Part shown: positions 1 to 30,936 of the stretch, piece after piece | Layout of the letters: every line of letters begins with the position of its first letter | How positions within the stretch are numbered: position 1 is the stretch's first letter | Virus record (IMG/VR): IMGVR_UViG_3300030329_002039 | Span: 1 to 30,936 of that record | Reading direction: 5' to 3' (one strand) | From: a virus | Length of the DNA stretch: 30,936 nt | Program-made: the position numbers and the translations under genes | Notes under the pieces: generated by a model | Told to the model about the DNA's origin: nothing | What the model saw: the letters and a program-made list of their open reading frames with translations, nothing else | Databases searched by the model: none

Positions 1-672
1 ATACACATCCACCGTATAACCTTCTTGTAACGCTAAATAAGTATAATGTATATTGCCGTTATCAAGCATCCATTCATCTAAAGCGTTGTAACCATATGGT
101 TCCGCTAATCTATGTGTTAAACCAACATTCCATGATAAGTGTTTAGATTTACGATGTCTATATCTCTCTGATGCTTCAAAATATTTTATATCTGCAAAAC
201 CATCTTCTAAGTATTCTAACTTTAAAGCAAAGAAATTAACGCATAATTCGTCAGGACAACCGTCGTCAGAACTAAATCTAATAAAGTGGTGTTGATCCAT
301 ATAGTCTACGCCTTCTTGTCGCTTATAATCTACTTCAAATAAATACTCAACTCCTCTAACTTTACCTACAGTTGCCGCGTCACTGTAATTAGATTCCGTT
401 CCATCATAAAACGTTTGAGCTTTATTTTCATATCCAAATCTTGCTATCTTACGTAAACCTATGGTAAAATTATAATCATAAGGAGTTGATATTGTTTGTG
501 TAGATAAACCATTATCTACAGAAAATACATCAACATCAGAAAGCGACGTACCACCATTTACCGCGGCATAAAACGTAGAAAACTTTAAAAGTTTTTTTAC
601 GTCTATCACTTCTGTTTGTGCTGCAACTATATTAGATATAAGCAGTAGTATTATTATTAGTCTTTTCACCAT
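1..672 (-). CDS. Partial exported protein, beta-rich, possible outer-membrane or periplasmic protein
   Basis: The frame is open from an ATG at 672 to the left edge (224 codons, no stop), so the C-terminus is missing. Residues 1-18 form a Sec signal peptide: K3-R4, a hydrophobic core of Leu/Ile, then V-A-A before Q19, the small-small-Gln cleavage style common in Bacteroidota. There is no Cys after the cleavage site, so it is not a lipoprotein. The mature part alternates polar and aromatic residues (FSTFYAAVNGG, YDYNFTIGLRK, GVEYLFEVDYK), suggesting beta strands as in a small barrel. A C-P-D-E-L-C pair at 139-144 could form a disulphide. It starts 47 bases after the stop of the 2,372-aa gene and is probably cotranscribed. 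I do not recognise the family. The coding call and signal peptide are firm; the barrel is inference. It could be a receptor-masking or lysis-related envelope protein. Confidence 0.8.
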   Translation of the reverse strand, partial: MVKRLIIILLLISNIVAAQTEVIDVKKLLKFSTFYAAVNGGTSLSDVDVFSVDNGLSTQTISTPYDYNFTIGLRKIARFGYENKAQTFYDGTESNYSDAATVGKVRGVEYLFEVDYKRQEGVDYMDQHHFIRFSSDDGCPDELCVNFFALKLEYLEDGFADIKYFEASERYRHRKSKHLSWNVGLTHRLAEPYGYNALDEWMLDNGNIHYTYLALQEGYTVDVY

Positions 673-719
673 CTTTATATTATCACTTATTTTTTGAATT
701 CTTTACTATTTTCAACTAT

Positions 720-3700
720 TCAATATTGTATTATACGAGGTTGTCTTACCTTCTTTTTATCACCAAATCCTTGTTTCTTTTTAGATTTTCCCACATCTTC
801 AACGCCAAGATTCCACTTGCTCCAACCACTAAACATTAAAACTCGCTCCAAAGCACCGTGTTGGTTGTTCAAAGACTCTCTAACATTCATTGTTTTATTA
901 TATAACCTATTGAGAGGAACGTTTGTAGTTGCTTCTACATAATTTGTTACAGCTGACCATTGAGGATTGTCGATGTCAAACGTCTCCATTTCCTTTATAG
1001 TTTTCTTATTATAATTAAGAGTTTTTTCAGCGTTAACTAGTTTTCTAGCTTTAATACCAAGTGGAGGTGAAACGTTTAACATTTCCATTAATACAGCACT
1101 TTCGTCTTTATTGTAATCTTTATCTCTTTGTTCGTGCCATTTAATAGCCATGTTTTTTAGCGTAGCTATAGCAGAACCCCAAACACCAGTACCTCTTAAA
1201 ACAGAATCAATAGAACCATTGATTATTCTTTCTTTTTTCTTTAAGAATTTTTCATCATCTTCATTATCGTCGAACATCATCATAAACAACGCTGATTGTA
1301 AAGAATAGAATATTAAGTTTTGTATTGCAAAATAATAGGCTATTCTTGACAAATTAGACATATCACTTTGTAATTGAGTTGTATTACCAGGTGTTATCCT
1401 TCTATTTTTAATATCTAAAAACGCTTTTTTACCTAATCTATTAAACTGAGATGTAACATTTTGGAAAGCAAGTATAACTTTACCAAGTGGAGAGGCTTGT
1501 TGTTGCGAAACCATATCTGGTCTTGCTGACTGCTGAGTAGCTTCTGCTAATATTTCAAAATCAGTCCAAGCTTTAGTCTCAGCTTCTTTTTTAGTCATTC
1601 CTTGTTCTAAATATGTATTGATTCTATTTCTTAAAAATGTAGCACCACCAGTAGCAATCGCTATATTATCCCCAATTTGAGTTGGTAAGAAACCTAACTC
1701 TAACAACTTCTTTATTGCCGCTTGAATAGGATTTTTAGCGTTTTTAACCGATGCGGCTAATTCAGCACCATTAACATCTGTTTGAATTCCTTTACGTCTT
1801 TGTTTCATAAAGTCAGAGTTAAATATAGTTGCCCAATCAGCCCAATATTGTTTTTGATTAGCAAAAGCTTTAGCTGCTGCTATAATATTGTTATCAGCGA
1901 AGTTAATGAAATTAACCATAGACATTTGCTGTAATACAGCAGAACGAATGTTAAAGAACATTGTCGAAGCAACAGAACCGTTTAAATAGTTTAAGAATTT
2001 ATTAACTAGAGCGTTTTGTCCACTAGGTCTATTTTGACCAGTCTTAATTCTATACAACATATCTTTGATAGCACTAACAACATCAGCGCCATAAGCAGCT
2101 TCTATTTTATTTAAATTTTCTTCAGAAAATATTATATCTGTGTTTTCGTTAAACTCAGTAAAGAATTCAGCTCTTCCAATTCTACCAGTAGCATCGTCTA
2201 AATCTGTTCTTATATCTCCACCCTCCCAACTTTCAGTAGGCGCAACATACTTTTCTTGTTTAGATATCCAGTTCAACATATCAGCGTAAGTTTGTAATTC
2301 GCTATCATTCATAACTAAATCAACTAATTTTTGTTGATCAGTTGGGGATAATCCAGGGATATTATGACCATGTTTGTCCCACAAGTAAACCCTTATAGCA
2401 TCTTGATATGTAAAATCACCATCTGGAGTTTTCTTAGTTAATTTCTTTTTAATGTTTTCAAACTGTTTGTTTAATGATTTATAATCATTAGCTATAGATT
2501 GTTTAGCCGCGTTTAACTCTCTGTATGCTCTATTTAATGGTCTGATTAAAGCTTTTTCAAAAAAATCTCTATGTTGATTACCTCTTTTGCCTTTGCCCAT
2601 AAAGTTATATAATAAACCTACGAAATCCTCGTGTGATGGTGGTATAAAGAATCTAAACTTACCTTTACTTTCCCCACGTTTTCTAGCTTTAATAGCTGAA
2701 AATCTTTTCTTAGATTCAATACCAGTTACTTCTTCTAATATATTGTTAAAATCATTATTCATTGATTTACTAAACTTAACTTTAGCTTGCTGAACTTTAG
2801 ACTTAACATCGAATTGATTTAACATGTTCTCAACAGCTTGCACGTTTTGTAAAGCATCATCAGCAAAATAGAAGTCATTATAACCTTCGCCAACCTTATC
2901 AGCTATCCAAAGTGCTTTAGCTTCCGATGTAGAATTAGCTAAACCAGTAATATTTTTTAAAGGTATATTTAAACCATTTGCTTTTAAGAAATCAAATATA
3001 GCTTTAGCGGCGGCTGGTGGTCTAGCTGTTAATACAAACATATTCTCAGGACCAAACTTACCTTGTAGTTTTAAAGCCTTTTTAAATAATGGTGCTAACT
3101 TACCTTTTACAACTTTGTTGAAATCTGAAAAATCAAATGTATATCCTTTATCTAATAAATTTTCATATGTACTAGCGTATTCTTCAGCGTTTAAAGTTCC
3201 AGTAGTTCCATCTGGTCTAGTATATTTAACTAAAGATTTAGTTGTAGCTAATGTATCATCAAAATCTAAAACAGTGATACCTTTAGGTTTTTTTAATATT
3301 GATTCAACAAATTCTTTGGCTTTTTGTTTTTGAGCTTGACGTAAATCAAAATTTTTCTTAAAAGCAGATCTAGACATTTGAACAGCACTGTTAAATGTAT
3401 TAACTTCACTTATAGATTTAGAAAATTTAACGCCTGATGGGTAGTGTTTTTGTAACAAACCTGGTAAATAATTAGGATCAGAAATAGAACCCTTTGCTTT
3501 AGAAGTAAATTTAGTTGGGCTAGGCATAATTCTAGGCGCAGTAGTCCCAAACTTCATACCAGAAAAATCTTTAGCCATTTGTGTTGTAAATTTACCTTTG
3601 TCTGTTTTTGCTGGTTTTAAACTAGCTGATCTACTCATTTCTACTTGAGCTTCTGCATCTCCTTCTAGTTGAGTAACATCACCATTAAAAGTTTCGTCTT

Positions 3701-6700
3701 TACCTAAAGAAAAGAAATTACCTAAAAACTCAATATATTGCGAAGGGTGTTTTTTACTTGCGTAAGCGTTTTCTGCTAAAGGACCTAAAGGTATTTTTTT
3801 AACAATTGATTTAACCCTAACGTTTGTTGCTAGGTTTTCGCCAAGAGCAACTTGGTGTACCCAACCTGGAAAAATATCGTTAGAATTTTTTACCAACGGT
3901 AACTTTGGTTGGCCATCTTTTCTTTTAAACTTTTTTATATCAGGAGTTTTTTTACTACCCATATTAACCTCAATTGTCTCGCCATTATTCCAGGCCTCAA
4001 TAGTACTATTAACATTATCGTAGTATTCTTTTATTTCTTTCCTTACTGATTTTACAATTTTTTTTCTATTAATAATTTTTGACCCGTCTTGAGTGCTAAT
4101 ATATGGATCTTTTTTTGTAAACTTTGTGTCACCAGTTTTAACGTCATAACTAGAAATTCGATTAGAAGTTAAACGAACATCAGTAGTTCCTTGTTTTATC
4201 TCTATACCAATTCGCTTGAATACTTTTCCAGAAACATCTTTTATACCAAACATCATGTCAGCCATACTATCAACTTCTGTAGCAAATTCTGTAAGAACTT
4301 GAACTCTATCGTAGTTATCTTGTGTGACAAATCTAGTTAAAAGGTTTATAAACGCCTGTTCTAAGGCTCTTGGTTTATCCACGAATTTACCGGTAGAATA
4401 TAGTTTATCAGTTTCTAATATAACATTTTCAACAAATTGCTTGGTTTGAGAAAACTTAACACTATCAAAGCTACCTATTTGATTGTTTTGATTATCTAAA
4501 GACGCTGAAAGTTTACGCAGCTTAGCATCTACAACTTTGTTTAAGTCTGTGGAATTTGTTTCTATTTGCGTGTCTACAGCTTTTTTTGTTTTAGCCTGAG
4601 CAATAAGTTTCGCTAACGCTTTTTGTCTTGCTAGTAAAGTTGTGTATCCGCCTTCTGTAAAGTGTTTTGTCCACTTTGCTTTGTTAGTGGTTATTTTAAA
4701 TATACCTTTACCAGGATATGTAACTTTACCTGTTATTGGGTTTACTTTTTTATCTTTTTCTCTACCTGTCTTTTCAATGTCAAATAAAGTTTTGTAATTA
4801 TTTTTTATAACATCATCAGATAAAGAGTTTACTATGTCATCATAATTTAATGCGTGCCAAGCTTTGTATTCGTCACTTACAACAACCTCTCCTTTTACCT
4901 TGGAGATTTTACCCATGTCATTAAGAATTATTTTAGTAAATTCTTTTCCTATAAGTTTTTCTAGTTGTTGTTCTATATTTTTCGGATTTTGCTCTATTAA
5001 AGCGTCGACCTCAGCTAAAACTATAGCATTTATTTCTGGATTGTTTTGTAAATCTACTTCGCTTAAATCTTTTAATACCCTAGCTTTAGATTCTACTTTA
5101 GGAGCTTTTTTAGTTTTAGTAGTTGGTTTATCTGCTACTTGCATAGCTTCTTCAGTGTCTATGCTAGTTTCTCTTTTAGTTTTCTCGCCTTTAATAGCTA
5201 GTTTTTTAGCCGCAACTAATTTACCAAAACCTACATTAGCCATTATAAATTCACCAAGACCTCTTGGTCCTATAATAGTACCATCTTTTCTTTTGGCAGC
5301 AGGATCAAAGTTTATTAAACGATCAGTTACAGCATCGATAGTTTCTTGAGTTTTTTCAGGACTCATACCAAGACTTCTTATATAGTTATTTATAGCGCCA
5401 CCAGATTGTAACGATTCAAATACTGGATTAAATGTTTCTGGTTTTTGGAAGTCAGCTTTAGTAGTTGTTCCTTTTTGTAAATCGTTTATTTCATCAATAA
5501 GTTCTTTTCTTTTACCCAAAGCTCTTCGTGTACCTCTATATGAAGTCACGTCACTAGCCATAGCTGCAGCAGCAGCGGCGGTTTTTGATAATTTACCTTC
5601 GGTAACAGTAGCGCCTTCACCAGCTAAAGCTAAAGCTCTAGAACTTAACTTGTTCTTTTCAATGCTTTTACTATAATCTTTTAAGAAGTTATAAGCTTGT
5701 CTGCCGTTTTCAAAATCTTTATTAATTTTAAACTTTCTTAATATTTCTTGTATTATATTTTTAAGTTTATCAAAAACACCTTCGTTAAATGTTATTTCGT
5801 TTTTTTCTATAGCATCAGAAAATGCTGTAAATATTTCTTCTGAAGCAAATATATCGTCTCCTTCTAAACCATAACTTTCTTTTAATCTTTTTCTAACAGC
5901 GGCTTCTTGTGTTTTTGTTAAAACACCCATGAAACTTTTACCAAGGTCTATTCTACCTTCTTCACCTAAACTTTTCATGTGCTTAGCTAAAACAGCATGC
6001 AACACCTCATGTGATCCAACAGATATAGCCCCTGTTCTTCCCGCAACATCTTTATTAATAACAATAGAATCTCCTACTATAAAACCATCACCCTCAGTAA
6101 CATCTTGGTCTTCTATAAGTTTTATTTGGTCATCTGGATTGTTTTTGTTATGCTCTTCAGCGTTTCTATTATGCTCTTCTCTAATTTTATTAAACAAATC
6201 TTGAGCGCTAATACCATCATCGGTTACATGTACATCTTTACCAAGCTTTTCACCAGCAGCTTCTGCAAAAGCAATAGTGTCCGATATACTAATATCTCTT
6301 CTTGCTTTTCTAACATCAGCAGCTTCTTGTGTCGCGGCAACATCGGTTGCCCCTTCGTATTTACTTATTATATCATTAATCTGAGACTCAATGTCTGCTA
6401 AAGCTTTTTCAGCACCAGGTACTTGGTTAACGCCTTCTTTTTTAAGATCCCATTTTGCATTATCTCTTTTTTGGGCCAACACATATAAAGCTTCTCTATC
6501 TTTTTTATCTGTAATTTTTTTATCAATTTGAGAATCTAATATAGCTCTTTGTTGTTTTTCGTTTGCTTTAGCATCTAATCCAGTGAGATCATTTTCCATT
6601 TTTATATTAGCCATAGCAACATCTATATCGTCAGCTGTATCAACAAAATCTTTCATTTCGTTGTAAGTAACTTCTTTACCGTTTAATTTGTAAACAGGTG

Positions 6701-7838
6701 TTTTATGTTTTAATAAGGCTAAACCAACGTTTCCAGGTGCTGTTACTGTACCTGTTATAGCTTCAAATCCAATTTCAGCAGGATCCATTTCTTGGTCGGC
6801 AGCTAATCTACCACCAACCTCACCTAAACCACCACCAACAGCCTCAACACTAGTACCAGCCGTGGCACCAGCCAACATAGATCTTTTACCTCCTCTACCA
6901 ACTGTTTTACCCGCTTTCATAGCAGCGCCCGCGGCTAAAGTAGTGGCTTTACCAGCAATACCACCTGTAAGCGCTTCTACACCACCAATTGTTAAACCTC
7001 TACCAATTGCCTTGTTTCTTATTGATTTTCCTTTAGGACCTTCTAAAAGAGCTTTAATATTTACGTCTGTAAATTCTTTACCCTCCTTTTTTAATTCTTC
7101 TTCTATTAATTCTCCAAATGTTAAAGCGGCTTCCATTGATGTTGCTAAACCACCCATAGCACCAGCGAAACCAGTACCAAGAGCACCCCAACCAAGATAT
7201 GATCCAGCGGCAACTCCAGAACCAGCGCCAATAGCAGTTGCTTTTCTAGCTTCATCACTATCAAAAGCTGTGCCTAGTTGAGTGCCTAAAGACTGAACAA
7301 ATAATTCAGCCATTAATTTTGGGTCTCTTCCTACGCCTCTAAAAAATGCAGACCAAGTTTTACCCTCTTTCTCGTATTGCTTTTGAAACTTTTGCATTCT
7401 TTCAGATGGAACATGTGCTCTAGCTTCGCTTTCTTTTGCTTTAATAAATTCCCGGATAGTTTCCATGTCTACATTAGAGCGTTCCATTAAAAGATCGGCT
7501 GCTTCACCAGTTGTACTAGCAGCGGCCCAACCTCTGCCAAACCAAGTATTACTAAACCAACTACCGTCTTGTGATTCCGAAGAACCATCGTCCAATTGTG
7601 ACCCCATACTTTCTTGGCTCATCGTCGGGTCTCCCGTCGAGCCTGCTTGCTTTCCCAAACCTAATAAATTAGAAAAATCTTGCTTAGATTTTTTATAACC
7701 AGCTCCAGCAAAAAGATTAAAAGCATCATCAAATGCTTGTTCGTTTGAGTTAATTAGTGCTAAAAAATTATCTTTAGAGCCAGTATAACCAGCACCAGTA
7801 AATAATTGATAAGCATCGTTTAAAGCCTGTTCGTTCAT
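720..7838 (-). CDS. Giant polyvalent internal/ejection protein with metallopeptidase-like and HAD-like domains (2,372 aa)
   Basis: It lies in the T7 gene 16 position, after two other internal-protein candidates. Visible parts in order: two 30-aa repeats (residues 2-31 and 32-61); a Ser/Gly/Asp-rich linker (about 65-95); Gly/Ala-rich, possibly membrane-active stretches (about 200-240 and 278-345); an HEVLH zinc-peptidase-like site (610-614) with candidate third ligand Glu667 or Glu668; long Lys-rich helical and linker regions; a HAD-type domain with D1525-x-D1527-x-T1529, T1604 in VLTARP, K1641 and D1660-D1661; then a helical C-terminal region with a hydrophobic segment at about 2166-2189. A V-K-F-S-[KR]-S-type motif recurs at 748, 1127, 1399, 1470, 1486 and 1687. 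T7 gp16 is 1,318 aa, so this is nearly twice as long. I saw no clear transglycosylase motif. The start follows an AT-rich leader 13 bases after the 656-aa gene, and the stop is TGA. The ejection role is inferred from context. Confidence 0.85.
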   Translation of the reverse strand: MNEQALNDAYQLFTGAGYTGSKDNFLALINSNEQAFDDAFNLFAGAGYKKSKQDFSNLLGLGKQAGSTGDPTMSQESMGSQLDDGSSESQDGSWFSNTWFGRGWAAASTTGEAADLLMERSNVDMETIREFIKAKESEARAHVPSERMQKFQKQYEKEGKTWSAFFRGVGRDPKLMAELFVQSLGTQLGTAFDSDEARKATAIGAGSGVAAGSYLGWGALGTGFAGAMGGLATSMEAALTFGELIEEELKKEGKEFTDVNIKALLEGPKGKSIRNKAIGRGLTIGGVEALTGGIAGKATTLAAGAAMKAGKTVGRGGKRSMLAGATAGTSVEAVGGGLGEVGGRLAADQEMDPAEIGFEAITGTVTAPGNVGLALLKHKTPVYKLNGKEVTYNEMKDFVDTADDIDVAMANIKMENDLTGLDAKANEKQQRAILDSQIDKKITDKKDREALYVLAQKRDNAKWDLKKEGVNQVPGAEKALADIESQINDIISKYEGATDVAATQEAADVRKARRDISISDTIAFAEAAGEKLGKDVHVTDDGISAQDLFNKIREEHNRNAEEHNKNNPDDQIKLIEDQDVTEGDGFIVGDSIVINKDVAGRTGAISVGSHEVLHAVLAKHMKSLGEEGRIDLGKSFMGVLTKTQEAAVRKRLKESYGLEGDDIFASEEIFTAFSDAIEKNEITFNEGVFDKLKNIIQEILRKFKINKDFENGRQAYNFLKDYSKSIEKNKLSSRALALAGEGATVTEGKLSKTAAAAAAMASDVTSYRGTRRALGKRKELIDEINDLQKGTTTKADFQKPETFNPVFESLQSGGAINNYIRSLGMSPEKTQETIDAVTDRLINFDPAAKRKDGTIIGPRGLGEFIMANVGFGKLVAAKKLAIKGEKTKRETSIDTEEAMQVADKPTTKTKKAPKVESKARVLKDLSEVDLQNNPEINAIVLAEVDALIEQNPKNIEQQLEKLIGKEFTKIILNDMGKISKVKGEVVVSDEYKAWHALNYDDIVNSLSDDVIKNNYKTLFDIEKTGREKDKKVNPITGKVTYPGKGIFKITTNKAKWTKHFTEGGYTTLLARQKALAKLIAQAKTKKAVDTQIETNSTDLNKVVDAKLRKLSASLDNQNNQIGSFDSVKFSQTKQFVENVILETDKLYSTGKFVDKPRALEQAFINLLTRFVTQDNYDRVQVLTEFATEVDSMADMMFGIKDVSGKVFKRIGIEIKQGTTDVRLTSNRISSYDVKTGDTKFTKKDPYISTQDGSKIINRKKIVKSVRKEIKEYYDNVNSTIEAWNNGETIEVNMGSKKTPDIKKFKRKDGQPKLPLVKNSNDIFPGWVHQVALGENLATNVRVKSIVKKIPLGPLAENAYASKKHPSQYIEFLGNFFSLGKDETFNGDVTQLEGDAEAQVEMSRSASLKPAKTDKGKFTTQMAKDFSGMKFGTTAPRIMPSPTKFTSKAKGSISDPNYLPGLLQKHYPSGVKFSKSISEVNTFNSAVQMSRSAFKKNFDLRQAQKQKAKEFVESILKKPKGITVLDFDDTLATTKSLVKYTRPDGTTGTLNAEEYASTYENLLDKGYTFDFSDFNKVVKGKLAPLFKKALKLQGKFGPENMFVLTARPPAAAKAIFDFLKANGLNIPLKNITGLANSTSEAKALWIADKVGEGYNDFYFADDALQNVQAVENMLNQFDVKSKVQQAKVKFSKSMNNDFNNILEEVTGIESKKRFSAIKARKRGESKGKFRFFIPPSHEDFVGLLYNFMGKGKRGNQHRDFFEKALIRPLNRAYRELNAAKQSIANDYKSLNKQFENIKKKLTKKTPDGDFTYQDAIRVYLWDKHGHNIPGLSPTDQQKLVDLVMNDSELQTYADMLNWISKQEKYVAPTESWEGGDIRTDLDDATGRIGRAEFFTEFNENTDIIFSEENLNKIEAAYGADVVSAIKDMLYRIKTGQNRPSGQNALVNKFLNYLNGSVASTMFFNIRSAVLQQMSMVNFINFADNNIIAAAKAFANQKQYWADWATIFNSDFMKQRRKGIQTDVNGAELAASVKNAKNPIQAAIKKLLELGFLPTQIGDNIAIATGGATFLRNRINTYLEQGMTKKEAETKAWTDFEILAEATQQSARPDMVSQQQASPLGKVILAFQNVTSQFNRLGKKAFLDIKNRRITPGNTTQLQSDMSNLSRIAYYFAIQNLIFYSLQSALFMMMFDDNEDDEKFLKKKERIINGSIDSVLRGTGVWGSAIATLKNMAIKWHEQRDKDYNKDESAVLMEMLNVSPPLGIKARKLVNAEKTLNYNKKTIKEMETFDIDNPQWSAVTNYVEATTNVPLNRLYNKTMNVRESLNNQHGALERVLMFSGWSKWNLGVEDVGKSKKKQGFGDKKKVRQPRIIQY
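2844..3278 (-). other. HAD-superfamily phosphatase-like domain inside the giant protein
   Basis: Residues about 1521-1665 carry all four HAD motifs in order: ITVLDFDDTL (nucleophile D1525, acid D1527), VLTARP (T1604), a Lys in S-E-A-K (K1641), and FYFADD (D1660, D1661). The spacing fits a small cap-type member. It is flanked by V-Q-M-S-R-S at 1486 and V-K-F-S-K-S at 1687, which frame it as a discrete module. The substrate cannot be told from sequence; phage polynucleotide kinase/phosphatase-type and nucleotidase HADs are both possible. Confidence 0.85.
5997..6011 (-). other. HEVLH zinc metallopeptidase-like motif
   Basis: Residues 610-614 of the 2,372-aa protein read H-E-V-L-H, within S-V-G-S-H-E-V-L-H-A-V-L-A-K-H. 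The flanks fit an HExxH active-site helix: a small residue before it and hydrophobics after it. A-S-E-E-I-F at 665-670 is a plausible third-ligand helix. Whether the site is active, and what it cuts, is unknown. Confidence 0.7.
7656..7835 (-). repeat. Two tandem 30-residue repeats at the N-terminus of the giant protein
   Basis: Residues 2-31 and 32-61 align without gaps. Both begin N-E-Q-A, then share D-A-[YF]-x-L-F-x-G-A-G-Y, then S-K-x-[ND]-F and a final Leu-rich turn. The pattern A-x-x-L-F-x-x-x-G-Y followed by a Phe and Leu suggests a small helical hairpin unit. It may be a docking or packaging tag; that is inference. Confidence 0.85.
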
Positions 7839-7851
7839 GTTTAATTATTTG

Positions 7852-9822
7852 TTAATAATCACTTGTATTTATACCGCTTGTATCACCACCACTCGTCGCT
7901 CCTAATGGTTGGAAGTTATCATAAAGATTAGTTGCTTTTCCATCGGTAGTTGTATATTTTATTCTTTTCAAAATATCAAGCATAAGTTGCATTTCGTTTC
8001 TTTTATCATTTAAGCTTTCTGAACTTGTGCTAAGATGGATATTTGAACCACGCGCTTTTCGTCCGTATTTATCCGTGTTTCTAAATGTATGATTATATCC
8101 TGTACCAAATATTTCTTCCCAAGAAATTCTATTATTATTTGCGTCTAATAAAAACACTTCTTCCGACCAACTACCATCTGTACTCCATTTATAACCCATT
8201 GGATTTAAATTTCCAGTTGGCATTTGTTTGTTTAAATTTTCAGCAATAGTTATATCATCACCAATAAGAGTGTCAATATTAATATTTGTCGTTCCACCTT
8301 CGTCCCAATCTGAACTACCGTATTTTCCGCCTTTTTCTTTTTTTGTCTCCCCTGTTTTATAATCAACTTCTTCAAAATCGCTACTTATTTCCGCTTGTGT
8401 CCAAACGCTATTACGTTGATTAAGTTTATTTCTCACAAAAGTCTCTTGGTTACCTATTGTTTCAATGTTACCAAAATTTGGATTATCTTTTCCGTTTTTT
8501 AATTTTGGCCTATTATCCTCTCCTTTCCACACTCCATTTTCAAAAGTGTATAAGAATCCTTCGAAAGAAAATTTACCAGTTAACATATCGGTGTATATGT
8601 CTCTTATACTAGATTTATTGTACCAATTACCAATTTTTCCTTTACTTGGTGTTATTCCGAAATTTGTACCACTACCTACGCCTTTGAGCCATTTATCAAA
8701 TCCTTCTAGTTTTTCGTCATCATCACCACCTCCTGTTTTTCGCAATCTAGTACCATCATCAAATTCAGATTTTGCTAAACCATCAGCGTAAAATTCTGCC
8801 GCTACTTTTTTAGCTGTTTGGAAATCAAAATTTTCTTTATCTTTTATATTTGTTAAAGCGTTTATTAGTTTTGCTCCATTTTCAGGATTTGCAAAATCTT
8901 GAGCATCAACGTCCCCGTCTTGATCCACATCATAACCATTATAAAAATTTTCTTCACTTCCCATTTCCATTAAAGTTTTATAAATAACATCACTTTTACC
9001 ACTAGTCAAAGCTTCTAAAAAAGAATGGTCCATACCACCCTGCTTGTTACTTATTGTTGTTGCAAAAGCATGTTTTGTTGTAAATATATTTTCATATGAA
9101 TTAACAGCCCCTTGTCTTTTTTCTTCCCAAGTTGTACCCTTTTGTTTTCCAATAGCATTAAATCCAGCGTGTATTTTGTTAAACTCACTTGTAAATTTCG
9201 GGTCTTTTAAAACAAGAGCTTCTTTTAGGTCTTGTTGGGTCATAGTTATATCATCTCCCCCAGCCGGGTTTGGTATAGAATAAACTAAATTTCCATTTTC
9301 TATTTTTTTAGTAGCCTCACCTTTTGATATAGCTAATAATAATGGTAAATCTTGCCCAGTAGCTAACGCATCAAATTGATCGTTTTCAATCATTGTACCT
9401 AGAGTGGTTAATGTTTGATCCATTCCTTCTGTTGAGTTTTTTAACCTACCTAACTCAGCTCTTATTTTAGCTCTTTCTAAATCACCTTTCTTTCCTTTAG
9501 GAGCGGCTTTTAATCTTTCTCTTAGAGTATTGAGCTCATTATTAAACATTTCCATACCAGCTTCATCAGGAGTTGTTCCAGCTGATAAATTAGCCATCAT
9601 AGCTGTAGTTGCTTCTTTTAATTCATCACCTAAAGCATTATAATCAGCGTGAAGAGTATTAAAATGATCTTCAATACCTTTTTGAAATAACGCTTGGTTT
9701 AAAGCCTCTGCTTGGTAAACCTTACCATAATCAGGTGTAACATCTGCCATTGCCTCTAAATAAGACATTCTCGACAATGTTGCGTCTGCTTTTCCTAATA
9801 AACTCCCTCCTTTTGTTGCCAT
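7852..9822 (-). CDS. Internal/ejection virion protein candidate, T7 gp15 position (656 aa)
   Basis: A soluble, mostly helical protein with no signal peptide and no membrane segment, preceding the giant protein by 13 bases. Its length is near that of T7 gp15 (747 aa), which occupies the same place and forms part of the channel through which DNA enters the cell. Residues 40-130 are rich in Ala, Glu and Lys with coiled-coil character. Residues 298-309 form a textbook EF-hand or dockerin-type calcium loop (D-V-D-Q-D-G-D-V-D-A-Q-D). A Gly/Asp-rich linker lies around 364-371. The C-terminal third is richer in Asn, Thr and Trp and looks beta-containing. I do not recognise a named family; the role rests on gene order and size. 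The ATG at 9822 is preceded by AAATAAATAAAAT and starts 17 bases after the upstream stop. Confidence 0.75.
   Translation of the reverse strand: MATKGGSLLGKADATLSRMSYLEAMADVTPDYGKVYQAEALNQALFQKGIEDHFNTLHADYNALGDELKEATTAMMANLSAGTTPDEAGMEMFNNELNTLRERLKAAPKGKKGDLERAKIRAELGRLKNSTEGMDQTLTTLGTMIENDQFDALATGQDLPLLLAISKGEATKKIENGNLVYSIPNPAGGDDITMTQQDLKEALVLKDPKFTSEFNKIHAGFNAIGKQKGTTWEEKRQGAVNSYENIFTTKHAFATTISNKQGGMDHSFLEALTSGKSDVIYKTLMEMGSEENFYNGYDVDQDGDVDAQDFANPENGAKLINALTNIKDKENFDFQTAKKVAAEFYADGLAKSEFDDGTRLRKTGGGDDDEKLEGFDKWLKGVGSGTNFGITPSKGKIGNWYNKSSIRDIYTDMLTGKFSFEGFLYTFENGVWKGEDNRPKLKNGKDNPNFGNIETIGNQETFVRNKLNQRNSVWTQAEISSDFEEVDYKTGETKKEKGGKYGSSDWDEGGTTNINIDTLIGDDITIAENLNKQMPTGNLNPMGYKWSTDGSWSEEVFLLDANNNRISWEEIFGTGYNHTFRNTDKYGRKARGSNIHLSTSSESLNDKRNEMQLMLDILKRIKYTTTDGKATNLYDNFQPLGATSGGDTSGINTSDY
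8896..8931 (-). other. EF-hand-like calcium-binding loop in the 656-aa protein
   Basis: Residues 298-309 have Asp at loop positions 1, 3, 5, 9 and 12 and Gly at position 6, the canonical 12-residue calcium loop. The preceding N-G-Y and following F-A-N-P fit short flanking helices as in dockerin or single EF-hand units. Only one loop was seen. Confidence 0.75.
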
Positions 9823-9839
9823 ATTTTATTTATTTGTTT

Positions 9840-10610
9840 TTACATTTTTACCCACTCCCGACCGTCAAATTGCCAAGTTACGCCGCTAGTGTCTGTGAAA
9901 GTATCTTCAAGTGCTGGGTTTGTTGGAAATTCAACCCCCGCTTCAAACCCAGGATTACCACTACCCATTCCTTCCCAATCTATACCAGCTAAAGATTTCA
10001 TACTACTCATCATCATTTGATTTGCTGCAATGTTTGCTTGTCTTTGGTTTAATAAAGATTGTTGGTAATTTTTGTTTGCCCCAGCAGCCTGGCCGTATTG
10101 CATACTTAGTATTGTTGCTTGCCTTCCAGATTCAGCCTGTTGTAACATAGCTTCACCAGCTCTTTCCTGTAAGTCAATAGCGCTAGCTCCTTTAGCTGCC
10201 ATTAATTCGTTAGCAACTTCCTGCTGTTGTAATCCCGCTGATATTTTTTGCGCTTGTAAAGCGCCTTGATTTGCTAATGATTGTGCTAGCGCGGCTATGC
10301 CACTACCTCCAGCAGCGCCTCTTAACTGACCAAGTATATCGGCTCTTTGTTGTGCTGCTTGTTGAGCTTGAAATTCAGCAGCGCCAGTAGCTACTCTTAA
10401 GTCTTCAAATGGATTTTCCATGTCAGCATATGGATTTGTAAATTTCATAGCCCTATAATTAGCCACTTCTTCGTCTAGTCTAGCTTGTTGTTCTTGTCTT
10501 TCTTTTAAAGCTTGAGCCGCTTGTGCCCTAGACATTTTACGCATTTTAGACGCGTTGCTCATACCCATAAGCGCTGATCCAGCCATTATTGCCGTTGAAA
10601 GTGTTCCCAT
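9840..10610 (-). CDS. Small internal virion protein candidate, T7 gp14 position (256 aa)
   Basis: It begins with a short hydrophobic stretch (STAIMAGSALMGM, residues 5-17) and continues as an Ala/Gln-rich helix to about residue 200, with A-Q-A-A-Q-A-L-type heptads and many Gln-Gln pairs. This composition resembles T7-type gp14 proteins (T7 gp14 is 196 aa), which form the outer-membrane part of the ejection channel. The final 25 residues are different: a short beta unit ending W-Q-F-D-G-R-E-W-V-K-M, a tail motif I associate with other phage structural proteins. It starts one base after the GNAT-like gene's stop codon, so the two are probably translationally coupled, and it ends 17 bases before the 656-aa gene. 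The coding call is firm; the assignment rests on order and composition. Confidence 0.75.
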   Translation of the reverse strand: MGTLSTAIMAGSALMGMSNASKMRKMSRAQAAQALKERQEQQARLDEEVANYRAMKFTNPYADMENPFEDLRVATGAAEFQAQQAAQQRADILGQLRGAAGGSGIAALAQSLANQGALQAQKISAGLQQQEVANELMAAKGASAIDLQERAGEAMLQQAESGRQATILSMQYGQAAGANKNYQQSLLNQRQANIAANQMMMSSMKSLAGIDWEGMGSGNPGFEAGVEFPTNPALEDTFTDTSGVTWQFDGREWVKM

Positions 10611-10611
10611 A

Positions 10612-11025
10612 TTATTTTAATTTTTTCATTATTTCATAAGATGAAGCTTTGTCTACATTCCATCCTAAATTCTTATGTGTTTGTATCAAATGTTTATTTC
10701 TACCTATACTAAACATATGATCACAACCTAACCCTTTGCAAAACTCTTCCGCTGTGCATATAAGAAGTTCTATTGCTTGTTTTCTATCTTTTTCTCTATA
10801 ATCCGGATTAGATACTATAAATTCTAATATTGCCGCGGTAGAATTTGTCATGTAAATAAACGCCGAAACTATTCTAACTCCATTTTTTTCTACCATTAAC
10901 CCACTTAATCCGTTTTCTGGTAGCATTTCTCTTGGTATAACTTTCCATCTCCACCATTTCCACCACTTTGCTATAAAATCATAATCATCTTTTTTTAGAT
11001 TACGAACTGTTAAATTGTTACTCAT
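10612..11025 (-). CDS. GNAT-fold acetyltransferase-like virion protein, T7 gp13 position (137 aa)
   Basis: The N-terminus (L-T-V-R-N-L-K-K-D-D-Y-D) is the first strand and helix typical of GNAT proteins. A strand pair (G-L-M-V-E-K-N-G then I-V-S-A-F-I-Y-M) and a central strand (A-A-I-L-E-F-I-V-S-N-P) follow. The usual acetyl-CoA phosphate-binding R/Q-x-x-G-x-G/A is replaced by Y-R-E-K-D-R-K-Q-A, which lacks the glycines, so catalysis may be weak or lost. A Trp cluster (WWKWWRW, residues 21-27) is unusual. T7 gp13 (138 aa) has nearly the same length and the same place before gp14 and, as I recall, belongs to the GNAT fold. A virion-assembly role is therefore more likely than metabolism. The start follows an AT-only leader and is separated by 55 bases from the upstream gene. 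Confidence 0.75.
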   Translation of the reverse strand: MSNNLTVRNLKKDDYDFIAKWWKWWRWKVIPREMLPENGLSGLMVEKNGVRIVSAFIYMTNSTAAILEFIVSNPDYREKDRKQAIELLICTAEEFCKGLGCDHMFSIGRNKHLIQTHKNLGWNVDKASSYEIMKKLK

Positions 11026-11080
11026 AATATATTATTTAATTATAAGTATAGTTACAGTTTTCGCTGTTTTTTTACTTTAA

Positions 11081-12748
11081 TTAGAATATTGTAACACCTG
11101 TTACAAACTTTTCTACATCTAAAAATATACTTTGATTTCCTATCATATTGTTTACTTTTATATTACCAGTTATCGTTATCGTTCTACAAGATCCATTAAC
11201 TGTTATTGACTCTCCATTTTCTAAGGTTTGAGCAGAACTCAATGTTAATGTTGCTGTGGTACTACTATAACCAGCAATATTTGTTACTGTTGGGTCTGCT
11301 GCAGAGCTATCCATATTTATAGAACTCACAGTGCTAACATCATCCATAATCCCATGTCCAAGAGCAACTGGCACAAGTGTATTGTTAACAACCGCAGCTG
11401 TGGTGGTGGTGGTTGGTTTGGTCATTTCAGCTTTTAAATTTGTAAATTCTATATCAAGAGTACGATCAGCCATCCTACCAGCACCGTTATTGCCTAAAGA
11501 CGAGTTTATTAAATCAGGACCATAGTTATAAAATTGAACGGTATCACCCGCTAATGACAACGGTTGGGGCAAGTTGAATACTATTTGACCTAATTCCACT
11601 ACACTTCTGATTTTACCCGCGTATGTTACAGATTGCAATCCAGAATTTGTTATAGCATCTATAGAGGTTATAGTTGTGATTTGTTCTTGGGGTGTATCTG
11701 GAAAAATGGTTTCAAACCTTCTATATGGAGAGATAACAGAACCCGCAACAGCGTTAGTACCAATTATAGTAGATCCTTCTGCTAAATCAGTGGTATTATC
11801 TATTGACCATCTATAGTAATAAGGTTCTGTAAAATCTAATGTTTCACCATCAGATATTGTTACAGCTTCTGATACTGTAAATACTTTAGCATTACTACCA
11901 ACGTTAATAGCTGTTATAGTCACAGCATTAACACCTGTTTTGGCATCCAGCTCAGTGTTACCCGTGACTCTGTCGCCAACAACCCAAAAAGAGCCAACGT
12001 CATCATCCATAGTAATAGTATTGCTATTAGTAACAGCTCCATCTACAGTTTTACCAGTACTTCTAGCGGTTTGCCCAGCGTCAAAAGGATCTTCACCTGT
12101 TATTATATTACTACTATCAAAAGCGCTTATATCTCTATTGCTAGTTTGATAATAAAAATCCGAAGGCAAGGGCTGTCTATCTATTTTTAAAACGCTACCA
12201 GCTTGCGCGCCTACTGTTATACTAAAAGGAATTTCGTGCGTAGGATTTCCAACTGGTATGGTAAAAGTGTCTGAACCGAAATTTGCCGACACAAAGCCAG
12301 CTGCGGTATTTGGAGAGGCCGTTCTAATTGTCAATGTTCCATCTGCTATTTGAGCAAATGTTTTTCTTAATATTAAAGAATTAGATCCAGAAGAAGCATT
12401 TATATCTACGTTATTGTTAGAATCTAATACTTCTATATATGGAGCATGAACAGTGTTTGATTGTGCGTCTGCTAATAAAAATATATTTATATCTATAGCT
12501 CCATTGTATACAGGAAAATCAAAAGTTCCTTCATAACTACTACCAACCATTTCAACATTAAGTTCAGTTTGTCTAAGTTGCCAAGCTTTAGTTGTAAAAT
12601 TATAATAATATAGCGTATTTGAAGTTTCTTGAGTTGCAAACAAACTAAACTTAGCCCCAGCATCGCCAGTTATAATAAAACTTCTAGACGCACCACTAAG
12701 TGATATATCTGAAGTATCTATGTTAAAATCTTTTATTACTTTTTCCAT
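11081..12748 (-). CDS. Beta-rich virion surface or tail-associated protein (555 aa)
   Basis: A Ser/Thr/Asn/Asp-rich, Lys-poor protein with alternating strand patterns throughout, no signal peptide and no membrane segment. It sits 6 bases after the giant hub protein and before the ejection-protein block, a slot with no T7 counterpart. A short module appears twice: residues about 243-305 (I-T-M-D ... F-T-V-S-E-A-V-T-I-S-D-G-E) and about 473-516 (I-N-M-D ... L-T-L-S-S-A-Q-T-L-E-N-G-E). A Thr5 linker (residues 446-450) precedes the second copy. Such composition is typical of tail appendages, fibers or head decorations. I do not recognise a specific family. The first Met, E-K-V-I-K-D-F start is the natural one and lies just after the upstream stop. 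Confidence 0.75.
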   Translation of the reverse strand: MEKVIKDFNIDTSDISLSGASRSFIITGDAGAKFSLFATQETSNTLYYYNFTTKAWQLRQTELNVEMVGSSYEGTFDFPVYNGAIDINIFLLADAQSNTVHAPYIEVLDSNNNVDINASSGSNSLILRKTFAQIADGTLTIRTASPNTAAGFVSANFGSDTFTIPVGNPTHEIPFSITVGAQAGSVLKIDRQPLPSDFYYQTSNRDISAFDSSNIITGEDPFDAGQTARSTGKTVDGAVTNSNTITMDDDVGSFWVVGDRVTGNTELDAKTGVNAVTITAINVGSNAKVFTVSEAVTISDGETLDFTEPYYYRWSIDNTTDLAEGSTIIGTNAVAGSVISPYRRFETIFPDTPQEQITTITSIDAITNSGLQSVTYAGKIRSVVELGQIVFNLPQPLSLAGDTVQFYNYGPDLINSSLGNNGAGRMADRTLDIEFTNLKAEMTKPTTTTTAAVVNNTLVPVALGHGIMDDVSTVSSINMDSSAADPTVTNIAGYSSTTATLTLSSAQTLENGESITVNGSCRTITITGNIKVNNMIGNQSIFLDVEKFVTGVTIF

Positions 12749-12754
12749 ATTTTA

Positions 12755-15700
12755 TTATTTACTACTTTCTGTTATTTCTGAACTAACAGCAAATAACTCA
12801 GCTTTTTGTTTAGAATTATTTTCAAACATTATATCTGCGTAGTAACCAGATAATCCATTCATATTTACCACCTGGTTTTTCACAAATAAACAGTAATCAT
12901 TTTTCGTTGGTAACGCTCCACTATCATCTAAAGTTATAGTGTTATTATTTATATTAGTAACTACACCAGCTTTTTCCAACTGATTAGAATCTAATCTTGT
13001 AAAACCAAGCGTTCCACCTGTTACAACTGTAGGTTTCTCATAATAAACAACATCACCTATTTGAATAGAAGTATTTAAATCCCCACTAATAGTTATATTG
13101 TTGTTACTAATATTTTCAATTATTCCTAAACCTTGAATGTCAAATGATCCAAAATCAACATTACTATAATCGTTAAGTTCATCGTTTGTTGATATAGTGT
13201 TAACACCTTTAATGTAATTAAACCATTTACCTTCTTTCTTTATAAACTCAAGTAAACTACCTTCTTCGTTATTAGTTTTTACACCGCTAACATACCAACC
13301 GTCTGTTGGTGTAGAATTAAAGTGGTCGACACTATCTTCTTGTAATTGTGTTGTTATAATATCTCCAACTTCAAAATCACCAGGGTTAGAAGCAGTGCCC
13401 CAACTTCCATCAGACATTGTTCTTCTTCCAAAACCTTTTGTTGGTCCACCAGAAGGTGAAGCTGGTTGTGTTCCCAAATAATCATTATTCCAAAGTAACA
13501 TTAAACCAGTATGAATAAGTATATTGTTTCGGTATTGTTTCATTTCAACTGTAGGAGGAACAGAAGTTGAACCAACTACAACATGCCAATCTGCCTGAGA
13601 AAATAAAGAATTAGCTTCTTGTTCTTCAAAAAAGAAATATCTACCATCATTGCTGTTATAAAATTCTACCCCTGTGACTTTTATTGTTTTAACACCCTCA
13701 ATTCTAGACTGACTACCTTCATATTCTAATGTGTGATATGATTTTATACTACTAGGCGCGTCGTTTAATATTGCGTTAAAAGTAGAGTTTGTAAATTCGT
13801 TATAAAAAGTATTTCTATTTATACCTGGAACATGGTGTTGCCATAATTTACCGTTTTTTAAAGTATAATAATCATTTGCACAACTTAAACCATTTTCTGG
13901 TATAAACGATTTAAAACTCACCCAACCCCTTATATCTTCTCTAAATGAAACTGTGTTTAAATCTTCACCGTGAATAGTAACATTATATTCGTCTTGTCTG
14001 TCATCATAACTACCAATTATCTTTAAATCTTCTTTTACTACCTCTTGTACAATTATGTTTTTAATTTTAACAATCCCTAAATATGCTTGAGAATTGCCCC
14101 ATGTTTGAACCTGTGCGCCACCACCAGTAGTAGTAGAACCCGAACCAGATCCAGATACATATCCCAAGTTAGCCATAAATTGACTAATGCTAATACCGTC
14201 ATACGTTCTCGTGCCAGAAGAGTCTGTGGTTGTCACTTGGTATTGTAAGAGATCAAAAGTTGTTCTTTCAGCAACCCAAGTAACGTTAACATAAGCACCA
14301 TCTGTATTGCTGTTAGTCATATCACCAACACCTTGCCAAGTTCCTGGTGGAGAATTATTTATAGTTATTGAACTATATTCACCACTATTTTGAGAATATT
14401 TTTGATATCCACTATGCTCTACAACATCAAACTGCAACCTATAAGTTTTGCCAATTTCTAACACATCATGCATTCTCATGCTTGATGGTTTACCAAACTT
14501 AGGATGTCCAGGTTGATCGTTGTAGTAACCTAAAATAGCTTCACCATTTATTATTCTAAAGTTACCAGCCATATTCCAATTATCTTCTGAAGCGAGATTA
14601 TTTTCGCCTAACAAATTAGTTACGCCTAAAGATAAATTGTCTCTAAACCAATCTTTCATACCATGATCAGATATAGGTGTTAAGCCATCTTTAGATAATC
14701 TCATAACTGTTCCTCTAACTCTATCTGTAAAATATGCTCTATAAGCTTCTGAAGCAAATGATTCTGGATTTTTAGATATACCATATTCCCCTACGAAAGG
14801 TACTGTTTGCCCTAAAACATTTTGATTAGCTGTTAATTGAGGATTGCCATCTGCGTTAAATACCGCATCTTTGTTGGCTAATATTTTTAATACTTTGTCT
14901 TCACAAAGCGTAACTAAATCTGTGTCTCTTGAGTGTAATTTTTGTATACTACCGTATATAGGATTTATATCTTTAGTTATTTTCTCTGCTGATATAAATT
15001 GATTCAAATTGTTTACACCCGAAATAGAGTTATATAAACCAGAATATATTAAACCATATTTTCTATGCTCTTCACCATCTGAAGGAAAAGGAATTGTCGT
15101 AGAAGCTTTTACTCCATTAGAAATAAAAGGTAGATTAAAATTATCTCTTATTCTATCTGATTCAACACCATTTCCAAAAGCAAAACAATTATGCCAAGAT
15201 AAAATATACTTATTATTATACTGATTAGGATCTACATAAACGTAATTTCGTGGTACGGTATTATAATTCCAAGTAAACCCAGGAGGACTTACAACCTGAA
15301 CAATAATACTAGAACCATCTGGTTTAGTTATTTTTAATTCATCGTTTGGTTGTAAATAGCTACTACCAGTAATGTTACCATAAAAAATATTTGAATCAAA
15401 ACGTATATACCATAAAGGAGAGTAACCGATAGATTGCTCTACTTGCGTTACTTTAACATCTGAATTTGCAAAAACACTTTCAAATGTATTTCCATAAGGA
15501 ACCACTGTAGACGCTAATGGTATAGCTATATGTTTATTTTCTTCACTTAATACCATTGGGTTATATCCACTAGCCTCGTAGTATATATCTAATTCTTGAG
15601 TTTCTTTAGGTTCTGTTTCCCACACAGCTGGATTAACAGGCATTCCAGGTTCTTTTTCTATCTCTTCTACAAATTGAAAAGTGTAACAAACTGGCATTAT

Positions 15701-18700
15701 TCTAGGTATTCTAGAGTCATCATGTTCAGCTGTAACGTAAGATGATACATCGTAATACCCAGTATTGGTCATAGCAGCCGTCCACCGTATATGTTGATTT
15801 ATTCTATTACAAGAATACTGATTATAACCATTCAGTTTAGGTTGTTTAAACACCATATTTTGACCAGATGCTGGTTGTGTAGTGTAAAAATCATGCGCGT
15901 ATGTACCTGGTATATAAGTAATAGCGGCTTTACACATAGGCGTTCTATATCCAGTTAAATGTATATTCCATCTATCTATAGAACTATCTTTTTCAATTTT
16001 CCATATTAAAAGTTCTTCTCTTGCTTGACTACCATTGTAAGTCGTACCACCATTAGAGTGACTAGTTAATATCATGCCTTCTTGAAGAGTGTGTATCTCG
16101 CCATCTATAGTGTTTGTTGCTTGTAAACTAGCTACATATACTTTTGGATCATCACCTGTTACTGTACCAGCTATTGCAGCTGATATTGTTAACTCTAAAC
16201 CTGTACTTATAGGTCCTAAACTACCAGTTGGATTCCAAGGTACATTTCCTTCATTGTTTTTATCAATTGCTGAAACTTGCCATTCTTGTGAAAAATTTGG
16301 AGATAATTGAGCGGCAACCTCACGGTTATCTTGCCAGTCTTGACTACCTTGACCTTTATATGAGCCAAAATCATTTGGATAATCCACATTACTAGCCCCC
16401 GAAGTTCCTCCTCCAGGACCAGGGTGTAATGGCCCAGAGTACGGAGTAGCCCATCTAACATGTCCATTTTCACTTACTAAGTTTTTAATTGTATAAACAT
16501 TATTATTAGGGTCTTCTTTCCATCTAAAAGAAACACCTCCATTTAATTTTTCAACTATAGAACTTGTGCCACCACTGTAAGAAGGGTTACCACCATCCTT
16601 ACCTACATTCCAAAAATTTTCGATTTCAGTGAGTTGATCTTGCCGCATAGAATCCTCATGAAATATACCACCAATATTAATACTCCATAAAGAAAAATCT
16701 TCGTTGTTGTGATTAGCGTTAATACCATTAGAAGCAGTTGTAACATCATCACTAACTCTATCCCATTGGAAATCCATTTTATCACCTAGATGATTGTTAC
16801 TTACTTTTCCACGTCTAGGCCCTTCGTTTATAAACCAAACAGCGTGTTCACCTCTTCTAGGATTTTTATATGACTCGCCGTTATCGTCAGCTCTTTTGGT
16901 ATCAGCTGCGCTAACACCATTACTCCCGCAAGCCATAAATTTATCATCGGCAAATACATTACCATATGCTTGGTTAGTTTGACCATAGTCATAAAGAGGA
17001 TAGGCTGTGATCCAGGCTAACTCATCAACCCAATCAGCGTCGCCGGGATTTGGGACATCAGGAAGTTTAGGCCCAAAAGCATATTGACCAACATCCCAAC
17101 CCCCTTGGGTGTTGAAACCATTTTTCTTCATTTTATGCTCATCTTTTCGCTTGTTGTAATTCCTAAAATAACAAGCCCAAGGACCCATTCCTTGAATAAA
17201 ATTGTCAGATGTATCGCTATTTTGATCCCCTCTATCCGCGTATACACCAGCTTTCATGCCAGTCCATTTCTGTCCGTGTGTATCTTCATGGTCACCACGT
17301 ATTGAATACATTTTTTTAGCAGCTAAAACTCTATATTCAGGTTCGGTATCAACTTCTAATTGAGAAGCTAAGATAATGTTTGAATTTACTGATTGATTAA
17401 TGTTTATTTTCGCAAAAAATCTACCATCAAATTGAGCAGAGTTTTTAGGTATATATTTGTATACTCTTAACGCTACACCCTCTCTAATTTTAGTAGGAGA
17501 ATATCCACTCGCATCATCTGTTATAAAATTAACGTCATCACCTAGCTTTTTTACTAACCTAAACGTATACTTCACAGTGGATACACCAGTTTGCCCATAT
17601 GAATCCTCAGAAATACTGGATATTTGATATCTTTTTGAAGCAACTTTAGTAACGGTATCTACAAATTCAATCCATAAAAACTCGTCCCAAGTATGCATTT
17701 TAGCACTAGAACCAGCGTTGAAAGGTTCATAAAAAGTTTTAAAAGTATTTAATCCTTCTAAAGGAACGTCTATCAATGTAGTTCCAAATAAGTTATCAGG
17801 CGTACCAGTAGTAGAAGTTATACGATGAGTTATTTCTTCTATTAAAAACTTTTTCATTTTAATAAACTCAGGGGCATTTTCTTGAATATCCAACACTTTA
17901 TATTTAGTGGTATCTTCTACTAAACTACTGCTTTCTAACCCTTTTTTTAATATTATAAAATCATCAATTACTACTTTGTTTATATCAGACGATGGAAAAG
18001 ATAACCATATTTGACCGTCTTCAGCATCAAAATGTCTATCCATTGCTAAGTTGTAATATTCACCAGAAGGTTCTTTTACAAAGAACTTAAAGTAATCTAA
18101 ATTTTCTGGCGGATTAATATCATTAAATGATACTGCGAATGTATTTTTTTTATCAGCATAGATTTTTTCAATTTTTGTTGTACCTGTTTTATTAGAAACA
18201 ACAGGTGTTTCTCTACCGTATTTGTCTACAAATAAAGCGCCAATTTGATATTCCCTTAAAGATTTAATAGATGATTCAGTATTAGAACCTATATTGGTAA
18301 ATTCATTTTGTAAACTAAAATTAGGATAATAGTCACTACCATTTTGAGTTACCAAATCATAGCCTTGAGTATAATTACCGTATATAATTCTACTACCACT
18401 AACTTCTTGCGCTAATGCTTTTTTAGGTACATTATCCCAAGGTCTCAATAATTGATTAGATTCTATAGCTCTATTTATCTGTTCAGATTCTATAATATAT
18501 TCGTTTTCATCCCAGTGATTACCGCTTGTATTTGAGGTTGATGCATGCTGCGGTTTTATTGTATCAACAATATATAAATTTGTTGATGCATCATCTTTGT
18601 AAATTATATCTATTTCTGAAACACCTGTTTCGTATATATTTTGTTTAAAATCACTAACGGTAATTTTTGTTATTCTATTTACCATTCCGAGATTATAACC

Positions 18701-20941
18701 TTTTTTAGGGTGATAGTCAAAACCACCAGGTAAAAAACATACTTCAGAAAAAGGAGATATTGCTGAATACTCACCATCTTGATATTTGTATCTATATGCG
18801 ATTCTTGGAAATTTAAATTCAAATAATTTATCTGAATCCATGAATTTATCAACAGCATATTTCATCTCATCTAAATTTGATGGAACGACTGGAGGCGTGC
18901 CATTAATACCTAGTATTTTACATCTGACTTGGGCATCGGAAGCGTCTAAACGTATTAAAGATACGTTTTTTATAGCACCATTAAAACCATCGTAGCCATC
19001 ATTTTGAAATACTATTTTGTTTTGATAAGCATTCCAACTTTGATACGGTCCAGTATTAGCATTGTTGGCGTTGGCTTGTGTTATTGTAAAGTCTTGCTCG
19101 TAATGGCCATTTGAAGTAGCTGTTATACGATAAGTCCAACCCCCGACGGTAGAAGAACCTGGATTTATAATATTATTAGATACGAATAAAGTCGCGTTTA
19201 ATTTACCCCCGCCTGAGGGAGGCATATCTACAATGTCAAAACTAAATCTATATGTTGATCCTAAACTAAGGACGGTAGCAGTGTAATTGTTATAACTACC
19301 AGTATATGATTTTCTCCAAATCCCACTTGAGCTAGCCGGAACACTATAAATTATTTTTTCATCGTTTATATTATAAGAAATGTCAGATCCTGAGCTTTTA
19401 CCCCAACCCTGTGGAAAATTACCATCCGAATCAGGTATATCCAAAGGAGGGGATAATTCGGTTTGTTCGTCAGAAAAATTATTAACTGGACCCGACGATG
19501 GATCTGGCAAAATTTCTGCTTTAATAGTAAAGTCTGTTATTGGAATAGAAGGTGTTTCGCTAAAATTAACTCCTCCAAAAGGTTTGAAATGTAGTATGTC
19601 ACCAACAGCCCAATCTAACGTAAAACCACTATTACCGTTTAAATCTGTTTCTATTCTTGTTCTAAATTCACTACCAACGACAAATTGAGACCAATCATAA
19701 TAATGATTTAGCCAATCCGCGTGATTTAACCAAAAAGAAGAGGTATTATTATAATTACCACCATCACCAAGTATGGGATTACCACTATAATCAAGACCAG
19801 GCGCATCACCACCTTGTTCAGTGAACGGTATTGATGGTCTACCCGTTATTCTCATTATTCCAGAATAATTTAAATTTGGATCTCTACCAGTGTGTAATTG
19901 TATTTTAGGTGCTCTTGGTGGTTTCTTTTTAATAACAGTAATATGCTCCTCTTTTATGTCGCAGTAAACGTCTGTTTTTTCATTAATAAATTCTGTGTGA
20001 ACTAGACCACTTGAATCAGTGCCTAGTATTGAGCGTGGGATATTGATTTTTTTTGGTTCAGAATAATCATCTGTCCAAAATAACATGTCATCAATTATAT
20101 TAATACCTGTGATTAATCTATCTCGAGAAAATTTCAATACGTCACCCTGTGTATCTACTACTACGGGTGTTATCAAATTGGTTTTTGAATCGTATTCTAT
20201 TATGTAACTATTACGTTCAACTAAAGATAACTGTTGTGCACTCACTCTTTTTTGAACATTATTACCATCAGTTAGTTCAACGGCAAAAGCCATTTTTTCA
20301 ACATTATTGTTTAGAGATTTATCAAACTTAAATGTATTTACTTTTTCGCCAACTACAACATTTGTATCATAATAAGGTCTATAGCTGTTATCACCTCCAC
20401 TAACACCATAAACAAACGCCTTGGTACTATCTTGAGAGCCAGAATTATCAACTTCTTTAAATTTTGTTTTTACCTCATAAGTTCTTCCGTCAACCAAGTC
20501 AATAGGATCATGCGCGTATAGTGGAGATGGCGTACCAGTTGGATCACCACTAGATTCTATTACAACTTTATCTTTTGGTACGTATGTAGCTATATTACCA
20601 CCTGTTGGTGTCCATTTAGTAATTAATTGAGAGAGTGGAAGTGGTGGCTCTGGAATAGGAGTAACGTTCTGTAAAACTTCTCGATTGTCTTCAACAAAAT
20701 AATATAGTTTATCATTTTTTTCATCAGAAATACTACCAACACAATAAGCTGTATCACTTATAAAGTTTTGTCCAATAACTAAAGAATTACCTAATATATT
20801 TTGAATAGTGCCGACTTCAGAACCTTCTGAGGTTGACACTTGTATATTCATCGCGTCTCTATATTCTCCATTAGGAATAAGTCTCTCGTCAAGATCCTTA
20901 TCCATCTTACCCTTAGTAAAATGATGTTTAATCTCCGGCAT
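12755..20941 (-). CDS. Giant tail hub/nozzle (stabilisation-type) protein with inserted beta-sandwich modules (2,728 aa)
   Basis: It occupies the T7 gene 12 position after the adaptor proteins. The N-terminus (GKMDKDLDERLIPNGEYRDA, residues 11-30) matches my memory of nozzle/stabilisation proteins of marine podoviruses. Further core blocks are FPRIAYRYKYQDGEYSAISP (711-730), NQLLRPWDNVPKKALAQE (829-846) followed by I-I-Y-G-N-Y, and a block near residues 2000-2095 (CEDKVLKILANKDAVFNADG, RLSKDGLTPISDHGM). Between them lie at least three jelly-roll-like insertions, each with G-x-T-Y-x-[FVL] strands: about 105-243, 505-667 and 2114-2300. They resemble carbohydrate-binding modules and may contact host surface glycans. 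The C-terminus has L-S-G-Y-Y-A-D and K-A-E-L-F-A-V. T7 gp12 is 794 aa, so this is over three times longer. It starts 3 bases after the upstream stop. The tail role is well supported; the binding role is inference. Confidence 0.85.
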   Translation of the reverse strand: MPEIKHHFTKGKMDKDLDERLIPNGEYRDAMNIQVSTSEGSEVGTIQNILGNSLVIGQNFISDTAYCVGSISDEKNDKLYYFVEDNREVLQNVTPIPEPPLPLSQLITKWTPTGGNIATYVPKDKVVIESSGDPTGTPSPLYAHDPIDLVDGRTYEVKTKFKEVDNSGSQDSTKAFVYGVSGGDNSYRPYYDTNVVVGEKVNTFKFDKSLNNNVEKMAFAVELTDGNNVQKRVSAQQLSLVERNSYIIEYDSKTNLITPVVVDTQGDVLKFSRDRLITGINIIDDMLFWTDDYSEPKKINIPRSILGTDSSGLVHTEFINEKTDVYCDIKEEHITVIKKKPPRAPKIQLHTGRDPNLNYSGIMRITGRPSIPFTEQGGDAPGLDYSGNPILGDGGNYNNTSSFWLNHADWLNHYYDWSQFVVGSEFRTRIETDLNGNSGFTLDWAVGDILHFKPFGGVNFSETPSIPITDFTIKAEILPDPSSGPVNNFSDEQTELSPPLDIPDSDGNFPQGWGKSSGSDISYNINDEKIIYSVPASSSGIWRKSYTGSYNNYTATVLSLGSTYRFSFDIVDMPPSGGGKLNATLFVSNNIINPGSSTVGGWTYRITATSNGHYEQDFTITQANANNANTGPYQSWNAYQNKIVFQNDGYDGFNGAIKNVSLIRLDASDAQVRCKILGINGTPPVVPSNLDEMKYAVDKFMDSDKLFEFKFPRIAYRYKYQDGEYSAISPFSEVCFLPGGFDYHPKKGYNLGMVNRITKITVSDFKQNIYETGVSEIDIIYKDDASTNLYIVDTIKPQHASTSNTSGNHWDENEYIIESEQINRAIESNQLLRPWDNVPKKALAQEVSGSRIIYGNYTQGYDLVTQNGSDYYPNFSLQNEFTNIGSNTESSIKSLREYQIGALFVDKYGRETPVVSNKTGTTKIEKIYADKKNTFAVSFNDINPPENLDYFKFFVKEPSGEYYNLAMDRHFDAEDGQIWLSFPSSDINKVVIDDFIILKKGLESSSLVEDTTKYKVLDIQENAPEFIKMKKFLIEEITHRITSTTGTPDNLFGTTLIDVPLEGLNTFKTFYEPFNAGSSAKMHTWDEFLWIEFVDTVTKVASKRYQISSISEDSYGQTGVSTVKYTFRLVKKLGDDVNFITDDASGYSPTKIREGVALRVYKYIPKNSAQFDGRFFAKININQSVNSNIILASQLEVDTEPEYRVLAAKKMYSIRGDHEDTHGQKWTGMKAGVYADRGDQNSDTSDNFIQGMGPWACYFRNYNKRKDEHKMKKNGFNTQGGWDVGQYAFGPKLPDVPNPGDADWVDELAWITAYPLYDYGQTNQAYGNVFADDKFMACGSNGVSAADTKRADDNGESYKNPRRGEHAVWFINEGPRRGKVSNNHLGDKMDFQWDRVSDDVTTASNGINANHNNEDFSLWSINIGGIFHEDSMRQDQLTEIENFWNVGKDGGNPSYSGGTSSIVEKLNGGVSFRWKEDPNNNVYTIKNLVSENGHVRWATPYSGPLHPGPGGGTSGASNVDYPNDFGSYKGQGSQDWQDNREVAAQLSPNFSQEWQVSAIDKNNEGNVPWNPTGSLGPISTGLELTISAAIAGTVTGDDPKVYVASLQATNTIDGEIHTLQEGMILTSHSNGGTTYNGSQAREELLIWKIEKDSSIDRWNIHLTGYRTPMCKAAITYIPGTYAHDFYTTQPASGQNMVFKQPKLNGYNQYSCNRINQHIRWTAAMTNTGYYDVSSYVTAEHDDSRIPRIMPVCYTFQFVEEIEKEPGMPVNPAVWETEPKETQELDIYYEASGYNPMVLSEENKHIAIPLASTVVPYGNTFESVFANSDVKVTQVEQSIGYSPLWYIRFDSNIFYGNITGSSYLQPNDELKITKPDGSSIIVQVVSPPGFTWNYNTVPRNYVYVDPNQYNNKYILSWHNCFAFGNGVESDRIRDNFNLPFISNGVKASTTIPFPSDGEEHRKYGLIYSGLYNSISGVNNLNQFISAEKITKDINPIYGSIQKLHSRDTDLVTLCEDKVLKILANKDAVFNADGNPQLTANQNVLGQTVPFVGEYGISKNPESFASEAYRAYFTDRVRGTVMRLSKDGLTPISDHGMKDWFRDNLSLGVTNLLGENNLASEDNWNMAGNFRIINGEAILGYYNDQPGHPKFGKPSSMRMHDVLEIGKTYRLQFDVVEHSGYQKYSQNSGEYSSITINNSPPGTWQGVGDMTNSNTDGAYVNVTWVAERTTFDLLQYQVTTTDSSGTRTYDGISISQFMANLGYVSGSGSGSTTTGGGAQVQTWGNSQAYLGIVKIKNIIVQEVVKEDLKIIGSYDDRQDEYNVTIHGEDLNTVSFREDIRGWVSFKSFIPENGLSCANDYYTLKNGKLWQHHVPGINRNTFYNEFTNSTFNAILNDAPSSIKSYHTLEYEGSQSRIEGVKTIKVTGVEFYNSNDGRYFFFEEQEANSLFSQADWHVVVGSTSVPPTVEMKQYRNNILIHTGLMLLWNNDYLGTQPASPSGGPTKGFGRRTMSDGSWGTASNPGDFEVGDIITTQLQEDSVDHFNSTPTDGWYVSGVKTNNEEGSLLEFIKKEGKWFNYIKGVNTISTNDELNDYSNVDFGSFDIQGLGIIENISNNNITISGDLNTSIQIGDVVYYEKPTVVTGGTLGFTRLDSNQLEKAGVVTNINNNTITLDDSGALPTKNDYCLFVKNQVVNMNGLSGYYADIMFENNSKQKAELFAVSSEITESSK

Positions 20942-20944
20942 ATA

Positions 20945-22561
20945 TTAGTGTTTTATCCACTTAGATTTACCTCTAAGTATTTGAGTTAATTCTTCTAATT
21001 TGACATTAGATAATCTTAGTTTTGCTTTTCTAGTTTCAGCAAATTTTTCTTTTTTAAATCTTGGTGCTAATTGTTGGTGTATTGGTAAAGAAGAAGTTGA
21101 TAAAATAGCATAGGCAATCCATTTATACATCGCTTCTTCTGCAAATTTGTGAACTTGCATTTCTTCTTCTGTTCCAAGACTATCACTTATATAATCTAAG
21201 ATCACAGTTTTTCCGGAAATATTAGAACTAAAATGTATTCTTCCTAATCTATTGTCTATAAAAAACGAACCGTTAGTCTGTGCATGGGAAGGTTCTAATC
21301 CATATCTTTCTCCATCTATTGGCCAATATACATCATCTTCGTAGTCATCATTGTTATTTTCTGAAGGGGTTGTTGATTTGTAGTTGTTCCAAGTAGATGA
21401 TTCTGTTTCGTTACCAACCTTTGGTGTTAAATAACTTAAGGCTTGACTTGATTTTAACGATACATTATCTATAGAATTTTGTAGTGTAGGAGTACCAGTA
21501 CTCCACACCGATGTTATGGCTGCGTTTGCATGTAGAGAGTGTTCAACGTATGAAACAATTATTAAATAAACTTTATCAACTTTCCCAACTTCGATATTAT
21601 TTAGTTCTTTTGTAGCAGTTGTAGATCCAGCTGCAGCTGGTCCTCTCCATTCTAAATAACTAGATTCATCTTCAGTTGTTGTAAGATCAAACATATCTGG
21701 ATTTAAGTTTTTACTCGTGTGAACCTCACCTCCAGAACTCATATTATTTAAATTATTCCAATGACTTTCGTCTGGAGGACTAGTGCTTAACCCAACTCTT
21801 AAAACACCAATCTGATCTTTAGTTAAAGGCACCGAACCTTGAGTCGTTAATACTTGATCCCAAGCAACTGTGTCAGCAACTCCATCGGCAGATAATGTTA
21901 AGTATGATTTATCAGAAGTATCTATCTCTTGCCAAACAGCGTATACAATACCATTATTATATCCGTTTAATCCGTTTATAGTGTGATATGCAAATTTTAA
22001 TGTACCACCATCTATCGTGGGTCCAAGATTTCCAAAAGTAGTACTGGTTAAGTTTGGATTAGTAGAATTTGGAGATACTAAATTCCAAGGTGTTTGAGAT
22101 AGTAATCCCGATGAACCATAGTCTCCATCAAGTGCTAATTCAACATTTGCAGGAAATTCATATCCTCCACCATCATCTTGTCTAATTTGAAACGGATTGT
22201 TTGTATGTTTCGTTGGGTATATAAGGTGTTTTATACCAGCGGTATCAACCCAAGATAGTTTAGTATAATTTACATAGTCATGTGGAAGTGGCATTACTAA
22301 AGAAGCTGGTAAATCTATTTGTTGTGATTTTATAGATTTAAGTGTGTCAAACGAGAATTCTTGCAAAGCCCTCATTGCGTGAAACTGAATGTCTGTTTTA
22401 TTTATTTTAGGTATTATCTTGTTTTTACCAACGTAAGCCACTTCAAATTGAGCTATTAATTCTTGTAGAGATATAAATTGATATCCACCAAAAACCTCAG
22501 TTCCTTCAACTCCATAACCTTTGTAATAATCTTTTTGTGTAGTATTGTCTAATAATCCCAT
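20945..22561 (-). CDS. Tail adaptor/ring protein with an inserted beta domain (538 aa)
   Basis: The two ends look like one conserved adaptor fold split by an insertion. The N-terminal part (1-120) has a helix with K-I-N-K-T-D-I-Q-F-H-A-M-R-A-L-Q-E-F and strands L-P-A-S-L-V-M-P-L-P-H-D-Y-V. The C-terminal part (about 410-538) has the strand pair F-F-I-D-N-R-L-G-R-I-H-F / V-I-L-D-Y-I-S-D and a helix pair ending in a basic tail. This matches ring or adaptor proteins of Bacteroidota podoviruses as I remember them. Residues about 140-375 are Ser/Thr/Asn/Gly-rich beta sequence (G-I-V-Y-A-V-W-Q-E-I-D; V-Y-L-I-I-V-S-Y-V) like the modules in the next gene. It probably joins portal to nozzle. It starts 4 bases after the 288-aa gene and stops 3 bases before the hub gene. 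Confidence 0.8.
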   Translation of the reverse strand: MGLLDNTTQKDYYKGYGVEGTEVFGGYQFISLQELIAQFEVAYVGKNKIIPKINKTDIQFHAMRALQEFSFDTLKSIKSQQIDLPASLVMPLPHDYVNYTKLSWVDTAGIKHLIYPTKHTNNPFQIRQDDGGGYEFPANVELALDGDYGSSGLLSQTPWNLVSPNSTNPNLTSTTFGNLGPTIDGGTLKFAYHTINGLNGYNNGIVYAVWQEIDTSDKSYLTLSADGVADTVAWDQVLTTQGSVPLTKDQIGVLRVGLSTSPPDESHWNNLNNMSSGGEVHTSKNLNPDMFDLTTTEDESSYLEWRGPAAAGSTTATKELNNIEVGKVDKVYLIIVSYVEHSLHANAAITSVWSTGTPTLQNSIDNVSLKSSQALSYLTPKVGNETESSTWNNYKSTTPSENNNDDYEDDVYWPIDGERYGLEPSHAQTNGSFFIDNRLGRIHFSSNISGKTVILDYISDSLGTEEEMQVHKFAEEAMYKWIAYAILSTSSLPIHQQLAPRFKKEKFAETRKAKLRLSNVKLEELTQILRGKSKWIKH

Positions 22562-22565
22562 TTAT

Positions 22566-23432
22566 TTATTGTTTTTCTTGTTGAATTTGGGCACCTGTTA
22601 ACTGAGCACCTACTTGTGTTAATTGTGGTTTTTCTATAGCAACACCAGCTAAAGCTAATATCCTATATACTAACTCTGTTTCTTCTGAATCATGTAATTC
22701 AAAATCTATAGAAGAAGTTGAATTATATAAAGGCTTATCATTTACAACTACATAAGCCCAATTAGGTTTTTTAGGTTTTCTTGTGTAAAAAATTTGTATT
22801 GTATCTGGATACACTCTAGTATCACCATTAGCATCTGTATAAGTCCTGTCAGAACCAGTATAATTATTATCCATATACCATATTTCTGGAGAAGGACTTA
22901 TTTGAATACGCATCTTTCCATTATATTCAAACATACTATAAACAGGAGCTTTGTACCGATGTTTTCTAGAAGGACTTTTATCTGTTTTTAATAATTTTGT
23001 GTTTTGATATAAAGTTAATTCATTACGATCATGATACTCTACTTCTACACCTGTATCCAAACCTTTACTTATATATGTAACAAGTATCCTTCCAAGTCTA
23101 TATAAATCAGACCCGTGTACTCCAGGTTGAGATCTCCACATATGATCATATAAATTCATCCAACCAGAGGTGTTTATAACTTCGCATCTAGCTGGAGAGT
23201 ATTTTTGAAATAAATTAGTTTTTTCTCTTAAATTTTTTATTTTATCTGCGTAAATCTCAGTAGTACCAGGTAGTCTTTGAAGCTGGTCTAGATCATAAAA
23301 ATATTGCTCAAATATTTCCATCTGAGCATGGTCGGCTAATAAGTTAAACTCTTGTGGAGTTATATAACCTCTTTGTTCTTTGTTAGCTAGAACTAAAACT
23401 TTTTGATATACTCTATCTATACTTATCGCCAT
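22566..23432 (-). CDS. Head-tail adaptor/ring protein (288 aa)
   Basis: The N-terminal half is helical with the pattern L-A-N-K-E-Q-R-G-Y-I-T-P-Q-E-F-N (residues 16-31), A-Q-M-E-I-F-E-Q-Y-F-Y-D-L and Y-A-D-K-I. I associate this opening with a conserved structural protein next to the capsid genes of Bacteroidota phages, including crAss-like ones. The second half is beta-rich (V-E-V-E-Y-H-D-R-N-E; R-K-P-K-K-P-N-W-A-Y) and ends with I-D-F-E-L-H-D-S-E-E-T-E-L-V-Y-R-I-L-A-L-A-G-V and a Gln-rich tail. It precedes the 538-aa adaptor by 4 bases. A ring between portal and tail is the likely place, equivalent in order to T7 gp11, but which of the two adaptors corresponds to gp11 cannot be decided by eye. 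Confidence 0.8.
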   Translation of the reverse strand: MAISIDRVYQKVLVLANKEQRGYITPQEFNLLADHAQMEIFEQYFYDLDQLQRLPGTTEIYADKIKNLREKTNLFQKYSPARCEVINTSGWMNLYDHMWRSQPGVHGSDLYRLGRILVTYISKGLDTGVEVEYHDRNELTLYQNTKLLKTDKSPSRKHRYKAPVYSMFEYNGKMRIQISPSPEIWYMDNNYTGSDRTYTDANGDTRVYPDTIQIFYTRKPKKPNWAYVVVNDKPLYNSTSSIDFELHDSEETELVYRILALAGVAIEKPQLTQVGAQLTGAQIQQEKQ

Positions 23433-23453
23433 AATTTCTTTTTATTTTGTATT

Positions 23454-23479
23454 TGCAATCGCCCCGTAGAGCGACTGCA
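23454..23479 (-). promoter_or_regulatory. Strong intergenic RNA hairpin with cUACGg tetraloop
   Basis: On the minus strand the sequence folds as TGCAGTCGCTC - TACG - GGGCGATTGCA: an 11-bp stem with two G-U pairs, closed by C-G around UACG, one of the very stable UNCG loops. It begins 15 bases after the stop of the 254-aa gene and ends 21 bases before the ATG of the 288-aa gene. No U-tract follows, so it is not a standard terminator. It may be an mRNA processing, stability or pausing element. Confidence 0.75.
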
Positions 23480-23494
23480 TCTACAAAGTGATTA

Positions 23495-24259
23495 TTATTT
23501 TAATCGTTTTTCAATATTGGAGTAAATCTCCATTCCTTCATCAGTTTTAAACCAAGCGGCTAAAGCTGAGTAAGGATGCTCATCAAAAGGAACGTTCATT
23601 AGTTTTCTATCATTAGAACCCCATGAAAAAGTTCTTTGATCAGAACTTAACTTGATAATACCAAGTTCAGTTGCTTTAATACCAAAGTTTCTAAGTTGAA
23701 CATTTTCATCGTTTACTAATTCTAAGAACAATCTAGGATTTCTCTTAGCGTATAATAGTAAATCTCTTTTAAGTTCCTTAGAACTCATCTCGTTAACTTT
23801 AGAACCAATTTCTACACGCATAACTGCTTCTGCTGTGTCAATATCTAGATTTTGAGCAGCATTTAAAGCTTCTATTTCTAATTCTATGCTTTCAACCTCG
23901 TTAGCAGCTATAATTGAAGGTTTGTGCTCGTAGAAAACCTTATCTCTTTGTGGATGATATAAAGATAGAAGTTTTTGAAGAACTGTTTTATTTTTAGGAA
24001 CATTTAAAACCCCATTTCTAAAAATAATATGAGAAAGCCTTTGATCTCCCTTCATTTCATCAACAAACACAGTTCGCTGATTTTCACAATATTTAAGTTC
24101 TCTCTCGTATCCTTTTTCTTCGTCGAAATAATAAATATCACAACCTTTTACTAGTTTACTTAAAGGTTTATCATTTCCTTTTAATAGGTAAAACCTATCT
24201 TTTACTTCCCAAGTTTGTTCTATTTTTGGAGTCTTAGTCTCCATGTTTTCGTTTTCCAT
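23495..24259 (-). CDS. Conserved-looking unknown protein after the capsid gene (254 aa)
   Basis: A charged, soluble protein with no signal peptide or membrane segment. The N-terminal 100 residues look mixed alpha/beta (W-E-V-K-D-R-F-Y-L-L-K-G; H-I-I-F-R-N-G-V-L-N-V-P), followed by an acidic helix (about 122-150) and a helical C-terminal part (L-K-R-D-L-L-L-Y-A-K-R-N-P; Y-S-A-L-A-A-W-F-K-T-D-E-G). It sits alone between two strong hairpins, one after the capsid gene and one after its own stop, so its message could be made or processed separately. I do not recognise the family. Its place next to the capsid gene suggests a head-associated role such as head completion or decoration, but a regulatory role is equally open. 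The ATG at 24259 follows a 20-base AT-only leader; Met6 is an alternative start. Confidence 0.8.
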   Translation of the reverse strand: MENENMETKTPKIEQTWEVKDRFYLLKGNDKPLSKLVKGCDIYYFDEEKGYERELKYCENQRTVFVDEMKGDQRLSHIIFRNGVLNVPKNKTVLQKLLSLYHPQRDKVFYEHKPSIIAANEVESIELEIEALNAAQNLDIDTAEAVMRVEIGSKVNEMSSKELKRDLLLYAKRNPRLFLELVNDENVQLRNFGIKATELGIIKLSSDQRTFSWGSNDRKLMNVPFDEHPYSALAAWFKTDEGMEIYSNIEKRLK

Positions 24260-24277
24260 AATATAATATATAATAAA

Positions 24278-24320
24278 ATTAATAAAAAATAAAAGGCCGA
24301 GGCCGAAGCCCCGGTCTTTT
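24278..24320 (-). terminator. Intrinsic terminator after the major capsid gene
   Basis: Reading the minus strand, AAAAGACCGGGGC - TTCG - GCCTCGGCCTTTT forms a 13-position stem (one A-C mismatch, one G-U pair) with a C(UUCG)G loop, followed by TTTTATTTTTTATT. It begins 9 bases after the capsid stop codon. Because the next gene starts within 20 bases of the U-tract, termination is probably partial, giving more capsid message than downstream message, as at the T7 terminator after gene 10. Confidence 0.9.
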
Positions 24321-24329
24321 AAAAAATGT

Positions 24330-25769
24330 TTAGTTTAATAAACAGAAGTTATTAGCTCCTTGCGTGATCATACATCTTTCAGACAAGAAGTTAACTGTCA
24401 TTGCATCTAAATCAGAAGTAACAGCTCCAACAGAACCTGTAATCCAAGTTTTGAATTTTCTGCTTTCTAAATTAGAAGCTCTATATCTAACATGTAAGAA
24501 AGGACGTTTCATATTCTTTCCTAAAGTTTGATCATAAACTGAAGTAGTTCCAGCTGGAATAACAACACCTCTGATAGCTTCGCCACCAGTAGCTGCAGCA
24601 TTAATACCACCTCTAGTTTGCTTGTCATTTAAGTATTTCCAGTCAGACTTGTAGAAGTCATAAGAACCTCTTCGGAATCCAGAGAAACCTAAATTAAGCG
24701 CCATTTCTTCTGAGTTGTCAAATACACCATAAGATGTACCACCAGCTCCGTAAGAATTCATTGAAGCTAACATGTCATCTATTGCAAGAGCAGTAGCTCT
24801 GTTAACAAACATCATATTTTCTTCAATTGCACCGTTTTCATCAAATGCAGCTAACATAGCATCAAACTCAGCTAAATCAGTAGCAGCGTTAACACCAGTA
24901 ACACCAGAAGATTGATGTCCTCTAGATGTAATAGCCTTGAATAAACCTTCAGTACCATGAGAATCGTCAGCAGAAGCTGCACCACCACCAGTATTAATAT
25001 TGGAAGCCGCTACGTTTTTCTCAGCTTCAATACATACCATTTCTAAATAGTCTGTAAATCTAGCTCTAGTATCACCTTCAGCTTTTAAGTACCAGTAGTA
25101 ACCATTTTGACCATCTTCACCTGAAACTTCAACCCAACCAATTTGAGCAGCATCAGATCCAGATACTTCAAACATATCTTTTATGATAACTGGTTTATTG
25201 TCATAAACGTTGAATACAGGTTTATTAGATCTTACCTTGTTCTCTGTACCTTTACCCCACTCAGATCCAAAAACTAATAACTTACAAGTATCGTCACCAT
25301 TAACGAAACCTGCATTAGTCATATGAGCGTACCCATAAGGAGTAACAGTAATATCAGCGGAACCTGAAGCAGCAGCACTTACACGAGCTGTAACAGTTTG
25401 TCCACCACCAGCGATTAACACCATATCGCCAATATTAATACCGTGATCTGTAGTTTGAGCTACACCATCCATAGTTTTTGATATCGCTATTGTACTAGCT
25501 GTAACATCAGTCATAGTACATTCGTAAGCTAGATGTAATCTACCTTGTTCTGACCAAATAACTTGATCAGCTGACATAGCTTCCTCAGCACTAACTTGAG
25601 CTAAAAAACCTGAGATAGTTCTCTTACCGAATACCTCAGCTTCTTTTTCCATTAAGTCAGGCAGATACTGCTGTGCCCATCCATTATTTTGGATGTCTAA
25701 ATAATTGTCCTGTCCGATAACTTTTTGAGTATAGTCTTTACCGGAAGGAGTAAAACTTGAAATTGCCAT
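24330..25769 (-). CDS. Major capsid protein (479 aa)
   Basis: Placed after portal and the scaffold candidate, and followed at once by a strong terminator, as expected for the most expressed virion gene. The N-terminal arm (1-60) is followed by an extended-loop region (A-D-Q-V-I-W-S-E-Q-G-R-L-H-L-A-Y). Residues about 88-165 look like a small inserted beta module (I-N-I-G-D-M-V-L-I; A-D-I-T-V-T-P-Y-G). The central part contains F-T-D-Y-L-E-M and an Ala-rich region. The end has V-V-I-P-A-G-T-T-S-V-Y-D-Q and F-L-H-V-R-Y-R-A-S-N, consistent with the peripheral domain of an HK97-type fold. Length is within the usual range for capsid proteins of Bacteroidota podoviruses. The ATG is 24 bases after the scaffold stop with an A-rich leader. 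HK97 fold is inferred, not shown. Confidence 0.88.
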   Translation of the reverse strand: MAISSFTPSGKDYTQKVIGQDNYLDIQNNGWAQQYLPDLMEKEAEVFGKRTISGFLAQVSAEEAMSADQVIWSEQGRLHLAYECTMTDVTASTIAISKTMDGVAQTTDHGINIGDMVLIAGGGQTVTARVSAAASGSADITVTPYGYAHMTNAGFVNGDDTCKLLVFGSEWGKGTENKVRSNKPVFNVYDNKPVIIKDMFEVSGSDAAQIGWVEVSGEDGQNGYYWYLKAEGDTRARFTDYLEMVCIEAEKNVAASNINTGGGAASADDSHGTEGLFKAITSRGHQSSGVTGVNAATDLAEFDAMLAAFDENGAIEENMMFVNRATALAIDDMLASMNSYGAGGTSYGVFDNSEEMALNLGFSGFRRGSYDFYKSDWKYLNDKQTRGGINAAATGGEAIRGVVIPAGTTSVYDQTLGKNMKRPFLHVRYRASNLESRKFKTWITGSVGAVTSDLDAMTVNFLSERCMITQGANNFCLLN

Positions 25770-25793
25770 TTTAATTTATTTTTAAATTGTTAA

Positions 25794-26999
25794 TTATTTT
25801 CTTTTGTTAATTTTAAACTTAAAATCAGAAGAATTATCGCCTAATACTTTTACTTTTATACCGCCCGCTTCAACAACACCATGTTGTTGTCTTGGATCCA
25901 TATTAACATTTTTAGCTTTAGTAACGCTATCTTTTATAGCATCAGCTTTGCCTTGTTCATAAAAGTGTTTCGCAACAGCATCTGCATTCATCGCTGTAAA
26001 TAGAGATTTATGATAACCTTTAGCATCTGTTAAAGCAGAATTCTTATCCAAAAACTTTTTGGTGAAATTGCTTATATCGCTCTGAGTATTTTTAACCTCT
26101 TCAGCATTGTTTACGTTAAATCTGTATTTTTTATCACCGACATTATATTCAAAACCTTTGAACTTATCGTTAAAAACTTGATTAGTTTTTTGTGTAAAAA
26201 TATCAGAATTCTTTTTAACTGTTTTTTGAGTTGCTTCTGACTCCTTGTTATATCTATTAAAGAAATCTACAGCCTTCTGTTGCTCAGTAGTGAGTTTCGA
26301 TCCAGCTTTAATATCTTCATAGTATTTGGACTTTTGCCCGTCCAGGTGGGCTCTAGCGTCGGCAACTTGCTCTTTTAACGCTAATTTTTTTCTTCGTATA
26401 TCTCTATCTTCATCGACTTCTTCGTCGTAAGAGAACGAATCTTCCATAAGGAAGTTAATTTCTTCATTATTTAGATGGGGTTTTGTTTGCCTATAATATT
26501 CTCTTAATAAAGAATCATCATCTAATTTACTATAATCTTGATTAAGTTTTACATAATCATTTATATCACCACCGGTTTCTTCCATAAAGTCAACTAACTT
26601 TTGAATATTTTCTGGTAATGGTTTTCCGGTGGCCTCAGCTTCAGCTACAGCTTCCTGTACTTCTTCTACTGTAGTTTCAACAGGTTCTTCTTCTTCTTCG
26701 GTAACTTCTTCTAATACTGGTTCCTCTTGTGTTTCTGCTTCCGGTTGTACTTCTTCTTGTTTTTGTGTGGTGTCGGCATCTTTAGACTCTGCAACCACTC
26801 CGCTGTCGTCAGTTGAACTTGCTTCAACTTCTGTATTTTCTTTTGGTTCTTCATTTTTTTCTTCTTTTGGTGTTGGTGGTTTACTTAAATCTACTTTCAT
26901 AACACTATCATCATCAGCAGATTCAAATTTACTTTTATCAACTTGTTCAGTTGTTTCTTGGGTAGTTTCTTCAACTACTTCTTCTAATTTTTCTTCCAT
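25794..26999 (-). CDS. Acidic scaffold/capsid assembly protein candidate (401 aa)
   Basis: Residues 1-125 are very acidic and low in complexity (runs of Glu, Thr, Val, Ser), for example E-E-V-T-E-E-E-E-E-P. A helical core follows (L-P-E-N-I-Q-K-L-V-D-F-M-E-E-T-G-G-D-I-N at 128-147; Y-R-Q-T-K-P-H-L-N-N-E-E-I-N-F-L), with heptad character to about residue 245. The C-terminus is basic (F-K-F-K-I-N-K-R-K). An acidic N-terminal half with a basic C-terminal tail that can bind capsid protein is the usual scaffold design, and the place between portal and capsid is that of T7 gene 9. No protease-like motif was seen. It starts 27 bases after the portal stop behind an AT-only leader. Function is inferred from context and composition. 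Confidence 0.7.
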   Translation of the reverse strand: MEEKLEEVVEETTQETTEQVDKSKFESADDDSVMKVDLSKPPTPKEEKNEEPKENTEVEASSTDDSGVVAESKDADTTQKQEEVQPEAETQEEPVLEEVTEEEEEPVETTVEEVQEAVAEAEATGKPLPENIQKLVDFMEETGGDINDYVKLNQDYSKLDDDSLLREYYRQTKPHLNNEEINFLMEDSFSYDEEVDEDRDIRRKKLALKEQVADARAHLDGQKSKYYEDIKAGSKLTTEQQKAVDFFNRYNKESEATQKTVKKNSDIFTQKTNQVFNDKFKGFEYNVGDKKYRFNVNNAEEVKNTQSDISNFTKKFLDKNSALTDAKGYHKSLFTAMNADAVAKHFYEQGKADAIKDSVTKAKNVNMDPRQQHGVVEAGGIKVKVLGDNSSDFKFKINKRK

Positions 27000-27026
27000 A
27001 ATATAATATAATAATAATTAATAATT

Positions 27027-29447
27027 CTAACTAGGATCAAACGCTCCTAAATCAAATCCTCCGCCTAATATATCATTACCTGCGGACTCAAAGTTTTTAG
27101 GTGGTTTTCCACTATTTCTTTGTTCAATCATCTCTGATTGTTGTGTAGCCTGTATTTTCGTTCTTTCGTCTTTTCTGTCTTCTTTTTGTTTTTCTCTTTC
27201 TTTCATGCCATCAACCTCCACACTCTTTAACTGCATGTTATACTCAAACTCTAACGCCATTAATTCTTTTTTGTACATAACTTCTTGTTGCATTTTTTGA
27301 GATTCTATTTGAGATTTAGCTTGTTCTAACTGTAATTTACTTTGTGTTAACGCTTGATCTTTTTGTACTTCAACTTGAGCAGCGGCTTGAGCAGCTTGTG
27401 TATTGGATTGTGCTTGAGCCTGAATATTTTCCAATTGTAATTGCCTATCTCTTTCTTGTTTTTTAGAACGTCTAATTTTTAGTAATTGATTAGCAAGTTT
27501 AATATTTTTAATTTCTCTAAGATCAATAGCGTCTTCTAATTCTATATTTTGCTGTTGAAGTGCCATTTGTATATTATTTTCTAACATAGCTTTTTCTTCT
27601 TCATCTGGTTGTAAAGCGATAAATATACCAAAATCATAAAGATGTAATTTAGATATTTCTTCTAAAGTAGCGACGTTATGAACACCTATAGCTTGTATAA
27701 ACGCGTCTTTAGTTGGAGAATACTCTAATATGTCAGATATTCTAAGTGATAAACATTCTGCTGTTTCAGCCGTCAAGTATAAACCGGCTTGTAATATATG
27801 CCTTGTTGCTGTATTACTATTTGCCGCCGCTAATTTCTGAACTCCCACTAAAGCATTTTTATCTGGTAAACTACCATCTCTAGCCTCATTAAGACCAGTT
27901 ACATCTCTTATCATTTGTAGATAGTAATTGTAATTACCAATAAGAGCTTGCATTTTGTTTCCACCAGATCCAGATGTTATTTCTTGAATAGGCACTTTTC
28001 CTGGATTCATATCACCTTCACTTGTAAATGATCTACCAATTACAGAACCAGTTTGGAAAAACATATTTAAGGCTTCTTGTGGGTTGTAATTTGTCCCATT
28101 ACCTAAATCAACTTCAGCTAAACCATCTGCGTCTAAATAAACACCATCAGGAACCATTCTTGACAACACTTGTTGTAATTTTAAGTGTGTTAACTGAATC
28201 ATATCAGCAAAACCAGTTATTCGTTTTACTAAAGAATCAATTTTACCATTATACATTCTAGGCGCAACTATAGCGTAATTCATTTTTACTTTGGTAAAAT
28301 TACTTTTAGGACGCATCATATTTTTAGACATTTCCCATCTAAGTAATTTATCAGTACCAAGTATTATAGCGCCATCATATAGGCATTCTATAGATCTTAA
28401 CAGTCTAGAATAACCGCCTTCCATATCTTTTGGTGGATTAAACGTATCATCTTTAGGTATGATTTTATCAGCGCCAGTTCCAGTTTCTTTTATTTTATAA
28501 ACTTCATTCATATAAGTTTTATAATTAAAATATAAAACTTGAATAGTGTTATTGTCTTCTTTTGTTGAAGAATATCTTGTGGTATGGTTATTTCTATTAA
28601 ATGTTTTATTTTTCATAATATCCTCAAGATCACTTTCTGTTAAATGAGGAAATTGTTTTGCTAATTCATTTACTGGAATAGACTTTACTTCACCAACATA
28701 ATATATATCTTCAAAATAAGGAGAATCAGTATAAGAATAAACTAAATTAGCAGGATCAACATAATCTATTGTCACGCCTTCAGACGTGTTAAAACAAGTT
28801 TTTACAGCACCTATACCAAGAACAGTTAAATCATAGTAAAAACGTTTTTTAATTAATTCGTAATCGTTACCTTCCATTAATACTGATAATGCTTGTTCTT
28901 CGGCAATTTCAACAGCTTGTTTATAATTAAGCTGCATATGTAATTGTAGTTCCTCAGTAGTTTCTGGTAAATTTTCTTCCTTGCTTTCCCTAGTGTTAAT
29001 ACCAAAATTTTCCTCTGCAAACTGATCGAACTCTTTAAATTCCATATCTGCCATTACTGATTCCATATAATCAGTTCTTTCTTTCATGCCATAAGTATCT
29101 TGAGAAAATGCTTTTATGTCATATGTTCTTTCAGCAATACCATTAACAACAATATCAACAAATTTAGAAATAATTGGAACAGGTTTCCAGTCTAAATTTA
29201 AATAGGACAAATCACCATTTATAGATAACTCATCCTTATATTTTTGTATAGATTGTTCTCCCCTAGCATATAATCTTAAATTATGAAAATTATTATAATT
29301 TGTTCTATATTTGCTAAGATTTCTATCATTATTAAACCATTCGGTTTCTATAGCTTTAGCTACTTTTAAACCGTATTCATAACTTAACTTTTCAGCGTCA
29401 CTTACTGTTTGACTAGGAAAATAACTTTTAATGCCAGACTCTGCCAT
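27027..29447 (-). CDS. Portal protein (806 aa)
   Basis: The portal forms the dodecameric channel at the capsid vertex through which DNA is packed and leaves. Supporting sequence: Y-L-N-L-D-W-K-P-V-P-I-I-S-K-F-V-D in the N-terminal wing, and near residues 510-550 the block M-I-R-D-V-T-G-L-N-E-A-R-D-G followed by A-L-V-G-V-Q-K-L-A-A-A-N-S-N-T-A-T-R-H, which I associate with portals of crAss-like and other Bacteroidota podoviruses. From residue 655 to about 775 there is a long Gln/Lys/Glu-rich helix (Q-L-Q-L-E-N-I-Q-A-Q-A-Q), fitting a C-terminal barrel extending into the head. The end is Gly/Phe/Asp-rich (G-G-G-F-D-L-G-A-F-D). T7 gp8 is 536 aa, so this is a large version. It starts 4 bases after the terminase stop; the stop is TAG. 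Confidence 0.9.
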   Translation of the reverse strand: MAESGIKSYFPSQTVSDAEKLSYEYGLKVAKAIETEWFNNDRNLSKYRTNYNNFHNLRLYARGEQSIQKYKDELSINGDLSYLNLDWKPVPIISKFVDIVVNGIAERTYDIKAFSQDTYGMKERTDYMESVMADMEFKEFDQFAEENFGINTRESKEENLPETTEELQLHMQLNYKQAVEIAEEQALSVLMEGNDYELIKKRFYYDLTVLGIGAVKTCFNTSEGVTIDYVDPANLVYSYTDSPYFEDIYYVGEVKSIPVNELAKQFPHLTESDLEDIMKNKTFNRNNHTTRYSSTKEDNNTIQVLYFNYKTYMNEVYKIKETGTGADKIIPKDDTFNPPKDMEGGYSRLLRSIECLYDGAIILGTDKLLRWEMSKNMMRPKSNFTKVKMNYAIVAPRMYNGKIDSLVKRITGFADMIQLTHLKLQQVLSRMVPDGVYLDADGLAEVDLGNGTNYNPQEALNMFFQTGSVIGRSFTSEGDMNPGKVPIQEITSGSGGNKMQALIGNYNYYLQMIRDVTGLNEARDGSLPDKNALVGVQKLAAANSNTATRHILQAGLYLTAETAECLSLRISDILEYSPTKDAFIQAIGVHNVATLEEISKLHLYDFGIFIALQPDEEEKAMLENNIQMALQQQNIELEDAIDLREIKNIKLANQLLKIRRSKKQERDRQLQLENIQAQAQSNTQAAQAAAQVEVQKDQALTQSKLQLEQAKSQIESQKMQQEVMYKKELMALEFEYNMQLKSVEVDGMKEREKQKEDRKDERTKIQATQQSEMIEQRNSGKPPKNFESAGNDILGGGFDLGAFDPS

Positions 29448-29451
29448 ATTA

Positions 29452-30936
29452 TTATTTAATTATTTGTGAATTAAATCCAGCATTATTATATCTGGATATA
29501 TTTATGTTTAATTTAGGTTTTTCAACCTTTACGTTTGGTGCGTATAAGTGTCTATTGTTTGCCATTATAGCTAAACCACTACTTATAGACGCATCATGCT
29601 TTGTTCTTTTGTTTATATCAAATTTACTCCAATCATTTAGCAATTCATTGAAGTATAAGTCTCCAAATGTTCCATCTTGCTTCATGCCAACGTGGTCTTG
29701 TATATACATTTCAATAGCTGCAGCATGAGCTTGTTTTATGTCCTCGCTAGAGTTTGGTATACCACCTACTTCTTTTTCCGCTGTTGATAATTTATTCCAA
29801 ACTTTATCAGGTCGATTCATGCTAAATCCTCTATAACCTCTTCTTCTTAAATAGTACAATAATCTAGGTTTATTGTTCTCCGCTAATATTGGCATTCCGT
29901 AAAATACTAATGCCATTAACACATCTTCAAAAAATATCTCTGCCGTAGGTGGTCTTGATAAGTATTCTAAAAAGAAGCTATTCGCAGGAGCGTCCTCCAT
30001 ACTAAACCTGGTTAAGCCGTGTAATGCTCCTTTAGATCCTTCTCCATCTACGGTCCCTGATATATCATAAGAGTCGCAACCAAACGCTCCCATGTGTTCA
30101 TTACCAGGATATTTAATACCATTTTTAAGTACCACTCTATTTTGTAAACCAGAAGGTGGAACCCAACTAACTTTAAATCTACCTTTTGGATCTGGATAGA
30201 ATATAACTTGAGTGTCTTTTACTCCATTTACCCATTGAAAATTTCCAGTTGTAATCCCAAGGGTTCTAGACATTTCTTCGTTATAGTCTATCTGTTCATA
30301 TATTTTAACAAGATTAAAAATAGAATTTTTAGTCTCATCTCTAAACGCGTGCTCTTCAGTTCTAGGAAATTGACGGTAAAATTCATTTAAAGCATCTTGA
30401 TCATCTTTTAAACCATCGACTTCATTTTGCCAACTATCTATTACGCCTATGTCTATTAATTCACCGTCTGGGGCAAACACATCGTTGTCAGGAGTAGTGA
30501 ATACTGGAATTCCATACTCGTCAATAAATCCTTCGTAGTTCCATTCCATTGGGATAAACAAAGAGTATAAACCAGATTTTGTTTGACCATTTCTATTTCG
30601 TTTAGTGACATCTGATGCATTATATAGTTTTTTAAAATTATCACCTCCTTTGTCTAAAGCATTTGAAGTTGAGCCCATCATACATTTACCAACTATTCTA
30701 CTACCTAGTCGTAAACATGTTTTTGTAACTCTCCAGTTATTTAATATATTATCAGGTCTTTCCCATTTACCAGATTCATCGTGAACTAATAGTGCTAATT
30801 TTTCCCCATCATAACTATTATCTCCAGTGTTTTTCCAATCAATAGTTGTGTCTAATCCTTGTATATCTTCGAGCTGTTCGTTCGATGTGATTTTCTTCCT
30901 TGTAAATTTACTAGCTGGTACTCTATATGCTAATTC
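29452..30936 (-). CDS. terL: Terminase large subunit, 5' end outside the window (494 residues present)
   Basis: The frame is open to the right edge, so the N-terminus with the Walker A motif is missing; the ATG at 30681 is internal. What remains holds the end of the ATPase domain: Walker B L-A-L-L-V-H-D-E with catalytic Glu at partial residue 54, and the coupling motif C-M-M-G-S-T-S-N-A at 85-93. The C-terminal RNase H-like nuclease follows, with acidic residues in G-C-D-S-Y-D (Asp288), I-L-A-E-N-N (Glu353) and K-H-D-A-S (Asp448). F-P-R-T-E-E-H-A-F-R is the familiar link between the domains. The enzyme packs DNA into proheads through the portal, encoded 4 bases downstream. The family is certain; in T7 the equivalent gene lies at the other end of the late block, so this placement differs. 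Confidence 0.94.
   Translation of the reverse strand, partial: ELAYRVPASKFTRKKITSNEQLEDIQGLDTTIDWKNTGDNSYDGEKLALLVHDESGKWERPDNILNNWRVTKTCLRLGSRIVGKCMMGSTSNALDKGGDNFKKLYNASDVTKRNRNGQTKSGLYSLFIPMEWNYEGFIDEYGIPVFTTPDNDVFAPDGELIDIGVIDSWQNEVDGLKDDQDALNEFYRQFPRTEEHAFRDETKNSIFNLVKIYEQIDYNEEMSRTLGITTGNFQWVNGVKDTQVIFYPDPKGRFKVSWVPPSGLQNRVVLKNGIKYPGNEHMGAFGCDSYDISGTVDGEGSKGALHGLTRFSMEDAPANSFFLEYLSRPPTAEIFFEDVLMALVFYGMPILAENNKPRLLYYLRRRGYRGFSMNRPDKVWNKLSTAEKEVGGIPNSSEDIKQAHAAAIEMYIQDHVGMKQDGTFGDLYFNELLNDWSKFDINKRTKHDASISSGLAIMANNRHLYAPNVKVEKPKLNINISRYNNAGFNSQIIK

Follow-up and report, generated by a model that had tools for sequence, protein, structure and literature searches.

A lineage-specific motif repeated at the module borders of giant phage proteins marks candidate processing sites

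Results

A giant modular protein at the virion locus of a marine phage

The window analysed here, a 30,936-nucleotide stretch of DNA from a marine phage (IMG/VR record IMGVR_UViG_3300030329_002039, positions 1 to 30,936), contains genes for a terminase, a portal protein, a major capsid candidate, further head proteins and a 2,728-aa muzzle-like protein with a weak match to crAss_MUZ_C. Downstream of the muzzle-like and ring genes lies an open reading frame for a very large modular protein, called the giant below. This gene order is the same as in elemo phages and ctfjg026, and the giants of Flavobacterium phage elemo and ctfjg026 occupy the equivalent place. Because of this shared location, and because the elemo giant is annotated 'structural protein', the window giant is a probable virion cargo or ejection protein. 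Its main parts are:

720..7838, minus strand: giant modular protein, 2,372 aa (open reading frame)
6429..7838, minus strand: conserved N-terminal region, aa 1-470 (phrog_32588 match; identity to relatives L001 and L002)
5634..6281, minus strand: zincin-like metallopeptidase domain, aa 520-735 (conserved residues; AlphaFold2 pLDDT 77.5)
5997..6011, minus strand: HEVLH, putative catalytic motif, aa 610-614 (sequence conservation)
5835..5837, minus strand: E668, putative third zinc ligand (99% conserved)
4479..5516, minus strand: second module, aa 775-1120 (well-predicted block between disordered linkers)
3444..4442, minus strand: exchangeable module, aa 1133-1465 (homologue distribution)
2799..3290, minus strand: HAD-superfamily domain, aa 1517-1680, with DFDDTLA, LTAR and FADDA in that order (alignment)
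723..2762, minus strand: conserved C-terminal core, aa 1693-2372 (identity to L002; relatives in viral contigs)

The N-terminal region is 71-75% identical to those of L001 and L002, and aa 103-513 match phrog_32588 (E = 3.9e-34). The C-terminal core is 62% identical in L002 and has at least 130 relatives in viral contigs. At default limits, tblastn searches of 50,697 phage records with the giant, its HAD domain and its C-terminal core gave no match; a relaxed search of isolate phages returned only a short N-terminal match in ctfjg026 (7e-4), and no relative was present in the genome contigs searched. The first three relatives came from viral contigs. Using the C-terminal core, the HAD domain and the N-terminal region as queries brought the set of non-redundant giants from viral contigs to 135, and two further scans with divergent HAD domains extended it to 162. 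A long multidomain chain with mosaic exchange is also the signature of phage polyvalent proteins. Like the giant, the polyvalent proteins that phages and conjugative elements encode (Iyer et al. 2017, PMC5512222) are very large, multidomain, virion-type and mosaic in module order, and they carry a zincin-type metallopeptidase domain for which self-processing was proposed. Unlike them, the window giant contains no detectable Pfam polyvalent-protein domain (LPD, MPTase-PolyVal and similar) at E values up to 1, and none was found in 15 of its relatives at E values up to 0.01.

Copies of a short motif in the window giant

The original prediction described six copies of a short motif in the giant, several of them at domain borders or in linkers, together with a metallopeptidase-like HEVLH at aa 610. 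All seven elements lie exactly at the residues given. The motif copies are:

5580..5597, minus strand: border copy GKLSKT, aa 748, a weak form immediately C-terminal of the zincin (aa 725-775, pLDDT < 50)
4443..4460, minus strand: border copy VKFSQT, aa 1127 (aa 1121-1134, pLDDT < 50)
3627..3644, minus strand: VEMSRS, aa 1399, probably not a border copy (beta-strand, unconserved)
3414..3431, minus strand: border copy VKFSKS, aa 1470 (aa 1471-1478, pLDDT < 50)
3366..3383, minus strand: border copy VQMSRS, aa 1486, the pre-HAD site (homologue comparison)
2763..2780, minus strand: border copy VKFSKS, aa 1687, the post-HAD site (aa 1680-1694, pLDDT < 50)

Over 5,000 shuffles of the giant, the pattern V.[FM]S[KRQ][ST] was expected 0.0124 times and occurs five times; the stricter VKFS[KRQ][ST] was expected 0.0006 times and occurs three times. 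Codons differ among the six copies, with serine encoded by both TCN and AGY triplets, and the copies are therefore not duplicated DNA repeats.

The placement of copies in linkers held for most of them. In an AlphaFold2 model spanning aa 560-1740 (1,181 aa), the copies at 748, 1127, 1470 and 1687 fall in stretches with pLDDT below 50. The copy at 1486 sits in a weak, low-confidence helix with no clear loop, and that at 1399 lies within a beta-strand of a folded module (pLDDT about 80). In the two homologues with this module, site 1399 reads IEMGSS or VLMSSS. Being folded and not kept in homologous modules, copy 1399 was dropped and is probably fortuitous; the other five of the six are real border copies. 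The HAD domain is indeed bracketed, by copies 1470 and 1486 before it and 1687 after it, and likewise in homologues. GKLSKT at 748 is weak when taken alone, and the homologous site in other giants reads SSFSKT, TSFSRS, ISMSKT or TKASKT. At the pre-HAD site many relatives keep only A[VI]xxSR[ST], so that loss of the Phe is tolerated there.

The motif marks seams between exchanged modules

When the window giant is aligned with L001 and L002, the N-terminal, HAD and C-terminal blocks are conserved, the middles are unrelated, and motif copies stand at the seams; directly after copy 1127, for example, the downstream module of the window giant differs from that of L001. The same holds across homologues, where the motif is kept at module borders and its flanks drift or are replaced, the outcome expected if the copies mark borders. 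BLAST alignment blocks (HSPs) start at the motif 5,261 times compared with a mean of 688 at shifted positions (7.7 times) and end there 2,108 times compared with 377 (5.6 times). With the motif masked before alignment, the counts are 6,505 versus 926 for starts and 2,471 versus 502 for ends. For sites N-terminal of the HAD domain the masked effect is confined to block ends, which indicates that the motif travels with its upstream module. The sequences that flank the motif fall into 88 clusters downstream and 58 upstream, and 119 pairings of the two occur. Its spacing is bimodal, with doublets less than 50 aa apart and module-sized gaps of 150-600 aa.

Individual modules differ in their distribution. 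The second module, which includes a low-confidence stretch at aa 888-917 of the model, is the conserved upstream neighbour of copy 1127 (cluster U4). Full-length homologues of the exchangeable module at aa 1133-1465 occur only in L059 and L225 and partial ones in L289 and L080; most relatives are without it. In the aligned sets, DFDDT and the later DDA of FADDA are invariant or nearly so, which places the domain at aa 1517-1680 in the HAD superfamily. A PDB sequence search with this domain gave no significant match, and the homologous domains of L134 and L152 hit phrog_415, a polynucleotide kinase family. L018 carries a P-loop polynucleotide-kinase-like domain (aa 1561-1754) between motif copies 1517 and 1929. 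Because the modules include this domain and a HAD domain with homologues assigned to a polynucleotide kinase family, their repertoire suggests nucleic-acid end repair among the delivered activities.

Enrichment is restricted to the giants

Among the first 135 giants, [VIL].[FM]S[KRQ][ST] occurs 129 times compared with 5.5 in shuffled sequences, and control patterns, either reversed or with the Ser changed to Thr or Asn, are flat. A position weight matrix refined the motif to [VI]KFS[KR][ST], with 350 sites in 119 of the 135 giants (32 in shuffles) and 411 sites in 139 of the larger set of 162. The other 744 open reading frames on the same contigs contain 25 occurrences compared with 16 after shuffling; since they are not enriched, the motif belongs to the giant protein only. 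Whether the motif is general among phage polyvalent proteins had also been raised. This is not supported for its FS form: a scan limited to that form saw no enrichment in three isolate relatives, elemo, ctfjg026 and Panino, whose giants do not show it. We found no description of the motif in the literature.

Divergent lineages use other motifs, which change in concert

Divergent giants have few FS motifs or none, and at the same seams they carry a different short sequence. Across these lineages we recognize the dialects VKFSKS, [VT]L[KR]SK, KRSANP, KLSENP, VESKA and KSIEY; every dialect recurs at the borders of the protein that carries it. Thus L145, L142, L147, L146 and L143 use [VT]L[KR]S[KSE]; L293 and L141 use [KR][RK]S[AKEV][ND] at four places; L127 reads KLSENP, RSSENP and KLSENP; ESK[AEGS] occupies four places in L085 and L079 and two in L235; and L284 and L292 use [KR]S[IMA].Y. 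A self-similarity scan of single proteins, too weak for this purpose, showed no other dialects.

As the dialect patterns were defined post hoc, after inspection of the sequences, we also applied an unbiased test, in which the eight residues that follow the post-HAD anchor were matched to the remainder of their own protein, and compared in this respect with the residues of other proteins. A protein's own residues matched better: thinning at 85% HAD identity left 69 giants with z = 6.9, and thinning at 70% left 27 with z = 5.7. Control windows at offsets from -140 to +400 gave z between -2.3 and 1.6, and the signal drops to background within about four residues of the motif. Applied to the stretch between the zincin and HAD domains, the test yielded z values of 9.0, 7.0 and 5.6 at three thinning levels and 6.6 for the FS dialect alone, with one of four control offsets (-60) reaching 2.1-2.9. 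The sites thus co-vary within lineages, as those of a self-processing polyprotein would.

Serine codons of the TCN and AGY types are mixed in 73 of 93 giants with multiple copies (157 against 156), and also within each divergent dialect. Mixing is as frequent as in the background, and at most motif positions the rate of identical codons fits the codon usage of the protein. Because the two codon families mix in this way, selection acts on the peptide and not on DNA repeats. Because the copies change in concert, selection acts on all of them together, for which a single reader would be the simplest cause. These concerted lineage dialects are the new and surprising part of the analysis, new as far as our literature search goes.

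A zincin-like domain precedes the first border copy

Across 153 giants, His610 and His614 are invariant, Glu611 is present in 97% (Asp in the rest) and Glu668 in 99%; these four are by far the most conserved columns of the domain. A HExxH motif with a conserved third acidic residue is the arrangement of a zincin, and by analogy with gluzincin-type HExxH...E sites Glu668 is the putative third zinc ligand. Such near-invariance is what an active peptidase would be expected to show. The AlphaFold2 model has a beta-hairpin followed by the active-site helix. The domain matched nothing in Pfam and no PDB sequence, a fold search of its model against the PDB gave nothing significant (best zincin-type match PPEP-3, E = 3.3), and the 1,181-aa model likewise returned no significant fold match. 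The first border copy, at aa 748, follows directly after the zincin, where a cut would set the peptidase free.

Presence or absence of HExxH was uninformative as a predictor of motif number: nearly all giants carry it, in most of the remainder the same domain reads HDxxH, and L298 alone has no recognizable version. The association of dialect with zincin sequence is weak and partly confounded by linkage. For the zincin-to-HAD sites, r is 0.102 (partial r 0.075, p = 0.001), exceeding that of seven other segments. For the post-HAD allele the partial r is 0.13 (p = 0.003), a small effect for which linkage is possible. This allele also correlates with the C-terminal core (r = 0.41) and with the domain after the zincin (0.145-0.165). 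The N-terminal region showed no association with dialect.

Discussion

We take the motif to be a recognition site between modules. Its most likely role is that of a processing site for the giant's own zincin-type metallopeptidase, a reading that we hold at just short of even confidence. The original prediction had proposed processing sites as an inference from the repetition of the motif. That role gains support from the border position of the copies, the disorder around most of them, selection at the level of the peptide, the co-variation of copies and the conservation of the peptidase residues; most of this is equally compatible with a docking peptide. A recognition site repeated at module borders is itself what a self-processing polyprotein should have. 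In such a scheme modules would be swapped between phages at disordered linkers, every linker would have to carry its own lineage's recognition sequence if the chain is to be divided into active pieces, and the polyprotein's own zincin would make the cuts, either in the head, ahead of packaging or while it proceeds, or once the protein has been ejected. AlphaFold2 assigns most copies no confident position, and hence lends no support to their docking into the peptidase; nor does the motif hold a residue diagnostic of any peptidase class. Zincin autoprocessing of polyvalent proteins has been proposed before, and DdrB of phage P1 was reported to be processed before packaging (PMC5512222). The virion RNA polymerase of phage N4, also with an MPTase domain, is packaged unprocessed (PMC5512222), which counts against self-processing.

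The main rival is a docking or packaging peptide: all linker copies would bind one partner, such as the portal, a ring or muzzle protein, an internal head protein, a chaperone or the giant's own C-terminal core, and the long chain would be held, ordered or threaded during packaging and ejection. We regard this as possible but clearly less probable. Copies at borders, their disorder, selection on the peptide and dialects that change in concert would follow from it as well, and crassvirus cargo, stored in head and tail, crosses the tail partly unfolded (PMC10172136). The post-HAD dialect correlates most strongly with the C-terminal core, one of the candidate partners, but this is expected from linkage of the post-HAD site, and at the zincin-to-HAD sites the core correlation is only 0.025-0.039 compared with 0.102 for the zincin. 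Docking also leaves the near-invariant peptidase site alongside the motif unexplained.

Processing in trans seems unlikely, whether by a protease that the phage uses for head maturation or by one that it encounters in the host on entry. The motif evidence fits it equally well, a change of host could drive a change of dialect, and Pro of phage P1 is a trans-acting protease that cuts DarA as well as the major capsid protein (PMC12810830). Against it, no other gene in the window matches a protease family, and a head-maturation protease should have further substrates, yet the other open reading frames of the contigs are not enriched; a general head-protease site is accordingly unsupported.

That the linkers serve as DNA homology for module swaps, with the peptide a by-product, is improbable to a still greater degree. 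Swapping at the motif is real, and doublets such as 1470/1486 resemble sites left behind after loss of a module, but the background-rate mixing of serine codons implies no homogenization at the DNA level, and on the codon analysis we reject both gene conversion and a DNA repeat. For the copy set as a whole, chance and the compositional bias of linkers rich in lysine and serine, the latter an alternative named at the outset, are refuted: the linkers are polar and copy 1399 looks fortuitous, but shuffles, reversed and substituted patterns, other open reading frames and control offsets all speak against them, and the concerted change of copies argues for one reader instead.

Repeated recognition sites are familiar in other viruses. 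In T4 and phiKZ-like phages, prohead-protease sites are short sequences repeated in several virion substrates. Those sites are spread over many head proteins, whereas the window motif is confined to the giant. In RNA-virus polyproteins, cleavage sites recur between modules and co-evolve with the protease that the virus encodes. The giant differs in belonging to a DNA phage, in modules swapped by recombination and in a putative metallopeptidase in place of a Cys or Ser protease, and its cleavage is a prediction. Closer in setting, DarA and DdrB of phage P1 are head-packaged and processed, DdrB having an MPTase domain (PMC5512222). Unlike what we propose for the giant, DarA is cut near its N-terminus by the separate prohead protease Pro (PMC12810830), and neither protein has a described repeated inter-module site. 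Crassvirus cargo proteins (PMC10172136), large virion cargo in a podovirus, resemble the giant in its probable role, and the window encodes a muzzle-like protein; they are made from several separate genes with no protease mentioned, in contrast to the fused modules and putative peptidase of the giant.

Overall, the original observation stands apart from copy 1399, with processing sites as the best single explanation and a docking peptide as the main rival. The 2017 proposal of self-processing (PMC5512222) rested on peptidase domains without sites, and a term search of that paper turned up neither linkers nor a linker motif. To this the present finding adds candidate sites together with a lineage-specific code and a test of its statistics, and so makes the idea directly testable. 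Under either reading, the dialects allow uncharacterized phage giants to be divided into modules. If the copies are docking peptides, they would give a tailed phage a repeated signal that targets its protein cargo. Tentatively, and with somewhat less assurance than for the processing role itself, the comparisons may be read as a phage family with a self-cleaving cassette polyprotein, in which disordered linkers would carry a lineage-specific cleavage code, copies would shift together with lineage divergence and only modules bordered by the right dialect would be released. If true, this would be a tailed-phage counterpart of the RNA-virus polyproteins, with an evolvable code of protease sites.

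Exchange of modules among the giant proteins

The HExxH metallopeptidase-like domain (zincin), at residues 590-690 of the giant proteins, occurs as clearly distinct sequence types at an equivalent place, namely HELLH, HELQHIND, HExxHAxD and HDGLH. Judged from sequence, this diversity at one place makes the peptidase domain look as if it were itself an exchanged module. In L298, a distant, full-length giant, no HExxH or HDxxH domain is recognisable.

Two isolate phages share the gene order of the window. The giant of Flavobacterium phage elemo carries a HEIFH site at about residue 1552, and that of ctfjg026 carries HEFGH twice, at about residues 1621 and 2506. Both giants lack the [VI]KFS[KR][ST] border motif; even so, these isolates offer possible zincins for experiments. 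Their proteins at the place that corresponds to the window's muzzle-like protein have 1471-1551 aa, whereas the latter is far longer.

Window 12755-20941: muzzle-like protein, 2728 aa (phrog_14478; weak crAss_MUZ_C match)

Single borders of the window giant and of two related giants, L029 and L118, carry motif doublets with copies 7-27 residues apart, possibly scars of lost modules or else paired recognition sites.

Window 3366-3431: motif doublet
L029 aa 1143/1170, 1700/1710, 2072/2088: motif doublets
L118 aa 1599/1626, 2111/2118, 2489/2504: motif doublets

The window giant's variable module yielded no family match and has full-length relatives only in the giants L059 and L225.

Window 3444-4442: variable module, aa 1133-1465

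In three related giants, modules have matches to polynucleotide kinase families of phages: phrog_505, phrog_415 and phrog_2071.

L018 aa 1561-1754: polynucleotide kinase-matching module
L134 aa 1669-1893: polynucleotide kinase-matching module
L152 aa 2106-2273: polynucleotide kinase-matching module

The HAD-superfamily domain common to the giants may be polynucleotide 3'-phosphatase-like; taken with the kinase matches, this suggests nucleic-acid repair enzymes as possible cargo of the giant.

Follow-up and report, generated by a model that had tools for sequence, protein, structure and literature searches.

The muzzle at the tail tip of crAss001 is hexameric, and its barrel rings are dodecameric (PMC10172136). 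Length variation of muzzles by insertion has already been reported for crassviruses, with insertions in the crass and IG2 domains, and the word "carbohydrate" is absent from the main text of that paper (PMC10172136). A second relevant system is the "evolved Dit" known from siphophages of lactococci, lactobacilli, and streptococci, a conserved ring protein of the tail tip whose loops carry carbohydrate-binding modules (CBMs) in some of the related phages and not in others. The affinity of these CBMs for the host is below that of the main receptor-binding protein (PMC7291167), and once skunaviruses had been supplied with an evolved Dit, they could again infect EPS-producing lactococci (PMC10688798). 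In the tail genes of crAssphage, BACON tandem repeats are putative carbohydrate-associated beta-sandwiches gained by transfer (PMC6949934). Among isolates, Cellulophaga phage phi38:1 (muzzle gp097; Callevirus, Pervagoviridae) and the Flavobacterium elemo phages have a muzzle core homologous to the one described here and the same portal-to-muzzle gene order; their muzzles are of 1,324-1,493 aa, their ring-like protein is of about 283-286 aa, and four sites of the muzzle are without modules.

The window, i.e., the whole stretch of DNA analysed here, is a 30.9-kb fragment (IMG/VR record IMGVR_UViG_3300030329_002039, positions 1 to 30,936), which ends inside the gene upstream of the portal. Its muzzle gene lies next to the ring-like genes, downstream of the portal and capsid genes, and the order portal, structural genes, two ring-like genes, and muzzle is that of phi38:1. 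The module boundaries given below were set from gain/loss alignments and are slightly wider than those of the initial annotation, which had missed M4 and the insert in the next gene upstream.

12755..20941, minus strand: crAss-type muzzle (tail-tip, nozzle-like) protein of 2,728 aa, matching phrog_14478 and PF25729, carrier of the modules
20201..20677, minus strand: M1, CBM4/9-like module (aa 89-247), between strands of the propeller-like part
18938..19483, minus strand: M2, CBM4/9-like module (aa 487-668), in the beta-hairpin DFTIKAEIL...AQVRCKILGIN
14024..14608, minus strand: M3, probable CBM4/9-like module (aa 2112-2306), after DHGMKDWFRDNL
13676..13819, minus strand: part of crAss_MUZ_C upstream of M4 (profile 2-54 of 83)
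13301..13708, minus strand: M4, unrelated inserted module (aa 2412-2547), which splits crAss_MUZ_C
20945..22561, minus strand: gene of a 538-aa ring-like (tail barrel) protein, immediately upstream of the muzzle gene and bearing an insertion port of its own
21407..22153, minus strand: RW-type insert in the ring-like protein (aa 137-385)

The muzzle ORF matched phrog_14478 (virion structural) in five stretches (E 7.9e-122), and each of the 25 C-terminal parts in the alignment hit PF25729 (crAss_MUZ_C) with E <= 0.01, the best value being 7.9e-10. In the window muzzle, where M4 splits the domain, it scored 20.5-21.4 bits against a curated cut-off of 27; in the insert-free homologue L003 it is unbroken (profile 2-81) and scored 31.9 bits, and in phi38:1 67.9 bits. 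As PF25729 is present in the aligned members, L003, and phi38:1, the window protein is best called a crAss-type muzzle, not a "nozzle". With crAss001 gp44 (PF25729, crAss_MUZ_C; PF25731, crAss_MUZ) it appears to have in common a homologous C-terminal domain and a propeller-like core. Sequence and profile searches of the PDB returned zero relatives, so that gp44 could not be placed by sequence. Relatives of the window muzzle were found on 33 viral contigs, and in L024, L029, L031, and L034 the muzzle frame is broken into two or more ORFs, through either gene fission or sequencing error. Elsewhere in the window, positions 720-7838 encode a 2,372-aa protein whose sole match is phrog_32588 (unknown function; aa 103-513); giant genes of 5-12 kb also close the corresponding cluster in isolates.

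From our comparison of these relatives, M1-M3 are precise insertions in a conserved muzzle core that are gained and lost between relatives. The insert lengths at the four muzzle sites fall into two classes, empty and occupied. In alignment with the window, L003 has the full core with all sites empty, and its flanking core joins with almost no linker, as expected from the proposal in the initial annotation that the segments interrupt core blocks. M1 is missing from L003, L004, L021, L023, and L024, and the M2 site is filled only in the window, L035, L002, L022, and L024, with a short linker elsewhere. M3 is missing at its exact position from every relative in alignment A4; at this site 3, DNLKL of the aligned relatives runs almost straight into LIGSYDD, and L026 carries an M1-type module about 20 residues past this point. 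The contig with the highest core identity to the window (L035, 61%) has M1 and M2 and is without M3 and M4, and the isolates phi38:1, elemoD, and ctfjg026 have nothing at sites 1, 3, and 4 and lack the site-2 domain. The window and L035 have an identity of 43% in M1 and 33% in M2, as compared to 61% in the core; the shared modules are thus more diverged than the core, not the most conserved parts of the protein. Some segment strands are continuous with core strands in the AlphaFold2 model, which might suggest that the segments belong to the muzzle core itself and have merely diverged; however, many relatives are cleanly without the segments and keep their flanks intact, and the M1 type is relocated to other sites and genes, so that this explanation is barely credible and the segments are hardly integral to the core propeller.

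The three segments carry a common strand pattern, L..G.TY.[FVL].[FT].[VFI], which occurs exactly three times in the muzzle, once per segment (aa 149, 558, and 2161; LVDGRTYEVKTKF, LSLGSTYRFSFDI, and LEIGKTYRLQFDV), as had been noticed earlier. In 2,000 residue shuffles of the muzzle the pattern did not occur (mean 0.0; looser form, mean 0.037), a test that is partly circular as the pattern was originally derived from these very segments. The looser form was present in 16 of 24 CBM-like modules, the majority from relatives. The ending I-K-N-[VI]-x-[LV] attributed to the last two segments is also present in the sequence, as IKNVSL in M2 and IKNIIV in M3. Profile comparison linked M1 and M2 with several ring-port modules in one set (M1-RB-RC-M2), with core controls below 1%. 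With the family itself left out, the M1 family matched the remaining modules at 96.8% (hhalign, E 3e-10) and the M2 family at 96.5% (E 9e-10), and M2 of the window alone matched the other modules at 93.8% (E 1.7e-7). Going by these profile links, M1 and M2 belong to a wider CBM4/9-like module set. M3 alone detected no relative among the viral contigs, and its profile match to the set covered 17 residues at 15.9% probability, with an hhalign score of 25.2 against a maximum of 18.8 in 60 shuffles; together with the motif and the gain/loss pattern, this match weakly suggests a kinship of M3 to the set.

Comparison with Pfam places the set near CBM_4_9 (PF02018). The ring insert of L029 scored 25.9 bits, exactly at the gathering cut-off (E 1.5e-5), and the M1-type insert of L009 scored 23.1 bits (E 1.1e-4; cut-off 25.9). 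Among the window modules, M1 reached 15.3 bits (best E 0.027) against the same cut-off of 25.9 and M2 and M3 gave no hit to CBM_4_9; because these scores are below the Pfam cut-off, we name the modules CBM4/9-like and not members of CBM_4_9. Several Pfam scans of the relatives' modules returned only names at chance level, and no relative of M1 was found among phage records or confirmed in bacterial genome contigs. An insert of 764 aa (about aa 1907-2658) occupies site 3 of the L018 muzzle and apparently holds two CBM4/9-looking stretches, neither of which was linked to other modules in a family-by-family profile comparison.

The folds were predicted with AlphaFold2 for aa 1-705, a model in which many core strands are confident and the modules poor (10-residue block means of 37-79 in M1 and 25-74 in M2). 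In this low-confidence model, M1 matched the porphyran-binding CBM 8xmz (Z 8.6, rmsd 2.4, 98 residues aligned), CBM4 1gui (Z 7.2), and also CBM86, and M2 matched CBM16 and CBM4 structures at Z 7.0-7.5 (CBM16 2zey, Z 7.5; CBM4 1cx1, Z 7.3) and, with CBM6 and CBM35 included, at Z 6.4-7.5. For both modules, CBMs were the best single-domain matches (Z 7.0-8.6). Such Z values of 7-8.6 are modest; they fall within, or close to, those at which a common arrangement may match. The modelled part of the putative propeller (core aa 60-342, read across M1) aligned with propeller structures, YWTD ones among them, with a highest Z of 8.8. In Foldseek searches with the 705-aa model, zero matches were obtained in the PDB at E <= 0.001 and ten in BFVD at the same threshold, mostly unnamed and of low TM-score. 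The predicted folds of M1 and M2 therefore appear, at low model confidence, to resemble CBM4, CBM16, and the porphyran-binding CBM. The model of aa 1863-2572, which holds M3 and M4 in context, had a mean pLDDT of 40.6, and no fold claim is made for M3. For M1 and M2, the initial description of all three segments as jelly-roll, CBM-like modules thus agrees with their profiles and predicted folds; for M3 it is weakly founded.

The exchange of modules is not confined to the muzzle. The ring-like protein directly upstream matched phrog_13977 in two separate stretches, and its gene is syntenic with gp096 of phi38:1 (283 aa); its identity as a ring is inferred, Pfam giving no confirmation. In the relatives, the content of its port is of several kinds, CBM4/9-like modules (M1-type or other) among them, and L034 has hardly any insert there. 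The RW insert of the window, despite a similar look, showed no profile link to the CBM-like set. M1-type modules occupy site 1 in the window, L002, and L035 as well as site 3 in L026, and L009 has one within its ring-like gene. The muzzle cores of L014 and L033 share 93% identity and the N-parts of their ring-like proteins 97%, yet the two phages have dissimilar ring inserts (149 and 225 aa). By contrast, identities of 77-81% were seen for the RA module among L035, L008, L021, and L023, the cores of which are 49-60% identical; such high identity across distant cores points to horizontal transfer. On the core tree, which is unrooted and leaves gain and loss indistinguishable, ring-port type required 14 changes as compared to a mean of 14.4 with shuffled labels, so that ring-port content tracks the core phylogeny no better than chance, as if unrelated to it. 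The occupancy of muzzle sites 1 and 2 does track the core tree (2-3 changes against about 5 when shuffled), and each of the three CBM-like occupancies of site 3 is an event of its own on this tree. No long repeats suggestive of a diversity-generating or transposing element were found. The GC content of the modules differs little from the core value and gives no sign of a recent foreign origin. The CBM4/9-like module set, therefore, moves between ports, genes, and phage lineages, and the gain and loss in related phages, for which the initial annotation proposed to look, extends to exchange between phages.

M4 is a second mobile module family, distinct from M1-M3. It is missing from most relatives in the alignments, and its profile found two copies each in the muzzles of L002 and L022 and one in that of L026, a copy in a second ring-like gene of L012 (7108-8280), and a copy as a free-standing gene in L033 (17997-18713). 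At site 1, the muzzles of L008, L012, L016, L017, and L020 carry inserts about 390-480 aa long that are not CBM-like in look. Inserts of unrelated kinds in other ports (M4, RW, and, at site 1, those of 400-480 aa) show nothing to suggest kinship with lectins; they would suit an explanation in which all inserts are decorations of a structural kind, jelly-roll and other domains that loops tolerate, bracing the muzzle or occupying the space between muzzle and barrel and binding no glycan. Muzzle insertions are known as "length variations" in crassviruses (PMC10172136), and jelly-roll modules can be purely structural. Nevertheless, both the replacement of ring-port content between phages with 93% core identity and the transfer of modules of about 80% identity between distant phages suggest selection for surface diversity, and bracing is dispensable, since many ports are simply empty. 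We consider the structural explanation unlikely, though deserving of attention.

Fibres need to be considered before a role in adhesion is assigned to the modules. Of the window proteins that were scanned, none was recognised as belonging to a fibre family, which would suit the modules being the phage's sole receptor-binding elements in place of tail fibres, as the initial annotation had proposed. The window is only a fragment, however, and fibre-like genes of relatives lie elsewhere. In phi38:1, gp085, a fibre-type gene of 976 aa upstream of the terminase, carries Peptidase_S74 (endosialidase chaperone domain; E 1.4e-7), and the longer relative G003 (68.7 kb) encodes one protein with a match to a tail-fibre PHROG (E 2.3e-9) and a second with a match to the lectin family Laminin_G_3, both genes lying outside the equivalent stretch. 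The missing fibre in the window consequently says nothing about the phage, and as relatives with empty muzzle ports exist (L003), receptor binding by the modules alone is very improbable. Laminin_G_3 lectin-like genes were also seen on the portal/terminase side in the relatives L050 (14864-15655, above the cut-off) and L053 (14519-15289).

Our preferred explanation, which we consider probable, is that the modules are independently folding CBM4/9-like jelly rolls in fixed surface loops ("ports") of the muzzle and putative aids to glycan adhesion. In a podovirus-type muzzle, they would most likely be auxiliary glycan-adhesion modules similar to the CBMs of evolved Dit, and such swappable modules probably help the phage to stick to its bacterial host. 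Conceivably, the modules point outward from the muzzle, as the crAss001 structure would suggest, and if the muzzle is a hexamer as in crAss001, each tail tip would hold many module copies. Weak, multivalent binding to the host capsule or surface polysaccharide near the gate could then hold the muzzle against the envelope, aiding adsorption and muzzle opening and assisting fibres encoded elsewhere. The swapping of a module would retune the phage to new surface glycans and leave the conserved gate untouched. The ligand could instead be an environmental polysaccharide, e.g., an algal or particle-bound glycan that flavobacteria feed on, which would concentrate the phage where hosts grow. The best single-domain fold match of M1 is the porphyran-binding CBM, and the nearest isolates infect Cellulophaga, Flavobacterium, Tenacibaculum, and Maribacter. 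Fold likeness does not reveal the ligand, however, the position at the tail tip favours contact with the host, and the module-bearing contigs are uncultured, a polysaccharide-feeding host being an assumption; we regard an environmental ligand as improbable. For the clade as a whole, uncultured phages related to flavobacterial ones, we tentatively propose, at somewhat less than even chances, that barrel and muzzle form a docking frame whose several fixed ports take up lectin-like and other modules by horizontal exchange, at a pace that in the ring gene exceeds the divergence of the core lineage; part of the adaptation to surface glycans would then lie in the tail tube and not in fibres.

The likeness to evolved Dit is in the optional CBMs within loops of a conserved tail-tip protein, the CBM nature of the window modules being in this comparison a matter of profile and fold; the BppA CBM of the evolved-Dit group resembles CBM4 1GUI (PMC7291167), which the M1 model matches too. 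The carrier there is Dit, whereas here it is a propeller muzzle matching phrog_14478 and the crAss muzzle families, so that the window protein is no evolved Dit itself, though it would function in a similar way. Unlike the siphophages with evolved Dit, the window phage is podovirus-type, with flavobacterial relatives, several ports per protein, and a second carrier gene. Length variation by insertion is common to crassvirus muzzles and this one, but the window modules lie in propeller-side and hairpin loops and M4 splits crAss_MUZ_C, at places other than the crass and IG2 insertions. Gain by transfer is likewise a likeness to BACON repeats, which are Ig-like arrays in a separate protein whereas the modules here are jelly rolls inside the muzzle. 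As far as our searches show, the carrier, the ports, and the pattern of exchange are new, and a CBM-decorated tail tip is known in general. If the preferred explanation is true, the gate protein of crAss-type tails would be a scaffold for interchangeable adhesion domains, and the evolved-Dit principle would extend from siphophages of Gram-positive hosts to podovirus-type phages of Bacteroidota. It gives testable predictions as to which modules, which loops, and which phages are concerned, and host-range prediction from fibre genes alone may overlook part of the adhesion apparatus.
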